Source: Methanolobus vulcani
GTDB taxonomy: Archaea; Halobacteriota; Methanosarcinia; Methanosarcinales; Methanosarcinaceae
Direction of reading: 5' to 3'
Assembly (NCBI RefSeq): GCF_900100715.1
Contig: NZ_FNCA01000002.1
Coordinates: 248,001-312,000 of the forward strand
DNA: 64,000 nt
Shown here: positions 1 to 64,000 of the stretch, in pieces
How positions within the stretch are numbered: the first letter of the stretch is position 1
Layout: every line of letters starts with the position of its first letter
The notes under the pieces: model-generated
The model's database searches: none
Seen by the model: only the letters and a program-made list of their open reading frames with translations
Told to the model about the DNA's origin: nothing
Translations under genes and position numbers: made by a program

Positions 1-1
1 T

Positions 2-103
2 GTAAAAGCAGAGCCTGGAAATACTGATGCTCCGGTAATAGAAATGACACCTGAAGGAATAATTAAGAGGTTTATGGATATATCCTCTCAACCATCTCAT
101 TGA
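2..103 (+). CDS. C-terminal end of an unidentified protein (cut by the window edge)
   Basis: An open frame enters from the left edge and ends at a TGA at 101-103. The 33 visible residues include the stretch TDAPVIEMTPEGIIKRFMD and look like a genuine acidic/amphipathic C-terminus, but they are too few to name the protein. It would overlap tail to tail, by about 32 bases, with the next gene on the minus strand. The alternative is a chance open frame. The preceding sequence is needed to decide. Confidence 0.35.
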   Translation, partial: VKAEPGNTDAPVIEMTPEGIIKRFMDISSQPSH

Positions 104-1355
104 GCTTGAATTCTCCGCTCAATATCTTTTCTTTCAATTTTTCTGCCATTTCTTCTGCTCTCTTGCGGTCAGACTGCCGCAGGACAATAGGTACATCCTG
201 ATGCTTTCCTTCCATTTCAAAGTGAAGGGTTCCAAGTTCGGCAGTGAAAACTCCTCCCGGACAGACAGTTGAGCAGAATCCACAATTGAAGCACTGGTAT
301 CTATTAAGCAATATTCTATTGTCTTTGCGCTGAATTGCTTCCATTGGGCAGTCCCTGATAGGTTTGCAGACCTCACAATCAAGACATGCATCAGGATTGA
401 AACTTATTGCACGGTCAGTATTTTTCCATGCATCTGCATAGGTGCTGCTGCCAATCATGACTCTTTTATCGACATCGTTTACAACCATTGGAATGTCACT
501 GTCTGTCTGCAGGGCAGCATCAAGTACAGACTGGCTAGTGACTGGTATAGCAATTGCCCATGATGCTATGCACTCCGGTCCGGCGGATGTTTTGAATCCT
601 CCCATTAGGGCTGCGTCCATCTTGTGCATATCGGCAACGCCTGTGAGATTTGGTTTTGCAGGGCTGCTGCGTGTTCCTTCTCCGATAACGAAACCTTCGG
701 CTCCGTTCATGAGTACGCGTGTACCAATTCCAATTGTTTCCATCTTTGGGTCATTCTGAACCGGATTAATCTCTCCACAACCGGAAAGCGTTGCACCGTG
801 CATGTCAGGGCTGAATTGGGTTGCATGGAAAATAGTATTCACAGGTTTATCGGAACCATTTACAAAAGCTGCATAATTCTTGAATGCATGTCTTGTGGCA
901 TAGAGTTTGGCAAAAGGCATATCCACCAGTTTAACCTGGCTTTCTATTGTTTCTTCTTCATTTGTTACAACAGAAACATTAACTTCCTTTCCTTCAACAA
1001 GTTCCCTGAAAACATGTCCGGCACCGTAATTGTGTTTGAGGACTGAATGTGCGGTTCCAAATACTATCGCATCGACGATTCCAAGACTTTCATTCGGGCA
1101 TGGTCCAACATGTGCAGGAACGCCGTTGAGAAGCACTTTTGAGGCTCGTTTGAAACATACGGGGGAGTTTACAGGGAAGGACAGAACAGCATAAGTTCCG
1201 CTCATAATGGCTCTTGTTGCGGTTGTAACAACGTCCACATCCATGCTGGAAACGTCTTCTCCTTTGTCCACAAGTTCGGATATCTCCTGAGCTGTCATTA
1301 CAACAGCTTCTTTATTTTCTAATTTCTCCCTGATTTCAGCTACTGAACGTTCCAA
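72..1355 (-). CDS. DUF39/HcyBio-type iron-sulfur protein, probable methanogenesis marker 16
   Basis: 427 residues. The first ~310 residues fit the DUF39 (homocysteine biosynthesis, HcyBio) family. Residues ~320-365 carry two ferredoxin-like cysteine clusters (CLDCEVC...C, then CFNCGFCSTVC), enough for two 4Fe-4S centres. This combination matches the methanogen-restricted marker 16 family; related DUF39 proteins of Methanosarcina are implicated in making homocysteine from aspartate semialdehyde with a reduced sulfur source. A role in sulfur insertion is therefore inferred, not shown. The start appears to be TTG at 1355, preceded by a GAGGG ribosome-binding site. It is transcribed alone; the next gene on the same strand lies about 100 bases upstream. 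The aspartokinase in this window (27.4 kb) would feed the same pathway but is not linked. Confidence 0.8.
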   Translation of the reverse strand: MERSVAEIREKLENKEAVVMTAQEISELVDKGEDVSSMDVDVVTTATRAIMSGTYAVLSFPVNSPVCFKRASKVLLNGVPAHVGPCPNESLGIVDAIVFGTAHSVLKHNYGAGHVFRELVEGKEVNVSVVTNEEETIESQVKLVDMPFAKLYATRHAFKNYAAFVNGSDKPVNTIFHATQFSPDMHGATLSGCGEINPVQNDPKMETIGIGTRVLMNGAEGFVIGEGTRSSPAKPNLTGVADMHKMDAALMGGFKTSAGPECIASWAIAIPVTSQSVLDAALQTDSDIPMVVNDVDKRVMIGSSTYADAWKNTDRAISFNPDACLDCEVCKPIRDCPMEAIQRKDNRILLNRYQCFNCGFCSTVCPGGVFTAELGTLHFEMEGKHQDVPIVLRQSDRKRAEEMAEKLKEKILSGEFKLNEMVERIYP

Positions 1356-1457
1356 AACTATCCCTCATAAATTGGTTACCATTATTCGCTTAAATATTAA
1401 TTCAAGCGTAAGTAAATATAGAGCTAAAAGTAAAAAAAGGTTGCAGCATTTGCTGCA

Positions 1458-2591
1458 TTAATCAACATTAAGGATGCTGGCAAGTTCCAGACCTTCGCTT
1501 CCAAGTTCTGCGAGCTGGTCAAATGCCTCTTCCTTAGTTATGTATTTCTCGGTTCTGGTTCCGTCAGATGCTTCAATCTTGATTGTGATCTCATTTTTGA
1601 CATAACCCTTTTCCAGAGATTCGCTTACAATTTCACCGTACTGCTCAGCAATAAGTTTCAGGCAGTCAAATACCTCATTGTTGCGTACTGCATCCTGTCC
1701 GTCAAGAAGTATCTGGGTAAGTTTCTGGTGTTTGATGAAAAGTTCCATGTACTTTTTAACATCGTTTACAACGCCTGAAACGTCGTCGATGTTTAATGAC
1801 TGTAACAGTTTTTCATCACCAGTTATTTCGAATTCTCCCTGGTATATCTGGTATGCATCACTATCAGAAACAATCTTGAATTTCTGGTCACCTTTCTTGT
1901 TCTCAAAACTCAGATCAATGTGTGCGACACCATCAAAGTTCATAGAAGTAATTGTGTAATCAGAAACATCAATCATTTTTACCTTGTTTTCTTTTGAGAA
2001 AATACCTGCTTTGGTCCAGGTTGGCAGGGACAAGTCGCCATAGACTTCCCTGACGGAAAGAATATCGTGAGCATAAACAAGGTCGCAGGAATATTCCATT
2101 CCTGAAAAAGATGCTTTCAGAGTTCCTTTCAGAGTTCCGTCTTTTGAGGATACTGAGTATGCTTTGTTCGCCCCGTATATGCCGGACTCAAAAAGAGGAT
2201 TCAGATTGTTCAGCAGGTCCATTTCTATTTTATAGATACCACTTTCGGACTGCCTTTTAATCTGTTCCAGTTTTAGGTTGAGTTCCTTGAGTCCTTTGTC
2301 AGCAGTTTCAACGCATGCATCAATAACTGAGTTTCTGCATTCAAGAATTTCTTTTTCCTCTGCACCCTTTGAACGCTCATCCACGTATTGTTGAACGTCC
2401 TTGCTAAATTCCTCTATTTCTCTGATCCTTGCTTCAAGAGAGGATATCTCTTCAGTTTCTTCCTCACTGAGCTCAATTGCAGAATTTTCAAGTGGCAGGA
2501 CCTTCTTTGCCATTTCTATGAAATTGTTAAGGTCCTGAATGAAATCTCGTTGTAAAGGTAATTCGGTAGAGTCCTGAAATGTATACTTCAT
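1458..2591 (-). CDS. hypothetical protein with N-terminal coiled coil
   Basis: 377 residues, not recognised. Residues ~15-125 are very rich in Glu, Lys and Leu with heptad-like spacing (several E/K-rich helices), so a coiled coil is likely. The remainder alternates polar and hydrophobic residues as in a mixed alpha/beta domain, followed by another helical stretch (~285-375). There is no signal peptide, membrane segment or obvious catalytic motif, so a soluble cytoplasmic protein is expected. It has its own spacers on both sides (about 100 and 80 bases) and is probably monocistronic. Function unknown; a structural or scaffolding role is only a guess from the coiled coil. Confidence 0.75.
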   Translation of the reverse strand: MKYTFQDSTELPLQRDFIQDLNNFIEMAKKVLPLENSAIELSEEETEEISSLEARIREIEEFSKDVQQYVDERSKGAEEKEILECRNSVIDACVETADKGLKELNLKLEQIKRQSESGIYKIEMDLLNNLNPLFESGIYGANKAYSVSSKDGTLKGTLKASFSGMEYSCDLVYAHDILSVREVYGDLSLPTWTKAGIFSKENKVKMIDVSDYTITSMNFDGVAHIDLSFENKKGDQKFKIVSDSDAYQIYQGEFEITGDEKLLQSLNIDDVSGVVNDVKKYMELFIKHQKLTQILLDGQDAVRNNEVFDCLKLIAEQYGEIVSESLEKGYVKNEITIKIEASDGTRTEKYITKEEAFDQLAELGSEGLELASILNVD

Positions 2592-2670
2592 CCTAATCCC
2601 CGTCTTGTTTTTAATCTTATATTCTTGCAGACATAATATATAAATTACTACTCAGGGGATGAAGCGTATT

Positions 2671-3621
2671 TTAAATTACGCTTCTGACCACTTCAAGTAT
2701 CATGTTCATGTACTTTGTAGCACCGTTCTTCAGATCCATTGGATGAAGTTCCTCGGATGCGAATACTTTCTCCAGTTCCTCATAACCCTTGCATACAAGG
2801 TTGCCACCGAATTTTTCAGGTCTTTCAAAGACAATCTTTTCATATCTTGGGCAGATGTGATATTTGAAAAGCTCCATTACAGGATTATCTTCAACCTGTC
2901 CTGCAGGGCAGAATGCCTTCTTCATCTTCTTCTTCAGGTCTGCTTCACTGTCATCAACGGATATGAAGTTGTTATTGGAAGATGACATCTTCTCACCGTC
3001 AAGACCGAGAAGTATTGGTGTGTGGATACAGAGAGGTGCTTTAAAACCAAGTCCAGGAAGCCCTTCCCTTCCAAGCATGTGGATCTTTCTCTGGTCAATT
3101 CCGCCAACAGCAACGTCAACATCAAGCATTGCGATGTCGACTGCCTGCATGATTGGATAGACCATCTGGGATACTGCCGGATCATCCATCTTTCTTCCGA
3201 CTTCGTCCATACTCCTTGTTGCTCTGTTCAGGGTTGTGCTACGGGTAAGTTTCAGCACGTTAAGGATGTATTCCTGTCCAAGCTGGTAATCAGAGCCATA
3301 GACGAATCTGGTATTCTCCTCGTCAAGTCCCAGTGCAATAAAGCATCTTTTATTGTAATCTGCAATCACACGTACCTCTTCAAGTGTTCCCTTCTTGTTG
3401 AGGTATGCGTGTACATCTGCAAGAAGTACAGTGATCTTAAAACCGGCTTTCTGAAGGTCGAGAAGCTTGTTTACAGTAAGGACGTGTCCCATATGGATCT
3501 TACCGCTTGGCTCATATCCGACATAGGCTGTAGGATGTTCCTTTGTTTCCAGAAGCTGTTTAAGTTCGTCCTCAGTCACTATTTCCTGTACATTTCTTTT
3601 TATAAGCTCAAGTTTATCCAT
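2671..3621 (-). CDS. tyrS: tyrosyl-tRNA synthetase
   Basis: 316 residues, the normal size for the short archaeal/eukaryotic-type class I TyrRS. It charges tRNA-Tyr with tyrosine in the cytoplasm. The ATP-binding HIGH motif is present as HMGH at residues 43-46, in the context YVGYEPSGKIHMGH, and the KMSSS loop appears near residue 210. The tyrosine pocket sequence around VYPIMQAVDIAMLDVDVAVGG and the following DQRKIHMLGR are typical. The ATG at 3621 is the only start that keeps the N-terminal helix. It stands alone between the coiled-coil gene and thg1. Confidence 0.97.
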   Translation of the reverse strand: MDKLELIKRNVQEIVTEDELKQLLETKEHPTAYVGYEPSGKIHMGHVLTVNKLLDLQKAGFKITVLLADVHAYLNKKGTLEEVRVIADYNKRCFIALGLDEENTRFVYGSDYQLGQEYILNVLKLTRSTTLNRATRSMDEVGRKMDDPAVSQMVYPIMQAVDIAMLDVDVAVGGIDQRKIHMLGREGLPGLGFKAPLCIHTPILLGLDGEKMSSSNNNFISVDDSEADLKKKMKKAFCPAGQVEDNPVMELFKYHICPRYEKIVFERPEKFGGNLVCKGYEELEKVFASEELHPMDLKNGATKYMNMILEVVRSVI

Positions 3622-3683
3622 AGGTTCACCTTATAACTCGTGGAATCTATAATCACATATGTCTTTAAATGCTTTTTCTTATT

Positions 3684-4424
3684 TTACTCATCTGCATTTT
3701 TAGAAAGAAGTTTTTCCAGAAAACCCTCCCCTTCTTCAGAAGAGAATAAAGGAATTTCGTATTCAGAAAACACTTTTGTCCTTGTGCTGGTGGTTTTGAC
3801 ATTAAGGCGAGGGTTGAATCCTTCTATCTCTGTCTCTTTTTTCATTATCATAATTCCACGCCTCTGCCACGTAGGAACTTTTGAGATATTGATCTCTCTT
3901 TCAAAAAGCAGCTCATGCATGTCAGATGCTCCCTTGTTCTTAAGCATCTTTGCAGCTTCATGTTCATTCATACCTTCAGAAATAAGAGTGTAGTAAGCGT
4001 AGGAGTTAATGCAGTTACGCCATGCTTCATCCTGTCTCCAGATGAGATATTCACGAACATCTTCTTCGTGCATTGGAATAATTCTGGAGTCAAATGAAAC
4101 AGGTTCTTCTGGATTTAGTGCCATGCTAAAAGCACTGCTAATGTAAGATGGAATTATCGAGTCCAGTTTCTCGATCCTGCCGTCAAAGGCATTGTCTCTG
4201 AAAAAGAAACTGATCTCATCAGAAAAAGTATAAGCAAAAACAGGGCTCAATCCGCTTTTCTTAAAAAAGGCTTCAATAGCCTCTACAATTGCGGATGTGA
4301 ACCTTTCATCATAGGGTTTCTCAAAACCCATGCGTGACAGCGCATTCTTAAAATTCCTGCCATCAATGCGCACGACCACAGGCGGTATGCAACGCAGATC
4401 TGAATAGATCTCTCGCCTCTTCAT
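3684..4424 (-). CDS. thg1: tRNA(His) guanylyltransferase family protein (Thg1)
   Basis: 246 residues. Thg1 enzymes add or repair nucleotides at the 5' end of tRNA, in reverse 3'-5' polymerisation; archaeal members are mainly template-dependent tRNA 5'-end repair enzymes. The polymerase-like metal ligands are visible as D21 in RIDGRNF and D69/E70 in FSDEISFFF, and the C-terminal half has the family segment around WRQDEAWRNCINSYAYY. It begins 3 bases after the PRC-barrel gene and is probably co-transcribed with it. In some Methanosarcina species this gene contains an in-frame UAG read as pyrrolysine; here the frame is uninterrupted and ends in TAA. Confidence 0.92.
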   Translation of the reverse strand: MKRREIYSDLRCIPPVVVRIDGRNFKNALSRMGFEKPYDERFTSAIVEAIEAFFKKSGLSPVFAYTFSDEISFFFRDNAFDGRIEKLDSIIPSYISSAFSMALNPEEPVSFDSRIIPMHEEDVREYLIWRQDEAWRNCINSYAYYTLISEGMNEHEAAKMLKNKGASDMHELLFEREINISKVPTWQRRGIMIMKKETEIEGFNPRLNVKTTSTRTKVFSEYEIPLFSSEEGEGFLEKLLSKNADE

Positions 4425-4427
4425 GGA

Positions 4428-4697
4428 TCAGTCTTCTTCTACCACTTTATTGGCTTTCTTGAACTTGTTAACAACGTTTCTTACAAGTACGATATCTCCT
4501 GCGGTGACGACCCATCTGTAAGGAATTATGACTCCTCTTGAAGTAACGTCAAAAATATCTCTGTTGATGTCAGAAACAGCAATTCCTCTGACCTTTCTCT
4601 CGTCAACATCTAACACAAGGTCAGCGACTTTACCTACATATGTACCTGTTTCGGTATAAATGTTCAATCCAAAAAGTGAAGTTATGTCTGCACGCAT
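4428..4697 (-). CDS. PRC-barrel domain protein
   Basis: 89 residues covering a single PRC-barrel: TSLFGLNIYTETGTYVGKV, then a DLVLDVDERKVRGI strand pair and a C-terminal VVTAGDIVLV strand. PRC-barrels are small beta domains found in photoreaction-centre subunit H, RimM and many archaeal stand-alone proteins of unknown function, where RNA-related roles are suspected. It is the first gene of a two-gene unit with thg1 (3-base gap), which makes a link to tRNA or ribosome processing plausible but unproven. The start ATG at 4697 is preceded by GAGGGTAGGGATATC. Confidence 0.85.
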   Translation of the reverse strand: MRADITSLFGLNIYTETGTYVGKVADLVLDVDERKVRGIAVSDINRDIFDVTSRGVIIPYRWVVTAGDIVLVRNVVNKFKKANKVVEED

Positions 4698-4804
4698 GAT
4701 ATCCCTACCCTCTTTTATTTTACTTATATATGAATATTTGTATGTAAGTCGGAAATTCCGTATCTTATGTCCTGTTTTCAGAACATTTCCTTTTTTTCTT
4801 ATAA

Positions 4805-5728
4805 TTATATCCTTATGATTGCAATCCCTTTCTTAACTGCTTCAGCCGACCTTTGCAGAGCACTTGTTTCCTCATCTGTGAGTTCCAGTTCGATGATCTC
4901 TTCAACTCCGCGTCTTCCAAGTTTTACGGGCACTCCGAGACAGATATCATGCTGTCCGTATTCTCCGTTAAGGAATGCAGATGCAGGAACTATTTTCTTT
5001 GTATCATTGAGTATGGCTTCAACCATAATTGTTATAGCTGCTGAAGGCGCGTAGAATGCACTGCCGTTCTTCAGGTGACCCACGATCTCAGCACCTGCAT
5101 TGACTGTCCTGTCAACTATTCTTTTGATAGTTTCATCATCCATAAGCTTGCTCAATGGAATTCCTGATACAGTTGAATACTCAGGGAGTGGTACCATTGA
5201 GTCTCCATGTCCTCCGAGTACCATAGCACTAACATCCCTGACTGAACAGCTCATTTCCTTTGCAATGAAGGATGCAAAGCGGCTTGAATCCAGCAGACCG
5301 CTCATTCCGAATACTCTGTTCCTGTCAAACTGGGTACAACGAAGTGCTGCATAGGTGATGATATCAAGAGGATTTGTTACAGTCATAATTATGGAATCTG
5401 GTGCATATTTCTGAATATTCTCACAGACCTGCTGTGTGATCTTGATATTAGTTGCCAGAAGATCACTCCTGTCCATTCCCGGCTTGCGTGCAATTCCTGC
5501 TGTTACCACGACAATATCTGAGTCTGTGATGTCTGCATAGTCATTAGTCCCTGTAACCTCAACATCGTAACCCATAAGGGGGGCCGCCTGGAGTATGTCA
5601 AGCGCTTTTCCCTGTGGCAGTCCTTCAACTATGTCAACCATGACAACATCTGCTATGTTAAGTTCTGCAAGTCTCTGAACTGTAGTGGCACCTACATTGC
5701 CTGAACCGATAACTGAAACTTTGTTCAT
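4805..5728 (-). CDS. mdh: malate dehydrogenase (LDH-like type)
   Basis: 307 residues of the NAD(P)-dependent lactate/malate dehydrogenase superfamily; interconverts malate and oxaloacetate. The dinucleotide-binding GSGNVGA is at residues 8-14, the mobile-loop substrate arginine sits in IARKPGMDRSDLL, NPLDI follows, and the catalytic histidine lies in LGGHGDSMVP near residue 174. The substrate-loop sequence favours malate over lactate. In methanogens the enzyme serves the incomplete TCA branch that supplies C4 units. The start ATG at 5728 has a strong AGGAGATAAAC site immediately upstream. It diverges from the exonuclease-uvrC pair across a 174-base promoter region. Confidence 0.95.
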   Translation of the reverse strand: MNKVSVIGSGNVGATTVQRLAELNIADVVMVDIVEGLPQGKALDILQAAPLMGYDVEVTGTNDYADITDSDIVVVTAGIARKPGMDRSDLLATNIKITQQVCENIQKYAPDSIIMTVTNPLDIITYAALRCTQFDRNRVFGMSGLLDSSRFASFIAKEMSCSVRDVSAMVLGGHGDSMVPLPEYSTVSGIPLSKLMDDETIKRIVDRTVNAGAEIVGHLKNGSAFYAPSAAITIMVEAILNDTKKIVPASAFLNGEYGQHDICLGVPVKLGRRGVEEIIELELTDEETSALQRSAEAVKKGIAIIRI

Positions 5729-5902
5729 GTTTATCTCCTGATGAGTTTGATTTGATAATATGGTAGAATGATATAATTACTTCTTCAAATAATGGAAGTT
5801 GAATCCAATATGTATATATCGGAGCTTATTTTATTTAGCACTTGCAGCCAGAAAACATAATTTATCAATACCTTCTGTTATAACTGAAAAAGGGAATACA
5901 TC

Positions 5903-6652
5903 ATGCTTACAAGTACTTACATTCATATGCCGCGGATCGGTGCAACCGTGGAAAAAAAGATATGGTCAAATGGGATAAAAACCTGGCAAGAATTCATGGA
6001 TAACCATGATTGTCTCTTGATTCCACCTTCCAAAAAGGATATGATAATGACAGGGATACGGGACTCAGTAGAACATCTTGAGGCTCGCGATTTCGAGTTC
6101 TTTGCAAGATCATTGCCCTCTTCTGAACACTGGAGGGCTTTCAGGGAATTCTCCGACAAAGTGGCTTATGTGGATATAGAGACCACTGGTCTTTCTCCCG
6201 GCAGTTCCTCAATAACGGTTGTCGGGATATATGATGGAAAGGAAGCCAGGACATTTGTAAAAGGCATTGACCTTGATGATATTGTGGACATATTCCCGAA
6301 ATACGAGTTTCTTGTAACTTTCAACGGAGCAAGGTTCGATCTGCCTTTCATAAAGCGTGAATTCCCTGAGATTAAGTTCAACCAGCTTCATGCGGACCTG
6401 ATGTATCCATTGCGCCGTATAAAGCTCTCAGGTGGCCTGAAAAAGATAGAATGTGACCTTTGTATCTCAAGGGCAGAGGAAACGGTAGGTATCAGTGGTT
6501 TTGATGCTGTACGCCTCTGGCATCAGTATGAAAGCGGCGATGAAGAAGCTCTTGACCTTTTACTGAAATACAACCGTGAAGATATTGTCAATCTCAAAAC
6601 TATCATTGATATGACACTTCCTCGTTTTATAGAAAACAAATTCTCTGAATAA
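5903..6652 (+). CDS. RNase H-like 3'-5' exonuclease (YprB family)
   Basis: 249 residues. The catalytic core (residues ~85-240) shows the DEDD exonuclease motifs: Exo I as YVDIETTGL, Exo II as FNGARFDLPF and Exo III as YNREDIVNL, a DEDDy arrangement. The first ~80 residues resemble the helical region found in YprB-like proteins. It probably trims single-stranded DNA or RNA 3' ends. It lies only 7 bases upstream of uvrC, so the two are almost certainly one transcript, which suggests a DNA-repair role; that role is inferred from context. Confidence 0.85.
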   Translation: MLTSTYIHMPRIGATVEKKIWSNGIKTWQEFMDNHDCLLIPPSKKDMIMTGIRDSVEHLEARDFEFFARSLPSSEHWRAFREFSDKVAYVDIETTGLSPGSSSITVVGIYDGKEARTFVKGIDLDDIVDIFPKYEFLVTFNGARFDLPFIKREFPEIKFNQLHADLMYPLRRIKLSGGLKKIECDLCISRAEETVGISGFDAVRLWHQYESGDEEALDLLLKYNREDIVNLKTIIDMTLPRFIENKFSE

Positions 6653-6659
6653 GTTCCAC

Positions 6660-8456
6660 ATGAAGTTCGATCTGAAAACACTTCCTGCACTCCCTGGTGT
6701 GTATCTTATGAAGGATACTTCCGGGGATGTGATCTATGTAGGCAAAGCAAAATCCCTGGATAAAAGGGTTCGTCAATATTTTCAGTCAAAGAGAAATCTC
6801 TCTCCTAAAACTGTCACTCTTGTAAAACACATAGATGACATTGAGTATATCGTTACTGCTTCTGAGCTTGATGCCCTTGTACTTGAAGCAAATCTTATCA
6901 AAAAGTACAAGCCTCGTTATAATGTCCGCCTGAAGGATGATAAACGATACCCATATGTCAAGGTCACTATTAATTCAGAATTTCCACGTATATTCCTTAC
7001 CAGAAGGCGACTTATGGACGGCGCTATCTATTTTGGTCCTTATACGAATGCAAAAGCTATCCGTACAACTCTTGATGTTATTTCCCGCATATTCATGCTC
7101 AGGCAATGCAAAAAGAAAATAGAGCCCGGAAAAACCAGACCGTGTTTAAATTATCATATCAAACGTTGTATGGCTCCGTGTAAAGATGGTCTGGATAAAG
7201 AAGAGTATCGCAGGCGGGTCATGGAAGCTGTCAGACTCCTGAAAGGTGAAACTTCAGGTCTTCTGAAGGAACTGGACAAAAAGATGAGTGCTTTTGCAGA
7301 GAAGCAGGACTATGAATCCGCCGCAATTATCAGGGACCAGATCGAATCTGTAAAATCAATCTCCGAACAACAGATCGCAACATCAGGGATGGATGACCGC
7401 GATGTTATTGCAGCAGTTTCAGATGAGAAAGCCACCTACATTCAGGTTTTCTATGTACGCCAGGGAAGCATGGTCGGCAAGGCAGACTTTACGCTTCTGG
7501 GTGCAGATGCCTCCGAAAGCATTGATGAATCCATGGCTCAGTTTGTCAAGCAATATTATCAGGATTCACCTATTCCGCCCGAGATTCTTGTTCAATATGA
7601 GCTGCCTGAAAGTGAACTGATAGTAAAATGGCTCTGTCAGCGTTCCGGAAGGGATGTACGTGTTCATGTTCCCCAGCGTGGTGACAAGAAAAAACTGGTG
7701 GAAATGGCTGCAAGGAATGCCGAAATGTCAAAACGAATGGCAGGATTGAAATCAACACCATCAGAATCCGCTATTGAAGCACTGGAAGCATTGAAGGATG
7801 TACTTTCGCTTGAAACACTTCCTCTTCATATCGAAGGTTTTGATATTTCCAATATTTCAGGAACAAATCCTGTAGGTTCCATGGTTTATTTTGAGAACGG
7901 GATGCCTGCAAACAGTAAGTACCGACAGCATAACATCAAAACCGTAAAAGGAATTGATGATTTTGCCATGATGGCTGAAGTGGTTCACAGAAGGTATTCA
8001 CGTTTACTGAAGAATAAAGAACCATTGCCAGATCTGATTCTTATAGATGGAGGGCCGGGGCAGGTAGGCGCTGCAAAATCCTCTCTTGATGCCTTAGGAA
8101 TTGAAATTCCAATGATAGGTCTTGCTAAGAGATTCGAGCATATAATCACTACTAAGAAAGGTCCTGATGAGGTTATAATTCTCCCTCACAGTTCACCTGC
8201 ACTTAAACTATTGATGCATATTCGTGATGAAGCCCATAGATTTGCGGTAAGTTCTCATCGCAGGAGACGTTCTGCAAGTTTGACTCATTCAGAGCTGGAT
8301 TCTATTCCCGGTGTTGGTTCTTCAAGAAAAAAGGCCTTGCTTGAGAATTTTGATTCCATTGATAAAATAAAAATGGCATCTGTGGAAGAGCTATCATCGT
8401 TAGATGAAATTAGTGAAAATCTTGCCCGAAAGATATTGGACCATCTAAACAAATAA
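6660..8456 (+). CDS. uvrC: UvrABC system protein C
   Basis: 598 residues, full length. UvrC makes both incisions flanking a bulky DNA lesion after damage recognition by UvrA and UvrB. Order of domains: GIY-YIG nuclease at residues ~10-95 (GVYLMKD...VIYVGKAKSLDKRV), a cysteine cluster (CKKKIEPGKTRPCLNYHIKRCMAPC), a UVR helical hairpin near 195-235 (EKQDYESAAIIRDQI), an RNase H-like endonuclease domain (FDISNISGTNPVGSMV, LILIDGGPGQ) and a C-terminal helix-hairpin-helix pair (SIPGVGSSRKKALL). uvrA and uvrB are not in the window. It is the second gene of an operon with the exonuclease. Confidence 0.97.
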   Translation: MKFDLKTLPALPGVYLMKDTSGDVIYVGKAKSLDKRVRQYFQSKRNLSPKTVTLVKHIDDIEYIVTASELDALVLEANLIKKYKPRYNVRLKDDKRYPYVKVTINSEFPRIFLTRRRLMDGAIYFGPYTNAKAIRTTLDVISRIFMLRQCKKKIEPGKTRPCLNYHIKRCMAPCKDGLDKEEYRRRVMEAVRLLKGETSGLLKELDKKMSAFAEKQDYESAAIIRDQIESVKSISEQQIATSGMDDRDVIAAVSDEKATYIQVFYVRQGSMVGKADFTLLGADASESIDESMAQFVKQYYQDSPIPPEILVQYELPESELIVKWLCQRSGRDVRVHVPQRGDKKKLVEMAARNAEMSKRMAGLKSTPSESAIEALEALKDVLSLETLPLHIEGFDISNISGTNPVGSMVYFENGMPANSKYRQHNIKTVKGIDDFAMMAEVVHRRYSRLLKNKEPLPDLILIDGGPGQVGAAKSSLDALGIEIPMIGLAKRFEHIITTKKGPDEVIILPHSSPALKLLMHIRDEAHRFAVSSHRRRRSASLTHSELDSIPGVGSSRKKALLENFDSIDKIKMASVEELSSLDEISENLARKILDHLNK

Positions 8457-8549
8457 TCAAATCTAATTAATCTATTTGCGGCAAAAATAAATACTGTGGG
8501 TTCCAATATTGATTATACTGAATTTGTGCAAATTATAAAGTGTGATCAT

Positions 8550-9281
8550 ATGGGAAAGGAATTGGAGTTTTACGGGAAAACACATAATCCTGATATCAGG
8601 ATGTTACATGACATGGATGAGGTAGTACACGATCAGCCGTGGCTGCGTTCACAGGATAACATTGAACTTTATTACATGTATCGTGATCTTTCAGCAAATG
8701 AAGAAGATCATAAAAGAATAGTTGATAACAGGCTAAGGTATGATATTACAATAATTCCGCCTGCAATGCTAGGTGATGAATATGTCAAGACAGCAGGTCA
8801 CTATCATCCGGCTGTGGAAGGTCACAATATCTCTTATGCTGAACTTTATCAGGTGCTTGAAGGCAAAGCAACATATCTTCTCCAGAAAGCTGAAAACGGA
8901 AAGGTTGTTGATGTTATTGTCTGTGAGGCATCAGCAGGTGATATTGTACTTGTACCACCTGATTACGGGCATATAACCATAAATGCTTCACAGGAAACAT
9001 TGAAAATGGCTAACTGGGTATGTCGTGATTTCTCATCCCTTTATGACCCAATCAAGAAGCTTTCCGGCGGAGCGTACTATCTGTTAAAGGATGGTTTCGT
9101 AAAAAATCCTGATTATCCGTCTGTGCCTGAGATCAGGTATGAGAAACCCCATGACTATCCTGAAGCAAATTTGTTCTGCGGAACTGATATGTATGTCATG
9201 GTAAAGGAGATTGAAAAACTTGATTTCCTCGTGCATCCACAGAACCATCCTGAGATATTCGGACGGATGACATCTGTCTGA
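8550..9281 (+). CDS. pgi: glucose-6-phosphate isomerase, cupin type
   Basis: 243 residues from the ATG at 8550, which is preceded by GTGATC, a match to the archaeal anti-Shine-Dalgarno sequence; an upstream GTG at 8496 would add 18 residues without a good site. The enzyme interconverts glucose 6-phosphate and fructose 6-phosphate in the archaeal gluconeogenic/glycolytic route. The metal-binding cupin signature is clear: TAGHYHP...ELYQVLEG with a second motif around VPPDYGHITIN. Archaeal cupin PGIs are about 190-250 residues and unrelated to the classical PGI. Monocistronic by spacing. Confidence 0.92.
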   Translation: MGKELEFYGKTHNPDIRMLHDMDEVVHDQPWLRSQDNIELYYMYRDLSANEEDHKRIVDNRLRYDITIIPPAMLGDEYVKTAGHYHPAVEGHNISYAELYQVLEGKATYLLQKAENGKVVDVIVCEASAGDIVLVPPDYGHITINASQETLKMANWVCRDFSSLYDPIKKLSGGAYYLLKDGFVKNPDYPSVPEIRYEKPHDYPEANLFCGTDMYVMVKEIEKLDFLVHPQNHPEIFGRMTSV

Positions 9282-9325
9282 ATCCTGTTCTTTATGCAAG
9301 ACTTATGCGAAACTATAAATGTCTG

Positions 9326-9358
9326 GCAGTTACTAGTTCTTAGAAATAAAGCAGTTAC
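9326..9358 (+). promoter_or_regulatory. promoter region of nrpRII with repeated GCAGTTAC
   Basis: GCAGTTAC occurs at 9326-9333 and again at 9351-9358, exactly 25 bases apart, immediately upstream of the nrpRII start at 9373. A TATA-like ACTATAAATG lies at about 9311-9320. The direct repeats could be a regulator site; they do not resemble the palindromic NrpR operator known from other methanogens. Their function is inferred only from position. Confidence 0.3.
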
Positions 9359-9372
9359 AAAACGGTAGAGGT

Positions 9373-10134
9373 ATGTCTTTGCAAAGGAACCAGCGCATTC
9401 AGTTCACATCGTCTAAAATAGAAGACCTGATGTTCAGGACCACCTTCAATCCTAAAACAATGGAAGGTGATGTTATTGTGAACCTTTCTCTCATTGATAA
9501 ACAGGATTTTGATGATGTTCTCAAGATCTTCAGTATGGCTATCAATAGCGGGCTCTCTGTAAGTCCGCTTCTTAAGATTCTCCATGAAGGGGATTCAATA
9601 GGTGACCGCAAGATCGGTGAAGGCGAGGTCGGCTTTGCAACGGTGTGCAGTATTACTATCGATGGTCTCCTCCTCAAAGCAGGTGTCATGGTAAAACCAC
9701 GCTTTGGAGGTCTTGTTGAGATCCGTGATGGTGAACCTGTACGTTTTACAAATGTGCTGACATACCAGAGCACTACAATTGACCCTCTTGAGGTTCTCAT
9801 GTCACAGGAACTGACATCTGTGATGAGTATGCTTAAAACAGGTTCTGGTAAGATTCTTGCAAATCTGCGTGAGGCCCCAATGGTTGCCAGGGATGTCATT
9901 GACAGCACACTGGCTGATATGGTGGATGCCGGAATAAACGGAATTCTTGAAGTGGGTGAACCAAATACCAGAATACTTGATGTTCCGGTTGAGCGTGACC
10001 ACCTAGGCATTGTGGTAATTGGTGGTACCAATCCTATGGCTATCGTTCAGGAACACGGAATTCCTATCAGGACAAATGCAATGTCCACTCTTATTGATAT
10101 TAATAAATTATCCCACATCAACGACCTTGTTTGA
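9373..10134 (+). CDS. nrpRII: NrpR effector-domain protein (NrpRII type, nitrogen regulation)
   Basis: 253 residues made of one NrpR regulatory domain (DUF128); characteristic segments are [27 protein letters not shown] and the C-terminal [15 protein letters not shown] followed by [12 protein letters not shown]. NrpR represses nitrogen-fixation and ammonium-assimilation genes when nitrogen is plentiful and is released by 2-oxoglutarate. There is no helix-turn-helix in this protein. In Methanosarcina the DNA-binding and effector functions are split between NrpRI (HTH plus domain) and NrpRII (domain only) that act together, and this gene fits NrpRII. An HTH-bearing partner is not in the window. 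Start ATG at 9373, with GGTAGAGGT just upstream. Confidence 0.88.
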
Positions 10135-10187
10135 TGTGGATTTAAATATCTTTAAAAATAGCTTAAATCTCGTTTTTAATCATAATT

Positions 10188-11564
10188 TCAGCTTAACTGG
10201 GCAGCGATTGCCGAGTTAAGTTTCTGAATGAACTCTTCTTTTTTGCCAAATGGCACCGTCGCTCCGGCAGCGATATCATGTCCGCCGCCAGCTCCTCCAA
10301 GTTCCTGACAAACTACACTCAATGCTTCTGCAAGGTTAAGTCCTCTGTTAACGAGTTCCTGAGTTCCTCTGGCTGAAACCTTGTAGCCATCATCTTTATC
10401 TGCAAATGCTATTATCGGCAGTTTACGATTGCCTGCAGAGGAATGGCTCATTCCTGCAACAATTCCTACAATGGTCTCAGGGATTGTGTTTCCTGCATCG
10501 AAATACTGGAGGTGTGAGAGTTCAGTTATCCCGTTATCCTTGACAAAATTAAGTCCGTCAACAAGGTTCTTACGGTGGTTATGCAACAGTTCCTGGGCTT
10601 GTACATATGCTTCGTCCCGATCTCCCATGCATACCTGCATTCCGACCTCAGCCTGCATGTATCTTCCGGTTGCATTCAGGAGTGTTGAATACTCAGTTGC
10701 ATCCCTCATTTCAGTGCCTTCTTGTTCTGAAAGCAGAATATAGCCCTCAGATACAAGTCTGCCAATGTTGTAAGAAGAAATACCACTTTGCATTGCATGC
10801 TGCAAAAGTGAGGATGTGACTTTTTTCTTCTCATCTTCTGACAGATCTATCCATCTTCTCCACTTCTCATCGTTAGCGAACTGAAGTCCTATCCTTGCCA
10901 GGAAATCAATACATGCATCCTCGTTGCCCGTAAGCCCTGGGATGAATGGATCAGATGAGAATTGCAGCATTTTATAGACTGGTCTAGTTTGCTTTCCGAA
11001 AAGTGAAATGTCTGCAACTGATGATATGACCTCGGGATTTGTGTCCAGTATCATTCTATTGAGACTCACAAGTTTTCCATACTTCCTGTATTGCATGTCC
11101 CCGACACAACCTACTATAGCAAGATCTGCAAGATCACGGTTATCCCCAAGCTGGGTTGCAAGTATGAACGTGGTCCCTGAACCACTTATCTCATAAGAAC
11201 CATTTGCTCCGAAGAGATGAGGATTAAGGTGGAATTTAGTATCTCCCTGAGGTCTGTGGTGGTCTGAAACAACTGCATTCACTCCATAGTTTGTGATGTG
11301 TTCAAGTTGTCCACTTCCAAGGTCAGTGAATATGGTAAGTTCTGGATTGATATCTGCAATCTCTTTTACAATAGTTTCATCAAGCTGTTTGACAAACATC
11401 ATGTCGTATCCAATACCTGCTCTTTCAAGGGCTTTTGCAATGATGGCTCCTGATGTTATACCGTCTGCATCGATATGTGATACTAACTGCACCTCATCAT
11501 ATTTTGTTATCTCTTCAGCACATTCCCTAGCTTTTTCTGCCATCATTACCATGGTTTCAGACAT
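10188..11564 (-). CDS. DHH-family single-strand exonuclease (archaeal RecJ/GAN type)
   Basis: 458 residues from ATG 11564; a longer frame from GTG 11600 exists, but GAGGATAAA directly precedes the internal ATG and that start avoids overlapping the gene upstream. DHH phosphoesterase motifs are present: SHIDADGITSG (motif I), FTDLGSG (II), VVSDHHRP (III) and in the C-terminal DHHA1 region GGAGGGHDIAAGATV. Archaeal members bind GINS in the replisome (GAN) and degrade single-stranded DNA, or act as RNases. It follows the nuclease gene at 11573 by 8 bases; the ribosome-binding site overlaps that gene's TAG stop, so the two are probably translationally coupled. Confidence 0.88.
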   Translation of the reverse strand: MSETMVMMAEKARECAEEITKYDEVQLVSHIDADGITSGAIIAKALERAGIGYDMMFVKQLDETIVKEIADINPELTIFTDLGSGQLEHITNYGVNAVVSDHHRPQGDTKFHLNPHLFGANGSYEISGSGTTFILATQLGDNRDLADLAIVGCVGDMQYRKYGKLVSLNRMILDTNPEVISSVADISLFGKQTRPVYKMLQFSSDPFIPGLTGNEDACIDFLARIGLQFANDEKWRRWIDLSEDEKKKVTSSLLQHAMQSGISSYNIGRLVSEGYILLSEQEGTEMRDATEYSTLLNATGRYMQAEVGMQVCMGDRDEAYVQAQELLHNHRKNLVDGLNFVKDNGITELSHLQYFDAGNTIPETIVGIVAGMSHSSAGNRKLPIIAFADKDDGYKVSARGTQELVNRGLNLAEALSVVCQELGGAGGGHDIAAGATVPFGKKEEFIQKLNSAIAAQLS

Positions 11565-11572
11565 TTTATCCT

Positions 11573-12070
11573 CTATTGTATCAACCTGAGTTTCTTCCAC
11601 CCTTTTGGGTCTATCAGGTACTTATTACTCTCTCTTTCGATCCGGGGGTATCCCTGTATTTCCTCAACTGTGATCTTTGCAGTTCCTTCTTCATGATATC
11701 TCCGGCACAGTTCGGTCCATGGGACCATGTATGCTTCCCGTGTGCGTCCCACACCCATTCTAAGTTCAACTGCAAGGAATCCTGTCCTTCCGGATCTTAA
11801 TAGGAAATCAGATATCCTATCTATCTGGTGCACACCATTCTTATCTGTTGTGAAATGTTGTGTAAAATAAAGTGCCTTTGCACCTTTGTCCACTGATATA
11901 CTTTTACATTCAATTCCCATATAATGGTCCGGGTCAAGCGAATCTACAAGAACATCCAGGAACTGTGAAGTGAACCTGTGTTGTTTCAGGCGGTAGGCTA
12001 TACCTTTCATTTTCTTCTCTTCAAAGAATGTGTTGAATGACTTGACAAGTTCCCTTTCAAATTCTGTCAT
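11573..12070 (-). CDS. Holliday-junction-resolvase-like nuclease
   Basis: 165 residues. The N-terminal half has a PD-(D/E)XK-like core: FLDVLVDS followed by a short loop and MGIECKS, with the catalytic Asp, Glu and Lys spaced as in archaeal Hjc relatives. It is longer than Hjc (about 120-140 residues) and has an extra C-terminal strand-rich part (KITVEEIQGYPRIERE). It probably cleaves branched or damaged DNA; the exact substrate cannot be read from sequence. It is the first gene of a two-gene nuclease operon with the GAN/RecJ gene. It ends in TAG, followed in frame by a TAA a few codons later, so it is a normal stop rather than a pyrrolysine codon. Confidence 0.7.
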   Translation of the reverse strand: MTEFERELVKSFNTFFEEKKMKGIAYRLKQHRFTSQFLDVLVDSLDPDHYMGIECKSISVDKGAKALYFTQHFTTDKNGVHQIDRISDFLLRSGRTGFLAVELRMGVGRTREAYMVPWTELCRRYHEEGTAKITVEEIQGYPRIERESNKYLIDPKGWKKLRLIQ

Positions 12071-12193
12071 TGATGAATCACGTTTTTTGAATTATATTAT
12101 TTTTAATGTTATATTTAATATTGTACTGTAGGGTGAAAGTATTCATATGCATTATTTCATGTGAACTGAAACTTTCTGCTGTTCGATAGATTC

Positions 12194-12403
12194 ATGTATA
12201 TCTTTACTCAATTAGCAGTGATGATTAAGAAAAATCTGGAAATCATATCTTCAATAGGCTCAGTAATACTATTGATTATAATGTTTGCTCTTTCACACAT
12301 GATCAGGAATTCCATCCATCAGGAATATGGATTTATTGTATCACTTGTGGTATTCATACTTGTCATGTCTGTTATTGGTTTAAAGCTGAACGAAATGAAT
12401 TGA
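12194..12403 (+). CDS. small two-helix membrane protein
   Basis: 69 residues with two hydrophobic segments (about 18-35 and 45-63) separated by a short polar loop (SHMIRNSIHQEYG). Not recognised as a family. A second possible start is the ATG at 12224, which would keep both helices. It ends 10 bases before yjbQ, and its stop region overlaps the GAGG site used by that gene, supporting translation as a pair. Function unknown. Confidence 0.55.
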   Translation: MYIFTQLAVMIKKNLEIISSIGSVILLIIMFALSHMIRNSIHQEYGFIVSLVVFILVMSVIGLKLNEMN

Positions 12404-12413
12404 GGCTTGATAG

Positions 12414-12833
12414 TTGGCAGTTTACAGCGGAAGCTTTGGTATTGACACAAAAGGAAATGCAGATATAATCGATATTACGCCAGAGGTATCAGACCTTGTA
12501 GCTTCATCAGGTCTGAGCAATGGCATTGTTCTTGTTTACGTTCCCGGTTCAACTTCTTCTATAACTACGATCGAGTATGAGCCCGGACTCATACATGACC
12601 TGAAGGCAGCTCTTGAAAGGCTTGCTCCCGAAGGAATTGTTTATCAGCATAATGAGAAATGGCACGATGGAAATGGTCATTCTCACATACGTGCTTCTTT
12701 CATTGGGCAGAGTGAGTCGTTTCCGCTGATGAATGGGGAATTGCTTCTTGGAACCTGGCAACAGATAATTCTGGTGGATATGGATAACAGACCACGTTCC
12801 AGAAAAGTTTTCGTTCAGATATGTGGTGAATAA
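12414..12833 (+). CDS. YjbQ/UPF0047 family protein (secondary thiamine-phosphate synthase)
   Basis: 139 residues of the conserved UPF0047/YjbQ fold: VYVPGSTSSITTIEYEPGL near the N-terminus, then NGHSHIRASFIGQSESFP and LLLGTWQQIILVDMDNRPR. The conserved histidines (NGHSHIRA) form the presumed active site. Some members show weak thiamine-phosphate synthase activity that can replace ThiE, but the physiological reaction is uncertain. A TTG at 12414 serves as the start, with GAGG nine bases before it overlapping the previous stop codon. thiL occurs in this window at 51.9 kb but is unlinked. Confidence 0.85.
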   Translation: MAVYSGSFGIDTKGNADIIDITPEVSDLVASSGLSNGIVLVYVPGSTSSITTIEYEPGLIHDLKAALERLAPEGIVYQHNEKWHDGNGHSHIRASFIGQSESFPLMNGELLLGTWQQIILVDMDNRPRSRKVFVQICGE

Positions 12834-12888
12834 CGTACAGTAAACAGTTGAATACTGTATATGTGTGAAGTGTATAAAGAAAGAGTTT

Positions 12889-12906
12889 TTCCGGCTTTTG
12901 CCGGAA
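12889..12906. terminator. hairpin between convergent genes
   Basis: TTCCGGC-TTTT-GCCGGAA forms a 7-bp stem with a 4-base loop between the end of yjbQ (plus strand) and the end of the DUF1699 gene (minus strand). A T5 run flanks it on the plus strand. It is probably a bidirectional terminator; U-runs outside the stem are short. Confidence 0.55.
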
Positions 12907-12919
12907 GTGAGTGAGTATT

Positions 12920-13318
12920 TTATTCCTGTTTTACGAGGAATTTGACAAAGTCCGGGCTAAGTCTTGTTTCCCTGATCATCTTGTCTTCGACTTCTTCGTC
13001 AGAAAGTCCGTCCTGCTTGTACTGTGCAATACGGTCATACACGCTCTGTGAAACTTCGGAGTACTCGTTGATGTCCTTTCTGTGACCCCATACGTCTCCT
13101 TCAAGAAGCTCAATTCCCTGCATTTCAAGGTACATCTTTGCAGAGTTTGAGATGGTTCTCTTGTATGAGCTTGGAATGTGAAGTGCCTTTACGTTTGGAC
13201 ATTTCATTATAAGGGAAAATATGTCTGTGTTTGATGGTCTGAATGCGAGGTGGATAATCTCTTCGTTTGGACCAAGTGAATTGATCTCTTCTTTTGAACT
13301 TACAACTCTGATTTTCAT
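12920..13318 (-). CDS. DUF1699 family protein
   Basis: 132 residues matching the Methanosarcinales-specific DUF1699 family: MKIRVVSSKEEINSL at the N-terminus, then HLAFRPSNTDIFSLI, CPNVKALHIPSSYKRTIS and a C-terminal helical part with SDEEVEDKMIRETRLSP. No membrane segment or catalytic motif is evident; the central repeat-like pattern resembles a leucine-rich alpha/beta turn. Function unknown. A GGAAGGTAAAAC ribosome site precedes the ATG. A TGTATATACA palindrome lies 77 bases upstream of the start, shared with the neighbouring membrane-protein and HTH genes. Confidence 0.82.
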   Translation of the reverse strand: MKIRVVSSKEEINSLGPNEEIIHLAFRPSNTDIFSLIMKCPNVKALHIPSSYKRTISNSAKMYLEMQGIELLEGDVWGHRKDINEYSEVSQSVYDRIAQYKQDGLSDEEVEDKMIRETRLSPDFVKFLVKQE

Positions 13319-13394
13319 GTTTTACCTTCCTTTTTTTTACGTTTTTTGCAATTTTTATTGCGAATGCATGAGAAATTTACTCTCTAAAAATTAG

Positions 13395-13404
13395 TGTATA
13401 TACA
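13395..13404. promoter_or_regulatory. TGTATATACA palindrome, copy 1
   Basis: Perfect 10-base palindrome 77 bases upstream of the DUF1699 start. The same 10 bases recur at 13730 and 15927. It contains TATATA and could be a TATA box, but the outer TGTA...ACA arms are conserved too, as expected for a dimeric regulator site. Confidence 0.35.
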
Positions 13405-13729
13405 AACTTTTATTTAAAGGTTGCTGATATAACGTTATATTACTGATCTAAAGTAGTTCAATGATATAATTTCTTAATTATTTATAATTGTACTCTCCAT
13501 ACAAAACCAATATCATTTGATTCTCTCTTACTTTATACTAACTGTTATTTACGGATTTTTTGATATTTTCGTTTTATTTTTTTGTAAATAATTAAAAAAT
13601 AGTTTTTTTATATTTTGCAGTTAATATAACTATTATTCAGTTGCCCGTTGAAAATATTCATTTTGTTCATGAACACTCTGTGACGTGTGTATCTGTATTA
13701 TACAAGTACATTTTCAGTTTTATTTCCAA

Positions 13730-13743
13730 TGTATATACAACTA
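13730..13743. promoter_or_regulatory. TGTATATACAACTA, copy 2
   Basis: The palindrome TGTATATACA followed by ACTA, 116 bases upstream of the membrane-protein start. All 14 bases are identical to copy 3 at 15927-15940 upstream of the winged-helix gene. A near-match, TGTATTATACA, lies 36 bases earlier at 13694. Confidence 0.4.
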
Positions 13744-13858
13744 CTATTTCTCTTTATTTTCTCATCCACCAAAAAGAAACATGTAACGACATCTTTTTAG
13801 TTACTCATTTTTATTCGGATGTAAAAGCTTATATAAATACGCTTCCATTTTAAGAAAC

Positions 13859-14671
13859 GTGTATCCCAAACTGTTGCCAAAGCTAAGAGTAAAAAATGAT
13901 GTAAAAGTAGTTTACATTGCCTTTGGCGTAGTTTTGACCTATTTTTCCATATACATGCCTGACTTTATGGAAGTCGTTGGTATCGACAATGTTCAGATAA
14001 GTTCCACAGTATCTTTTAGTGCACTAAATGGTATGCTATTTGGACCATTTTGGGGTGCACTCATAACTCTCTCGGGTTTCTCTCTATACAAAATAAGTGC
14101 TGGGACTTTTTTTACAATGAGCGCGTTTTCGTTACTCTCATTAGCATTCAATGCCATGACTTCAATAGTATCGGGTCTTGTTGTCAACCGGGAACATAAA
14201 GCTGCAAAGACCATCTTCTTTGCTCTTATTTGCATGTGGTACTTATCTCCTGTGGGTAGGACTGCATATATGTATCCCTGGTATCATTTACTGGTCCTGG
14301 GAGCATTCGTTTATTTCGACAGGCTGATTCTTAAAAAGAGCGTCACATCTAAATTGTTTGTCTTTATTTCTTTGTTCTTTGCCTCACTAATGGGGGTTCT
14401 GACAGACCATATGGCAGGCAGTATAGCATATCATCTGCTGTATGATCTTCCTGCAAGTGCATATAAATCTGTAATATTGGTCTACCCTGTTGAAAGAACT
14501 ATTCTGGCATTCTTCCCGGCATTCCTTGTGTATGTACTTATAGTAGTTTTCAAGGACATTCTCCTTTCAGCAGGGGATATAGAAAAGGATATCAGTGATC
14601 GTAAATCCCGCGATCTGGATGAATATATAAGAAATGATGTTCTGGATATCCTGAAAAATGACGAAAAATAA
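13859..14671 (+). CDS. integral membrane protein, possible ECF-type S component
   Basis: 270 residues with about six hydrophobic segments between residues ~18 and ~235 and a charged C-terminal tail (~240-270). The segment GMLFGPFWGALITLSGFSLYK, read as GxLFGPxxGA, resembles the substrate-binding (S) components of energy-coupling-factor vitamin transporters, whose A and T components may be encoded elsewhere; none is nearby. The start is GTG at 13859. The substrate cannot be inferred. It converges with the MinD/ParA gene (16 bases between ends) and shares a 14-base upstream motif with the winged-helix gene, suggesting a common regulatory circuit. Confidence 0.6.
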   Translation: MYPKLLPKLRVKNDVKVVYIAFGVVLTYFSIYMPDFMEVVGIDNVQISSTVSFSALNGMLFGPFWGALITLSGFSLYKISAGTFFTMSAFSLLSLAFNAMTSIVSGLVVNREHKAAKTIFFALICMWYLSPVGRTAYMYPWYHLLVLGAFVYFDRLILKKSVTSKLFVFISLFFASLMGVLTDHMAGSIAYHLLYDLPASAYKSVILVYPVERTILAFFPAFLVYVLIVVFKDILLSAGDIEKDISDRKSRDLDEYIRNDVLDILKNDEK

Positions 14672-14687
14672 TGAATTAAAGTAATGA

Positions 14688-15434
14688 TCACTTCATTGCT
14701 TCTATTTTTTCTTTGATAGATATTATACTTTTTGAGAACAGGTGTTCGGGTTCTGTATGAACGAGGATTTCATTCTTTCCTCTGGTTGCTATCTCACACA
14801 TACAGGGTATTGTAGCAAGAACAGGCACACCATATCTTTTTTTGTCAATCATGTCAAGACAATTATTGTGGGACATATTGTCTATAATACCACATTTTTT
14901 ATCAAGAAGAGAATAAACACCATTGATCAGCTGCTCAGTACAACTGGTACAGGCATTTGTATCATTGTGTACTATGATCACCACATCAGATGCTGCCACT
15001 GCATTAATTGACTCATATTCTACTCCGGGGCTGGTGTCGAATATTATTACATCCAGGTCTTTTTCAGAAAGCTCTCTCTTTCCGTTCATGAGTGCTTTCA
15101 GGGCACTGGCCTGCCAGTCGCGGTCTTTGCTTACCAGATCCCTTATCTCTCTGATATCCGGGTTTGAAAAACTCAGATATAAATGAGCTTTTGTGTCCAT
15201 TTCTCCCTTAACATCGGTAAGTGTATCCTTTATGCTACATTTACCTGAAAGAAAATCATTTATCCAGAAATGGCTCTTTGGTTCAAACATGGAGCAAAGT
15301 GAAGGTCCTCTAAGATCTAGATCTATAAGACACGTGTTCTTCCCGGCAGATGCAAAAGCGACTGCTAGGTTCATCGCAATACTGGTTTTCCCTGTACCGC
15401 CTTTGGAAGAATGGATTGCTAATGTGAGTGTCAT
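14688..15434 (-). CDS. MinD/ParA-family P-loop ATPase
   Basis: 248 residues. The deviant Walker A typical of ParA/MinD is at the N-terminus (SSKGGTGKTSIAMNLA), followed by the A' aspartate region CLIDLDLRGPSL and a Walker B-like VIIFDTSPGVEYES. These proteins dimerise on ATP and position plasmids, chromosomes or membrane assemblies, or act as regulatory/assembly ATPases. No ParB or centromere-like array is present. A cysteine-containing stretch (NACTSCTEQL) and further cysteines (CGIIDN, NCLD, CMCEIA) are unusual for ParA proper and may indicate metal or redox sensing. Neighbours on the same strand: a winged-helix gene 77 bases upstream. Confidence 0.8.
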   Translation of the reverse strand: MTLTLAIHSSKGGTGKTSIAMNLAVAFASAGKNTCLIDLDLRGPSLCSMFEPKSHFWINDFLSGKCSIKDTLTDVKGEMDTKAHLYLSFSNPDIREIRDLVSKDRDWQASALKALMNGKRELSEKDLDVIIFDTSPGVEYESINAVAASDVVIIVHNDTNACTSCTEQLINGVYSLLDKKCGIIDNMSHNNCLDMIDKKRYGVPVLATIPCMCEIATRGKNEILVHTEPEHLFSKSIISIKEKIEAMK

Positions 15435-15511
15435 GTTAATTCATTGATTGGTTCAATTTGGGTATAGCTATATTTCAAATATGCAGAAAGAAGCATCTAT
15501 GTCATCATATA

Positions 15512-15871
15512 TTATTTTTTCTTTAAGCTATCGTTAATACGGAAATAGACTTTTCTTCCTTCCCTGTATTTACGTACATGGTTCATCCTGACAAGCTGGT
15601 TAAGGTAGTTACTTTCAACTGCTCTCTCTTTATTTGTTATCTTTGAGATCTCATCTGCCGTTGCAGGCCCAATCTCAAATAGGGTTGTTGCAGTTGTCCT
15701 TAAATGATCAGGAAGGGATAATAATGTAATCACATCCAGGGAATCAGCCATGATTCTTTCTTTTTCAGTGATCTGCTCATCCCTGTTCTCGACCTGCACT
15801 ATAAGCTTATCAAGTTTGGAATTTATATCTTTTAAATTGGTGACAATTTGTTCTAGGAGTTCAGAGTCCAA
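15512..15871 (-). CDS. winged-helix DNA-binding protein with N-terminal coiled coil
   Basis: 119 residues. Residues 1-45 form a charged amphipathic helix (ISNLKD-like heptads, KLDKLIVQVENRDEQI); residues ~55-115 form an ArsR/MarR-like winged helix: GPATADEISKITNKE (helix-turn-helix), NYLNQLVRM (recognition helix) and a KYREGRKVYFRI wing. The start is TTG at 15871, decided by GGAGACAAAAAA just upstream. A TGTATATACAACTA motif lies 56 bases upstream and may be its own operator or simply the TATA box. It probably controls itself and the membrane-protein/ParA genes; this is inferred from shared sites. Confidence 0.72.
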   Translation of the reverse strand: MDSELLEQIVTNLKDINSKLDKLIVQVENRDEQITEKERIMADSLDVITLLSLPDHLRTTATTLFEIGPATADEISKITNKERAVESNYLNQLVRMNHVRKYREGRKVYFRINDSLKKK

Positions 15872-15926
15872 TTTTTTGTCTCCTGCATTTAATCATCAGA
15901 ATTTCTCAACCTATTCTATATTTGTT

Positions 15927-15940
15927 TGTATATACAACTA
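15927..15940. promoter_or_regulatory. TGTATATACAACTA, copy 3
   Basis: 14 bases identical to 13730-13743. It sits at a distance from the winged-helix start (about 56-65 bases) that would also suit an archaeal TATA box with a ~30-base leader, so promoter element and operator readings are both possible. Confidence 0.4.
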
Positions 15941-15980
15941 TCCGTCATACTTACTAATAAAACTTTCTGGTCAAGTCTTA

Positions 15981-17627
15981 TTACAAGCTTTTCATCATGT
16001 ATGATTTTTCCAGTTCGTAACCTGCTTTTCTGTAGTATCCCCGAACTCCAATTCCACTGATAATTGCAAGTTTACTGAATCCGGCATCTTTTGTAAGCTC
16101 TTCAGCATGCGTAATTAGCTCTCTTCCATAACCTTTATGCTGCCAGTCGTTTCTGCCAGCTTCTTTTCCTACAGCTACGGTTGAACCGTATATGTGTAGT
16201 TCTCTTACAAGAGCTGCATCAGAAAGCTCTTCACGGTGTGGTCTTGCCGGGAACCGTAATCTTAAAAATCCTATTAGTATATCCTTTTTAATGTCTTCAA
16301 AGGCAATAAAGTGTTCCTGCCCTTCACAACATTCATATGACTCGACAGTAAGCTCTATGTTGTCTATGTCTGGTTCATTTCCTTTTAGTATATTATGTCC
16401 AACTTCACGGCATCTGATACAGCGACATTTTCCTCCATGTTCTTCCAGATATTCATTTGCAAGCTGTCGTATGTTGCTTTTTCTGACGCCTGCAAGTATC
16501 TGAGGTGAGGGTATGTCTCTCTGTATGCGCTGTAATCTGACCCATTTAGGGATAAAGGATTTTATCTCTGAAAGCAGTAACGTTGCTTCATCATCACCAA
16601 TAGCCTGATACTTTCCTTCCTTCCACATCTGGTGAAGCTCAGTACCTTCTGTGACCAGTGTGGGATATATCTTCAGGTAATCAGGCCTGAATCCAGGTTC
16701 GTCAAAAAGGCGTTTAAAGTTCCTGATATCTATTTCCACATCAGTTCCAGGAAGTCCCGGCATCATGTGGAATCCGACCTTCAGGGCACTATCTCTTAGT
16801 ATCCTGTTAGCCTCAATGCTTTCAGCAACGGTATGACCGCGCTTCATTCTCTCGAGTATGAAATCATAGGTGCTCTGGACACCTATCTCTACCTTGGTGG
16901 CACCAAGCTCAAGCATCTTATCAATGTGATGTGTTTTCGCCCAGTCAGGACGTGTCTCAAAGGTTATTCCGGTGTTCCTTACCTCTGCATTCTCATTTGC
17001 CTTCTGGACGTCCTCAATGGTGTAATATGGTATTGTCCTTCCAATTGGATTCACATTCTTTCTCCATGAATCTCCGTAAAAGTCGTTCATAGCTTCGAGG
17101 CAGCGTTTTGTATACCATTCCTGATAGTCTATTGACCTGGCGGAAAAAGTGCCTCCCATGACTATCAGTTCGGCTTTTTTAACCTCATGCCCTATCTGCT
17201 TTAACTGGGTCAGTCTGTTTGTTACGATCTTATAAGGGTCGTATTCGAACTGTATGGCTCTCATGGTAGATGGTTCTCTTCCCATGTAGCTCTGGGGTGA
17301 ATGGAATTCAGAATTAGGGCCGCCTGGACACGGGACGCATATTCCGTGAGGGCATGGTGCAGGTGATGTCATTGCAGCGATCACAGCTACACCTGAAATT
17401 GTGCGGACAGGTTTGCGTTGAAGGACAGACCTTACGATTTCCTGCTCATTATCATTTCCTGATATAATGATGTCCGCATTCTTGGGCAGGGTCGAAAGAC
17501 GAAATTCCTTTGCTATTTTTTTCTTGGCATTATTGAGCTCTTTCTCGTCATTGATGCTGCCATCAAGTACCATGTCAAGTATCTTACGACATGCCGCTTT
17601 AAAGTTAGTTTTTTCGTTATCAGTCAT
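15981..17627 (-). CDS. elp3: Elp3 family tRNA U34 carboxymethyltransferase
   Basis: 548 residues, full length. Elp3 combines a radical SAM domain with a GNAT acetyltransferase domain and forms the 5-carboxymethyl group on wobble uridine of tRNA from acetyl-CoA. The iron-sulfur cysteines are in CPHGICVPCPGG (near residue 95); the zinc-type cluster CRCIRCREVG lies between domains; the GNAT acetyl-CoA-binding part is at the C-terminus (HKGYGRELITHAEELTKDAGF). Archaeal Elp3 acts without the other Elongator subunits. The neighbouring RFC gene lies 22 bases upstream on the same strand. Confidence 0.95.
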   Translation of the reverse strand: MTDNEKTNFKAACRKILDMVLDGSINDEKELNNAKKKIAKEFRLSTLPKNADIIISGNDNEQEIVRSVLQRKPVRTISGVAVIAAMTSPAPCPHGICVPCPGGPNSEFHSPQSYMGREPSTMRAIQFEYDPYKIVTNRLTQLKQIGHEVKKAELIVMGGTFSARSIDYQEWYTKRCLEAMNDFYGDSWRKNVNPIGRTIPYYTIEDVQKANENAEVRNTGITFETRPDWAKTHHIDKMLELGATKVEIGVQSTYDFILERMKRGHTVAESIEANRILRDSALKVGFHMMPGLPGTDVEIDIRNFKRLFDEPGFRPDYLKIYPTLVTEGTELHQMWKEGKYQAIGDDEATLLLSEIKSFIPKWVRLQRIQRDIPSPQILAGVRKSNIRQLANEYLEEHGGKCRCIRCREVGHNILKGNEPDIDNIELTVESYECCEGQEHFIAFEDIKKDILIGFLRLRFPARPHREELSDAALVRELHIYGSTVAVGKEAGRNDWQHKGYGRELITHAEELTKDAGFSKLAIISGIGVRGYYRKAGYELEKSYMMKSL

Positions 17628-17649
17628 GGATCATCAAGCTGGATTTTTC

Positions 17650-18684
17650 TTAGCACTGCTGGCAGAATCCTGCAACCAGTGCCTCAAGCTGTATTCTTTC
17701 ATTCGCAGTTTCTGTAAGATAAAGATCAGTGTCAGCTATCTTTGTGACCCATCTGGCAATAATGTCATCAGGTTCGTTTGAATTAATGGTAGCTTGATGT
17801 AGCTGCAGCAGGATCTCCTGACCGGACAATCCTTCTCCGAGAATAAGCTCATCAATATATTTCCTGGCTTCAAGAATATTCTTTCCAACCATGGACTCAA
17901 AGAGCTTGTTAATGTTTTCAGATTGCTCTCCAAGGGTTGCATCATATATCTGCTGAGGTCCGATCTCATTGCAATCCGGCATAATGGATGCTGTCTGCAA
18001 AGTGTTAAGTGCTCTGGCAACATTGCCTCTTGCATGATATACAAGTGCAGCAATGCCATCTGTACTAACATTAAGTCCTTCTTTTTCCACAACTTCCGAG
18101 ATGAACTTGATCATTTTATCATCAGAAACGTGTGTGAAAAAAAGTTGCAATCCTCTGGATCTTAAAGGAGTTATAAGTTTTGAAGGCTGTGTTGTAGAGA
18201 GAATAAAACGGCAGGTAGTTGTGTATTTCTCCATAATTCTCCTCAGAGCATGCTGGGAATCAGAGTTAAGTGATTCCGCATTGTCAATGAATATTATCTT
18301 ATAGTCAGCATCCACAGGTGCCATGCTTGCATACTCATTGATCACCTCTTTGAAGATGTGGATCACGCTACTTGTGATCTTTTTAGGATCATCGGTTCCT
18401 ATGATGCGCAGGAATCTCTTATCACGCACAAGGTAGCTTTTACCCTGTTCAAAGAAATCAGACGCATTGAAATAAGCCAGGTTCCGCTCGTAATCTTCCT
18501 CGTATAGTTCAAAAGCAAGTGCAAAGGCTGTACTTGATTTCCCTGAGTTCTCCGGACCGTGGAACACGAGATGAGGAAGGTTGTTGGACATGGCCAGTTT
18601 CCTGATCATGTCCAGGGATTGCTCGTTACCGATAATCTCATCAAATGTCTTTGGCCGGTATTTTACAGTCCACAGGTCCTTCAT
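17650..18684 (-). CDS. replication factor C small subunit, divergent type (RFC2-like)
   Basis: 344 residues; AAA+ clamp-loader subunit that helps load PCNA at primer ends. The N-terminus MKDLWTVKYRPKTFDEIIGNE is typical. The Walker A is GPENSGKS instead of GPPGTGKT and the Walker B region reads IIFIDNAESL instead of LDEAD, so the acidic catalytic pair is altered; the arginine finger region is PLRSRGLQ rather than SRC. Methanosarcina species have two different small subunits (RFC1 and RFC2), and this is most like the second, degenerate one. The C-terminal collar domain is intact. The ATG has a GGAGATATATA site. Confidence 0.9.
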   Translation of the reverse strand: MKDLWTVKYRPKTFDEIIGNEQSLDMIRKLAMSNNLPHLVFHGPENSGKSSTAFALAFELYEEDYERNLAYFNASDFFEQGKSYLVRDKRFLRIIGTDDPKKITSSVIHIFKEVINEYASMAPVDADYKIIFIDNAESLNSDSQHALRRIMEKYTTTCRFILSTTQPSKLITPLRSRGLQLFFTHVSDDKMIKFISEVVEKEGLNVSTDGIAALVYHARGNVARALNTLQTASIMPDCNEIGPQQIYDATLGEQSENINKLFESMVGKNILEARKYIDELILGEGLSGQEILLQLHQATINSNEPDDIIARWVTKIADTDLYLTETANERIQLEALVAGFCQQC

Positions 18685-18695
18685 TATATATCTCC

Positions 18696-20393
18696 TTATT
18701 CGGCTTCAGTTTCTGCTCCTGCTGCAAGTACTTCATGGATTACCTTGCCGTAAACTGGTCTTGCGATAAGTATTCCTATCAGGACACCAACAATTGTTGT
18801 AATTGCAAATCCTTTCAGGCTTCCAAATCCCATGACCACCAGTGGTGACATTGCAATAATGGTCGTTGCAGCTGCTGCAAATATTATTCCGAATGCTTTT
18901 GTTATCCTTGAAAGATAGACTTTTCTTGGAGGGAGTTTTCCTTCGTACAGCACTTCATCGGTAATGATCACAAGATGGTCAATACCTGTTCCTATGGCTG
19001 CTATGATACCAGCGATACTTGCAAGGTCAAGTTGCCATCCGATAGCTGCTGCAAAACCAAGGATCATTATTACTTCACTGATGGAAGTGCTGACCATTGG
19101 AACCAGTATTGCAGGCTTGTTGTATTTCCTGAAAACGACGAATGCAACCGCCAGAAGTGCGATCAGTCCTGCGATTACAGCCTCTTTTTTGAATTGCTGT
19201 CCAAGGGATGCATCCACATGTCCTGAACCCATTAGTTCTACGTTAACAGGCAATGCACCTGCACGCAGGTGTATCTGCAGTTCCTCTGCCGTTGTCTTGC
19301 CATCTTCATCGGTACCTGTTGATGCCTGCCATGAGTATATTGGTGCCTGTTCCAGTTTTGATGCTGCTGAAGAGCTGAGTGGTGCACTGTAAACCTGATT
19401 CTCATCAAGGTACATCACAAGATTATGTGACATTGGATCCTTTGTTGCTCCCGTTTCAATGGCAATTTGCTGGAGTGCCTGTGCGCCGGCATCGTCCAAT
19501 GTGAAAGGTACGTACCATTGTCCTGCATCTTCATGATATCCTACAATGCCCACAGATTGAATTTCATCACCATAGAGAACATGCTTTGATTCATTGCCCT
19601 GTGTGATGATCCTTATCTCGAATTTACCTGGCTTCTCTGCAATATTCTTGGCTGTTGCAAGGTCAATTCCTGCAAAGTCAATAAGGATGTAATCGTCACC
19701 AACTGTTTTTACAGGTATATCCTTAAGTCCGAGGGAATTGAGCTTGTCACTGAGGATTTTCTTTGTAAGATCTCTTGTTTCGGTTGTAACTCCTTCCTTG
19801 TAGACCGGATTTCCATTGATGTCAGTTACAATAGAACCACCAACCTTTTCCATCATAGTTTGAAGCTCTTCCTGTGTGATGGCGGTCCTTATCTCGTATT
19901 CCACACCGTCGGAAACAAGTGTTGGAACTACTTCTGTTTTCAGTTTATCTTCAATGTATGTACTGATGAGCGTTTCCTTTGAGGAATGAAGTTCTACCTG
20001 AGTTAGATTGTTGCTTCTTGTGATTGTACTCTGGCCAACACCAAGCTGGTCTATCTGGTTATTGGTAAGCAACGAAGGTGATGTGAAAGTAACTGTAACA
20101 TCATTAGCTCCTTCATTCACCGATGTAATAGTAACGTCTTCTGCAAGATTGATATTAACTATTTCTTTTACAAGAAGGCCGCTGTCAGCATCGAGCTGTG
20201 CAACTGCACCCTGAAGCTTCAACTGAAGCCAGGAACCGCCTTCAAGGTCAAGTCCGTAGTTTAGATTGGTTGTGAATCCATCATTTGAGGTATACCAGGG
20301 GTGTATGAATATTATAGAGCCAAGTATCGCAAGAATGAATACTATCACTCTTATGTCTTTTAAGAGACTTTGCTGTTTTTCATCGCCTCTCAT
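18696..20393 (-). CDS. secD: protein-export membrane protein SecD
   Basis: 565 residues from ATG 20393; the longer frame to 20432 overlaps secF and is not preferred because the ATG forms an exact ATGA overlap with the secF stop. SecD and SecF form an accessory complex of the Sec translocon that uses the ion gradient to release translocated proteins. An N-terminal membrane helix (VIVFILAILGSIIFIHP) is followed by a large extracytoplasmic domain (with LDLEGGSWLQL and a repeat of strands), then five helices with the family motif AAIGTGIDHLVIITDE. secD after secF is the usual archaeal order reversed relative to bacteria. Confidence 0.95.
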   Translation of the reverse strand: MRGDEKQQSLLKDIRVIVFILAILGSIIFIHPWYTSNDGFTTNLNYGLDLEGGSWLQLKLQGAVAQLDADSGLLVKEIVNINLAEDVTITSVNEGANDVTVTFTSPSLLTNNQIDQLGVGQSTITRSNNLTQVELHSSKETLISTYIEDKLKTEVVPTLVSDGVEYEIRTAITQEELQTMMEKVGGSIVTDINGNPVYKEGVTTETRDLTKKILSDKLNSLGLKDIPVKTVGDDYILIDFAGIDLATAKNIAEKPGKFEIRIITQGNESKHVLYGDEIQSVGIVGYHEDAGQWYVPFTLDDAGAQALQQIAIETGATKDPMSHNLVMYLDENQVYSAPLSSSAASKLEQAPIYSWQASTGTDEDGKTTAEELQIHLRAGALPVNVELMGSGHVDASLGQQFKKEAVIAGLIALLAVAFVVFRKYNKPAILVPMVSTSISEVIMILGFAAAIGWQLDLASIAGIIAAIGTGIDHLVIITDEVLYEGKLPPRKVYLSRITKAFGIIFAAAATTIIAMSPLVVMGFGSLKGFAITTIVGVLIGILIARPVYGKVIHEVLAAGAETEAE

Positions 20394-21292
20394 GCTTTTC
20401 TCCTCCTTGTGCCGACATTTGTGACGTGCCACCTGAGGATTGATGTGTTGAGCATCCAGGTGTTCATCAAATCTGCTACCAGTCCGAAAATGAGGACAAT
20501 AGATATGTTTGAAAGAAGGGTGATCTGTGAGAATGATGGGCTTATCAAGTAGGAGAATGTTGATACAAAGTACATTGCCACAAGCGCTGCAAGTGTTGTA
20601 GTTGTCATTGTGACACCTGTATGCATTGCATTGCTAATGTTCTCCTGCGGGGTTCCACGTCGTTTCAAAACCCTTGTTGTAAGCAGAATGTCACTATCTA
20701 CTGAATAACCAATGAGCATCAGAAGAGCTGCAACTGTACCAAGGGACAGTTCGATCCCTATAATGTTCATGAATGCTGCTGCGATAATAATATCAGAGAA
20801 TGCAGAAAGAACTACAGCTACAGATGGTACAAATGTTTTGAAAATCAAAAAGACAACAATTGCCATTCCAATGAATGATACAATAACTGCTCTTACGGCT
20901 TGTTTCTGCAGGCTTGCACCGTATACGGGTCCTATCTGATTGATCTCAACATTATCATAGGAATCTATCACATCACTTGTAAGTTTTTGTTGCAGTTCGT
21001 CACTCATAGGCCCAAACTGCATAATAATACGTGATCCGGCCTGTCTGACGTCGGTGATAGGGTAATCTGCATACTTCTGCTGCATGGCTGTCACACTTTC
21101 CTGACTCGCCATTGAGATCATAGTTCCGCCTTCAAAATCCATTCCAAGCTTTACAGGTGATCCGCTGCTTGCAAAAGTGATTGCAAGTATAATTAATGAA
21201 ATAACAAATACAGCGAGCGGTAATGCTGCAAGCTGACGATCGTTATGTTTTCTAACAAAAGAATCTAAACGTTCAGTCAAACCGACTTCCAT
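20390..21292 (-). CDS. secF: protein-export membrane protein SecF
   Basis: 300 residues with six predicted membrane helices. The family signature GMDFEGGTMI follows the first helix (VFVISLIILAITFASSG), and the conserved D-containing motif LMLIGYSVDSDILLTTRV lies in the middle of the C-terminal helices. It works with SecD in protein export. It is the first gene of the secFD pair, with stop and start overlapping as ATGA. The start ATG is at 21292; a 115-base divergent region separates it from the dCMP deaminase gene. Confidence 0.95.
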   Translation of the reverse strand: MEVGLTERLDSFVRKHNDRQLAALPLAVFVISLIILAITFASSGSPVKLGMDFEGGTMISMASQESVTAMQQKYADYPITDVRQAGSRIIMQFGPMSDELQQKLTSDVIDSYDNVEINQIGPVYGASLQKQAVRAVIVSFIGMAIVVFLIFKTFVPSVAVVLSAFSDIIIAAAFMNIIGIELSLGTVAALLMLIGYSVDSDILLTTRVLKRRGTPQENISNAMHTGVTMTTTTLAALVAMYFVSTFSYLISPSFSQITLLSNISIVLIFGLVADLMNTWMLNTSILRWHVTNVGTRRRKA

Positions 21293-21375
21293 GTTTCTAT
21301 GCTCCAGAAATAATAGCTTATGAATTTAGTCTATATAAGCAATTGAAATTGATAAATACACTCTTACACTACAAC

Positions 21376-21385
21376 TTATATATAC
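21376..21385 (+). promoter_or_regulatory. TATA box for a probably leaderless dCMP deaminase mRNA
   Basis: CTTATATATA lies 22-32 bases upstream of the ATG at 21408, which puts the expected transcription start at or next to the start codon. There is no ribosome-binding site (the bases before the ATG are TTTAAACG), which fits a leaderless message. Confidence 0.5.
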
Positions 21386-21407
21386 CACTTACTGCTTCAT
21401 TTAAACG

Positions 21408-21869
21408 ATGACTGAAAGGCCAAGTATAGATGAGTATTTTCTTGAGATAGCTACGGTTGTGGCCAAACGCTCCACTTGCTTGCGAAACCGGGTTGGAGCT
21501 GTGATTGCCAGGGATAAACGAATACTTTCTACAGGTTACAATGGCGCACCGAGAAATATGGATCATTGCCTTGATATAGGCTGTATCAGGCAGCAAAATA
21601 ATATTGCTTCAGGCACCCGTCATGAAAAGTGCCGTGCGGTACATGCCGAGCAGAACGCTATCATTCAGGCTGCCCTTCATGGTGTCAGCACAGATGGTGC
21701 CACACTTTATTGTACACATCAGCCATGTATACTCTGTGCAAAAATGATTATCAATTCCAATATTAAAAAGGTTGTTTACATCCAGCCTTATCCGGATGCA
21801 GACTCGCTTGTTTTCTTTGAGGAATCCGGTGTAGAGGTGGTAAACATCCCCATATCAGACTTTGCTTAA
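21408..21869 (+). CDS. dCMP/CMP deaminase family protein
   Basis: 153 residues. The zinc-binding cytidine deaminase signature is complete: VHAEQNAIIQAA (ligand His and catalytic Glu) and HQPCILCAKMI (two Cys ligands); GYNGAPRNMDHC is typical of dCMP deaminase. It converts dCMP to dUMP, the precursor for dTMP synthesis. The ATG has a TATA box 22-32 bases upstream and no ribosome site, suggesting a leaderless message. It overlaps the 3' end of cofE by 15 bases, tail to tail. Confidence 0.9.
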   Translation: MTERPSIDEYFLEIATVVAKRSTCLRNRVGAVIARDKRILSTGYNGAPRNMDHCLDIGCIRQQNNIASGTRHEKCRAVHAEQNAIIQAALHGVSTDGATLYCTHQPCILCAKMIINSNIKKVVYIQPYPDADSLVFFEESGVEVVNIPISDFA

Positions 21870-22607
21870 ACTGCGAAGTCCTTTTTTAATTATATCCTCG
21901 CGGTCACTGCGGTACATTTCCTGAATGGATGCCTCTTCTGCCCTTAGTTCCAGTCCTCTTATTATCACTACAGGATATCCGCCGTCACCTTCTCCCATGA
22001 GCAGGTTCGCAGCTCCTGCGATCTCATCTGCAATTGCCTCTTCTGTGATCTCGAGGGTGTTTCCAAACAGGTCTTTCTGTCCTTTCCAGTTCTTTACAGG
22101 ATGTATCTTGTAAACACCAATGGCAATTCCGGTCTGTCCTATCTTAAATGCTCTGCCGTTGGTATCTGTGAGTATTACGCTGATCTTCTTTCCAGTGATA
22201 TGCTCGATAGCCGAACCGATCTTAGACGTGCTTTCATCCGGACTTGATGGCAGGTCTGCAAGGTAGCCAATATCAACATTTGATTCATCGATCCCTGCTT
22301 TGATGCAGACGTGTCCGTTATGTGTTTCTACAAGAAAGATTGGATGATCGACCAATACTTCCTTACTGCGGTCAAGGACAGCCTGTATAAATCTTGCATC
22401 AAGGTCATGCTTTGAGGCAATAGCCAACGCCTTTTCTCCGGGGATGATGTCTTCAAGTCTGAACATCCTACCTTCTGCCTTGGCAACAATTGTAGAGGCT
22501 ATTACAACAATATCATTGTCTTCTATGGTGATGTTTTCACAGATGATCGATGCAATATCATCCCCTTCTTTTATGAGGGGAATATTTTCTACAGTATATA
22601 CCTGCAT
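21855..22607 (-). CDS. cofE: coenzyme F420-0:L-glutamate ligase
   Basis: 250 residues from ATG 22607 (a TTG two codons earlier is less likely). CofE adds L-glutamate residues to F420-0 with GTP, forming the polyglutamate tail of the hydride carrier F420 used in methanogenesis. Family features: IPLIKEGDDIA near the N-terminus, VVIASTIVAKAEGR, LTDTNGRAFKIGQTG, KGQKDLFGN and MGEGDGGYPVVIIRG. It has its own TATA-like element (TTAATTAATATAAG) about 65 bases upstream, so it is probably monocistronic. Its last 15 bases overlap the dCMP deaminase gene on the opposite strand. Confidence 0.95.
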   Translation of the reverse strand: MQVYTVENIPLIKEGDDIASIICENITIEDNDIVVIASTIVAKAEGRMFRLEDIIPGEKALAIASKHDLDARFIQAVLDRSKEVLVDHPIFLVETHNGHVCIKAGIDESNVDIGYLADLPSSPDESTSKIGSAIEHITGKKISVILTDTNGRAFKIGQTGIAIGVYKIHPVKNWKGQKDLFGNTLEITEEAIADEIAGAANLLMGEGDGGYPVVIIRGLELRAEEASIQEMYRSDREDIIKKGLRSLSKV

Positions 22608-22737
22608 TTTCAATTTGAGATTCTCCAGTATGTATGATTGGTTATGTAATCGTGAATAATACTCTTATATTAATTAACAATGCTATGTTAAATTCATACA
22701 AGTTTAATTTATATATGAATCATATAATATTCTACGA

Positions 22738-22872
22738 ATAGGGAATGGATTATTGAAGTAAGTGCAAGTTTCAATCTATAAAACTACCAACCAACCAACC
22801 AATCACACATTGAAGCAAATCTTAACTTTATGTACTTACTTCCCATTCTATTACGGCTTCAAACACTATTCA
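22738..22872 (+). ncRNA. candidate structured RNA: long hairpin with CCAACCAACCAACC loop
   Basis: A nested hairpin is visible in the spacer between cofE and the regulator gene. Stem A pairs 22743-22748 (GAATGG) with 22843-22848; stem B pairs 22755-22766 (GAAGTAAGTGCA) with 22831-22842 with one G-U pair; stem C pairs 22768-22775 (GTTTCAAT) with 22809-22816 with one G-U pair. The apical loop holds CCAACCAACCAACC (22787-22800). On the plus strand a TATA box (TTTATATA, 22708-22715) lies about 25 bases before the stem and a T5 run follows at about 22868-22872, so a ~130-nt small RNA is plausible. Read on the minus strand it would lie in the 3' region of the regulator mRNA and the loop would be GGTTGGTTGGTTGG. 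Neither transcript is proven. Confidence 0.5.
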
Positions 22873-23664
22873 TTCTATTTTTAAAAGTGGTACGGATTTG
22901 ATGAAATAGTGGTCAAAAAGTTCATTTCCCCAGTTAATAGCCTCCGGATCATCAGATATGAGATACCTTGGGTCGTATATTTCATTAAGGGTCAAGAGTC
23001 TCAACAAAATAAAATCTTCTGCCATTAGCACGGCGGAAACTTCCATTTTATGTGGGTATATGTAGAAATTGATATTAGGATATTGAATAAGTTCTTTAAG
23101 TTTTTGTTTTTCCTCTTCGATGAACTTTGTCAGGACTTCTTCAGTTATAACAAATCTGAATTCTGAGCCGTTCTTTGCATATTTAGTAAACAATGAAGAA
23201 TATTCTGAGTGGTAAAATGATGCTAAAGAACATATCTTTTGAGACTTGAGGCAATTTTTGATTGCGACCTTACTTAAATCCAGAGCTTCATGTAAATCTG
23301 GTTCTATAAGTGCACAATTTTTTAGTTCTCTCATTCGATAAAAAAGTTCAGGTGGTATGAAGTCTATATTGTGATTTAAAAGATAGTCCATCTGTTTTTC
23401 GAGGGTCTCAAGGGTACTGAGCAATGGTTCCAAGTCACTTACTATGAGTTTCCCATATTTAGAAAGAGCATATGTATCCTCTTTTTCATTTTTCGTTATC
23501 AAATGAGCTTCATCTAATATTTTCATTTGTGGAAGTAGCGCATTTCTGCTAACATCCAGTTTTTGCAAAATAGTGGACATTCTAACCGGTCCGTTTTTCA
23601 GGAGCAACAATACATCCTTTCGCTTTTCAGATCTGCTAATAGTTTCGATCAATGCTTTTCTCAT
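22870..23664 (-). CDS. winged-helix regulator of the FilR1/Msr type (DUF1724)
   Basis: 264 residues. The N-terminal ~85 residues form a winged helix (KRKDVLLLLKNGPVRMSTILQKLDVSRNALLPQMKIL, then EDTYALSKYGKLI); the remainder matches the DUF1724/FilR1 middle domain, with ALDLSKVAIKNC, EFRFVITEEVL and YPNINFYIYPHKMEVSAVLMAEDFILL. In methanogens this family includes methanogenic-pathway regulators (Msr proteins that control methyltransferase genes) and FilR-linked proteins. The target genes are unknown; no methyltransferase gene is adjacent. The long upstream spacer holds inverted and direct repeats that could be autoregulatory. Confidence 0.82.
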   Translation of the reverse strand: MRKALIETISRSEKRKDVLLLLKNGPVRMSTILQKLDVSRNALLPQMKILDEAHLITKNEKEDTYALSKYGKLIVSDLEPLLSTLETLEKQMDYLLNHNIDFIPPELFYRMRELKNCALIEPDLHEALDLSKVAIKNCLKSQKICSLASFYHSEYSSLFTKYAKNGSEFRFVITEEVLTKFIEEEKQKLKELIQYPNINFYIYPHKMEVSAVLMAEDFILLRLLTLNEIYDPRYLISDDPEAINWGNELFDHYFIKSVPLLKIE

Positions 23665-23789
23665 TAATAATCATTCTCTTGTATGAATGGCTTATCTTTT
23701 CTCCATATTTATTGTACAATTGTAATTATTTAAAGTAAGAACTAATTCGTAAATTACTCTGACTTCAGTATGAGCCAACCACACCTTTA

Positions 23790-23813
23790 AAACCTATCTA
23801 AAAAACTAGGTTT
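23790..23813. repeat. inverted repeat AAACCTA-N10-TAGGTTT
   Basis: Perfect 7-base arms separated by 10 bases, about 126 bases upstream of the FilR1-like regulator start. Candidate operator for a dimeric regulator; could also be chance in AT-rich DNA. Confidence 0.35.
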
Positions 23814-23871
23814 GTACTATATAAGTGTATTGATATCGTTATATATTCTGACCACTTTTGAACTTTTTCGC

Positions 23872-23897
23872 TAGCTAAAATCTATAGCTAAAATCTA
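23872..23897. repeat. tandem 13-base duplication (TAGCTAAAATCTA twice)
   Basis: Two exact copies of TAGCTAAAATCTA lie head to tail without a spacer, between the FilR1-like regulator and the candidate C/D RNA. It could be a tandem protein-binding site or a recent slippage duplication. Confidence 0.6.
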
Positions 23898-23952
23898 TTA
23901 TTCTTGTTTTTTGTCAGAGAAAAGTAATATACTATATTTGCGTTGTACTTTT

Positions 23953-24018
23953 TTGCGGTGATGATGACAGTTACCCCGACTGAGCAAAGGATGATGATAT
24001 TTCTAACTGATGCCGCAA
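23953..24018 (+). ncRNA. candidate C/D-box sRNA (2'-O-methylation guide)
   Basis: The plus strand shows, in order, a terminal stem strand TTGCGG (23953-23958), box C ATGATGA (23961-23967), a 12-base spacer CAGTTACCCCGA, box D' CTGA (23980-23983), a short linker, box C' AGGATGA (23988-23994, or ATGATGA 23991-23997), a 12-base spacer TGATATTTCTAA, box D CTGA (24007-24010), and CCGCAA (24013-24018) that pairs with the first strand. Spacer lengths of 12 fit the archaeal rule. A TATA-like element (ACTATATTT) lies about 25 bases upstream. Predicted targets would contain TCGGGGTAACTG and TTAGAAATATCA; I could not place them in an rRNA or tRNA. Confidence 0.55.
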
Positions 24019-24057
24019 TCTGAAACTATCGAATAAAAAATCAAAAACGGGGTAATC

Positions 24058-24080
24058 AAAAAAAAGAAGGCCGAATGGCC
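24058..24080 (-). terminator. hsp20 terminator
   Basis: On the minus strand, just after the hsp20 stop codon, GGCC-ATTC-GGCC forms a short hairpin followed by TTC and a run of eight T. Typical hairpin plus U-tract. Confidence 0.5.
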
Positions 24081-24099
24081 GGACATGGATCAAAAATCT

Positions 24100-24561
24100 C
24101 TATTCGATCATTATCCTGCGCTTTTCCTCTATCTCTGCCTTTGGCATTGTGATGGTAAGCACACCATTCTCAAGCTTTGCACTTGCTGCGTCTTCATTTA
24201 CCATTGATGGAAGGTTGAATGCTCTTGCAAACCTGCTGTAAGTTCTTTCACGCATAAGGTAACCTTCTTTTTCCTCTTCTGATTCCTTGTGCATGTTAGC
24301 TTTGATCCAAACTCTATTGTTTCGTATGTCTATGTCAACATCCTCTTTGCTGACCCCGGGAAGATCTGTTGTGACGATTATATTGTCATCGTTCTCTTTG
24401 ATATCAACCAGAGGAGAAAGAGTACCTATGTCCATCATCTCCGAACTCCGCTCTCTATCTCCGAACAAACGGTTAAGACGCTCCTGCATTTGCCTCATGT
24501 CGTCAAATGGGTCCCATCTTGAGGCTGTTGATGGTGACCATGGTGTAAGTCCAAACTTCAT
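24100..24561 (-). CDS. hsp20: small heat shock protein, Hsp20 family
   Basis: 153 residues from ATG 24561, with GAGAGTGGTAAA upstream; a longer frame to 24618 would run through the promoter. It is an ATP-independent chaperone that forms oligomers and holds unfolded proteins. The alpha-crystallin domain covers residues ~45-145 (PLVDIKENDDNIIVTTDLPGV, then VWIKANMHKESEEE) and ends with KLENGVLTITMPKAE. The C-terminal I-x-I-like tail is short (EEKRRIMIE). Two TATA-like elements (24577-24586 and 24641-24652) lie upstream. Confidence 0.93.
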   Translation of the reverse strand: MKFGLTPWSPSTASRWDPFDDMRQMQERLNRLFGDRERSSEMMDIGTLSPLVDIKENDDNIIVTTDLPGVSKEDVDIDIRNNRVWIKANMHKESEEEKEGYLMRERTYSRFARAFNLPSMVNEDAASAKLENGVLTITMPKAEIEEKRRIMIE

Positions 24562-24705
24562 TTTACCACTCTCTTGCTTATATATAGATGGAACTATCCG
24601 GAAAACAGATACTCCCACAATAAATAATATCTAAATGGTTCTATATATATATGATGAGTGTTTTTGTCACTCGGAAAAAGAATACAAGAGGCGTTGTGTA
24701 GTGGG

Positions 24706-25911
24706 TTATTGAGCCCACTCGCCATCAATAAGTTTTCTCACAAGGTCTGCTGCATAAACTGTTCCAAGAGCACCTTTCTTTACAGATTCCTCATTGAATG
24801 CATCTGCATTATCAAATGCTGTTTCAGATGTACAATAGATAGCTACTGGAATAGGGTTGGATGTGTGAGTTCTCAGTGCAATTGGTGTTGGATGGTCAGG
24901 AAGTACCATAATGGTTACGTCTTCTTCCATTTCCCTGGCTGCTTTAAGAACTGTGCCTACAACTTTCTCATCGAAGTCTTCAATAGCCTGGATCTTTGCA
25001 TTCATATTACCCATGTGTCCTGCTTCGTCAGGAGCTTCCACATGCACGAAAACAAAATCATGGTCTTTGAGTGCATCAATTGCGTATTCCGCCTTTCCAA
25101 GATAGTTCGTGTCAAGATATCCTGTTGCGCCAGGTACTTCAATAACATCAAGTCCTGCATAGATACCTATACCTTTAACAAGGTCCACTGCTGATATTAT
25201 GGCTCCCTTGAGTCCGTAAAGTTCGCCAAAAGGTGTGAATGCAGGTGCGTATCCCTGTCCCCAGAGCCATATGGAATTTCCAGGATTCTTACCTTCCTCA
25301 ATTCTCTTGAGGTTGACAGGATGATCTTTAAGTATTTTCATGGACTTTTCAGTTAACTCACAGATAAGTTCGCTGTCTTCGCCTTTTGGCATATGCTCGA
25401 ATCTGTTCTCATCGATCACGTCATGCGGAGGCACGCACTCGGTGTTTGCTCCGAGTCCTTTCTTACCTACCATAAGGTGACGGTAACTGATTCCCGGATA
25501 AAATTGAACCTTTTCATCTCCAAGCTCTACATCAATTATTTCTATAAGTTCTTTTGCTTCCTCGTTGGTAATGTGTCCTGAACTATAGTCAGCTATCATG
25601 TCATCTTTGATGGTTATCAGGTTACAACGGAAAGCGACATCGTCCTTTTCCAGTTCCACTCCCATGCTTGCAGCTTCAAGCGGTGACCTGCCTGTATAGT
25701 ACTTTTTCGGATCGTACCCTACAATTGACATATTGGCCACATCGCTTCCCGGATGCATGCCTTCCGGAACAGTCTGTGCAAATCCCGCCCTGCCACGTTT
25801 GGCAAGGTAATCCATGTTGGATGTGTTGGCTTTCTGAAGAACTGTCATGCCATCAAGTTCCTCAAGAGGCTCATCTGCCATGCCGTCTCCGATGAGTACT
25901 ACATATTTCAT
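24706..25911 (-). CDS. apgM: 2,3-bisphosphoglycerate-independent phosphoglycerate mutase (archaeal type)
   Basis: 401 residues from ATG 25911, preceded by AGGTGATAAT; the frame extends nine codons further but without a better site. It interconverts 3- and 2-phosphoglycerate in gluconeogenesis/glycolysis. It belongs to the alkaline-phosphatase superfamily: metal ligand segment [12 protein letters not shown] at the N-terminus, catalytic Ser region [16 protein letters not shown], then [12 protein letters not shown] and VLPDHPTPI with the further metal ligands. Archaeal aPGAMs are about 400-410 residues. Monocistronic; it diverges from the surface-protein gene across about 105 bases. Confidence 0.96.
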
Positions 25912-26017
25912 ATTATCACCTATATTAATAGAAATCAATAAAAACCATAAGACAGTAATAATGCCATGAAAATGGTAGAAGTCCTGTCATTTTATTGGTT
26001 CTATGAGTGAGGTTTCG

Positions 26018-27304
26018 ATGAAATATATACATTTTGTAATTATCTCTGTATGTATCCTTTTGTTATGCGTGTCTCCCGCTTCCGGTGTGAGAACAAAGAC
26101 AATGATCCATTATTCGGAACCTCAGGTTACAGTACAGGATGAGATCTTCCTTGAGCAAGGTTATTCTTTCAAAGTGCTGGATATGAATAGCAACAGCGGT
26201 GATATCTGGATCGAACTCTACCTGAACGGGGAAGAAGTAGAGCTTGATAACAATTTTGCCAAGGAGAACGAACCACTCGAATACGTTCGCTCGGTAGTTG
26301 AAGATGAAGATGATGGAGAAGGGACGGAAGTAGACTATTTCATCCTCAGGATAACTCCTGAAGGTGATGTGGATGAAGAGAACGGTGTGGTGTATTCCAC
26401 TATTTATGTTGAGCAATATATGGACCCGGTTGAAGATGTGGAGGATTATCTGCTGCTTGACAAAAGTTATTCGCTGAAATTGGATTCTGAAATGGAATTG
26501 TCAGATCTCTATACTCTGGAAGCTACAGACGTAGACGATGATAAAGTCACTCTTGAACTGAAGCTTAATGGAAAACTTCTGAAGGAGGATGATGTAGGGG
26601 AAGATGAGTATTTCTACTATACCGTTTACTCTGATGGTAACCCTGAAACTCTTTTTCTTGCCAACTTAAAAGCTTTTTTTGAAACCGATGATGAAGTATC
26701 TGTATTCCTGAATCATGTCTCGTTGAAACAAAGTCAGGTAACCACTTCAGATGAAGTTCTTGATGGTCTGGATATTGATGTATCCTCGCCTGTGGATGAA
26801 GGGCTCAAAGCCGGAAGGATTGCAATTGTCAGTTATTCTTTGAACGAGTCATTTTCAGAAGTACGTATTCTGGTGGACGGTGAAGTTCTGGATACCAGAT
26901 ATAATGTAAGTCCTGGTGTATACAAGGCTGTAAGCGATGAAATGGATGCGGGTATCCACAAGGCTACTCTTGTAACTATAAATAATGATGAACCTTCATA
27001 TTATTCAGAGGATTTCTCTGTATCAGTAAATATCAAAGATAATATCACAGAGTCTATTGTCCAGTTTGCAAACACAGCAGCAACCGAGATATCAAAAACC
27101 TATAATCTGACATCGAACATGTCCGGATCGGGTGACTCTATTAAAGAAGCGTCAGTAGACTCAGAAGAGCCATCCGGATCAAAGGAGGCGGGTAGCTCCC
27201 TGCCCTCATGGACTTCATCTACAGGAGTGTCAAATGCTGTATCTATCATTGTCACAGCAGGTGTTTTCCTGTTATTCTTTACGTTCTTTAATAAGTTCAG
27301 GTAA
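26018..27304 (+). CDS. surface protein with S-layer-related domains and C-terminal anchor
   Basis: 428 residues from ATG 26018 (GTGAGG six bases upstream; a first ATG at 26003 is possible). A signal peptide (residues ~1-24) is followed by two domains of about 105-125 residues in which a strand pair LEQGYSFKVLDM / LDKSYSLKL is followed by an acidic loop and a long hydrophobic strand, the same plan as the S-layer domains of the 52,970 protein; a third beta domain follows (IAIVSYSLNESFSEVRIL). A Ser/Gly-rich linker and a C-terminal membrane helix (IIVTAGVFLLFFTFF) end it. Potential N-glycosylation sites (NIT, NLT, NMS) are present. It is probably exported and anchored in the cytoplasmic membrane. 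Strongly acidic, as in halotolerant archaea. Confidence 0.75.
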   Translation: MKYIHFVIISVCILLLCVSPASGVRTKTMIHYSEPQVTVQDEIFLEQGYSFKVLDMNSNSGDIWIELYLNGEEVELDNNFAKENEPLEYVRSVVEDEDDGEGTEVDYFILRITPEGDVDEENGVVYSTIYVEQYMDPVEDVEDYLLLDKSYSLKLDSEMELSDLYTLEATDVDDDKVTLELKLNGKLLKEDDVGEDEYFYYTVYSDGNPETLFLANLKAFFETDDEVSVFLNHVSLKQSQVTTSDEVLDGLDIDVSSPVDEGLKAGRIAIVSYSLNESFSEVRILVDGEVLDTRYNVSPGVYKAVSDEMDAGIHKATLVTINNDEPSYYSEDFSVSVNIKDNITESIVQFANTAATEISKTYNLTSNMSGSGDSIKEASVDSEEPSGSKEAGSSLPSWTSSTGVSNAVSIIVTAGVFLLFFTFFNKFR

Positions 27305-27418
27305 GCCAATAAATATTCTTCTATTGATACTTTTTTAGAATATAGGTTTACACATAATCTTTATATTACTCTTTATTGTTTATAGACGCAATTAGCTGAC
27401 AAACTAAAGGGTTGTATC

Positions 27419-28831
27419 ATGAGAATCGTAATGAAGTTCGGCGGGACTTCCGTGGAAAACGGCGAAAAGATCCGACATGTGGCAGAACTGTTAAGACAGT
27501 TTCACATGGATGGTAATGAACTTGTGGCAGTGACATCTGCGCTCGGTGGCGTTACAGATGGTTTACTGAGCACGGCAAAAGATGTATCAAAGAACGGAAA
27601 AGTTAGCCAGGTAAAGGAATTCATTGCAGATCTCCGTAAAAAACATTATGATGCAATTAATGTTGCAATTGATGACGATAATATCAGGTCAGAATGTGTT
27701 GAGGTAATAGACAGTAGGGTCGATGAGCTGGAAAAGGCTTTGATCGGTATCTGCTATCTTGGTGAACTCACAAATCGGTCCATTGATTATATTTCTTCAT
27801 ACGGCGAACGTCTTGCTGCTCCTATTGTAAGTGGTTCTATTCGTTCACTTGGCACTCCATCAAAGGCATTTACTGGTGGAGAAGCAGGTATCATCACAGA
27901 TTCAAATTATGGTGATGCCAAACCTCTGGAGGATAGCTATACCAGAGTTCATGAAAGACTGTGTCCTCTGCTTGCAGACCATATTCCTGTTGTGACAGGT
28001 TTTATCGCCCAGGACAAACAGGAGATAATTACAACTCTTGGAAGAGGCGGCTCTGATTTCTCTGCATCCATAATCGGTGCTTCAATTGATGCTGATGAGA
28101 TATGGCTGTGGAAAGAAGTCCATGGAATACTGACAACTGATCCAAAGATCGTAGCTGAGGCAAGTCCGATTCCCCAGATATCCTATATTGAAGCCATGGA
28201 GCTTTCATATTTCGGAGCGAAGGTGCTTCATCCAAGGACTATTGAGCCTGCTATCAGGCATAAGATCCCGGTACGTGTGAAGAACACATTTGAGCCGGAT
28301 TTCCCGGGAACTCTTATTGTTGCTGAGCAGCAGTGCAGAGAGGATGTCGTTAAGGCTGTAACTCTCATTAACAAAGTTGCACTTATCAATATAAGTGGTG
28401 CAGGAATGGTTGGCACCATAGGAACGGCTGCAAGGGTTTTTTCCGCACTTGCAAATGCCGGTATTAACATAATCATGATCAGTCAGGGTTCATCTGAGGC
28501 AAACATGTCACTGGTGGTCAATGAAGATCATCTTGAAGCAGCAGTTGGAGCGGTCAGATCTGAATTCACAACCAATGTTGTGGGTGATGTTGCCTATGAC
28601 CGTGATGTATGTGTTGTAGCTGTTGTCGGTGCAGGCATGGATGGCATTCCGGGAGTTGCAGGAAAGGTATTCAATTCACTTGGAAAGGCCGGAATAAATA
28701 TTATTATGATCAGTCAGGGTTCATCACAGCACAATATTTCTTTTGTGATAAGTTCCAAACAGGCGTTGGAAGCAGTTAAGACCTTACACAGTGAATTTGA
28801 ACTTGACAAACAATGCAGGGGATTTCAATGA
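27419..28831 (+). CDS. aspartokinase
   Basis: 470 residues. It phosphorylates aspartate, the first step to lysine, threonine, methionine and isoleucine. The N-terminus MRIVMKFGGTSVENGEKI is the kinase signature; STLGRGGSDFSA-like GRGGSDFSAS follows the catalytic region, and the C-terminal third contains two ACT domains (~325-390 and ~400-465), each with the motif AGINIIMISQGSS, for feedback control by amino acids. It overlaps purM by ATGA, so the two are translationally coupled although their pathways differ. AAAGGG lies upstream of the ATG. Confidence 0.96.
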   Translation: MRIVMKFGGTSVENGEKIRHVAELLRQFHMDGNELVAVTSALGGVTDGLLSTAKDVSKNGKVSQVKEFIADLRKKHYDAINVAIDDDNIRSECVEVIDSRVDELEKALIGICYLGELTNRSIDYISSYGERLAAPIVSGSIRSLGTPSKAFTGGEAGIITDSNYGDAKPLEDSYTRVHERLCPLLADHIPVVTGFIAQDKQEIITTLGRGGSDFSASIIGASIDADEIWLWKEVHGILTTDPKIVAEASPIPQISYIEAMELSYFGAKVLHPRTIEPAIRHKIPVRVKNTFEPDFPGTLIVAEQQCREDVVKAVTLINKVALINISGAGMVGTIGTAARVFSALANAGINIIMISQGSSEANMSLVVNEDHLEAAVGAVRSEFTTNVVGDVAYDRDVCVVAVVGAGMDGIPGVAGKVFNSLGKAGINIIMISQGSSQHNISFVISSKQALEAVKTLHSEFELDKQCRGFQ

Positions 28832-29832
28832 AAGATAAACACCTTACGTATGCAGAATCTGGGGTAGACATCGAAAAGGAAGAAGTGACCATTAAAGCAC
28901 TCACAAAGGGAATGGACTATAGGCGTGAGGGTCTGGGTGCACCTTTGACCGGCATAGGTCACTACGCCGGACTAATCGATTTTGGGGAATATGCCCTAGC
29001 CCTTGCTACGGATGGTGTCGGCTCAAAGGTTCTCATTGCAAATGAGATGAAATGCTGGAATACAGTGGGAATTGACTGTATTGCAATGAATGTCAATGAT
29101 CTGCTTGCAATAGGTGCAGAACCAATATCATTTGTGGATTATCTTGCACTTGAGAAACATGATGAAGATTTCGCCGCACAGATCGGTGAAGGCTTAAGAA
29201 AAGGTGCAGAGATTTCCCGTATGTCTATAGTTGGCGGCGAGACAGCAACACTTCCAGATATTATAAATGGTTTTGATCTTGCAGGAACTTGTCTTGGTAT
29301 GGTCAGGAAAGAAAACATCATCACAGGAGAAAAAGTTCAGCTTGGGGATGCAATTGTAGGTATTCCTGCTGACAGTGTTCATAGTAATGGCTATACTCTT
29401 GTGAGAAATATCATGGAACAGTCATCATACTCTTATCATGATAAGTTCCCATACAATGAATCCACCACAATTGGTGATGAACTTCTTATCCCAACAAGGA
29501 TCTATATGGAAGTTCTTGATGTCATAAAAGAATGTGATGTTCACGGACTTGCTCATATAACAGGCAGTGGTCTGTTGAAACTCAAGAGGGTTACAAGTCT
29601 TGGATTTGATTTCTACGATCCGATCGAGCCAAACGATATTTTCAAGTTCCTCCAGGAAGAGGGTAATGTCGATGACTTTGAGATGTATAAGACCTTCAAC
29701 ATGGGAATGGGCTTTGTCATTATTCTGCCTCAGGATCAGGCAGAGAAAGCTGCAAGCATGACCGGCGGTAAAATTGTTGGACGTATCACGGAAAAAGGTA
29801 TTAAAGTTGGCAACCTTGTAATGGTAGAATAA
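28828..29832 (+). CDS. purM: phosphoribosylformylglycinamidine cyclo-ligase
   Basis: 334 residues from ATG 28828, which overlaps the aspartokinase stop (ATGA) and is preceded by GGGGAT; a longer frame from 28813 is not needed. PurM closes the imidazole ring (FGAM to AIR) in purine synthesis using ATP. The N-terminal glycine-rich ATP loop region GAPLTGIGHYAGLIDFG and ALATDGVGSKVLIA are family features; later GGETATLPDII and HITGSGLLKLKRV mark the second domain. A small gene of unknown function follows 15 bases later. Confidence 0.96.
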   Translation: MKDKHLTYAESGVDIEKEEVTIKALTKGMDYRREGLGAPLTGIGHYAGLIDFGEYALALATDGVGSKVLIANEMKCWNTVGIDCIAMNVNDLLAIGAEPISFVDYLALEKHDEDFAAQIGEGLRKGAEISRMSIVGGETATLPDIINGFDLAGTCLGMVRKENIITGEKVQLGDAIVGIPADSVHSNGYTLVRNIMEQSSYSYHDKFPYNESTTIGDELLIPTRIYMEVLDVIKECDVHGLAHITGSGLLKLKRVTSLGFDFYDPIEPNDIFKFLQEEGNVDDFEMYKTFNMGMGFVIILPQDQAEKAASMTGGKIVGRITEKGIKVGNLVMVE

Positions 29833-29847
29833 CCAGTAGGTAATATC

Positions 29848-30126
29848 ATGGCCTGTATTAATGACATTCCTTTTGAGATCCTTATAAAAGGTGCTACTCC
29901 TTCACAGTCTGAGAAACTTATTCAGGAAAAGTCCGATACAGTTTACCATGTACCTGGCGGTTACAGGCTGCGTGGTGTTGCACTGATGGGGGATAATATT
30001 CCGGTGGGTGTAAAAGGAGATGAGGTTTTCTTCCAGTTCATCAAGCCATGTTTTGGTATTTTTGTTCTCAGGGTTGCTGATGCTGCAGATATTGCAGAAC
30101 AACTTAAAAAGGATTTCAAAAAGTAA
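29848..30126 (+). CDS. small conserved protein, possibly DUF1894
   Basis: 92 residues, probably soluble: an N-terminal segment CINDIPFEILIKGATPS, helix SEKLIQEKSDTVY, a strand region YRLRGVALMGDNIPVGVKGDEV, then the hydrophobic FFQFIKPCFGIFVLRV. It resembles the small DUF1894 proteins of methanogens, but I am not certain of the assignment. It follows purM by 15 bases with GTAGGTAATATC before the ATG, so it belongs to the aspartokinase-purM unit. Function unknown. Confidence 0.7.
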   Translation: MACINDIPFEILIKGATPSQSEKLIQEKSDTVYHVPGGYRLRGVALMGDNIPVGVKGDEVFFQFIKPCFGIFVLRVADAADIAEQLKKDFKK

Positions 30127-30151
30127 CTTACAATTGTAATTAAATTATAAA

Positions 30152-30718
30152 TTATAATTTGCTCTTTTTTGCAGTTTTATTTATCCATTTAAGGAATTCT
30201 CCTGAGGGGAATTCATGGATTGTTGTGGCAATTATCCTTCCTTCTCCAAGTTCTTTTACTACCATTAGAGGATTGCCTTCATCACTTCTGAATATGACAT
30301 CACCATCTGTTTTTGTGAAATAACCGTCAAATTCCACTTCAGAACACGTATCTTGAATAATACACTGGGCTTCATGCTCTTTTTCTTTGCAAATGTGGGT
30401 TACCTGGTATTCTTGCTTGTAGTTCAGTTCCATTGGTAGCCATTTGTATTCATATTCAGGTACTGCAGGGCTGAATATTACGAGATTTCCTCCTCCTCTT
30501 ACAAATCTCTCAAAACTTTTTCCATTTCTCTCAATACCTGGTAATATGTTGGTATATGCTTTATTTGCAAATCCTGTTGGGATTACAACACATCTGCATG
30601 GAGGAATAAAAGGTGTACCAATAGAATCGGATACAATTCTCTGGAATTTGATATCATGCTCTTTAAAAAGTTTCTCAAATAACAAAGGGTTATCCCATAC
30701 AAGCATTACCTCGGTCAT
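30152..30718 (-). CDS. hypothetical protein with a glutamine-amidotransferase-like fold
   Basis: 188 residues, not firmly recognised. The pattern of alternating strands and helices with VVIPTGFANKAYTNILPGI, FVRGGGNLVIFSPAVPEYEY and a final GEGRIIATTIHEFPSGEF is like class I glutamine-amidotransferase or ThuA-like domains (GG-N-L-hydrophobic turn), but the catalytic cysteine of a true amidotransferase is not evident at the expected nucleophile elbow. It is a soluble protein, convergent with the plus-strand gene before it, and possibly monocistronic. The function should be treated as unknown. Confidence 0.6.
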   Translation of the reverse strand: MTEVMLVWDNPLLFEKLFKEHDIKFQRIVSDSIGTPFIPPCRCVVIPTGFANKAYTNILPGIERNGKSFERFVRGGGNLVIFSPAVPEYEYKWLPMELNYKQEYQVTHICKEKEHEAQCIIQDTCSEVEFDGYFTKTDGDVIFRSDEGNPLMVVKELGEGRIIATTIHEFPSGEFLKWINKTAKKSKL

Positions 30719-30891
30719 GCTTGTTGATAGTATTTGTTTCCTTAATTATTTTCTGCTATTGAACATGTCCAAATAATACTGTTTCTATTCTAACGTATTT
30801 GTAATATATCTTATTTTTATGTGCAGCTGCGGGTTTGGAAAGGATTTGAATTATACCTGCGGCTCCTCATTTTTATTTTGGAGAAAAAAGA

Positions 30892-30918
30892 AAGAAAAAA
30901 AGCTGGTTTAAACCAGCT
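30892..30918 (-). terminator. mtr operon terminator, overlapping the mtrH stop codon
   Basis: The 18-base perfect palindrome AGCTGGTTTAAACCAGCT (30901-30918) forms a hairpin followed on the minus strand by a run of seven T. The mtrH TAA stop (30908-30910) lies inside the palindrome, so the last codons of mtrH form one arm. Confidence 0.8.
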
Positions 30919-31864
30919 TGTTGATTGGGTGGTTCTCGTCCATGATCTCAAGGCCGAGTTCCTTTGCAGTCTCTGCAAGCATAATGTCAACCATTGCTGT
31001 TGCAGGGAATACTTTGTCAGTGTTCTCGATTGGACCAAAGAGCTGGAAGTTTGAACCGAGTACCTGTGGGACAAGGTTTGTTCCGATATCAGCTGGCATG
31101 TAGATTGCCTGCTTCTCTTCTCTGGTTTCGAACTGCTTTTTGTATGCCTTCATCCAGTCCCATGCGGAAGCCATGTTGTGGTATCCACCACCAACAGGAA
31201 GTCCGAGGTGTCCCTTGATTGCAATTACTGCTCTCATGGATGCACCGGAACCTGCTCCCAGTGGGGTTGCTGCTACGTCGATAAGTGGCTTTGTGATTCC
31301 ACATTCCTTTGCTATCTCGAGCATACCCTTCTCCTGACCGGTACCACCGGATTCAAGGATCTCAAGCTTGCCCTTTACGCTTGGGTCTGTTGCATTGAAT
31401 GCAAGTACAATAGATGCAGTGATGTCGCTGTCCCTGATAGCCTCTATCTCGTCAGCGTGAACACTGGCATTGATGGAGTTGTAGATAGCCCTGTCAGCTA
31501 CACCGATCTCTGTTACGTACTCTGCTGCTGCTGCACGAACGTCGCCAGCGGATGAGTCAATAAGGAATGGTGTCTTGTCATCAACATCTACGAACCAGTC
31601 GATGTACTTCTTGATTGCTTCTGGGGTTTCTCCGACGATCTGGTTTACTATTGGGTTACCTGTGACTTCGCCCATGTCAACCATTGCCTGCCAGAGTTTG
31701 TTTGCAGCATCTACATCGAAGACACCTTTGTCTTCATCGGTCACGATCTTGTGCCTGTTGTAGAACATTGTTCCTACAAGTACTGTGGGGTATTGTCCTG
31801 GCTGGCCACCGAATTTGACCCCGCCTACCTCATATACTTCTTGCTTCTTGTCAAATTTGAACAT
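30908..31864 (-). CDS. mtrH: tetrahydromethanopterin S-methyltransferase subunit H
   Basis: 318 residues, soluble. MtrH transfers the methyl group between methyl-tetrahydromethanopterin (sarcinapterin) and the cobamide bound to MtrA, in the membrane complex that pumps sodium ions. It has the methyltetrahydrofolate-methyltransferase-like TIM barrel; recognisable segments are FKFDKKQEVYEVGGVKFGGQ at the start, TPFLIDSSAGDVRAAAAEY and VAATPLGAGSGASMRAV. It is the last gene of mtrEDCBAFGH, 17 bases after mtrG with AGAGGTTATT before its ATG. A terminator hairpin overlaps its stop codon. Confidence 0.98.
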   Translation of the reverse strand: MFKFDKKQEVYEVGGVKFGGQPGQYPTVLVGTMFYNRHKIVTDEDKGVFDVDAANKLWQAMVDMGEVTGNPIVNQIVGETPEAIKKYIDWFVDVDDKTPFLIDSSAGDVRAAAAEYVTEIGVADRAIYNSINASVHADEIEAIRDSDITASIVLAFNATDPSVKGKLEILESGGTGQEKGMLEIAKECGITKPLIDVAATPLGAGSGASMRAVIAIKGHLGLPVGGGYHNMASAWDWMKAYKKQFETREEKQAIYMPADIGTNLVPQVLGSNFQLFGPIENTDKVFPATAMVDIMLAETAKELGLEIMDENHPINKLV

Positions 31865-31881
31865 ATGAATAACCTCTTATT

Positions 31882-32118
31882 TTAAATACCGAGCATAGGT
31901 GCAAGGAACAGTACATAAAGCAGGAATATGATTATTCCGGCAACAGCTCCGTAAAGTATTCCTATGTCTCTTCCAACTTTCTTACCAATACGCTGTGCAA
32001 CTTCACTGTTTACGAACTCGATCTTCTCATCAATCTTGTTGAGTTTATCAAGTACAGCCTGGAAGTCTTCCGGGTCTGTGACCACACTTGGTACCCTGTC
32101 GCTTCTGTCTTCGGTCAT
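31882..32118 (-). CDS. mtrG: tetrahydromethanopterin S-methyltransferase subunit G
   Basis: 78 residues: a charged N-terminal part (DPEDFQAVLDKLNKIDEKIEFVN) followed by the conserved RIGKKVGRDIGILYG and one C-terminal membrane helix (AVAGIIIFLLYVLFLAP). Small structural subunit of the Na+-pumping methyltransferase. It lies 1 base from mtrF and 17 bases from mtrH. Confidence 0.96.
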   Translation of the reverse strand: MTEDRSDRVPSVVTDPEDFQAVLDKLNKIDEKIEFVNSEVAQRIGKKVGRDIGILYGAVAGIIIFLLYVLFLAPMLGI

Positions 32119-32119
32119 T

Positions 32120-32347
32120 TTACATCACCTTCCAAGCGAACATAGGGATGATAACTACCATTACGATTGCAAATATGAATCCTGCAATGAATCCAGCTAC
32201 GCCTGTTGCGGAAACACCAGAGTCAAGTTTCTGGTTTCTTGCAATAAGCTGGGCTCTGTAACGGATGTCTTCGACTACAGCTTCAATGGCTCCCATCTGG
32301 GGAGTAATTACCATTGGTACGCCTTTTCCATATTCTTCTTCTGCCAT
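32120..32347 (-). CDS. mtrF: tetrahydromethanopterin S-methyltransferase subunit F
   Basis: 75 residues: [31 protein letters not shown] (in part a domain shared with the C-terminus of MtrA) and a single C-terminal membrane helix ([18 protein letters not shown]). Structural subunit of Mtr. The one-base spacing to both neighbours shows tight translational coupling within the operon. Confidence 0.96.
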
Positions 32348-32348
32348 A

Positions 32349-33077
32349 TCACTGACCTCCGAACAGTAGCATTCCTAAAAGTGATAATGTGATTGCTAGA
32401 CCGATCATTATACCTTCTACCTTTCCTGCGTGTACACCGGAGTGGAATTTGTTGAGGTTACCGATTGTCATCATTTCCTTGTTGATGCTCAGTATCCTGC
32501 TTCTGACGGTTGCAAGTTCAGCTGCCATTGGCTTAAGTCCGCCGGCTTCCCCTTCGTCGTCTCCGCCGGCTTCTCCTACTTCAAGGACCAATGGATCAGC
32601 GTCGAAGGCTCCGGGGTCTTTGGATGCGTATTCCTTGATCTTTGAAGTAATGGCACTCATGTCTTCGGTACCGATGAAATCGATACATTCGACCTGTTCC
32701 TGGAATCTTGCGATTGCTTCATCTGAAAGGTTCTCTACATAAGGGATAGCACCTGATGCACCGACGATCCTGTTGTCTTTGATACCATTCTTGTGGATCA
32801 TGACAATTGCTTCACCGGTAATGTGACCCTTTACTTCAGAACCTGTTACTAGGAGGAATCTGATGTTCGGGTTGGATATTATGTGTGCAACAACTTTCTC
32901 AAGACCAAGGTTCTCAGTTTTACAAGGACCTGCTATACAGGCACCTGCATCCAGCATTGGACCGGCTGAGAGGTGTGAACCACATGTTACTACTGCAACA
33001 CAGTTATTGACATCGCCAACATCGTATTCACCTTTAAGGATTGGCCATCCGCTTGCTGGTTCTCTTTTATCTGCCAT
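32349..33077 (-). CDS. mtrA: tetrahydromethanopterin S-methyltransferase subunit A (corrinoid protein)
   Basis: 242 residues. MtrA binds the cobamide (5-hydroxybenzimidazolyl-type) that accepts the methyl group and then passes it to coenzyme M; demethylation is thought to drive sodium export. Conserved: [16 protein letters not shown] at the start, [17 protein letters not shown], and [13 protein letters not shown], whose histidine is the candidate lower cobalt ligand. A Glu/Asp/Gly-rich linker (~170-185) leads to a C-terminal domain and one membrane helix ([18 protein letters not shown]). Fifth gene of the mtr operon. Confidence 0.98.
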
Positions 33078-33078
33078 T

Positions 33079-33393
33079 TCACATCACTCCTAATGCGCTC
33101 ATGACAAGGAGCATAACTCCTGCAACACCAAGACCTACTACTACTCCGTAGAATGTGTTACCATAGAAACCTGCACTGTATGAGGTGTTCTCACGACCTG
33201 CATATGAGTTCATGAGTGGTTTGCTTGGTGACAGGGAGTTGATGAGATCATCGGCTATTTTGTCAAGTTCGTCAAGCTGTTCCATTATAGGATCCATTGA
33301 ATACTGGATTATGTCTTCTCTCTCTTCAGCAAGAAGTGAGGTGAGTGGGTCCAGTACAAGGTGTGCCTCGGGGGCTGCGTGTACCATGCTCAT
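33079..33393 (-). CDS. mtrB: tetrahydromethanopterin S-methyltransferase subunit B
   Basis: 104 residues: a soluble N-terminal region ([20 protein letters not shown]) with a helical middle ([17 protein letters not shown]) and one C-terminal membrane helix ([20 protein letters not shown]). Structural subunit of the Mtr complex. Its start codon overlaps the mtrC stop (ATGA) and it ends one base before mtrA. Confidence 0.96.
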
Positions 33394-34199
33394 TCCAATT
33401 CCTCCTTAGAAGGCAGCATTCCAGCTCCTACAACATCGTATGCGTCTCTCTTTGTACGGTCGTAGAATCCACTGAATGCTACGTACCAGAGTGCGATTCC
33501 GATAAGGATTGTGAGAGCACCTGATGCATTTGGATTGGTTGTTGCAACAATTCCTGAAACAATCATTGCGATTGCACCCTTTTCAACTCCTACCATGAGT
33601 GTCCTGTCCTGTGTCTCATCCGGACCAAGACATGCGTTGAATGGGTGAAGGATTGCCAGACCACCTGCAATGAATATCACTGCTATGTATCCGGTAGAGA
33701 TTACCTGGCTGAGTACAACAGGGAAATCAAATGTTCCTGTCATTGCAATTGCAAGTCCGATAATTGTGATCGTACCTGCTGTTGCAATCTCTGTCATGGA
33801 TACTTCCATGATAGGAATTCCCATACTAAGTACTTTGTTTGCGAGTACACCGATCATAAGACCAATGATTGCTGCCGTGACCAGTGCGATTACCGGTCCG
33901 GCAATGCCGCCTACTGCAAGTCCGAATGTTGCTGCAATAACTCCCATACCAAGTGCAAGCATACCGATTGAAGGTACACCGGTACCAAGGCCGTAACTTG
34001 CTACTCTTCTAACTGCTGCTGCGCCCCATACCATGCCGCATATTGCGCCAAGGGCACCGATGAAGGACATATACTGTCCGACCATACCTACGAGGAAGTA
34101 TGCTCCGTATATTCCTATAAGTCCGCCTAATACACCGAAGGCGATTATGTTATTCTGTGGAATTGCCTCTGCGGCTGCTCCACTTCCGCCTGCTGACAT
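33390..34199 (-). CDS. mtrC: tetrahydromethanopterin S-methyltransferase subunit C
   Basis: 269 residues with about eight membrane helices spread along its length, e.g. [20 protein letters not shown] and [20 protein letters not shown], plus the soluble C-terminal tail [23 protein letters not shown]. Core membrane subunit of Mtr, one of the three (C, D, E) thought to form the sodium-translocating part. It begins directly after the mtrD stop codon and overlaps mtrB by ATGA. Confidence 0.97.
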
Positions 34200-34919
34200 T
34201 TACAGACCTCCTATTGCAAGTACACCGATAAGTGCACAGAAGAATGTTGCTATTAAGGATGCGAGAACTGCCTTTGGGAATCTCTTGAACTTAGGGTCGT
34301 GGAAACCTTCGATAGTTCCTCCAATGTTATAGGATGGAATTACTGCGTTCACAAAGAAGATACCTACTGCGAAAACACTGGCAATACCTACAAGGTCTGC
34401 GAGTGGAAGTCCGTTCTCAACGCTCATAAGTGCGTAATATACAAGTGAACCGCCGATACCACCAAGGGCACCACCGATCACACCACTTACAAATGATACG
34501 GTTGGAAGTCCGTGACCCTCAGTACCCTGTGATACATAGAGATCCTGCCTGTCCTTTGTAATAGGGTCGTACTTTACCTTTGCTGATGCTGGAGGACATC
34601 CGACACCATATACGTAAACCCATGTTCCTACGATCATTGTTACAGCCATCATAATCATTGCGCCGACTGCACCGGCTGCAATTACAAGTGCTGCACTGCT
34701 TGTTATTTCCATCATTGCACCTGCTGTCACAAGTCCTGTAAGACCTGCACCAGCTGCGAGCTGTACGGTACCAGTTCCGATACCAGTTGCCTGTGCCATT
34801 GCTGCTGGAGCACCACCTACTGGTACGAAGTGAACACTCCATGAAATTAATACTCCACCTAATGTGATCAAGATCACGTAGAGTATATTCTGCATTAAAA
34901 TTCCTGCAATATCGATCAT
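34200..34919 (-). CDS. mtrD: tetrahydromethanopterin S-methyltransferase subunit D
   Basis: 239 residues from ATG 34919, which overlaps the mtrE stop (ATGA). A frame extending to 35000 reads through the 3' end of mtrE in another frame and is not real. It has six to seven membrane helices ([40 protein letters not shown]) with a soluble loop [19 protein letters not shown]. Core membrane subunit of the Na+-pumping Mtr complex. Confidence 0.97.
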
Positions 34920-35830
34920 GCAGCCACCTCTGCTTCTGCCTCGTCTTCCTTGTATGTTCCAAATGCAGCGCGAGCAGCAACTTCCATGTTCCTGTTCCAC
35001 AATATAAGAATAAGTACAATAATTACACCTGCAAGGACTGAAACCCAGCCGATTGCATCTCCTCTGCTTGGGTCAAAAACAGCTGTGACCCAACCACTGA
35101 GGAATACGGTCATTCCAAAAGCAAGACCTGTTACAGGTCCACCGAACTTTGCACAGAACCATGAGTTGTCGATACCGTTTCTAAGACCGGACTCTGCTTT
35201 TCTCACGATGTTACCGGAGTTTGCAGCGTTAAGGCCTGATCCAAACTCGACAGCCTGGAATTCACGCTCTGCACCGTAGTGTACATCACCAGTTGATGAG
35301 CCGATAGCACCGACAGTGATTCCCCAAATGAATGCCAGAAGTGGCAGTGGGAATGGGTGTGCCAATACAGCTACCATAAGATATGATACCACAAGGATAC
35401 AGAATGTTGTGATAAATGAATATCCCATGATTACGGGTGTGTGGCTTCTAATTATATCTAAATAAATTGGTTGTTTAAAACGTTTCTGACTTGCTGATCT
35501 ACCTAAATATGATGTTACTGAATATGTACCATGTATTGCTGCAGCGACAATTGCTCCAATAGCCAATGCCAGAGCAGCAGATGCACCAGTGGTCATCAAT
35601 ACGGATGCGGTGGTTCCACCGATTGCACACATAAGTGCGTTTGATGGTGGTTCACCAGAAACAGCTTTGTTATAGATCCTGTGTGGATACATCATCTGGG
35701 GCGCAAGTTGCACTTGAGAGTTTGGGTTACTCTGTGACCCTACATCTGATTCAAGGTCTTCAGAGGCACCTGCAATAGTTGCGGCTGCTCCCATAAGTGC
35801 CAGTACGCCCATACCTGTGAGCGGTTCCAT
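34916..35830 (-). CDS. mtrE: tetrahydromethanopterin S-methyltransferase subunit E
   Basis: 304 residues with six membrane helices, among them [19 protein letters not shown] at the N-terminus and [20 protein letters not shown] centrally; the conserved soluble stretch is [11 protein letters not shown]-like [20 protein letters not shown]. MtrE carries the conserved acidic residue thought to act in sodium transfer. First gene of the operon; the ATG is preceded by AAAGGAGGAAATGTGA, a strong ribosome site, and a ~100-base leader runs from the likely promoter near 35950. Confidence 0.97.
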
Positions 35831-35944
35831 TCACATTTCCTCCTTTTTGTGTTGTATAATTAAGCGTAAATCGTGCCAAAATTACAATATTCCAACTTCG
35901 AATATTTTATCATAATTAATATGGCGTAGACTAACGTCAGGTGG

Positions 35945-35965
35945 TTTGCATTATATTAAATACTT
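35945..35965 (-). promoter_or_regulatory. likely mtr operon promoter
   Basis: On the minus strand the region reads AAGTATTTAATATAATG, a TATA-like element that would start the mtr message at about 35930 and give a leader of about 100 bases containing the strong AAAGGAGGAA site. Other AT-rich runs in the same 250-base spacer could also serve, so the position is tentative. Confidence 0.35.
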
Positions 35966-36020
35966 CTTAAACCTTTCGAATGGAACAAGCCAGAATACGG
36001 GTCGTTCATTTTTGGAGCTC

Positions 36021-36048
36021 AAAAAATACCGCTAGCAACCAACGGTAT
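36021..36048 (-). terminator. terminator of the U32/small-protein unit
   Basis: On the minus strand ATACCG-TTGGTTGCTAG-CGGTAT forms a 6-bp stem with an 11-base loop, followed by TTTTTT. It lies 37 bases after the stop codon of the gene at 36085 and separates that unit from the mtr promoter. Confidence 0.65.
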
Positions 36049-36084
36049 AAATATATATTTCAAAAAATATTGAAAAACAGGATT

Positions 36085-36471
36085 TTATTCCCTGCGTGAG
36101 AAGTTAAGTATATATATATCTGGTCTCGGCTGTTTGCCGGTACCTCGTGCGAAGTCCAGATAGCATCTGTTGCAAAGCACTCTACTGTTAAGTGATGCCA
36201 CCTCTGCCGTACCAGGCACAAGTCTTGCAAAAAGGAATGAAGGTTCTACTTCAAGATTCTCGGAAGTTATTCTCAGATATTCATTAATATGTTCCTCAAA
36301 TATCTCCAGATCATCAAACTGCAGTCCTCTGCTATTGATAGTTAACCCTTTGCATCCGCATGGAAGGGCAAAAGCATCCATCTCTATAAGGAAGACAGGC
36401 TTTGCAAGCATGTTCCTTAATTTATTCTCAAGTTCACCACGGTTCTTTGCCAGTGTATCTATAATAGTCAT
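36085..36471 (-). CDS. small conserved cysteine-containing protein
   Basis: 128 residues, not recognised. Features: an N-terminal helix (DTLAKNRGELENKLRNMLAK), a cysteine pair in DAFALPCGCKGLTINSRG, a second pair in RVLCNRCYLDFARG and a basic C-terminus. The C-x-C and C-x-x-C pairs could together bind a metal. No membrane segment. Its ATG overlaps the stop codon of the U32-family gene (TAATG), so the two proteins are produced together and probably work together. Unknown function; a methanogen-specific accessory factor is possible given the position next to mtr. Confidence 0.65.
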   Translation of the reverse strand: MTIIDTLAKNRGELENKLRNMLAKPVFLIEMDAFALPCGCKGLTINSRGLQFDDLEIFEEHINEYLRITSENLEVEPSFLFARLVPGTAEVASLNSRVLCNRCYLDFARGTGKQPRPDIYILNFSRRE

Positions 36472-37502
36472 TATTGCCCACCTTTGCTCTTAAGGGGTTT
36501 TAGTATATTCTCGCATCCCTCTGCGGTATATACTTTGATTATCTTCTCTGCCAGTTTTTTACAGTATCCGCATTTGTTGCAAACTTTACTGCACTGCTTC
36601 CACTGGTTAATGGCACCATCGAGTTCCTTGTTTGGTATGTAGAAAAGGTCACGTATATCTCTTGGACAATCAAGCAGGTCCATAAGATTCCCATCATAGG
36701 ATTCATTTGCATAGGCCTGGACATTGTTCAGTATCCAGTTAGGGAAGTGTGTCCTTCCTCCAATCTTGAAAATGTCTGTAATGTGCTTGTACTCTTTCAG
36801 GTCTTCAGGTCTTATCCAGGGGGACTTGATAAGTTGCTGAGGGTCACTGATCCTGAGTGATAGGCACTTGTAGTAATAATAGTCATCCAGAACATTCAGT
36901 TTTGGTCCCGGACCATTGGCATGTGAAAAGAAATTGAAGTGTGCATACCTGAAAGGACATTGGTAAAGGCATCCTTCATTTACAAGAAGTTTCAGGTCAC
37001 AGGACACTGCATCTCTTATTGCTTCAAGCTTTTCAAAATCCCGGTTAATGACAGGATCTATTACTATAGTGTCCGCACCAAGTTGTTCATAGAACTCAGC
37101 CTTTTGCGGTGAATCCACAAAGGAAAGGACTGAGACAACAACTTCCATGCCGTAATCTTTTGACAGCATCTCTATAAAATAAGGCTCAGCAACAGTTACT
37201 GCATCTACGCCAATGTTATGAAGCTGTGTGAAATACCAGTTTACCCTATTATATCCTTCAGGGGTTAGGTGCTGGCCGCCCATACATGAACTGTTCAGAA
37301 CCACTTCCATCTTCACATTTTCTTCATGGACACGCGCTGTCTGCTCAGCAATTTCTTCAAGTCCTGGTGAACTGAGATTAGTTCTCCCGGTGCCTACATA
37401 GTCAGGTGTACCTGCCATGTAGATACCATATATATCTTTAGAACCAGTAAGCAGCTCCTCAAGCGCTTCAAGGTGTCCTACGTGTGGCGCATACAGTTTC
37501 AT
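36471..37502 (-). CDS. U32 peptidase/collagenase-like family protein
   Basis: 343 residues from ATG 37502; a longer frame to 37586 lacks support because U32 proteins normally start with the MKLYAPHVGHLEALEEL-type segment found at this position. The fold is a TIM-like barrel; conserved segments include VLNSSCMGGQHLTPEGYNRVN, LADTIVIDP and the cysteine-rich VNEGCLYQCPFRYAHFNFF, then CSKVCNKCGYCKKLAEK at the C-terminus. Many U32 members act in hydroxylation, RNA modification or ubiquinone synthesis together with iron-sulfur clusters rather than as proteases. The two cysteine clusters here suggest an iron-sulfur or metal site. It is divergent from the TIM-barrel isomerase gene. Confidence 0.8.
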   Translation of the reverse strand: MKLYAPHVGHLEALEELLTGSKDIYGIYMAGTPDYVGTGRTNLSSPGLEEIAEQTARVHEENVKMEVVLNSSCMGGQHLTPEGYNRVNWYFTQLHNIGVDAVTVAEPYFIEMLSKDYGMEVVVSVLSFVDSPQKAEFYEQLGADTIVIDPVINRDFEKLEAIRDAVSCDLKLLVNEGCLYQCPFRYAHFNFFSHANGPGPKLNVLDDYYYYKCLSLRISDPQQLIKSPWIRPEDLKEYKHITDIFKIGGRTHFPNWILNNVQAYANESYDGNLMDLLDCPRDIRDLFYIPNKELDGAINQWKQCSKVCNKCGYCKKLAEKIIKVYTAEGCENILKPLKSKGGQ

Positions 37503-37592
37503 TGCTTTGCTGGTACTCTTTAATTTAGATAAGCATTTTGGTTCCCTGTAAAAAGCAAAAACCTTATCAATTACTAAAATGACCAATAATCC

Positions 37593-38414
37593 ATGATCCT
37601 TGGTGCCTCATCGTTTGCAGGAAGTTTTTCCGATATTGCTTCTGAATTGCAGTCAGTTGAACTGTACATGCCCAAACTTGGTGTGTATAAAGATTCTATT
37701 TTACAGAGAGATATTCTTGAATCATTGCTCGATGAGCTTTCAACAGTTGATCTGGATACCTCAATTCACGCACCTTATTTTGCAGATGTCCCAACTTATC
37801 CAAAGGATGTGGTGGTTGATGTTGCATCAATGGGCGAAAAGGAATTCCGTCTGATACGTGAATCCATTGAACTGGCATCCCGGCTGGGATCACGCGCAAT
37901 AGTATTACATCCGGGGAGGTTTGAATGTGGGGATGACCACGAGTCATGTTTCAGTAAGATGGTGGCCAATCTGAAAATTCTGGCATCAGATGCTGAAGAT
38001 TCAGGAGTGGTGCTCGGTCTTGAGAATAAGGAAGGAACTTCTACTGGCAATATGTGTTGTGATGCCACAGAACTTGTGCGCGCAGTCAAGGCTGTAAATT
38101 CTGAAAATCTTGGTGCTACTTTTGATATCGGTCATGCAAACCTTACCTGTGGCGGTGACAGCAACAAGCTGAGACAGTTTGCAAAAATCATGGCTCCATA
38201 TGTGATTCATGTACATGTGCACGACAATGGAGGAGTCTGGACCGATGAATATGATGGTGACCAACATCTTGCTCCAGGAGCAGGTACTATAGATTATACT
38301 GTCCTGAAGGAATTGAAGAACAGGAATTATAAGGGAATATTCAATATGGAGGTTTTCTCCATGGACGATGTGCGCACTGGAAAGGCAACAATAAGAAAAG
38401 CCCTAAATGATTAA
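37593..38414 (+). CDS. xylose-isomerase-like TIM-barrel (sugar phosphate isomerase/epimerase family)
   Basis: 273 residues. AP-endonuclease-2/xylose-isomerase-like barrel: metal ligands are visible as H in IVLHPGRFE, E in VLGLENKEG, D and H in ATFDIGHAN, H in HVHVHDNGG, D in LAPGAGTIDY and E in GIFNMEVF. These proteins isomerise sugars or hydroxy-acids, or act as endonuclease IV; the lack of other DNA-repair context favours an isomerase or epimerase. Divergent from the U32 gene. The exact substrate is unknown. Confidence 0.85.
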   Translation: MILGASSFAGSFSDIASELQSVELYMPKLGVYKDSILQRDILESLLDELSTVDLDTSIHAPYFADVPTYPKDVVVDVASMGEKEFRLIRESIELASRLGSRAIVLHPGRFECGDDHESCFSKMVANLKILASDAEDSGVVLGLENKEGTSTGNMCCDATELVRAVKAVNSENLGATFDIGHANLTCGGDSNKLRQFAKIMAPYVIHVHVHDNGGVWTDEYDGDQHLAPGAGTIDYTVLKELKNRNYKGIFNMEVFSMDDVRTGKATIRKALND

Positions 38415-38461
38415 CTTCCCCGTACAACTAATGAAAATATGAATCTTCTGAAATCACAGGC

Positions 38462-38872
38462 TTATGCAGTATAATTAGGCGGCACCACAAGTACAAGCAC
38501 ATCAGATATCTGAAGCACCTTTTCAGTAACTGATCCTACTATCTTTTTAAGACCATTCTTTCCCTGCGTACCGATGACTATACGGTCTACACCTTCATTT
38601 CTGGCGATCTCAACTATTTTTTCAGGAGCACTGCCGTCCTCTATTATAGTATCGATCCTATCTTCGTCACATCCGGCTTCTGTGAGGATGTCTGTGATGG
38701 TGGAAATTACACTGTCCGCTCCTTTCTTCTGCCATGTCTTTCTGGAAAAACCCTTGTCTGGAACCACATGAAGAACTATAAGTCTGTAATCATGATTCTG
38801 GGCTATCTTTGCAGCTACCTTTGCGGCATTTGATGAATACATCGAGCCATCGGTTGGGATAAGTAATTTCAT
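38462..38872 (-). CDS. universal stress protein (UspA family)
   Basis: 136 residues with the Usp fold: MKLLIPTDGSMYSSNAAKVA at the start and the ATP-binding C-terminal motif VIGTQGKNGLKKIVGSV, a G-x2-G-x8-G-S pattern typical of ATP-binding Usp proteins. A cytoplasmic stress-response nucleotide-binding protein; no partner gene is adjacent. It converges with the TIM-barrel gene. Confidence 0.92.
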   Translation of the reverse strand: MKLLIPTDGSMYSSNAAKVAAKIAQNHDYRLIVLHVVPDKGFSRKTWQKKGADSVISTITDILTEAGCDEDRIDTIIEDGSAPEKIVEIARNEGVDRIVIGTQGKNGLKKIVGSVTEKVLQISDVLVLVVPPNYTA

Positions 38873-38988
38873 TCAAAAGCTGAATTGTGCAGGTTATAAT
38901 TAAATATGTTGGAACCATTTTGTAATACAGTGGCTGCAATACTTTCTATTTGTAGGCTTCAGCTATATTCTGGCATGGGTGAATGACG

Positions 38989-39459
38989 ATGAACAAGTAT
39001 CAGAAATTCAAAAAAATGGATAACAAAAGTTATTCCGATGTAACTCGTTTTTTAAAAGAAACTACTCATCTGACAGCACGTGAATGGGTGATCTCCAGGA
39101 TGTGCGCAGACTTCAAGAATCTCTCCAATCACTCGGAAATGACATGGATAGGTGAAAACCTCCCTGAACTTGTTCCATTCATGGATGAACAGTATTCCAG
39201 GCAGGAAGTCTCAAACGCACGTGCCTCATTCAAGAAAAAAGTCCAGCGCAGTGGCACAACATTCTTTTACGCATATTATGCCGGTCTCATAACTCAGGAA
39301 GAAATGCTGCAGATCATCCATCAGATGGTAAAAGATATCAAAAAACTAATGGATACTGAAGGCAGTGAAGTCCCGGAGGAGCATGCAACTGAGGTTCAGA
39401 TGCTTGTTGCCGAGGTACTGAGAAATATTAACGAATCTCTGGATGAAGATTATTACTGA
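38989..39459 (+). CDS. conserved archaeal protein, possibly DUF5806
   Basis: 156 residues from ATG 38989, which has GGTGAATGACG before it; an ATG two codons earlier sits on top of the ribosome site and is less likely. An almost all-helical, charged protein: KYQKFKKMDNKSYSDVTRFLKE, HLTAREWVISRMCADF, SFKKKVQRSGTTFFYAYYAGL, and an acidic tail. It resembles archaeal DUF5806 proteins, but this is from memory and not certain. Function unknown. Confidence 0.72.
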   Translation: MNKYQKFKKMDNKSYSDVTRFLKETTHLTAREWVISRMCADFKNLSNHSEMTWIGENLPELVPFMDEQYSRQEVSNARASFKKKVQRSGTTFFYAYYAGLITQEEMLQIIHQMVKDIKKLMDTEGSEVPEEHATEVQMLVAEVLRNINESLDEDYY

Positions 39460-39497
39460 GAAAAATCAAAAATGTCAGGGCTAATAACTATAAGGTA

Positions 39498-39875
39498 TCA
39501 GGGTTCGATACCATTTCTGTCACAGTAGTTGAGATATCCCAGAAGCATTCTCATTTCGACCTGTCTGATGTATCTTGCCTGTACCTTGGATACATGCAGG
39601 GTATTTTCTCCCATTTTTAATTTTATGTCAGAGTCCTTTGGCATGCTCATATCAGCAGGAACGATGGCTGGTCCTCCACAGGTGGTACAAAGTCTGTAGT
39701 CTTTCTTTGATTTGCGGATAAAATCCTCAACTTCGTTCTCAACTTTTATTTCTCTTGGTACATCTATCATGGATACAAGGCAGTATTTAGTATACTTAAG
39801 TCTATCCACTATTTCAATGCAATATTGATTTTGAACTATTATCGGTCCGTTCATTATTTCATTAAGTGGTAGCAT
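39498..39875 (-). CDS. small protein with a C-x-x-C motif
   Basis: 125 residues, unrecognised. An N-terminal strand-rich part (IIVQNQYCIEIVDRLKYTKYC, then CLVSMIDVPREIKVENEVEDFIR) is followed by a cysteine pair LCTTCGGPAIVPADMSMP and a basic helical C-terminus (HVSKVQARYIRQVEMRMLL). The single CxxC and a histidine could bind zinc or act in redox chemistry. Divergent from the next plus-strand gene across 81 bases. Function unknown. Confidence 0.6.
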   Translation of the reverse strand: MLPLNEIMNGPIIVQNQYCIEIVDRLKYTKYCLVSMIDVPREIKVENEVEDFIRKSKKDYRLCTTCGGPAIVPADMSMPKDSDIKLKMGENTLHVSKVQARYIRQVEMRMLLGYLNYCDRNGIEP

Positions 39876-39956
39876 ATTTTGCTTCTGAACTTTCCGGAAG
39901 TTGAAATTCTATATTTTATTATCGAATGAAAGGTTCAATTATAAAATGGTGATAAA

Positions 39957-40277
39957 TTGGCTGAATTTACTGTAAAATCCACAATTTGTGATTTTGTTCA
40001 TAAAGTAAGTGGAGTCAAAGATGGAAAAATGATTATTGTTGATATTGATACTCCCTGTGAGAAAATCAAAAAGCTCTCTCATATGGAAGTTCCTATGATG
40101 GAAATTCTGGACATAAAAAACAATTATGTTATTGATCAGGCACATGAAGCAGGATGCTCTGCCAATTGTCTTGTTCCCTGCGCTGTCATCAATCTCTGCA
40201 GAATGGAAGCAGGCTTCCTTGCAAAATCCCTGGTTAAAAAATCAGGCGGTATAAGCATTGAATTTAATGAGGTTTGA
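39957..40277 (+). CDS. conserved cysteine-containing protein, possibly DUF6951
   Basis: 106 residues. The start is TTG at 39957 with a textbook GGTGATAAA immediately before it. Sequence features: STICDFVHKVSGVKDGKMIIVDIDTPCEKI, then HEAGCSANCLVPCAVINLC with four closely spaced cysteines, a likely metal or Fe-S site, and a C-terminal strand. It resembles the DUF6951 proteins of Methanosarcinales; the assignment is from memory. Function unknown; the metal-binding look suggests an electron-transfer or metallochaperone role. Confidence 0.68.
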   Translation: MAEFTVKSTICDFVHKVSGVKDGKMIIVDIDTPCEKIKKLSHMEVPMMEILDIKNNYVIDQAHEAGCSANCLVPCAVINLCRMEAGFLAKSLVKKSGGISIEFNEV

Positions 40278-40410
40278 ATAACCTGACTTGTTTCATACAG
40301 TGGAATTAGTAGGAAGAACATCTTACTATTGAATAATTTTGTATGATTGTGGCAAAAGATGAGTTATTCTAGGTTAGCTGCTTTCAGGATTTCCGTATAT
40401 TTAAGTATGT

Positions 40411-40677
40411 CTAAAAACAGAAATACATCTTATTAAGCCCGTTCTCCTTGTATACTTCACAATCCTGGCATATGCAGCCTTTCTGTTCTTCAATACATTT
40501 ACTTTTTCCAAAAGCACAGAATAATCCTTCCATATGTTCTGCTTTAGCTATGTCTCCTTTTAATATATTCATAGCACTTTCAGGTATTGCTTTCACTTTA
40601 CATGCAAATGAATAACTCGGACATTTAATACATATGCACTTGCTTAAATTATCTTTATTTTTCTCCACATTCCCCAT
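40411..40677 (-). CDS. DUF2769 family cysteine-rich protein
   Basis: 88 residues from ATG 40677, preceded by AAGAGGTGACAAAT; a GTG three codons earlier is not preferred. Eight cysteines in the family pattern: CICIKCPSYSFAC, then MEGLFCAFGKSKCIEE and KGCICQDCEVYKE, ending MYFCF. DUF2769 is common in Methanosarcina, and the pattern indicates bound zinc or iron-sulfur. Function unknown. Confidence 0.85.
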   Translation of the reverse strand: MGNVEKNKDNLSKCICIKCPSYSFACKVKAIPESAMNILKGDIAKAEHMEGLFCAFGKSKCIEEQKGCICQDCEVYKENGLNKMYFCF

Positions 40678-40916
40678 ATTTGTCACCTCTTAATTGATTC
40701 TTGATTCATCTGCAGCATTTTCTATAATAACTCTATCTTCACTTCAGAATCTAGTCAGGTTCCCATTTCTCCACATTAAAAATCTGTATTTTTCGTACTT
40801 AACATTATTGCTTTTTTGAGTTAATTCTCTATTCAAATCTCCCTGCTTAATTTTGGCTTAACTGAACTCTCATTTTCAGGTCAAATTTAAATCGAATGAG
40901 TTGTATTGTAAAATCC

Positions 40917-41207
40917 ATGATGATGAAAGACAGGGGTAAACTGGTCATCTGGCCTGCATACATCGATAAGACCAAATCAAGAAAGGATGGTCGTATCGTT
41001 TCCAGAAAGACCTCTGTACAATCCCCTACAATTACTGAGATTAATCAGGCAGCATCAAAGCTTGGGCTGAATCCTGAAGTTGAAGCAGACAAAGCCTATC
41101 CTCGTAGCTGGTGGGAAAATAAAGGCAGGGTACTTATCGATAATACTGCACCAAAAACTCATCACTGCAGAATGATATGCGCAGCTATCAAGGAAATGCG
41201 TTCCTGA
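40917..41207 (+). CDS. srp19: signal recognition particle 19 kDa protein
   Basis: 96 residues from ATG 40917 (two further ATG codons follow directly). SRP19 binds the SRP RNA and helps SRP54 assemble for co-translational targeting to the membrane. Family segments: GKLVIWPAYIDKTKSRKDGR at the N-terminus, RIVSRKTSVQSPTITEI, and AYPRSWWENKGRVLID. A TATA-like AAATTTAAAT lies about 24-33 bases before the ATG and there is no clear ribosome site, so the mRNA may be leaderless. Monocistronic. Confidence 0.95.
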   Translation: MMMKDRGKLVIWPAYIDKTKSRKDGRIVSRKTSVQSPTITEINQAASKLGLNPEVEADKAYPRSWWENKGRVLIDNTAPKTHHCRMICAAIKEMRS

Positions 41208-41287
41208 TAGTACCCACTATCTTTTCTTTATTTTTATTTGTAAAAAAAAGGATGTTAGTGTGGCAGTTGCGTTAGCAACATGCAGAT

Positions 41288-41470
41288 TTATGGTAGTATT
41301 GGCCACATTCCAAAGTTTGCATCAAGTATAAGAATAGCAAGACCAATGACCACGCCAACGGCGACAACTGTTTTTGGGTCTACATGTATTGCTTTTTTGT
41401 CGGCTTCGTAGTATCTCATAAGACCGGCAGATGACATCAAGCCATTACCACTGGATTTCTTTTTTGCCAT
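41288..41470 (-). CDS. secG: preprotein translocase subunit Sec61beta
   Basis: 60 residues: a polar N-terminus (KKKSSGNGLMSSAGLMRYYEADK) and a single C-terminal membrane helix (TVVAVGVVIGLAILIL). This is the small archaeal Sec61beta subunit of the SecY channel; the SAGLMRYYE motif is diagnostic. GGAGATATT precedes the ATG. Monocistronic, convergent with srp19. Confidence 0.95.
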   Translation of the reverse strand: MAKKKSSGNGLMSSAGLMRYYEADKKAIHVDPKTVVAVGVVIGLAILILDANFGMWPILP

Positions 41471-41596
41471 AATATCTCCATTTAGTATTAGTGATTTTTA
41501 GTGAGTAATATATAAACTTTATATTAACCATTTATGGTGGTTATTATTAATTTACCTGACCCTTTCATGTCATTAATGATTTAAAAGATTGTGCAT

Positions 41597-42616
41597 TCAT
41601 GCCAGAATTTCATCCAGCAGAAATGGTGGGTAGAATACTCCTCTCTCTGTGACCACTGCAGTCACATTTTCCATAGGTGTAGCATCAAAAGCAGGATTGT
41701 AAACTTTGACATCCGCAGGTGCGATCTGTACGTCTTTGAAGAAGCGAAGTTCGTTTGGATCCCTTTGCTCGATAGTGACCGTGTCCTCCCAGTTGTTCGG
41801 GTCAAATGTTGATATTGGTGCTGCAACAAAGAATGGAACTTCATGTTCTCTTGCAAGGACCGAGTGTGTATAGGTTCCTATCTTGTTGAACACTGCATCG
41901 CCTGTGATCCTGTCAGCCCCAACAATCACTTTGTCCACCATGCCTTTGCTCATGACATGGCCGGACATTGAATCAGAAATGAGTGTCACATCAATATTAT
42001 CCTGCATGAGTTCCCATGTTGTGATCCTGCCACCCTGGTTAAGCGGTCTTGTCTCACAGGCGATAACCTTGATATCCTTGCCAGCTTCAACAGCAGAGCG
42101 AATAACTCCCAGTGCGGTTCCCCAATCAACACATGCCATCTTTCCGGCATTGCAGTGTGTCATGACCGTGTCGCCGTCCTCCAGTAGTTTTGCTCCATGC
42201 TTTCCGAGTTTCTTGTTAGTCGCAACATCCTCATCAGCGATATTCTTAGCTTCAGCCAGCACTACATCCTTGATTCCGTTAAGGTCATATGCGTCTGAGA
42301 TTGCACTCATGGTCTTTTCAACACCCCATGCAAGGTTTACTGCTGTTGGTCTTGTTGCTATGATGGTTTTTGCAGCTACATTCAGGTCTCTTATGAGTGC
42401 ATCCATATCATTTGCACTGCTCAGAGTTGCGGCAAGTGCGATACCATAGGCACCGGCAGCTCCAAGTGCCGGAGCTCCCCGCACACGCAGGGACTTTATT
42501 GCTTCACAAAGGGATGCAAGCGTTTTGCATTCAATTACCTTGTACTCCATCGGAAGAAGTGTCTGGTCTATCATTACAATTGAATTAGAGTCATTATTCC
42601 AGTCTATGGTTCTCAT
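41597..42616 (-). CDS. mtnA: methylthioribose-1-phosphate isomerase (MtnA/eIF-2B-like)
   Basis: 339 residues. Motifs RVRGAPALGAAGAYGIAL, THCNAGKMACVDWGT (catalytic Cys), ACETRPLNQGGRITTWE and VIVGADRITGDAVFNKIGTYT (catalytic Asp) identify the aIF2B/MtnA family. MtnA converts 5-methylthioribose 1-phosphate to the ribulose form; in methanogens the same enzyme may act on 5-deoxyribose 1-phosphate in salvage of 5'-deoxyadenosine formed by radical SAM enzymes. A GAGAGGCAGATACC site precedes the ATG. Monocistronic; an accessory HEPN gene lies directly upstream. Confidence 0.93.
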   Translation of the reverse strand: MRTIDWNNDSNSIVMIDQTLLPMEYKVIECKTLASLCEAIKSLRVRGAPALGAAGAYGIALAATLSSANDMDALIRDLNVAAKTIIATRPTAVNLAWGVEKTMSAISDAYDLNGIKDVVLAEAKNIADEDVATNKKLGKHGAKLLEDGDTVMTHCNAGKMACVDWGTALGVIRSAVEAGKDIKVIACETRPLNQGGRITTWELMQDNIDVTLISDSMSGHVMSKGMVDKVIVGADRITGDAVFNKIGTYTHSVLAREHEVPFFVAAPISTFDPNNWEDTVTIEQRDPNELRFFKDVQIAPADVKVYNPAFDATPMENVTAVVTERGVFYPPFLLDEILA

Positions 42617-42682
42617 GGTATCTGCCTCTCTTAATGTCTGAACCGGGATAAAAATGTGAAGGTCGATATTTGTATTTTGATC

Positions 42683-43537
42683 TCAGTTTTTATCATAATT
42701 AGTTGGGACACAGTTGTCTAATTTTCGATGTAATAGAGAAATTAAGGAAAGGTAGTCAGCTGCATCATCTTCTCCATCCCAAAGAATCTTTGGTTCATGG
42801 GCCAATGGGTTTCTGATAGCTCCGAAACAACCTTTTAAAAGCATGGCAAAACCTTTGTGTTCAGATTTTTCCGTTTCTGTTCTTAGAGAATTTATTGCTA
42901 AGATTGGTCTTTCAATAGCAAACACTTTGTCAACAAGTGCTGCACCATCCAATTCTATACCTGACATGTCACGAATTCTTTGAGCTAATCCTTTGGTTGC
43001 TTCAAAAACAGCATGGAAATAGTTCTCTTGCAATAGCTCTGCCTTGCAATATTTTACAACCTCTGGATGTATCTTCCTTCCTTCAAACTTGCTTCGGATT
43101 GTTCTCAGTCTTTTTTCGGCTTCAGTTAATGTACGTGCATTTTTACATTTCCTGAAATTACCGTCTTCTCCATACTCAAAGCCTGAAAAAATTAGTATAT
43201 TATTTACTTTCTCTCTATTTTCTTCGAATTCTTCTTTGCGACCAACAAATCTAACAGGATTCATTAATGATTTAATAAATCGAAATATATGATTTGCACA
43301 TTTGTATTGTTTCTGTGATTCTGTAAATGCCCAGTAAAGGCGCTTCCACTTAGTACTTTTTTGTGGATTATCTTCAAAGTTTAATTCTTCAAGAATTCTG
43401 GTAATGTCGCTCCCTTTGCCACATTCTCCAAGTGATTTTGCAAGTGCTTCCAAATGGCTTTCAGAAAAAGGTGGAATTTGTTCCATTTTATCAGTTCTTT
43501 GTTTAAGTGTAGCGCTATTCAACTTTTTGAAGTCCAC
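42683..43537 (-). CDS. TIGR02391 (Ymh) family protein with HEPN RNase motif
   Basis: 284 residues. The C-terminal ~110 residues match TIGR02391/Hypoth_ymh: VVKYCKAELLQENYFHAVFEATKGL, then FAMLLKGCFGAIRNPLAHEPK, whose RNPLAH fits the Rx4H motif of HEPN ribonucleases. The N-terminal part is lysine-rich and helical. Such genes occur sporadically on mobile elements and near defence genes, and many HEPN proteins are toxins or RNA-cleaving defence enzymes. The start may be GTG at 43537 (weak site) or ATG at 43486. No antitoxin-like neighbour is obvious; it looks inserted between mtnA and the HD gene. Confidence 0.72.
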   Translation of the reverse strand: MDFKKLNSATLKQRTDKMEQIPPFSESHLEALAKSLGECGKGSDITRILEELNFEDNPQKSTKWKRLYWAFTESQKQYKCANHIFRFIKSLMNPVRFVGRKEEFEENREKVNNILIFSGFEYGEDGNFRKCKNARTLTEAEKRLRTIRSKFEGRKIHPEVVKYCKAELLQENYFHAVFEATKGLAQRIRDMSGIELDGAALVDKVFAIERPILAINSLRTETEKSEHKGFAMLLKGCFGAIRNPLAHEPKILWDGEDDAADYLSLISLLHRKLDNCVPTNYDKN

Positions 43538-43626
43538 TATATAATTATTCCTAATTTAGTTTTAGTTAAATCGCAGTTAATTGTTTTGCCTTTCATTTAT
43601 ATACTCTCTCTTCATATTATCTGCCA

Positions 43627-45471
43627 ATGCAAAAACCTATGATTATTCACGACCCGGTACACAAGACCATCATACTTGATGAGTTCGAGCAGATGGTTCT
43701 AAACACAAAACATGTTCAGAGACTGAGAAATATCCAGCAGCTCGGACTTGTTGATCATGTCTACCCTGGTGCCAATCATACTCGTTTTGAGCACAGTATC
43801 GGTACTATGCATATGGCATCTATTATAGGTCGTTCACTCTCACTTGAGGATGAGGATATTCGCAAAATTAGGCTTGCAGGACTTCTGCATGACGTGGGTC
43901 ATTCTGCATTCTCGCATGCTGTGGAGAATGTACTCAAACGTAATCCTCAGTTGCAACCGGTGATTGAAGGAAAGAAATTCATAAAACACGAAGCTTTTTC
44001 CAGGGATATAATTTCCCGGATTCTACCTCAGGATAATTATATTGCAGGACACGTTGAATCTGAGTTTGGAATGGATGCATTCGACTTTTTTGCTGAAATA
44101 TCTAAAATAGCAACCGGAGATTCACGTTCCATATCAAAACCATATCTTGCACAGGTCATTGCAGGTGATGTGGACGCAGACAGAATAGATTTCCTGCTGC
44201 GTGATTCGTATCATACAGGTGTGTCATTCGGACTTATTGATGTCGATCAGATTATCAGCAGTCTAATAATTAAGGACGAAAATATCGTTCTGGGAAGTAC
44301 GGATGGTTCCAGCTATGGAAATGACATGGCCTTAACAGCTGCGGAATCAATGCTGATATCCCGGGCTCATCACTACACAGCAATCATACATAATCCAAAA
44401 ACACAGGCTGCCAGAGTGATGTTGCTATATGCACTTGAAGATGCTCTTGACCAATTTAAAGACAAGTCGGGAACAGATGCGGCAAAAGATGAAATTGTCC
44501 GTTTTTTTACAGAATACAATGACAATGATCTGCTTAACTTCATAAGGTCGAATACATCTGAAAAATCATTGTCTTTGCTTGGCAATCTTCGTGAAGGCAG
44601 GTTGTATGAACCTGTTGCACGGCTCAGTCAGAAGATACTCAGGCCATCCACCAGGATGTCACTTTCAACAATTGCCCGGCATGGTGTGGCTACTAAGAGA
44701 CTTGAAACAAGGCTTGCAAAGGAACTTGGCGACGTACTTGTTGATCTTACAGTAGCATCAGGTGTTCCAAAAAGCATGCGTGTTGCAATGGATGATGAAG
44801 ATGGATTCTTCTATGATGAATCTGCATTAGCTAACGGTCTAGTGCGTGCAATATCACGCCAGCTCTCACTAACAGCATTTTCACATCCTGATGTTGTCCT
44901 GGATAAAGACTCATCTTCTGTGATTTCTGAACTTCGCAGGGTTGTTGATGACCTCTCACCAAGACTTCTTCATTATACCAGAGAGGACCAGTATCTTCCA
45001 ATTGAGGGTATAATCCTGTTATTCTATGCGGTTCACAGCATTTTCGTTGATGAAAAACCGGGATTTGTTTCAATTCCCAGGCTAAGACATATAACATGGC
45101 TATATCGTACTATTCGTGAACTTGGTACTTTCCCAAAGCTTAAGAACCTCTTTGATTACTCATTCCACGAACGGTATGGTTTTCCATATTCTGAAAAGGT
45201 CTTTGAGGATATTCAGGTTCTGGTTGCTATGGGTATAGTTGATGAGGACCTTCGTTATTATGAAAAAGATGGAAGGTTCCGGCAGAGTTATGAATATGTT
45301 CTGACATGGGAAGGGGTTGAATATGCAGGGACACTTGCAGATGCATATCGTCCTGAATTTGAAGAAATGATGTCTCATCTTTCAATGGTCAAGCATTCTA
45401 TCAAAAGGGATATAGTTACTATCCCGTCAAACAGGTATGTAGCTAAAAAACGATCCATAGGTGTAAAATAA
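43627..45471 (+). CDS. HD-domain phosphohydrolase (dNTPase/SAMHD1-like)
   Basis: 614 residues. The metal-binding HD domain is in the N-terminal third: H in NHTRFEHSIGTMHMA, HD in LAGLLHDVGHSAFSHAVE, and D in VIAGDVDADRIDFLLRDS. It belongs to the SAMHD1/dGTPase-like superfamily and probably hydrolyses deoxynucleoside triphosphates or another nucleotide; the long C-terminal half (~250-614) is family-specific and mostly helical. It overlaps trmI by TAATG, so the two are translated together, and a ribonucleotide-reductase operon follows within 2 kb, which would fit a role in dNTP balance. Confidence 0.88.
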   Translation: MQKPMIIHDPVHKTIILDEFEQMVLNTKHVQRLRNIQQLGLVDHVYPGANHTRFEHSIGTMHMASIIGRSLSLEDEDIRKIRLAGLLHDVGHSAFSHAVENVLKRNPQLQPVIEGKKFIKHEAFSRDIISRILPQDNYIAGHVESEFGMDAFDFFAEISKIATGDSRSISKPYLAQVIAGDVDADRIDFLLRDSYHTGVSFGLIDVDQIISSLIIKDENIVLGSTDGSSYGNDMALTAAESMLISRAHHYTAIIHNPKTQAARVMLLYALEDALDQFKDKSGTDAAKDEIVRFFTEYNDNDLLNFIRSNTSEKSLSLLGNLREGRLYEPVARLSQKILRPSTRMSLSTIARHGVATKRLETRLAKELGDVLVDLTVASGVPKSMRVAMDDEDGFFYDESALANGLVRAISRQLSLTAFSHPDVVLDKDSSSVISELRRVVDDLSPRLLHYTREDQYLPIEGIILLFYAVHSIFVDEKPGFVSIPRLRHITWLYRTIRELGTFPKLKNLFDYSFHERYGFPYSEKVFEDIQVLVAMGIVDEDLRYYEKDGRFRQSYEYVLTWEGVEYAGTLADAYRPEFEEMMSHLSMVKHSIKRDIVTIPSNRYVAKKRSIGVK

Positions 45472-46223
45472 TGTTAACAGGCGAGTTGGTTTTGCTGAAG
45501 ACGTCCCACAGGGACAGGGTCAAGGAATTCATTGCGAAAGTTTCCGATGATCAGTTGCACACGAATTTTGGGATCATAGATTTATCCTCACTTTCAGATA
45601 AGGAACCTGGTGATATTGTAGTCTCTCATATGGGTCATGAATTCACAATCCAGCGTCCTAAGATGCCAGATTTCTTCAGGCATGCAAAAAGAACTGGTGC
45701 TCCCATGATGCCAAAGGACATTGGCATGATAATTGCTTACACCGGTCTTAACAAAAATGATATTGTCCTTGATGCAGGTACAGGTTCCGGAATTCTTACA
45801 ATGTACCTCGGTTCCATTGCAAAAAGAGTTGTCACTTATGAAGTGAATGAGGAATTCATGAAGGTAGCAGCTAAGAATGTGCAGAGTGCTGGCCTTGATA
45901 ATGTGGAACTTCGCTGTGGTGACATTGTTGATGAGATTAAGTGCATCGATGAAAAGTTCGATGTCATAACTCTCGATACTCAAAACACTAAAGATGTCAT
46001 TCCAAATGTCAGGAAAGTACTTTATCCGGGTGGCTTCATTGCAACGTATTCTCCTTTCTTTGAGCAGACAAAAGAAATACGTGATGCACTTGATGCTGAA
46101 GGTTTTGATGAGGTTATGACGATGGAATTCACTGAACGTGAGATCTCATTTTCTTCAAGGGGAACTCGTCCTTCTACGTCAAAAGTAGGGCACACAGGCT
46201 TTATAACAATAGCAAGAGCCTGA
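45471..46223 (+). CDS. trmI: tRNA (adenine-57/58-N1)-methyltransferase TrmI family
   Basis: 250 residues. A Rossmann SAM-dependent methyltransferase: MMPKDIGMIIAYTGL is the TrmI substrate segment, VLDAGTGSGILTMYLG is SAM motif I, and VTYEVNEEFMKVAAKNV is motif II; an N-terminal small barrel (~1-70) is typical of archaeal TrmI. It methylates N1 of A57 and A58 in the T-loop of tRNA. The start ATG overlaps the stop of the HD gene. It converges with radB. Confidence 0.93.
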   Translation: MLTGELVLLKTSHRDRVKEFIAKVSDDQLHTNFGIIDLSSLSDKEPGDIVVSHMGHEFTIQRPKMPDFFRHAKRTGAPMMPKDIGMIIAYTGLNKNDIVLDAGTGSGILTMYLGSIAKRVVTYEVNEEFMKVAAKNVQSAGLDNVELRCGDIVDEIKCIDEKFDVITLDTQNTKDVIPNVRKVLYPGGFIATYSPFFEQTKEIRDALDAEGFDEVMTMEFTEREISFSSRGTRPSTSKVGHTGFITIARA

Positions 46224-46284
46224 ATTTTTATTTTTAAAATCTTTCTTTGTTTATCTATTCTGGCTCAGTTTTTGGAGTTTAAAA

Positions 46285-46950
46285 TTATCTGACGCCTTCA
46301 TTGGTGATGGTAAATTCACAGGTACCGCCTTCAGGAAGTGAGCGGTGTTTCCAGAGCTTTGCACGTCTTTTGCCATCTCCGGTCTTTTCAAGCTGGATTA
46401 TGGTCTTTGATATGTGCTCGATCCCGCTGCCGCCTATTGGTCTAACGCCGCCTGCCATGTCGTTGTAGACCTGGTTTGTCATGACAGCAACTATTCTGTA
46501 TTTGCGTGCAATGGCATGTACCAGTCCTATCTGGTTTGCAAGTTCTCTTCTTGTCCTTATGCCGGATTCTTCCTGGTCAAGTTCGAATCTGTAAAAAGCG
46601 GTTGCAGAGTCAATCAGTATCAGTCCGACTTTGTCTGATATGAGCTTCTCGATCTCTTTTACTGCTGCATATTGTTCTTCAAAATTATGAGGTTCAAAGA
46701 TAATTATCTGCTGAGCTATCTCTTTAGCATTTTCTCCGGCAATCTGCCTGAACCTGTCAGGTGAGATGGCTTCGGTATCTATGTAGATAGCTTTTTTTCC
46801 TTTTTTGACACATTCCACTGCAAGCTGGAGACACAGATTTGTCTTTCCACTTCCCGGTTCTCCAAATATTTGTGTGACTACGCCTGCTTCAAATCCTCCT
46901 CCTAAAAGATCATCAATAGGCTTGCAGCCGGAACTTAGTTGTTCAGTTAT
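46285..46950 (-). CDS. radB: DNA repair and recombination protein RadB (apparent ATA start)
   Basis: 221 residues if read from the ATA at 46950. A GTG at 46818 gives only 177 residues and would remove the Walker A motif. The upstream frame encodes ITEQLSSGCKPIDDLLGGGF and then IFGEPGSGKTNLCL, exactly where archaeal RadB has it, and is open back to a TAA at about 46974 without any ATG, GTG or TTG. AGAGGTG lies five bases before the ATA. RadB is a RadA/RecA-like paralogue without strand-exchange activity that modulates recombination and Holliday-junction processing. Walker B-like VGLILIDSATAFYRFE is intact. Size and domain match RadB (about 220 residues). Confidence 0.85.
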   Translation of the reverse strand: MTEQLSSGCKPIDDLLGGGFEAGVVTQIFGEPGSGKTNLCLQLAVECVKKGKKAIYIDTEAISPDRFRQIAGENAKEIAQQIIIFEPHNFEEQYAAVKEIEKLISDKVGLILIDSATAFYRFELDQEESGIRTRRELANQIGLVHAIARKYRIVAVMTNQVYNDMAGGVRPIGGSGIEHISKTIIQLEKTGDGKRRAKLWKHRSLPEGGTCEFTITNEGVR

Positions 46951-47375
46951 CTTTACACCTCTTTGCCAGAATTATCTGCTATAATAGGGTTTATAATATA
47001 CATCTTTTGGCACTGGTAGTGTGTTTTTCTTTTATCTTTTTTTCTTTTTTATTTTTCTGGTCTTCTTGTCATTTCCTCTTTGCTCTGAAAAAAATATAAG
47101 CTATCATATCAGTTTCATTGTTGTTATCATGTTAGTTTAATTTATGTTTCATATTTGATAACAAATATGGTGTGCTATACTCCACTGTATATTCAAACGC
47201 AGTTTGAAAAACCATTATTAAGCTAAAAACCATTTGTATAATTTACCTTCTGGAAACAGAGGTTTCAATAACTACAATGTCATTTGAATGCGTTTTTCAA
47301 TTTGGCATTGTTGTTCCTCTCCAGAATAGGACTAATATAATAATTCATTTATATACAATCGAGGGACGCGAGAAT
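46951..47375. other. 425-bp intergenic region before the ribonucleotide reductase operon
   Basis: No gene is called. It holds the T-rich radB upstream region, the dyad TTCAAAC-GCA-GTTTGAA (47192-47208), a related TTGAA-TGCGTTT-TTCAA element near 47286-47302, and a TATA box TTTATATA (47348-47355) placed 20-28 bases before the glutaredoxin ATG, which suggests a short or absent leader. Confidence 0.55.
47192..47208. promoter_or_regulatory. 17-base dyad upstream of the glutaredoxin-nrdDG operon
   Basis: TTCAAAC-GCA-GTTTGAA, perfect arms of seven with a three-base centre, 168-184 bases before the glutaredoxin start. A related element with TGCGTTT lies near 47286-47302. It does not match the NrdR box. 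Candidate operator for ribonucleotide reductase expression. Confidence 0.35.
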
Positions 47376-47627
47376 ATGGTTGAAGTGGTTATATATACAA
47401 CACAGACTTGCCCGAAATGCGAGCAATTAAAAAAGGTACTTGAATCAAAAGGAGTTGCATTTGCAACAGCAGATATGTCTACTCCTGAAGCTTTGACCGA
47501 ACTAAAATTTAATGGTGTTTTCACCATGACTGCTCCTGTACTCCAGATCGGCGATGAGTTTTTAACTCATAAGGAACTGTTCAGTGGTCCTGACGTGAAC
47601 CTGGAAGCATTGGGCAGTATATTCTAA
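47376..47627 (+). CDS. glutaredoxin/NrdH-like redox protein
   Basis: 83 residues from ATG 47376; a frame reaching 47277 runs through the promoter. A thioredoxin fold with the active-site pair CPKC in VVIYTTQTCPKCEQLKKVLE. Located 24 bases upstream of nrdD, so it probably delivers electrons to this ribonucleotide reductase, replacing formate or thioredoxin as reductant; some class III enzymes do use a NrdH-like protein. A TATA box lies 20-28 bases before the start codon. Confidence 0.85.
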   Translation: MVEVVIYTTQTCPKCEQLKKVLESKGVAFATADMSTPEALTELKFNGVFTMTAPVLQIGDEFLTHKELFSGPDVNLEALGSIF

Positions 47628-47650
47628 GTGCAATCAAACTAAAGGTGGGA

Positions 47651-50053
47651 ATGATGGACGTATGTGCTACTAATATTAAGGACAAGGTCGAACTTGAAAA
47701 TGCAGATTTGGGAACTGACATGCAGGTTCGCGCAGAGGAAGACGAGAGGACAGATACCAGTATGACAACACTCGCAAAACAACATGCTATACAGAAGACG
47801 CTCGATGGTCATGATATATCCATAATGCCAAAGGTACGTACCACCGCTGGCCATATGGTGGACTGGGATCGCAGTATAATTGTGAACCAGTTGTTAAAGG
47901 AAACAAAGCTTGCTGAGAGATTCCACGGCAAGCCCGGCATCGAAAAGGATGAGGCACTTGAAATTGCAAAGGATGTAGAGCGCCGTATCAGAAGCCTTGA
48001 TCTTAAGTTCCTTTCAGGTCCGCTTATCAGAGAAATTGTCAACATGGAACTTCTTCAGAGGGGTCATGTTGAATGGAGAAACATCTCTACCAGAATAGGT
48101 ACTCCTGTATACGATGCATGTGAGATCGATCTTGGAAGCGGGTTTGAGGCAAATGATAATGCAAACCTTCAGGAAAATGCTGAAACATCTCACAAGAAGA
48201 AGGCAGACAAGATATCAAAGGAACAGTATCTGCTACTGTTGCCTCCAAAGCTTGCTGATTTGCACCTTAATGGTGACCTTCACATTCATGATCTTGAATA
48301 TCTTGGAACCCGTGCTTTCTGTCAGGACTGGGATCTGAGGTATTTCTTCTACTATGGTCTTATGCCAGATGGTTCAGGTGCCAAAGCAAGTGTAGCCGGC
48401 CCTGCAATGAAAGCTGAGGTTGCCATCCTCCATGCAGTGAAGGCTCTGGGAAGTGCCCAGACAAACTTTGCAGGTGGTCAGGGATTCTATAACTTCCTTA
48501 CATTCCTTGCTCCATACCTTGAGGGCAAGAGTTACAGTGATATTAAGCAGCTCATGCAGATGTTCGTGTATGAGATGACCCAGATGATGGTAGCCCGTGG
48601 TGGACAGGTAGTATTCTCTTCAGTCCAGCTTTCTCCAGGTGTACCAAAGCTCTGGAAGGACAAGCCTGCTGTCTATAAGGGACGTGTCCACAATGGTGAG
48701 AATGGAACCCAGACACGTACCTATGACGAGTTTGAGCGTGAGGTCCGTCTTGCATTCAAGGCTCTTATGGACGTAATGATCGAAGGTGACAACTGGGGTA
48801 AGCCGTTCAACTTCCCAAAGCCTGAGATCTCAATTGAGCCTGACTTTATGGAAGAGGATGAATTCTTCAACAAGGCACATCCTGATCTTCCAGGTTATGA
48901 GGAACTTTATGACATGACATTCGAACTTGCAGCAAAGTTCGGAACTCCATATTTCGATAATCAGTTACCAGAATACAGAGGTGCAGGTGAGGGTATATCC
49001 TGTTATCAGTGCTGTGCATACCAGTTCTCAGCAAATGCTGATGCAGATGACAGTTTTGAGGACAAGCTTTTGTTCAAAGATGGAAAACATTTCTCAATGG
49101 GTTCCTGGCAGGTTGTCTCTCTAAACTGCCCAAGAGCGGCATACAGGGCGAATGGGGATGATTCTGCTCTGTTTGCCGACCTCAAACAACTGATGGATCA
49201 GTGTATACAGCTCTTCAAGACAAAGCGCAACTGGATGGAGAACATCATTGATAACAACAGGATGCCATTTGCAACACAGAGACCAAAGGACCCTGTTACA
49301 GGTGAGAAAGGATGCATTGCAGTGGATATAGATTCACTTGTATGCACCATCGGTGTTGTAGGTATCAATGAAATGGTTCAGTACCACACCGGTTCACAGT
49401 TGCATGAATCAAGAGATGCATTCAAGTTTGCTATCAGGGTAATGACCGAAATGGAAATGTATGCACACGAGCTCAGTCAGAAGCATGGTCTTGAGATCGC
49501 TCTTGCACGCACACCTGCTGAGACAACAGGTCAGAGATTCTCAGTATCTGATATGCTCCATGATGAGTACAGGGACTGTGTCCTTGAAGTTGTCAAGGGC
49601 GACAAGGAAGCTGCTCTTGCAAATCTCAGAAAGACCACAGATCTGCCTGTCTATTACACCAACGGTACACACGTACCACCGGGTGCCAACATCTCACTTA
49701 TTGACAGGATAAACATCGAGCATGTGTTCTTCCCTATCGTTGATGGTGGAAATATCTGTCACATCTGGATGGGTGAAGGTTCACCAGATGCAAAGGGACT
49801 CAAAGAGTTTGCAATGAACATTGCAAGAAACACTCAGATAGGTTACTTCGCTTTTACCAAGGACATGACTGTATGTCTCAATGACTTCCATATGATGTCA
49901 GGTCTTAAGTGCACATGTGAGAACTGTGGTTCCACCAATGTAGAGCAGATGTCCAGGGTAACCGGATATGTCCAGGCAGTAGGTGGCTGGAACAATGGTA
50001 AGAGGCAGGAACTTGCAGACAGAATGCGCTACAGTTCCTCAGACATGATCTGA
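47651..50053 (+). CDS. nrdD: anaerobic ribonucleoside-triphosphate reductase (class III)
   Basis: 800 residues from ATG 47651 (GGTGGGA before it; a GTG two codons earlier is less likely). It reduces ribonucleotides to deoxyribonucleotides with a glycyl radical. The N-terminal ATP-cone (~60-150, KVRTTAGHMVDWDRSIIVN) provides allosteric control. Catalytic and structural signs: CYQCCAYQFSA in the active barrel, and at the C-terminus CTCENCGSTNVEQMSRVTGY with the metal-binding cysteines and the radical glycine in RVTGY. Operon: glutaredoxin, nrdD, nrdG. A second NrdD lies at the right edge of the window. Confidence 0.97.
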   Translation: MMDVCATNIKDKVELENADLGTDMQVRAEEDERTDTSMTTLAKQHAIQKTLDGHDISIMPKVRTTAGHMVDWDRSIIVNQLLKETKLAERFHGKPGIEKDEALEIAKDVERRIRSLDLKFLSGPLIREIVNMELLQRGHVEWRNISTRIGTPVYDACEIDLGSGFEANDNANLQENAETSHKKKADKISKEQYLLLLPPKLADLHLNGDLHIHDLEYLGTRAFCQDWDLRYFFYYGLMPDGSGAKASVAGPAMKAEVAILHAVKALGSAQTNFAGGQGFYNFLTFLAPYLEGKSYSDIKQLMQMFVYEMTQMMVARGGQVVFSSVQLSPGVPKLWKDKPAVYKGRVHNGENGTQTRTYDEFEREVRLAFKALMDVMIEGDNWGKPFNFPKPEISIEPDFMEEDEFFNKAHPDLPGYEELYDMTFELAAKFGTPYFDNQLPEYRGAGEGISCYQCCAYQFSANADADDSFEDKLLFKDGKHFSMGSWQVVSLNCPRAAYRANGDDSALFADLKQLMDQCIQLFKTKRNWMENIIDNNRMPFATQRPKDPVTGEKGCIAVDIDSLVCTIGVVGINEMVQYHTGSQLHESRDAFKFAIRVMTEMEMYAHELSQKHGLEIALARTPAETTGQRFSVSDMLHDEYRDCVLEVVKGDKEAALANLRKTTDLPVYYTNGTHVPPGANISLIDRINIEHVFFPIVDGGNICHIWMGEGSPDAKGLKEFAMNIARNTQIGYFAFTKDMTVCLNDFHMMSGLKCTCENCGSTNVEQMSRVTGYVQAVGGWNNGKRQELADRMRYSSSDMI

Positions 50054-50061
50054 AGCTAAGT

Positions 50062-50850
50062 ATGAGAGTAAATTATGGGAATACCATTCCCATATCAACT
50101 GTAGATTGGCACGGAAAGGTGTCGATCGTCTTCTTTTTACGAGGATGTCCTTACAGGTGTCCTTATTGCCAGAACCATGAGCTCGTTTTTGAAAGCAACA
50201 TGGTGGAAGCTTCCGTACTTGAAGCAGAGATGAAGAAGTCCCGACCCTTTGTAAGCAGTGTGGTTTTCTCAGGTGGCGAACCCTTGATGCAGAAGGATGC
50301 TGTTATGCATCTTGCAGGGTATGCAAAGAAAATCGGCCTGCTTGTGGGTGTTCATACTAATGGCTATTATCCTCACGTAATGGCCGAACTTATAGAGAAA
50401 GGGCTTGTGGACAAATTCTTCATCGATGTCAAGGCTCCGCTGAATAAGACGGAAAAGTATGCAAAGGCAATTGGGTGTCTTGATTATACTGATATTCATA
50501 TTGATCCGCAAAAAGTGGTTGAAAAAGTTTGTGAATCTATTAATCTGGTTCTTAAAAATGACATTGAACTTGAAATGAGAACTACTATTATCAGGGATTT
50601 TATGGGAAGTTTCGATGAAGTCTCAGAAATTGCAAGATCCATTAATGAACTTACTGGCAGTCGTGAACCAGTTTATGTTCTTCAGCAGGGCTTTGGAGAA
50701 AATGCGATGATGGAATCTCTCAGGGATATAAAGCCGTTAAGCAGGAATGAACTTGCTGAGCTTGCGGATGTTGCTCATGAGTTCCTTGACAATATCTATG
50801 TCAGGACAAAAGAGAAAGGCAACGAGAAGCTTAACTTCGAATCAATTTGA
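50062..50850 (+). CDS. nrdG: anaerobic ribonucleotide reductase activase (radical SAM)
   Basis: 262 residues. Radical SAM activase that forms the glycyl radical on NrdD: the cluster-binding motif is CPYRCPYC (CxxxCxxC) in FFLRGCPYRCPYCQNHELVF, followed by VVFSGGEPLMQKD and VHTNGYYPH. The N-terminus MRVNYGNTIPISTVDWHGK is usual. It starts 9 bases after nrdD. Slightly longer than bacterial NrdG (about 155-230), matching archaeal activases. Confidence 0.93.
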   Translation: MRVNYGNTIPISTVDWHGKVSIVFFLRGCPYRCPYCQNHELVFESNMVEASVLEAEMKKSRPFVSSVVFSGGEPLMQKDAVMHLAGYAKKIGLLVGVHTNGYYPHVMAELIEKGLVDKFFIDVKAPLNKTEKYAKAIGCLDYTDIHIDPQKVVEKVCESINLVLKNDIELEMRTTIIRDFMGSFDEVSEIARSINELTGSREPVYVLQQGFGENAMMESLRDIKPLSRNELAELADVAHEFLDNIYVRTKEKGNEKLNFESI

Positions 50851-50916
50851 AGTTTAAACAATTTTTTAATACTTTCCTATCAATCATTTAATTATACTTT
50901 AAAAGGGTGTGATTAA

Positions 50917-51780
50917 ATGAAAGCAAAATTCAGTAGCGTTGCGATACTAATTATTCTACTGGCAGCTACTTTTGTATCTGGCTGTGCGAGTAGCTACCAA
51001 GAATCCTCAACACAGTCATCAGATTACATGGCAGTTGAAGAATACGATAACTCATATGCAAGAAATGTAGTTATGGATGAGTCCGGATATGCTGATTATG
51101 GCGGGGCTTCAACTGCTTCTGTGGACCGCAAGACTATAACTACTGTTGATATGACCATACAGGTTAGCAATGCTGCAGAGGGCATTGACAAGATCTCAAA
51201 AATGGCAGTTGCCTCAGGTGGATATGTTTCCAGTTCTTCGATTTATGATTCTTATTATGGTTCCGACGAAAGTAAGGAAGGATATGTTATTGTCAGGGTT
51301 CCTGAGTCAGAATATTCATCTTTCCTTGAGGATGTGGGTGAACTTGGTGAAGTGACAAGTAAAAGTGTAAGTGCCCAGGATGTAACTGAAGAATATATTG
51401 ATGTAAGTGCACGTCTGGACAATCTTGAAAGGCAGGAGTCCCGCCTTCAGGATATTCTGAATATGACTGAAACTGTTGAGGATGTCCTGGCAGTTGAAAA
51501 GGAACTGGAAAGAGTTCGTGGTGAGATCGAAAGCCTCACAGGAAGGTTGAATTATCTTGATGACAGAATCGAGTTTTCAACTATCAGTATCCGTGTAACA
51601 GAACCAAGGCCAATAACCCGTTCATGGGGCATCAGGGATGCAATATCTGAGTCTGTTAACGGTTTCATATCAATGATCAATGCATTGATAATCCTTATTG
51701 GTTATCTCCTGCCACTTGTGATCGTTCTGATATTCTTTGGCGGAGCTGGTCTGTTCATCAGAAGAAGGATTAGGAGATAG
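50917..51780 (+). CDS. DUF4349 lipoprotein
   Basis: 287 residues. A lipoprotein signal ends in VSGC (cysteine ~22), followed by a Ser/Glu-rich linker and the DUF4349 domain (KTITTVDMTIQVSNAAEGIDKI through FSTISIRVTEPRP), with a coiled-coil part (LDNLERQESRLQDIL, VLAVEKELERVRGEIESL) inside it and a C-terminal membrane helix (LIILIGYLLPLVIVLIFFGG). Exported and membrane-anchored; function unknown, possibly envelope maintenance. It ends in TAG; a second in-frame TAG follows at once, so normal termination is likely. A hairpin terminator lies at 51807-51826. Confidence 0.85.
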   Translation: MKAKFSSVAILIILLAATFVSGCASSYQESSTQSSDYMAVEEYDNSYARNVVMDESGYADYGGASTASVDRKTITTVDMTIQVSNAAEGIDKISKMAVASGGYVSSSSIYDSYYGSDESKEGYVIVRVPESEYSSFLEDVGELGEVTSKSVSAQDVTEEYIDVSARLDNLERQESRLQDILNMTETVEDVLAVEKELERVRGEIESLTGRLNYLDDRIEFSTISIRVTEPRPITRSWGIRDAISESVNGFISMINALIILIGYLLPLVIVLIFFGGAGLFIRRRIRR

Positions 51781-51806
51781 GTCTTTTAGCCGAACTTTTG
51801 TTTTAA

Positions 51807-51826
51807 GCTGGCATCCAACTGCCAGC
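51807..51826 (+). terminator. hairpin after the DUF4349 gene
   Basis: GCTGGCA-TCCAAC-TGCCAGC forms a 7-bp stem with a 6-base loop, 27 bases after the stop codon, followed by an AT-rich tail with short T-runs (TTCTTTT). Confidence 0.6.
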
Positions 51827-51917
51827 AAATAATTCTTTTAAGTTTTAAGTATTAAGCTTTAGTAACAATGGTCCATGTCAAGTAATTATATATAGCACAT
51901 TAAAATAGCAGATAACT

Positions 51918-52910
51918 ATGAATGACCCTATTTCCGTATCCGAGCTTGGTGAACGTCCTCTCATAAGTCGTCTGTCAGGTATTTTCAGTTCAGTATATAA
52001 CCCTGATGTTGCATTAGGTGCAGGACCCGATGACTGTGCTGTTGTTGATATTTCTGAAAATGAGTATATGGTAATAACAACGGACATGTTACACCGAAAG
52101 ACTGATTTTCCTCTTTGCATGACTCCGTGGCAGATAGGCTGGATGTCTGCTGCAGTTAATTTCAGTGACGTTGCGTCAATGGGCGCCAGGCCAATAGGTT
52201 TTCTCTCAGCCATGGGTTTTTCTAAGGATACTGAGCTCTCATTTATTGATGAGATTTCAAGGGGAATGAACGATTGTGCCAAATTCTGTGGGACCTCTGT
52301 CATAGGTGGCGATATTGACACCCATGATGAGCTAACGATCACTGGCACAGCTCTTGGGAAAGTAAGTAAATCAGAACTTCTGACCAGAAGAGGTGCAAAG
52401 CCTGGTGATCTTATCTGCGTTACTGGTTTTGCAGGTTCTGCCGGAGCTGCACTACATGCCCTTGAAAATGATATTGATATTCCGGAGAGTCTTATGAATA
52501 TGCTACTTGAACCTGTTCCACGGGTAAATGAAGCTCAGGAACTTGCCCGTACGGGTGCTGTAACAAGTATGATGGATACCAGTGACGGACTGGCAATGTC
52601 ACTTCATGATCTTGGAGATCTTAATAAGGTAGGTTTTAGAATTGATGAGGGATCTCTTCCCATACAACAGGAAATTGTAGATTTTATAAGCGCAGAACGT
52701 TCCATTCTTTCTGATTTCGCACTTTATACAGGTGGTGATTTCGAACTGCTTTTCACAGTTTCCCCGGATATGCTGGAAGCAGCTCAAAGCGCATGTTATT
52801 TAAATGTTATAGGAGAAGTAGTTGACCGGGAAGTTGGTACTACACTTAGGTGCCATAGCGGAGAAAACCTGACGATTTTTCGAAAAGGTTATCTACAATT
52901 GGGGAATTAA
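51918..52910 (+). CDS. thiL: thiamine-monophosphate kinase
   Basis: 330 residues of the AIR-synthase/PurM-like superfamily. ThiL phosphorylates thiamine phosphate to the diphosphate cofactor with ATP. Segments: GPDDCAVVDISENEYMV with the metal-binding aspartates, TTDMLHRKTDFP, VNFSDVASMGARP, VIGGDIDTHDEL, and MMDTSDGLAMSLHDLG. A TATA-like AATTATATATAG about 21-31 bases before the ATG and no ribosome site suggest a leaderless or very short leader. Monocistronic. Confidence 0.94.
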   Translation: MNDPISVSELGERPLISRLSGIFSSVYNPDVALGAGPDDCAVVDISENEYMVITTDMLHRKTDFPLCMTPWQIGWMSAAVNFSDVASMGARPIGFLSAMGFSKDTELSFIDEISRGMNDCAKFCGTSVIGGDIDTHDELTITGTALGKVSKSELLTRRGAKPGDLICVTGFAGSAGAALHALENDIDIPESLMNMLLEPVPRVNEAQELARTGAVTSMMDTSDGLAMSLHDLGDLNKVGFRIDEGSLPIQQEIVDFISAERSILSDFALYTGGDFELLFTVSPDMLEAAQSACYLNVIGEVVDREVGTTLRCHSGENLTIFRKGYLQLGN

Positions 52911-52969
52911 GATTAGGCAGGATTAGTTTACGATATTTAATTATATATTTAATTTAAGGAAGGTTTAGA

Positions 52970-55900
52970 ATGCGAAATAAATTCAAATTCATTTTATTCG
53001 GATTAACTTTACTAACATTATTATGTTATACGGCGACAGCTGCGCCGTCAATCACACCTACGCCGGCGGCAGCTACATTGGATACATTGACCGATAATCT
53101 GCCGCAAGCTTTTAGTGTTACTGTTTCTGAGAGTTCAGATATCGTATGGTATCTTGATGAGTCCCCTGTTCAATCCTCGGCTTTGAATCAGACCAGTGAT
53201 TTATATTCAGCCAATCCCGGCTCCGCAGGTATTTACAACGTAACTGTCATTGCAACCAATTCAACAACATTGGCATCAAATCAGTACACATGGACCTGGA
53301 ACCTGAATCAATCGCTTTCAATCGATTCATCAAGTCCCGGAAGCAATCCCGGAACTAATGTAGGTGACTCTCAAGCCTTCTCAGTTGATCTGAATCAGGT
53401 TGCGGACGTTAACTGGTACATAGATAATGTTCTTATGCAGACCAATTCTTCTGTCACGTCAGCAAGCTATACTAATAATACAGCTCCTGCAGATTCATAC
53501 ACTGTGAAAGCTACAGCATCCAATGTAAATGGAAGCAAAACAGAAACATGGACCTGGAAGGTCTCAACAGTACCGTCACCTACGATAACACTTTCAGACC
53601 CTTCTTCTTCTACTCCGTCTGATAATACAGGCGTTTCAAGAACTTTCACTGCCAATGTAGATCAGACTGTAAATCTGACATGGATCTTCAATGATGTTGC
53701 TCTGGGGCCTGTAAATAATTCGGTTACAACTTCTTCCTATACATTCAGTTCCGCACCCGAGGGTACTCACAACCTAACAGTGCTTGTGGAAAATGCTAAT
53801 GGTGTTGACCAGAAGCAGTGGGATTGGACAGTAAGTAATGCCTCTCTAAGCATCACAGGCAGCAATCCTGGTTCTGATCCAGAAACAACTGTGGATACTA
53901 CTCAGTTGTTCAATGTTACTACCAATCAGGCATGTGATGTTCAGTGGCTGGTGAATGGTACGGTTGTTCAGACCAATAGTTCCGTTACAACAGCTGATCT
54001 GTCAATTTTCAAATCCACTGCGGCTTCATATAATGTGACTGTTGTGGCTACAAATGTCAATGGTGTCGAGCAGAAAACATGGATATGGGATGTCCGCTCA
54101 AAAACCTACTTCTCAGGCGACAGAATATGGGATGCAGATGCAGGGCAGTCCACCACATATACATGGGATGCAAAGAGTTTCTCAGGATTCTTCTATGATC
54201 TTGAATCCGGTCTCAGTTCCGAGACAATGACAATAACCGGAATTAGCAGGACAATAGGAGATGAAAAACTTGTATATGAAACCAGGCCCGTTGAAACAGA
54301 CTTCGAGCACAGTGGCTGGGGTAAATATCAGGTCATCGGTTTCATGGCTGAGAAATACTTTGCAGGATACACTTCGAATACAAGCATTACCGATGTTGAC
54401 ACTGTAAGTATGATGTCCAATGGTCAGCTTTCCAAGGTTCTTATGGACACTGATGATAAGGAAACTGTATATTCAGGCTCCTCCCTCGATTTGGAGGATG
54501 GTTACAAGCTCAACGTGGTTGAAGTCGACACGAATGGTGACAGGGTACTTCTGACTCTCACAAAAGATGGTGATGAGCTGGACAGCGATGTTGTATCGTC
54601 CAATGATGACTATGTATATAAGAAGGATCTTGGTGACAGTGACAATGTAGTTCTGATCGCTGTTCACTTTGCTGATATATTCAGCGGAACCGAATCAAAT
54701 GCTGTGTTCGTTCAGGGTATATTCCAGGTATCAGATGCATACGATTCCGTCGAAAACGGGGACAACTATGGTAAGATGCAGGTCACAGCCATCAGTGATA
54801 ACTTGATACAGATGAAGAATGATGGTTCTGTCTCACTTTCAGCAGGAAAGACCATAGATATCATGGGCAAGATCAAGTTCGAGGTCGCAGATGATAGTAC
54901 TCTCAGGTTCGCTCCTTTCGTTGATATGACTGATCCGGGAACTTACGAACTCCGCGGTACTGTTGCAGAAGGCAATGAGCTTATTACATGGACCCCTCTT
55001 AACTTCGAAGGATTCTATTATGACATTGATGAAGGTATTCAGACAGAAACACTCCAGTTAACAAGTATTTCCGGCAGGACCATCCCAAGCGATGCACTAG
55101 TCTATACCAGTACGCCGGCAGCTGTGACCTTTTCACACAGTGCCTGGGGCAAATTCAATGTCATGGGATTTATGGCGGAGAAATACTTTGCAGGTTATCC
55201 TTCAGGAACATTCGGTTCAAGCAGTGCGGTTGATCTCTTGTCTTCAGGTCAGCTTTCTAAAGTTCTTATAGATAGTGATGACAAAACCTCAGTATACTCC
55301 GGTCAATCTCTCACACTTGAGAATGGTTACACCCTGGACATAGTAGAAGTCGACAGTGATGGTAACAAGGTCCTTGTACAATTGAACAAGGACGGAGATG
55401 AAGTTGACAGTGGCATTGCATCTGCAAACGACAACTACATCTATGAAATGGACCTGGGAGATTCAGACAATGTACCTGTCATTGTTGTGCATTTCAATGA
55501 GATCTTCAGAGGCTCTGAAAGCAATGCTGTGTTCATCCAGGGTATATTCCAGATATCAGATGATTACACAACCATTGAAGATGGAGATACCAATGATAAG
55601 ATGGAGGTCACAAGTGTTGGCAGCAGTATTGTCATGAAGAACAGCAATTCAATATCACTTTCCCGGGGAAAAGAAATCTCACTGATGGGTGATGTAGTTA
55701 TCAGAGTCGCTGACTCTGGCACAGTAAGGTATTATCCTGCTGTTGATGTGACAACATCTGCCAACGAAGCACTTTCTCTCAGTCTGAGTGATTCTACTAT
55801 TACTGAAGGTGAAAGTATCAGCATCACTGTAACTTCACGTGGTGCATCGATCAGTGATGCGACTGTAAAAGTTGACGGTAGCAGTATTGGTAATACTGGT

Positions 55901-56698
55901 GATGACGGTACCCTTGATTATACTCCTTCAAGCACAGGAACACTTGATATAACCACTGAAAAGGATGGATATACATCAGGATCAACACAGCTTGAGGTAA
56001 TATCAAAGGACGATGAGACCAGAAAGATGAGCATCGAGGTTTCACCTTCTGAAGTCTATGAAGGAAACACGATGACAATATACGTTCTGAAGGCTATCGG
56101 CGGCGATGCTATTTCAGGAGCAGAGATTACACTTGACGGCAAGTCTATTGGTACTACCGGCAGTGATGGTACAATATCTTATACTGCAACTGAACCCGGA
56201 GCACACAAACTCGTAGCCACCAAGTCCGGTATGAGTGATGCTGAACTTGATCTTAAGGTCAATGAACTTGCAGCTAAATTTGAGTTCAGCAATCTGGCAA
56301 TAACTCCTCTTGAAATAAAACAAGGTCAGGATGCAACCATCAGTGTTGATGTTGCTAATACGGGCACTGCTGCAGGTGACTATACCGTGGACCTCAAGAT
56401 CAATGATGTTGTTGTTGATTCACAACTTGTCAGTCTCTCTGTAGGTAATTCAACAACAATTCAGTTCAAGCACAAAGAGGACGAAATCGGAACCTACACT
56501 GTTAAGGTCGGTGGTCTTACAACAACATATGAGGTCTTTGAGAAATCAGGAACCATTCTTTATGTTCTGGGTGCAATTGGTCTTGCAGCCATTGGTGGAA
56601 TCGCATATCTGTTCACAGCAGGTGGATGGACGGTAGAAATAGCACAGGCAAAAGCTGCAGAAGCAATAGAAACAATCAGAGAGTTGATCGGGAAATAA
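52970..56698 (+). CDS. large S-layer-type surface protein
   Basis: 1242 residues. Order: signal peptide (~1-25); four Ig-like repeats of about 80-95 residues, each with a tryptophan-rich end (e.g. TWTWNL, TWTWKVS, QWDWTVS, TWIWDV), covering ~26-375; two S-layer domains of the Methanosarcina type (~380-650 and ~658-927), each with SGFFYDLESG or EGFYYDIDEG, a GWGKY/AWGKF plus MAEKYFAGY segment and FVQGIFQ/FIQGIFQ; two Ig/PEGA-like domains (~928-1095); a CARDB-like domain (~1098-1185); a membrane helix (~1190-1212) and a short cytoplasmic tail. Many N-glycosylation sequons. It probably forms or decorates the S-layer. Preceded by AAGGAAGG; T-rich terminator after the stop. Confidence 0.88.
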   Translation: MRNKFKFILFGLTLLTLLCYTATAAPSITPTPAAATLDTLTDNLPQAFSVTVSESSDIVWYLDESPVQSSALNQTSDLYSANPGSAGIYNVTVIATNSTTLASNQYTWTWNLNQSLSIDSSSPGSNPGTNVGDSQAFSVDLNQVADVNWYIDNVLMQTNSSVTSASYTNNTAPADSYTVKATASNVNGSKTETWTWKVSTVPSPTITLSDPSSSTPSDNTGVSRTFTANVDQTVNLTWIFNDVALGPVNNSVTTSSYTFSSAPEGTHNLTVLVENANGVDQKQWDWTVSNASLSITGSNPGSDPETTVDTTQLFNVTTNQACDVQWLVNGTVVQTNSSVTTADLSIFKSTAASYNVTVVATNVNGVEQKTWIWDVRSKTYFSGDRIWDADAGQSTTYTWDAKSFSGFFYDLESGLSSETMTITGISRTIGDEKLVYETRPVETDFEHSGWGKYQVIGFMAEKYFAGYTSNTSITDVDTVSMMSNGQLSKVLMDTDDKETVYSGSSLDLEDGYKLNVVEVDTNGDRVLLTLTKDGDELDSDVVSSNDDYVYKKDLGDSDNVVLIAVHFADIFSGTESNAVFVQGIFQVSDAYDSVENGDNYGKMQVTAISDNLIQMKNDGSVSLSAGKTIDIMGKIKFEVADDSTLRFAPFVDMTDPGTYELRGTVAEGNELITWTPLNFEGFYYDIDEGIQTETLQLTSISGRTIPSDALVYTSTPAAVTFSHSAWGKFNVMGFMAEKYFAGYPSGTFGSSSAVDLLSSGQLSKVLIDSDDKTSVYSGQSLTLENGYTLDIVEVDSDGNKVLVQLNKDGDEVDSGIASANDNYIYEMDLGDSDNVPVIVVHFNEIFRGSESNAVFIQGIFQISDDYTTIEDGDTNDKMEVTSVGSSIVMKNSNSISLSRGKEISLMGDVVIRVADSGTVRYYPAVDVTTSANEALSLSLSDSTITEGESISITVTSRGASISDATVKVDGSSIGNTGDDGTLDYTPSSTGTLDITTEKDGYTSGSTQLEVISKDDETRKMSIEVSPSEVYEGNTMTIYVLKAIGGDAISGAEITLDGKSIGTTGSDGTISYTATEPGAHKLVATKSGMSDAELDLKVNELAAKFEFSNLAITPLEIKQGQDATISVDVANTGTAAGDYTVDLKINDVVVDSQLVSLSVGNSTTIQFKHKEDEIGTYTVKVGGLTTTYEVFEKSGTILYVLGAIGLAAIGGIAYLFTAGGWTVEIAQAKAAEAIETIRELIGK

Positions 56699-56707
56699 CC
56701 GATAAAC

Positions 56708-56728
56708 TCTTTTTACCTTTTTTTATTC
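56708..56728 (+). terminator. T-rich terminator after the S-layer-type gene
   Basis: CTCTTTTTACCTTTTTTT follows 10 bases after the stop codon. Archaeal RNA polymerase terminates on such U-rich tracts without a hairpin; no stem is seen. Confidence 0.4.
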
Positions 56729-56750
56729 AAAATCAAATCTTACTTAAAAA

Positions 56751-57272
56751 TCAACTTATTTTCTTGGCCACAAGCTCTATCGCTTCAAACAGGCTATTTT
56801 TTGGCATAATTGTTGCAACAGGTATTCTAAGTATCTTTTCCACCGTGGGGCTGACTATGGGTGCACATACAAGGGCTTTCGCTCCATCTCTTTCGGCGCG
56901 CACAGCAGCAATAATGGCTTCTTCCATAGAAGTTGCAGAATACTCTCTGATAGTACAAAGGTTTCCGCATATCTTCCTTTTAGTTTCGCTGATATTATCC
57001 AGTACTGGTCTTGCAGCGATTACCGCAATGAATTCTCCTTTTTCAGAACCTTCCAGTCTTTTTACCGTTTTAATGATCTGCCTCAGTGTCTTGACATTAG
57101 GTTCTCTTTTTCCTGACATGATCTTATAGAGGGTACTGGCAGGTACCCCTGCCTGCTCGGCAAACTCTGCCATATTCATGTTCAGGTCTTCCTTTATAGT
57201 AGTAGAAAGGATTCTTCTGAAATCTTCATCAGATTCAAAAACAGCATCTATTATTTTTTCTACAGTGCTCAT
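56751..57272 (-). CDS. XRE-family transcriptional regulator with PrpR-N-like sensor domain
   Basis: 173 residues from ATG 57272 (a GTG two codons earlier is possible). Residues ~27-75 form a Cro/CI-type helix-turn-helix: NMNMAEFAEQAGVPASTLYKIMSGKREPN. The remainder resembles the substrate-sensing part of PrpR-like activators (AKALVCAPIVSPTVEKILRIPVATIMPKN). It is divergent from the ABC transporter operon, so it probably controls it in response to the transported compound; palindromes AAATACGTATTT and ATATCCTA...TAGGATAT lie between them. Ligand unknown. Confidence 0.8.
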   Translation of the reverse strand: MSTVEKIIDAVFESDEDFRRILSTTIKEDLNMNMAEFAEQAGVPASTLYKIMSGKREPNVKTLRQIIKTVKRLEGSEKGEFIAVIAARPVLDNISETKRKICGNLCTIREYSATSMEEAIIAAVRAERDGAKALVCAPIVSPTVEKILRIPVATIMPKNSLFEAIELVAKKIS

Positions 57273-57293
57273 CTCCACACACCTATGTCATTA

Positions 57294-57342
57294 ATATCCT
57301 ATTAAGGTAAATACGTATTTCAGATTAATCTTTTTAGGATAT
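57294..57342. promoter_or_regulatory. candidate operator between the XRE regulator and the ABC operon
   Basis: Outer inverted repeat ATATCCTA (57294-57301) and TAGGATAT (57335-57342), with a perfect 12-base palindrome AAATACGTATTT (57309-57320) in between. It lies 22-70 bases upstream of the regulator start and just upstream of the operon TATA box (57361-57378), the place expected for a local regulator. Confidence 0.45.
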
Positions 57343-57421
57343 AGTGCTTGCGAATTGTAGAAATATATATAATATATAGGCTCGTGCAAACAAATTATCT
57401 AACATAATTAAAGGTGGTAAT

Positions 57422-58450
57422 GTGAATCACACAAAGACAATCAAATTAGCTTCTACTTTGTTTTTTGTATTGGCACTTGTCCTTGCTGTATTCGTATCAG
57501 GATGCACAGAGGACACTGCACAACAGAATGAAGAACAGGCAAATAATATTACTGAACTTACTTTTGGTTATCAGCCAAGTACACATCAGATAGCATACAT
57601 GACTGCCAAAGAAAAAGGATGGTGGCTTGAAGACCTTAAACCTTATGGAATAGTAACTATTAACGACAATCTGTTCCCAACAGGTGCACCTGAAATGCAG
57701 TCCATGATAGGTGGAAAAATTGATGTGGCTTATGTAGGTGCAGCACCAGTAATTACCGCTCTTGCAAATAATGGTCTTGATGCAAAGATCGTAGCTGCTG
57801 TCCAGATCCAGGGTTCAGACCTTGTTCTTAGAACTGATCTTCCATATGAGAGTCCGGAAGATCTCAGGGGACTTAAGATCGCAACATTCCCTGCAGGAAC
57901 CATTCAGGATACTTTGTTAAGGAACTGGCTGAAAGAAAATGGAATTGATCCTGAGAACGATGTGGAAATCTTGGGTATGGGTCCTGGAGATGCAATGACG
58001 GCTATCTCAGCAGGTCAGGTAGATGCAGTATTCCTTCCTCATCCATCACCAACCATGATAGAAAGTGAAGGTGTCGGCAGATCAGTAGTCTCATCAGGTG
58101 AAATGCTTCAGGATCATGCTTGCTGTGTGGTTGCTGTAAGTGGTGATCTGATAAGGAATCACCCTGATATTGTTAAGCAGATAGTTGAAACACATATACG
58201 TGCAACAGAATACAATGTTGAGCACCCTGATGAAGCAGCACAGATATTTGCTGATGACCAGGACTGGGACGTTGAGCTTGTAAAGAAGTCACTGACCGAG
58301 TGGGATGGTTCCTGGGTGGCAGATCCACACCTTATAGTCAACTCAACAGTGGATTATGCACAGGTCCAGTATGAACTTGGATACATAAGCAAACCTTTGA
58401 CACAGGATGATATATTTGATATGAGCTTCTATGATGCTCTGAATCAATAA
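57422..58450 (+). CDS. ABC transporter substrate-binding lipoprotein (sulfonate/nitrate/taurine type)
   Basis: 342 residues. The lipobox VSGC (near residue 28) follows the signal helix FFVLALVLAVFVSGC. The mature part is a type II periplasmic-binding fold of the NMT1/SsuA/TauA class: ELTFGYQPSTHQIAYMTAKEKGW, GKIDVAYVGAAPVITAL, LRGLKIATFPAGTIQDTLLRNWL. The start is GTG at 57422 with AAAGGTGGTAAT before it. First gene of a three-gene ABC operon. The substrate is not certain; an organosulfonate such as taurine or coenzyme M would suit a methanogen, but nitrate- or pyrimidine-type ligands are also in this family. Confidence 0.85.
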   Translation: MNHTKTIKLASTLFFVLALVLAVFVSGCTEDTAQQNEEQANNITELTFGYQPSTHQIAYMTAKEKGWWLEDLKPYGIVTINDNLFPTGAPEMQSMIGGKIDVAYVGAAPVITALANNGLDAKIVAAVQIQGSDLVLRTDLPYESPEDLRGLKIATFPAGTIQDTLLRNWLKENGIDPENDVEILGMGPGDAMTAISAGQVDAVFLPHPSPTMIESEGVGRSVVSSGEMLQDHACCVVAVSGDLIRNHPDIVKQIVETHIRATEYNVEHPDEAAQIFADDQDWDVELVKKSLTEWDGSWVADPHLIVNSTVDYAQVQYELGYISKPLTQDDIFDMSFYDALNQ

Positions 58451-58454
58451 TCAT

Positions 58455-58470
58455 CTTTTTTTCTTTTTTG
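58455..58470 (+). terminator. T-tracts after the substrate-binding gene (possible attenuation)
   Basis: CTTTTTTTCTTTTTT follows closely on the stop codon and precedes the permease start by about 75 bases. A partial terminator here would give more binding protein than permease and ATPase, a common arrangement in ABC operons. Confidence 0.4.
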
Positions 58471-58544
58471 ATACTAACTTAAATAATAAGTAGACATTTT
58501 TATCTTTGTCCGGAGCCTTATTATCTCCAAATATCGGAGGATCC

Positions 58545-59372
58545 ATGGTAAAAAAACACATCCAAGCGTTAAAAGAGAAAAGTGTAGAGATTGTATCTAT
58601 ATTCTCTGCAATAGTTCTCTGGCAGATAATAGCCGTTTATGTTGTAGGAAATAAGTTCTATCTGCCAAGTTTCACGGATGTGGCCGGGGCATTGGTTGAA
58701 ATTATTTCCAGGGATTCAAGTCTGGCCATAATGGGTCTGAACTTGCAGCTTCCAATGTTAGTGGTTGATTTTCTGTACAGCATGATGCATTTTAGTATAG
58801 GTCTTATTGCGGCTCTTGTTATAGGAATTCCAATAGGTATGATCATGGGTTGGTTCCGTACAATAGATCGTATTGCTGATCCTATTGTAGAGATTATACG
58901 TCCTATTCCACCTCTTGCATGGATTCCTTTTGCGATCATATGGATCGGTCTTAATCCATTTGCAGCAGGTTTTCTGATATTCATTGGTGCAGTTTTCCCT
59001 ATCATGATCAATACTTTCACAGGTTTTAAAAGCGTATCAAGGGTGTATGTGGAAGCAGCAAAAGTACTGGGTTGTAACACCAACCGTGAACTAATACGTT
59101 ACGTAGCCCTTCCTTCAGCTCTGCCTTCCATTGCAGCAGGTATCAGAATAGCAATGGGTGTAGGATGGATGTGTCTTGTTGCTGCTGAAATGTTTGGAGT
59201 AAGCAGGAACGGCCTTGGTTATCAGATGTGGCATTTTTACGATCTTCATAGAATGGAATTTGTGCTTGTTTATATGCTTATCCTGGGTTTTCTGGGACTT
59301 TTCATTGACAGGCTGCTAAGGTACTATATTGACGGCAAACTCCTTAAATGGCGCAAAGGTGTGGTGATCTGA
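58545..59372 (+). CDS. ABC transporter permease (SsuC/TauC type)
   Basis: 275 residues from ATG 58545, which has ATCGGAGGATCC upstream; the frame to 58506 is unsupported. Six membrane helices (AIVLWQIIAVYVVG; LIAALVIGIPIGMIMGW; FAAGFLIFIGAVFPIMI) and the cytoplasmic EAA loop YVEAAKVLGCNTNRELIRYVALPSALP that contacts the ATPase. Second gene of the transporter operon; its 3' end contains the GGTGATC site of the ATPase gene. Confidence 0.92.
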   Translation: MVKKHIQALKEKSVEIVSIFSAIVLWQIIAVYVVGNKFYLPSFTDVAGALVEIISRDSSLAIMGLNLQLPMLVVDFLYSMMHFSIGLIAALVIGIPIGMIMGWFRTIDRIADPIVEIIRPIPPLAWIPFAIIWIGLNPFAAGFLIFIGAVFPIMINTFTGFKSVSRVYVEAAKVLGCNTNRELIRYVALPSALPSIAAGIRIAMGVGWMCLVAAEMFGVSRNGLGYQMWHFYDLHRMEFVLVYMLILGFLGLFIDRLLRYYIDGKLLKWRKGVVI

Positions 59373-60131
59373 ATGGGCAGTGTAAAAGTAACGAATGTAT
59401 CCCGTAAGTTCACAAAGGATGAAGACAAATCAACACTGGCGCTGGATAACGTAAGCCTTGAAGTTGATGACAAGGATTTTGTCTGTTTTATCGGTCCGTC
59501 AGGATGTGGTAAGACTACACTTTTGAGGATAATCTCAGGCCTCGATAAGCCTGATATTGGTGAGGTTTATCTGGATGGTACAAAGATCGATTCTCCAGGT
59601 CCTGACAGAGGCATGGTTTTTCAGGAATACTCACTTTTCCCGTGGAAAACGGTTATTGACAATATACTATTTGGTCCCCAGATGAGTGGTGTAAAAAAGA
59701 AAGATGCCATTGTCAGAGGAGAGAAATATCTTGAGCTTGTCGGGCTTCAGCAATTCAGGGACAGCTACCCATACGAACTATCAGGTGGTATGAAACAGAG
59801 GGTTGCTATTGCAAGGGCCCTTGCAAACGAACCATCGGTTCTGTTAATGGATGAGCCTTTTGGTGCACTGGATGCCCAGACACGTAACATACTCCAGCAG
59901 GAATTGCTTGAAATATGGCAGAAAAAGAGCATTACTATCCTTTTTGTAACACACAGTGTTGACGAAGCGGTTTTTCTTGCAGATAAGATTGTGATGATGA
60001 GTGCCCGTCCGGGAAAGATCAAGGAAATAATCAATGTGGATCTTCCAAGACCAAGGGACAGGACAAGTCCGGAAGCAAACAAGCTTCGTGACCATATACT
60101 GAAATCTCTTCTGAAAGAACAAGGGCATTAA
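59373..60131 (+). CDS. ABC transporter ATP-binding protein (SsuB/TauB type)
   Basis: 252 residues. Walker A GPSGCGKTTLLR near residue 45, Q-loop VFQEYSLFPW, signature LSGGMKQRVAIARAL, Walker B VLLMDEPFGALD and the H-loop FVTHSVDEAVFLADKI are complete. Powers uptake together with the binding protein and permease. GGTGATCTGA before the ATG lies within the end of the permease gene, so translation is coupled. Last gene of the operon. Confidence 0.95.
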   Translation: MGSVKVTNVSRKFTKDEDKSTLALDNVSLEVDDKDFVCFIGPSGCGKTTLLRIISGLDKPDIGEVYLDGTKIDSPGPDRGMVFQEYSLFPWKTVIDNILFGPQMSGVKKKDAIVRGEKYLELVGLQQFRDSYPYELSGGMKQRVAIARALANEPSVLLMDEPFGALDAQTRNILQQELLEIWQKKSITILFVTHSVDEAVFLADKIVMMSARPGKIKEIINVDLPRPRDRTSPEANKLRDHILKSLLKEQGH

Positions 60132-60139
60132 GGATGCGT

Positions 60140-60571
60140 TCACTCAGAACGCACAATCACTTTTGTTCCTGACTCTATTTCTTTAATGCTGACCTTACCT
60201 ATGAGTTCTATTGTGCTGCTGGCTTTTGCAAATCCTATCTTTGATCCGGGGCGTACATGCATATCATCCCCAGCGATTGCTGATCCCTCAATTTTCACAG
60301 AATCAAATATCTTAAGATCGCCATCCACTTCAACGTTCCCGTTTATCTCAGACCTGGCACCTATAATAGCTTCATCTGCTCTTACATTGCCTTTTACAAA
60401 AGTACCTTTTCCAAGTTTCAGCACACCTTTTACATTTATGTTTTTCCAGAAATTGGAACCCTGTCCGACTATAAGGTTCCCGTCTATGTTGATGTCCTTT
60501 TCAAAATAGCTGTTTTTTCGGGTAATGTAAGTGTTAGAGTCCTCATGATATTTTATTGGATTTTCACTCAT
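60140..60571 (-). CDS. bactofilin-like polymer-forming protein
   Basis: 143 residues of short alternating strands with regularly spaced Gly and Ile/Val (DGNLIVGQGSNFWKNINVKG, NVRADEAIIGARSEINGNVEVDGDLKIFDS), the pattern of a right-handed beta-helix as in bactofilins. Bactofilins polymerise into filaments near membranes; archaeal homologues exist but are little studied. GGTGACCTTAG precedes the ATG. It converges with the ABC operon (8 bases between ends) and diverges from the histidine kinase. The filament role is inferred from the fold alone. Confidence 0.72.
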   Translation of the reverse strand: MSENPIKYHEDSNTYITRKNSYFEKDINIDGNLIVGQGSNFWKNINVKGVLKLGKGTFVKGNVRADEAIIGARSEINGNVEVDGDLKIFDSVKIEGSAIAGDDMHVRPGSKIGFAKASSTIELIGKVSIKEIESGTKVIVRSE

Positions 60572-60863
60572 CTAAGGTCACCATGTGTACTTCAATAGTT
60601 TTTTCTGATTATAAATGCTACTCTGGGTATAGGTTTTATTTGCATCTTTTCTGGGTTTTTCTTTTATCCCTTATATTTTATCCGATACCAGTAAATGTAT
60701 GTGTGAATATGTGCAAAATAAGTTTCTCATTTTTATTAGGATTTATATACTTAAAGTTACAGATACTAACTATTATATATTATATATCTGATATAATTAC
60801 TTACTATCTGAGACCAGCTGATGTAGTTTCCACAGTTTGTTTGTCGGATACAAAGGTGTATAG

Positions 60864-62861
60864 ATGGTCGTAAACAAAGAAATGCTTGGTTTTGAGAATG
60901 ACAACAATGGTCATTCATCCGACATAGACACATCCTTGTCATTATTGGTAAATGAAATCTCTTTTTCAGATATTGAGAATTCCCAGGCATTCTATGATAT
61001 GGTCGACCAGCTTATGCTGATAGTTGGCGATGACAACTGCGTTATAATGGCCAACAAAAAGGCAAAGGACTACTTTGGCTTTGAAACATGTCCTTTAAAT
61101 GAAGATTTCATCGAACTTTGTATCCCTGAACAGGAAAAGGAGTTTGCTACATCTTTCATCTCTTCTTTTTTCCAGGAAAGTCCAGAAGAAGCAGCATCGA
61201 CATGTTCTACTGAGCTTTTGTTCAAAGATCCAGGTGGTTCAATATCAACTTTTCTTATCAACGTCAGTCTTTTAAAAGACAGGGATTCATCCAAAAAAGC
61301 AGTGATCATCTCGTGTGTGAATATCCAGGACAAGAACAATTTTGAGAATGAAATGCTAAGTGATATTGAAAAATTATTCAAACATCTTGATTCAGTTCCA
61401 TATGCACTGGTCTTTTCTGATTACACCGGGAAGATCACATTCTGGAATCGTAATGCAACCAAACTTTTTGGTTTTACTAAAGATGAAATAATCGGGGAGT
61501 GCATCACTAAGATAATGCCAAAAAGGTATCGTAAGGCGCATGAAGGTTGGGATGAGATAATTTCCATTGGCAAATCCCCAATCGTCGGTAAGATCATTGA
61601 AGTTACCGGCCTGCGCAAAGATGATACCGAATTCCCTATAGAAATGGCAATTACAACTACCAGATATAAAGGCGATATTTTCCACGGCGCTATCATCAAC
61701 GATATCTCGCAGAGGAAGATGAAAGAGAGGCTTACAAGCATTGCAAAGAACAAATATCGCATGATGTTCGAGAAATCCCCTCTCGGTATTTTCCACTTCG
61801 ATGAGAATGGAGTTATAACTCAATGTAATGAGATCCTTGTAAGAATTCTTGGAGTTCCAGAGGAACAGGTCATCTCACAGATCATAGGATTTAACATAAT
61901 CGATTCTTTCAGTGATGACCACAATCTCAAGAAAGCAATCAGGCATGTTCTTGCAGGTATCCCTGCAAAGTATGAGGATGATTTCCAATCTCCCTTCTCT
62001 GATAAGATCATTCCCATCAAAGCAGAGTTTAGTCCGGTGGTATCCGATGAAGGTAAATTCATGGGCGGTGTCTGCGTTGTAGAGGACTTCACAGAGCGCA
62101 AAGCAGCAGAAAGGGAGCTGAACCAATATGCTGAAGATCTTGCAAAGGCAAATGAAGAATTGAAATCCCTTGATCGCATGAAAGATGAGTTTATTTCTAA
62201 TCTCAGGCACGAGTTAAAAACACCACTTATTCCTATCAAAGGGTACAGTGAACTCATGTATGAAGGAGCTATGGGGGAACTAACTCAGAAACAGAAAGAT
62301 GCTGTTGAAAAAATGATGTTCAGTTCTGAAAGGCTCAGGAGATTGATCGATTCTTTACTATATGTCAGTATTACCGAAAGTGGCAATTTAGAATACACAT
62401 TCTTACCTTTGAGGATAAGCGAGGTCATTGATTCTGCTTTGCATGACAGGGACCCTGAGATTAAACGTAAGAAGCATGTTGTGGAAAAGACTATTCCCAG
62501 TGACATTCCTTTGATAAATGGTGATCTGGATTATCTGGAAGAAGTTTTCATTAACATAATAGATAATTCTATCAAATTCATGCATGATGACGGTAAGATC
62601 ACAATAACAGGTGTACTTCAGGAAGATAACAAGATACACATCAAGATGGCTGATGAGGGAATAGGTATTTCCGAAGAGAATCTGCCTAATATCTTCAACA
62701 GGTTCTATCAGGTTGACGGCTCATCAACACGTAAATATGGTGGTAACGGTCTTGGTCTGTACATCTGCAAAAAGATCATAGAAGCCCACAGTGGTTCTAT
62801 ATGGGCTGAAAGCAAGGAAGGTTCAGGCACAACGATCCATATACTTCTCCCGGCTAAGTGA
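60864..62861 (+). CDS. three-PAS sensor histidine kinase
   Basis: 665 residues, no membrane helix, so cytoplasmic. Three PAS domains: ~45-150 (MLIVGDDNCVIMANKKAKDYFGF), ~170-285 (YALVFSDYTGKITFWNRNATKLFG) and ~297-415 (PLGIFHFDENGVITQCNEIL). The dimerisation/phosphoacceptor helix near residue 450 has FISNLRHELKTPLIPIKGYSEL with the histidine; the ATPase domain shows IIDNSIKFM (N box), MADEGIGISEENLPNIF (G1) and GGNGLGLYICKKI (G2). No response regulator is adjacent. AAAGGTGTATAG lies before the ATG. Its last base abuts the next gene on the opposite strand. Confidence 0.92.
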   Translation: MVVNKEMLGFENDNNGHSSDIDTSLSLLVNEISFSDIENSQAFYDMVDQLMLIVGDDNCVIMANKKAKDYFGFETCPLNEDFIELCIPEQEKEFATSFISSFFQESPEEAASTCSTELLFKDPGGSISTFLINVSLLKDRDSSKKAVIISCVNIQDKNNFENEMLSDIEKLFKHLDSVPYALVFSDYTGKITFWNRNATKLFGFTKDEIIGECITKIMPKRYRKAHEGWDEIISIGKSPIVGKIIEVTGLRKDDTEFPIEMAITTTRYKGDIFHGAIINDISQRKMKERLTSIAKNKYRMMFEKSPLGIFHFDENGVITQCNEILVRILGVPEEQVISQIIGFNIIDSFSDDHNLKKAIRHVLAGIPAKYEDDFQSPFSDKIIPIKAEFSPVVSDEGKFMGGVCVVEDFTERKAAERELNQYAEDLAKANEELKSLDRMKDEFISNLRHELKTPLIPIKGYSELMYEGAMGELTQKQKDAVEKMMFSSERLRRLIDSLLYVSITESGNLEYTFLPLRISEVIDSALHDRDPEIKRKKHVVEKTIPSDIPLINGDLDYLEEVFINIIDNSIKFMHDDGKITITGVLQEDNKIHIKMADEGIGISEENLPNIFNRFYQVDGSSTRKYGGNGLGLYICKKIIEAHSGSIWAESKEGSGTTIHILLPAK

Positions 62862-63566
62862 TCACTGGCTGCTCATATATTCATGCAGAGTGATAAGCGA
62901 CAGGGAAGTGGTGTTGATATCTCCTCCATCTTTTCCCCATGAACCATTATCATTCATCTGGCCAAGAATCCATTCTACGGATTCGTTGACTTCATCCTTA
63001 TGATCTGCAAGTATCAGCGACTGAATAACAAGGTTACTGGTTGCAGGTGTTTTCCAGGAATTGTTCTTTTCTTTTCGTGAGATTATCCATCTGGCTTTCT
63101 CTTCAATGAACTCGTCATAATCGTTTGTATTTCCAGTTTTTCCCTGTTTAATCAGGGCTGTGATTATAAGTGATGTTGTTCCGGGATGTTCCCATTTTTC
63201 CCCGTAATTTTCAATAAGCCACCTGCATCCTCCGCAGTTAAAGGATCCCAGGTCAGCGAGTGCTGCAAGAGCGTATGTACTGTCATACACATCCTCATTC
63301 CAGGAACCATTTTTTTCTTTTTCAAGAACCCATCTACCGGTTTCAGTAAACACAGTCCCGGTTAGCGCAAGAACCGATGCAGCACGTGAAGTATCTCTCA
63401 GGTCATTATTCCATGAGTCTCCTGTACGCAGGCCGATAAGTTGTTCTATGAACTTATTTTCCTCATTCCAGAGATAACTTGCCTGTGTCACGCGTGCAAG
63501 GTCCTTTACTTTCGTAATCTCCTGTGAATAAAGCCACTTGAACGATGCTTCACTCTTAAAAATCAT
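62862..63566 (-). CDS. terpene-cyclase/prenyltransferase-fold protein
   Basis: 234 residues built from four or five helical repeats with the QW-like core (e.g. NGSWNEDVYDSTYALAALADLG, NNSWKTPATSNLVIQSLILA, NGSWGKDGGDINTTSLSL), the alpha-toroid pattern of squalene-hopene cyclase, prenyltransferase beta subunits and complement C3d. The protein is far shorter than real cyclases (over 600 residues) and lacks a DxDD motif, so it is probably not a cyclase; a protein-binding or lipid-binding role is possible. Its stop directly abuts the histidine kinase gene. Function unknown. Confidence 0.68.
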   Translation of the reverse strand: MIFKSEASFKWLYSQEITKVKDLARVTQASYLWNEENKFIEQLIGLRTGDSWNNDLRDTSRAASVLALTGTVFTETGRWVLEKEKNGSWNEDVYDSTYALAALADLGSFNCGGCRWLIENYGEKWEHPGTTSLIITALIKQGKTGNTNDYDEFIEEKARWIISRKEKNNSWKTPATSNLVIQSLILADHKDEVNESVEWILGQMNDNGSWGKDGGDINTTSLSLITLHEYMSSQ

Positions 63567-63589
63567 AATGTTCCAGACGGCCTGCGGAT

Positions 63590-64000
63590 TTATTTATCTT
63601 TCTGCATGCACTGCATCCTGTACCTGCGACGTTCCCTGTATTCCATGACTTTTCCGGGATTCCAGTTGTTTACATGTCCGTAGTAACCGGTGACTCTGGA
63701 TATATGATCAACTATCTCTGCATGGCAATATGGACACTTTTCCTGTAGTCCTCTGGAGTTGTGACCATTTTCACATATGGAAAAATCCGGTGAGAAACAG
63801 AAGTATGCAAGTTCTGTCTCTGTTAGCCGGTTAATGAAATCAGAAAGCCCTTCAGGGTCAGGGAAACTTTCTCCCATCCAGATGTGGCAGATTGTACCGC
63901 CTGTAAAATATGGATGAAACTCTGCTTCCGTTGCTATGCGGTTGACAAGAGATGTCTCAGTTTTGTAAGGCACATGTGTAGAATTGGTGTAATATGGAAT
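63590..64000 (-). CDS. nrdD: second NrdD-type class III ribonucleotide reductase, C-terminal part (cut by window edge)
   Basis: The frame is open to the right edge (137 residues visible; the GTG at 63973 is internal, not the start). It begins within YYTNSTHVPY, followed by GGTICHIWMGES, the cysteine site ICENGHNSRGLQEKCPYCHAE and the glycyl-radical motif RVTGYYG, closely parallel to the end of the complete nrdD at 47651. The metal-site cysteines are spaced differently from that protein, so it is a distinct paralogue rather than a duplicate fragment. Upstream sequence is needed. Confidence 0.85.
   Translation of the reverse strand: MPYYTNSTHVPYKTETSLVNRIATEAEFHPYFTGGTICHIWMGESFPDPEGLSDFINRLTETELAYFCFSPDFSICENGHNSRGLQEKCPYCHAEIVDHISRVTGYYGHVNNWNPGKVMEYRERRRYRMQCMQKDK

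Follow-up and report, generated by a model that had tools for sequence, protein, structure and literature searches.

A conserved CCAACC-loop hairpin beside cofE in Methanolobus, most likely a small regulatory RNA

Is the long hairpin with a C-rich loop that lies between cofE and a FilR1-type regulator gene in Methanolobus vulcani an RNA of its own, a part of a neighbouring transcript, or a palindrome acting as DNA? To our knowledge, archaeal sRNAs are numerous, and very few have known targets or belong to recognisable families. We examined the locus within a 64,000-nucleotide stretch of the M. vulcani genome (the window) and across related genomes. Our data give good support to a conserved RNA element in Methanolobus, which is most likely a small regulatory RNA and a member of a set of hairpins with CCAACC-repeat loops that spans the genus and has not been described before.

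Structure and conservation of the hairpin

A first-pass annotation of this DNA had described three helices of 6, 12 and 8 bp containing two G-U pairs, closed by a loop with repeated CC pairs, and had called for a folding check. Helices and loop are present as described, the loop repeat reading CCAACCAACCAACC (Table 1), and the plus strand folds far better than its shuffled versions, with a minimum free energy of -26.8 kcal/mol against a shuffled mean of -15.9 (z = -3.45; 0 of 200 shuffles as good). The loop 14-mer has an expected count of 0.02 in the window, the element sequence is single-copy in its own genome, and a scan of the window against Rfam release 15 gave no match.

Table 1 Positions of the hairpin, its parts and the flanking features in the window.
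Feature	Position	Strand	Basis or remark
P1, 6 bp	GAATGG 22743-22748 / CCATTC 22843-22848	+	pairing from fold
P2, 12 bp, one G-U	GAAGTAAGTGCA 22755-22766 / TGTACTTACTTC 22831-22842	+	compensatory changes in 10 orthologues
P3, 8 bp, one U-G	GTTTCAAT 22768-22775 / ATTGAAGC 22809-22816	+	one-sided changes only
Apical loop	22776-22808	+	holds motif CCAACCAACCAACC
Loop motif CCAACCAACCAACC, proposed pairing seed	22787-22800	+	core kept in orthologues; also in unrelated hairpins
Putative small RNA, structured core	22741-22853	+	extent of covariance model match
5' motif GGGAATGG, mostly GGGAGUGG among orthologues; ends in the 5' arm of P1	22741-22748	+	orthologue alignment
TATA-like box TTTATAT, between RNA and cofE	22708-22714	+	conserved stretch in 5 closest orthologues
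T-run, possible archaeal terminator	22878-22882	+	sequence
cofE, F420-0:gamma-glutamyl ligase	21855-22613	-	PF01996, E 1e-78; syntenic in each of the 10 species
FilR1-type HTH regulator, convergent neighbour	22870-23664	-	PF08350, E 9e-26

We built a covariance model from seven sequences and searched it in 27 Methanolobus genomes and 85 genomes from other genera of the family. Orthologues were found in 10 of the 27, each immediately upstream of cofE (E = 1e-6 to 1e-22), and the 85 other-genus genomes contain no significant match to the element. A pattern scan also matched contigs of M. vulcani B1d and M. bombayensis DSM 7082, both of them cultured. Across the 10 orthologues, 97.5% of P2 cells are paired and none of 500 shuffles reaches the P2 covariation score; controls in which the helix was slid give far lower values, down to about 40% paired. 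Compensatory double changes affect 7 of the 12 P2 pairs and 19 cells in an alignment that was fitted to the covariance model; seven sequences aligned with MAFFT alone already show five doubly compensated pairs, and RNAalifold recovers the same helices independently. P2 reads GAAGUAAGUAC in some sequences and GAGGCAAACAC or GAAGUGAGCAC in others, yet stays paired. P3 is paired in 94.7% of cells with one-sided changes only, and P1 appears in individual orthologue folds in a shifting register. The loop core CAACCAAC is present in all orthologues except that of G005, which has a shorter loop with CCAACC, and the number of repeats is variable. The element has the conserved RNA secondary structure asked of an archaeal sRNA. 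The first-pass annotation had named the lack of a transcript on either strand, together with a lack of stem conservation or covariation in relatives, as the outcome that would speak against it; for the stems we found the reverse, in 10 orthologues and seven covarying pairs.

A genus-wide class of CCAACC-loop hairpins

The motif CCAACCAACCA occurs 85 times in the 27 Methanolobus genomes versus 36 times in the 85 other genomes of the family. We counted the sites that lay inside a long perfect closing stem that beat shuffles at p ≤ 0.05. Such stems enclose 33 of the 58 intergenic CCAACCAACCA sites in Methanolobus, compared with a baseline of 22 of 347 random intergenic positions (6%), none of the 11 sites in Methanolobus ORFs (Fisher p = 3e-4 versus intergenic) and none of the 10 intergenic sites in other genera. 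The class stems occupy at least nine unrelated loci: A (the element studied here), B, C, E, H, K, M, P (L116/L039) and L035. Hairpin K is a second class member in this genome. Class loops contain 5% G, the 20 nt that follow the closing stems are 42.5% T, and a motif resembling the 5' motif of the element (GGGGAGTGGG) is found in loci K and H. Of 15 class loci compared with Rfam release 15, none scores above the gathering threshold. Its loop marks the set as a new class, probably a variation on known archaeal sRNAs.

In ten species, group B is flanked by hflX and a PHP gene; BRE/TATA-like sequences precede its stem, and the next gene has a promoter-like box of its own. A tree of the FilR1-type regulator R1, one of the predicted targets discussed below, separates the carriers: one clade has all A carriers and the other all B carriers except G013, which carries both A and B. 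Neither group A nor the tandem family M was found in the Methanolobus genome G006.

Groups K and H resemble longer structured RNAs of 250-350 nt (L027, on contig C16 of M. vulcani at about 31.4-31.8 kb; L133 and L110; L066 and L019 of G017). In K/H, further apical loops (GGGGAGUGGG and GGUGGUAC) precede the CCAACC hairpin, and K has an additional hairpin with the loop AACAACCAACUUUU after it. Tandem hairpins with a common GCCTGATAAG stem and TATA-like boxes ahead of them were seen at L108 (G023), L130 (G022), L212 (G024) and L214; the last of these, the copy in the M. vulcani genome (C15:216.3 kb), is without the CCAACC repeat. At L123 (G013:C32), a coding frame with repeats contains three CCAACCAACCA copies that have no relation to the hairpins. 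Different class loops also hold exact complements, GUACCACC of GGUGGUAC and CCCACUCC of GGAGUGGG; the complementary loops set B/C (L059, L068) and D against K/H/G (L027, L066, L067), and E/I (L040, L070) against A/H/K. Judged by this complementarity, pairing between sRNAs of the class is possible.

Candidate target leaders and proposed mechanism

In the M. vulcani genome, the 10-mer CAACCAACCA is found at five places: in A, in K and, as its complement, in the leaders of two FilR1-type regulators (R1 and R2) and at the ribosome-binding site of a TPR-protein gene. The predicted FilR1-type targets lie on contigs C16 near 54.5 kb and C12 near 102.5 kb, and the predicted TPR target on C8 near 443.9 kb (G000:C8:443888). 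The FilR1 family has 17 genes in this genome; that two of the three sites outside the hairpins fall on FilR1 leaders is unlikely by chance, on a rough argument and not a calibrated test. The first-pass annotation had suggested that the C-rich loop could pair with GGUUGG sites, and such sites do occur in conserved leaders. The complement of the loop is GGUUGG, not the GGAGG or GGUGG looked for in a test for an anti-Shine-Dalgarno sequence.

The R1 motif, GGUUGGUUGGAUAC, lies after a TATA-like box and ahead of the start, and persists, somewhat decayed, across the 15-species clade to which all A carriers belong. It is absent from the R1 leaders of the other Methanolobus clade, where the class hairpins B and C are kept, so that shared targets in this second clade would rest on the TPR gene. 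With the R1 leader, the A loop can form an uninterrupted 13-bp duplex, and its score there exceeds that on each of the leaders of the 50 window genes used as controls. The duplex energies behind these scores count loose extensions and should be taken as indicative only; with hairpin K, the R1 leader was equalled by one of the window leaders. The R2 motif is retained in three orthologues and absent from the leaders of R2's neighbours. At the TPR gene, GGAGUUGGUUGGUUGAAUG lies at the ribosome-binding site in M. vulcani, and GGAGUUGGUUGG or GGAGCUGGUUGG is kept among species of both clades with diverging upstream sequence. This site abuts GGAG, but the predicted pairing would involve the spacer. 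Across the genus, the TPR gene and its orthologues (L233-L259) share a G-rich spacer (GGAGUUGGUUGG...AUG) from the Shine-Dalgarno sequence to the start codon that is conserved to an unusual degree.

We looked for covariation between the RNA loop and the R1 leader motif and saw none. The RNA is present with a degenerate R1 motif in G016, G013 and G021, and five species of the A clade have no detectable RNA copy, some of which retain the R1 motif. GGUUGG repeats near starts could also be conserved for DNA- or protein-binding reasons.

Taken together, we estimate a probability of about 0.57 that the element is a trans-acting plus-strand sRNA whose loop pairs with mRNA leaders and alters their translation, a reading in which we infer transcription, pairing and the direction of regulation. 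An RNA of about 110-145 nt would start near 22736-22741, driven by its own TATA-like box, and its long closing stem would display a G-poor loop with CCAACC repeats. This loop would serve as the pairing seed for GGUUGG(UUGG) in mRNA leaders, and pairing would cover or flank the ribosome-binding site and so lower or otherwise alter translation. The predicted targets are the two FilR1-type regulators and the TPR protein. FilR1-type regulators are a family of methanogenesis regulators. If the model is true, post-transcriptional control would be tied to these regulators in methylotrophic methanogens, and a class that combines one loop seed and independent stems with conserved complementary leaders would offer a directly testable regulon.

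A wider version of the model would make the class a network, in which many unrelated sRNAs, some of them tandem, carry one interchangeable CCAACC seed on freely changing stems, jointly control the FilR1-type and TPR mRNAs, and pair with one another as sponges through their GGUGGUAC/GUACCACC and GGAGUGGG/CCCACUCC loops. We consider this version tentative, and its being correct in full rather unlikely.

The strongest competitor to mRNA pairing accepts the RNA as real and has the CCAACC repeats bind a protein, as a CsrB-like decoy or scaffold, with different RNAs converging on one protein site. In its favour, the repeat core stays constant across the class loci while the stems and the remaining loop sequence differ entirely, and the repeat number varies freely. 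Against it stand the complementary GGUUGG(UUGG) motifs in conserved leaders, and no candidate protein is known; we judge it unlikely, at odds of perhaps one in several.

Transcribed strand and known archaeal sRNAs

TTTATAT sits about 27-33 nt ahead of the 5' motif, and A/T-rich TATA-like boxes lie about 25-35 nt upstream of the element in the orthologues, shifted but similar in G013, G016 and G004 (TTAAATA, TTAAGTA). Read as plus strand, the orthologue helices contain 20 G-U pairs versus 4 A-C pairs, a bias that speaks for this strand as the RNA. Together with the boxes, it suggests that the plus strand is transcribed independently. No plus-strand gene begins closely downstream, which argues that the element is not a cis leader. 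The layout first proposed, a TATA box before the hairpin and a T-run ending it, stands in its promoter-like half; the T-run lies about 30 nt past the last helix, beyond 22872 and already inside the convergent regulator gene at its 3' end, and because it does not directly follow the hairpin, the 3' end of any transcript is uncertain.

That T-run, together with the FilR1-type regulator that flanks the element in 6 of the 10 carrier species, is what a cis-antisense RNA would have in its favour, its plus-strand transcription overlapping the convergent regulator mRNA at the 3' end. However, the element is retained in G008, G025, G013 and G005, where no FilR1 gene is adjacent, and it is the stem and loop that are conserved rather than an overlap, making this explanation improbable. 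The same four species argue that the element is not the regulator's 3' UTR, a candidate that we rejected. A minus-strand cis element, either that 3' UTR or an intercistronic structure before cofE, could draw on the shared minus-strand orientation of regulator, hairpin and cofE, and on the two-tetrad G-quadruplex sequence GGTTGGTTGGTTGG that the first-pass annotation had placed in the 3' region of the regulator mRNA. M. vulcani does have the four-tract sequence, but four CC tracts occur in only 3 of the 10 orthologues, so the G-quadruplex reading fails. The minus strand of the hairpin region shows no special folding relative to shuffles (z = -0.82), and with the G-U bias and the missing regulators we regard any such minus-strand element as very improbable. 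Equally improbable is a DNA-level palindrome, an operator or mobile-element end: the inverted repeats are long and GGTTGG also lies near FilR1 gene promoters, but the G-U pairs are strand-biased, the stem sequence varies freely while pairing persists, and no transposase lies at the locus. A mobile element was rejected on the single copy and its orthologous synteny.

Transcripts of this kind exist in the genus. The accessible part of a report on M. psychrophilus R15 describes 195 intergenic sRNAs, among them nine conserved cold-induced ones, and many intergenic sRNAs with BRE/TATA promoters proven (PMC5378194). That part of its text mentions no CCAACC loop or shared class; given the 195 intergenic sRNAs that it describes, our class may partly overlap transcripts already detected there and left unclassified.

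Two sRNAs of Methanosarcina mazei offer closer comparisons. sRNA154 is a methanogen sRNA with loops that pair with target mRNAs, as predicted here, one of its loops masking a ribosome-binding site (PMC5867862); it differs in being nitrogen-regulated, conserved in Methanosarcina and assigned other proposed targets, whereas our element has no model match outside Methanolobus. sRNA162 adjoins the gene of an ArsR-family regulator, whose mRNA it masks at the ribosome-binding site (PMC3510493). With sRNA162 and sRNA171 (PMC3510493) the element shares an intergenic position beside an ArsR-family regulator gene (here in part of the carrier species), stem loops combined with an unstructured pairing region, a regulator-mRNA ribosome-binding site as the target (here predicted), a paralogous copy and a confinement to close relatives. 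An ArsR/FilR1-type regulator gene adjoins the element in six of the ten species and is missing there in the others, and in genomes outside Methanolobus, Methanosarcina-sized ones included, the covariance model found no significant match that would indicate homology to the sRNA162 family. The pairing region of sRNA162/sRNA171 is a linker between stem loops, whereas here the predicted one is a CCAACC-repeat apical loop within a closing stem. If the pairing model holds, the element would work in the manner of sRNA162 and sRNA154, an analogy that does not imply homology.
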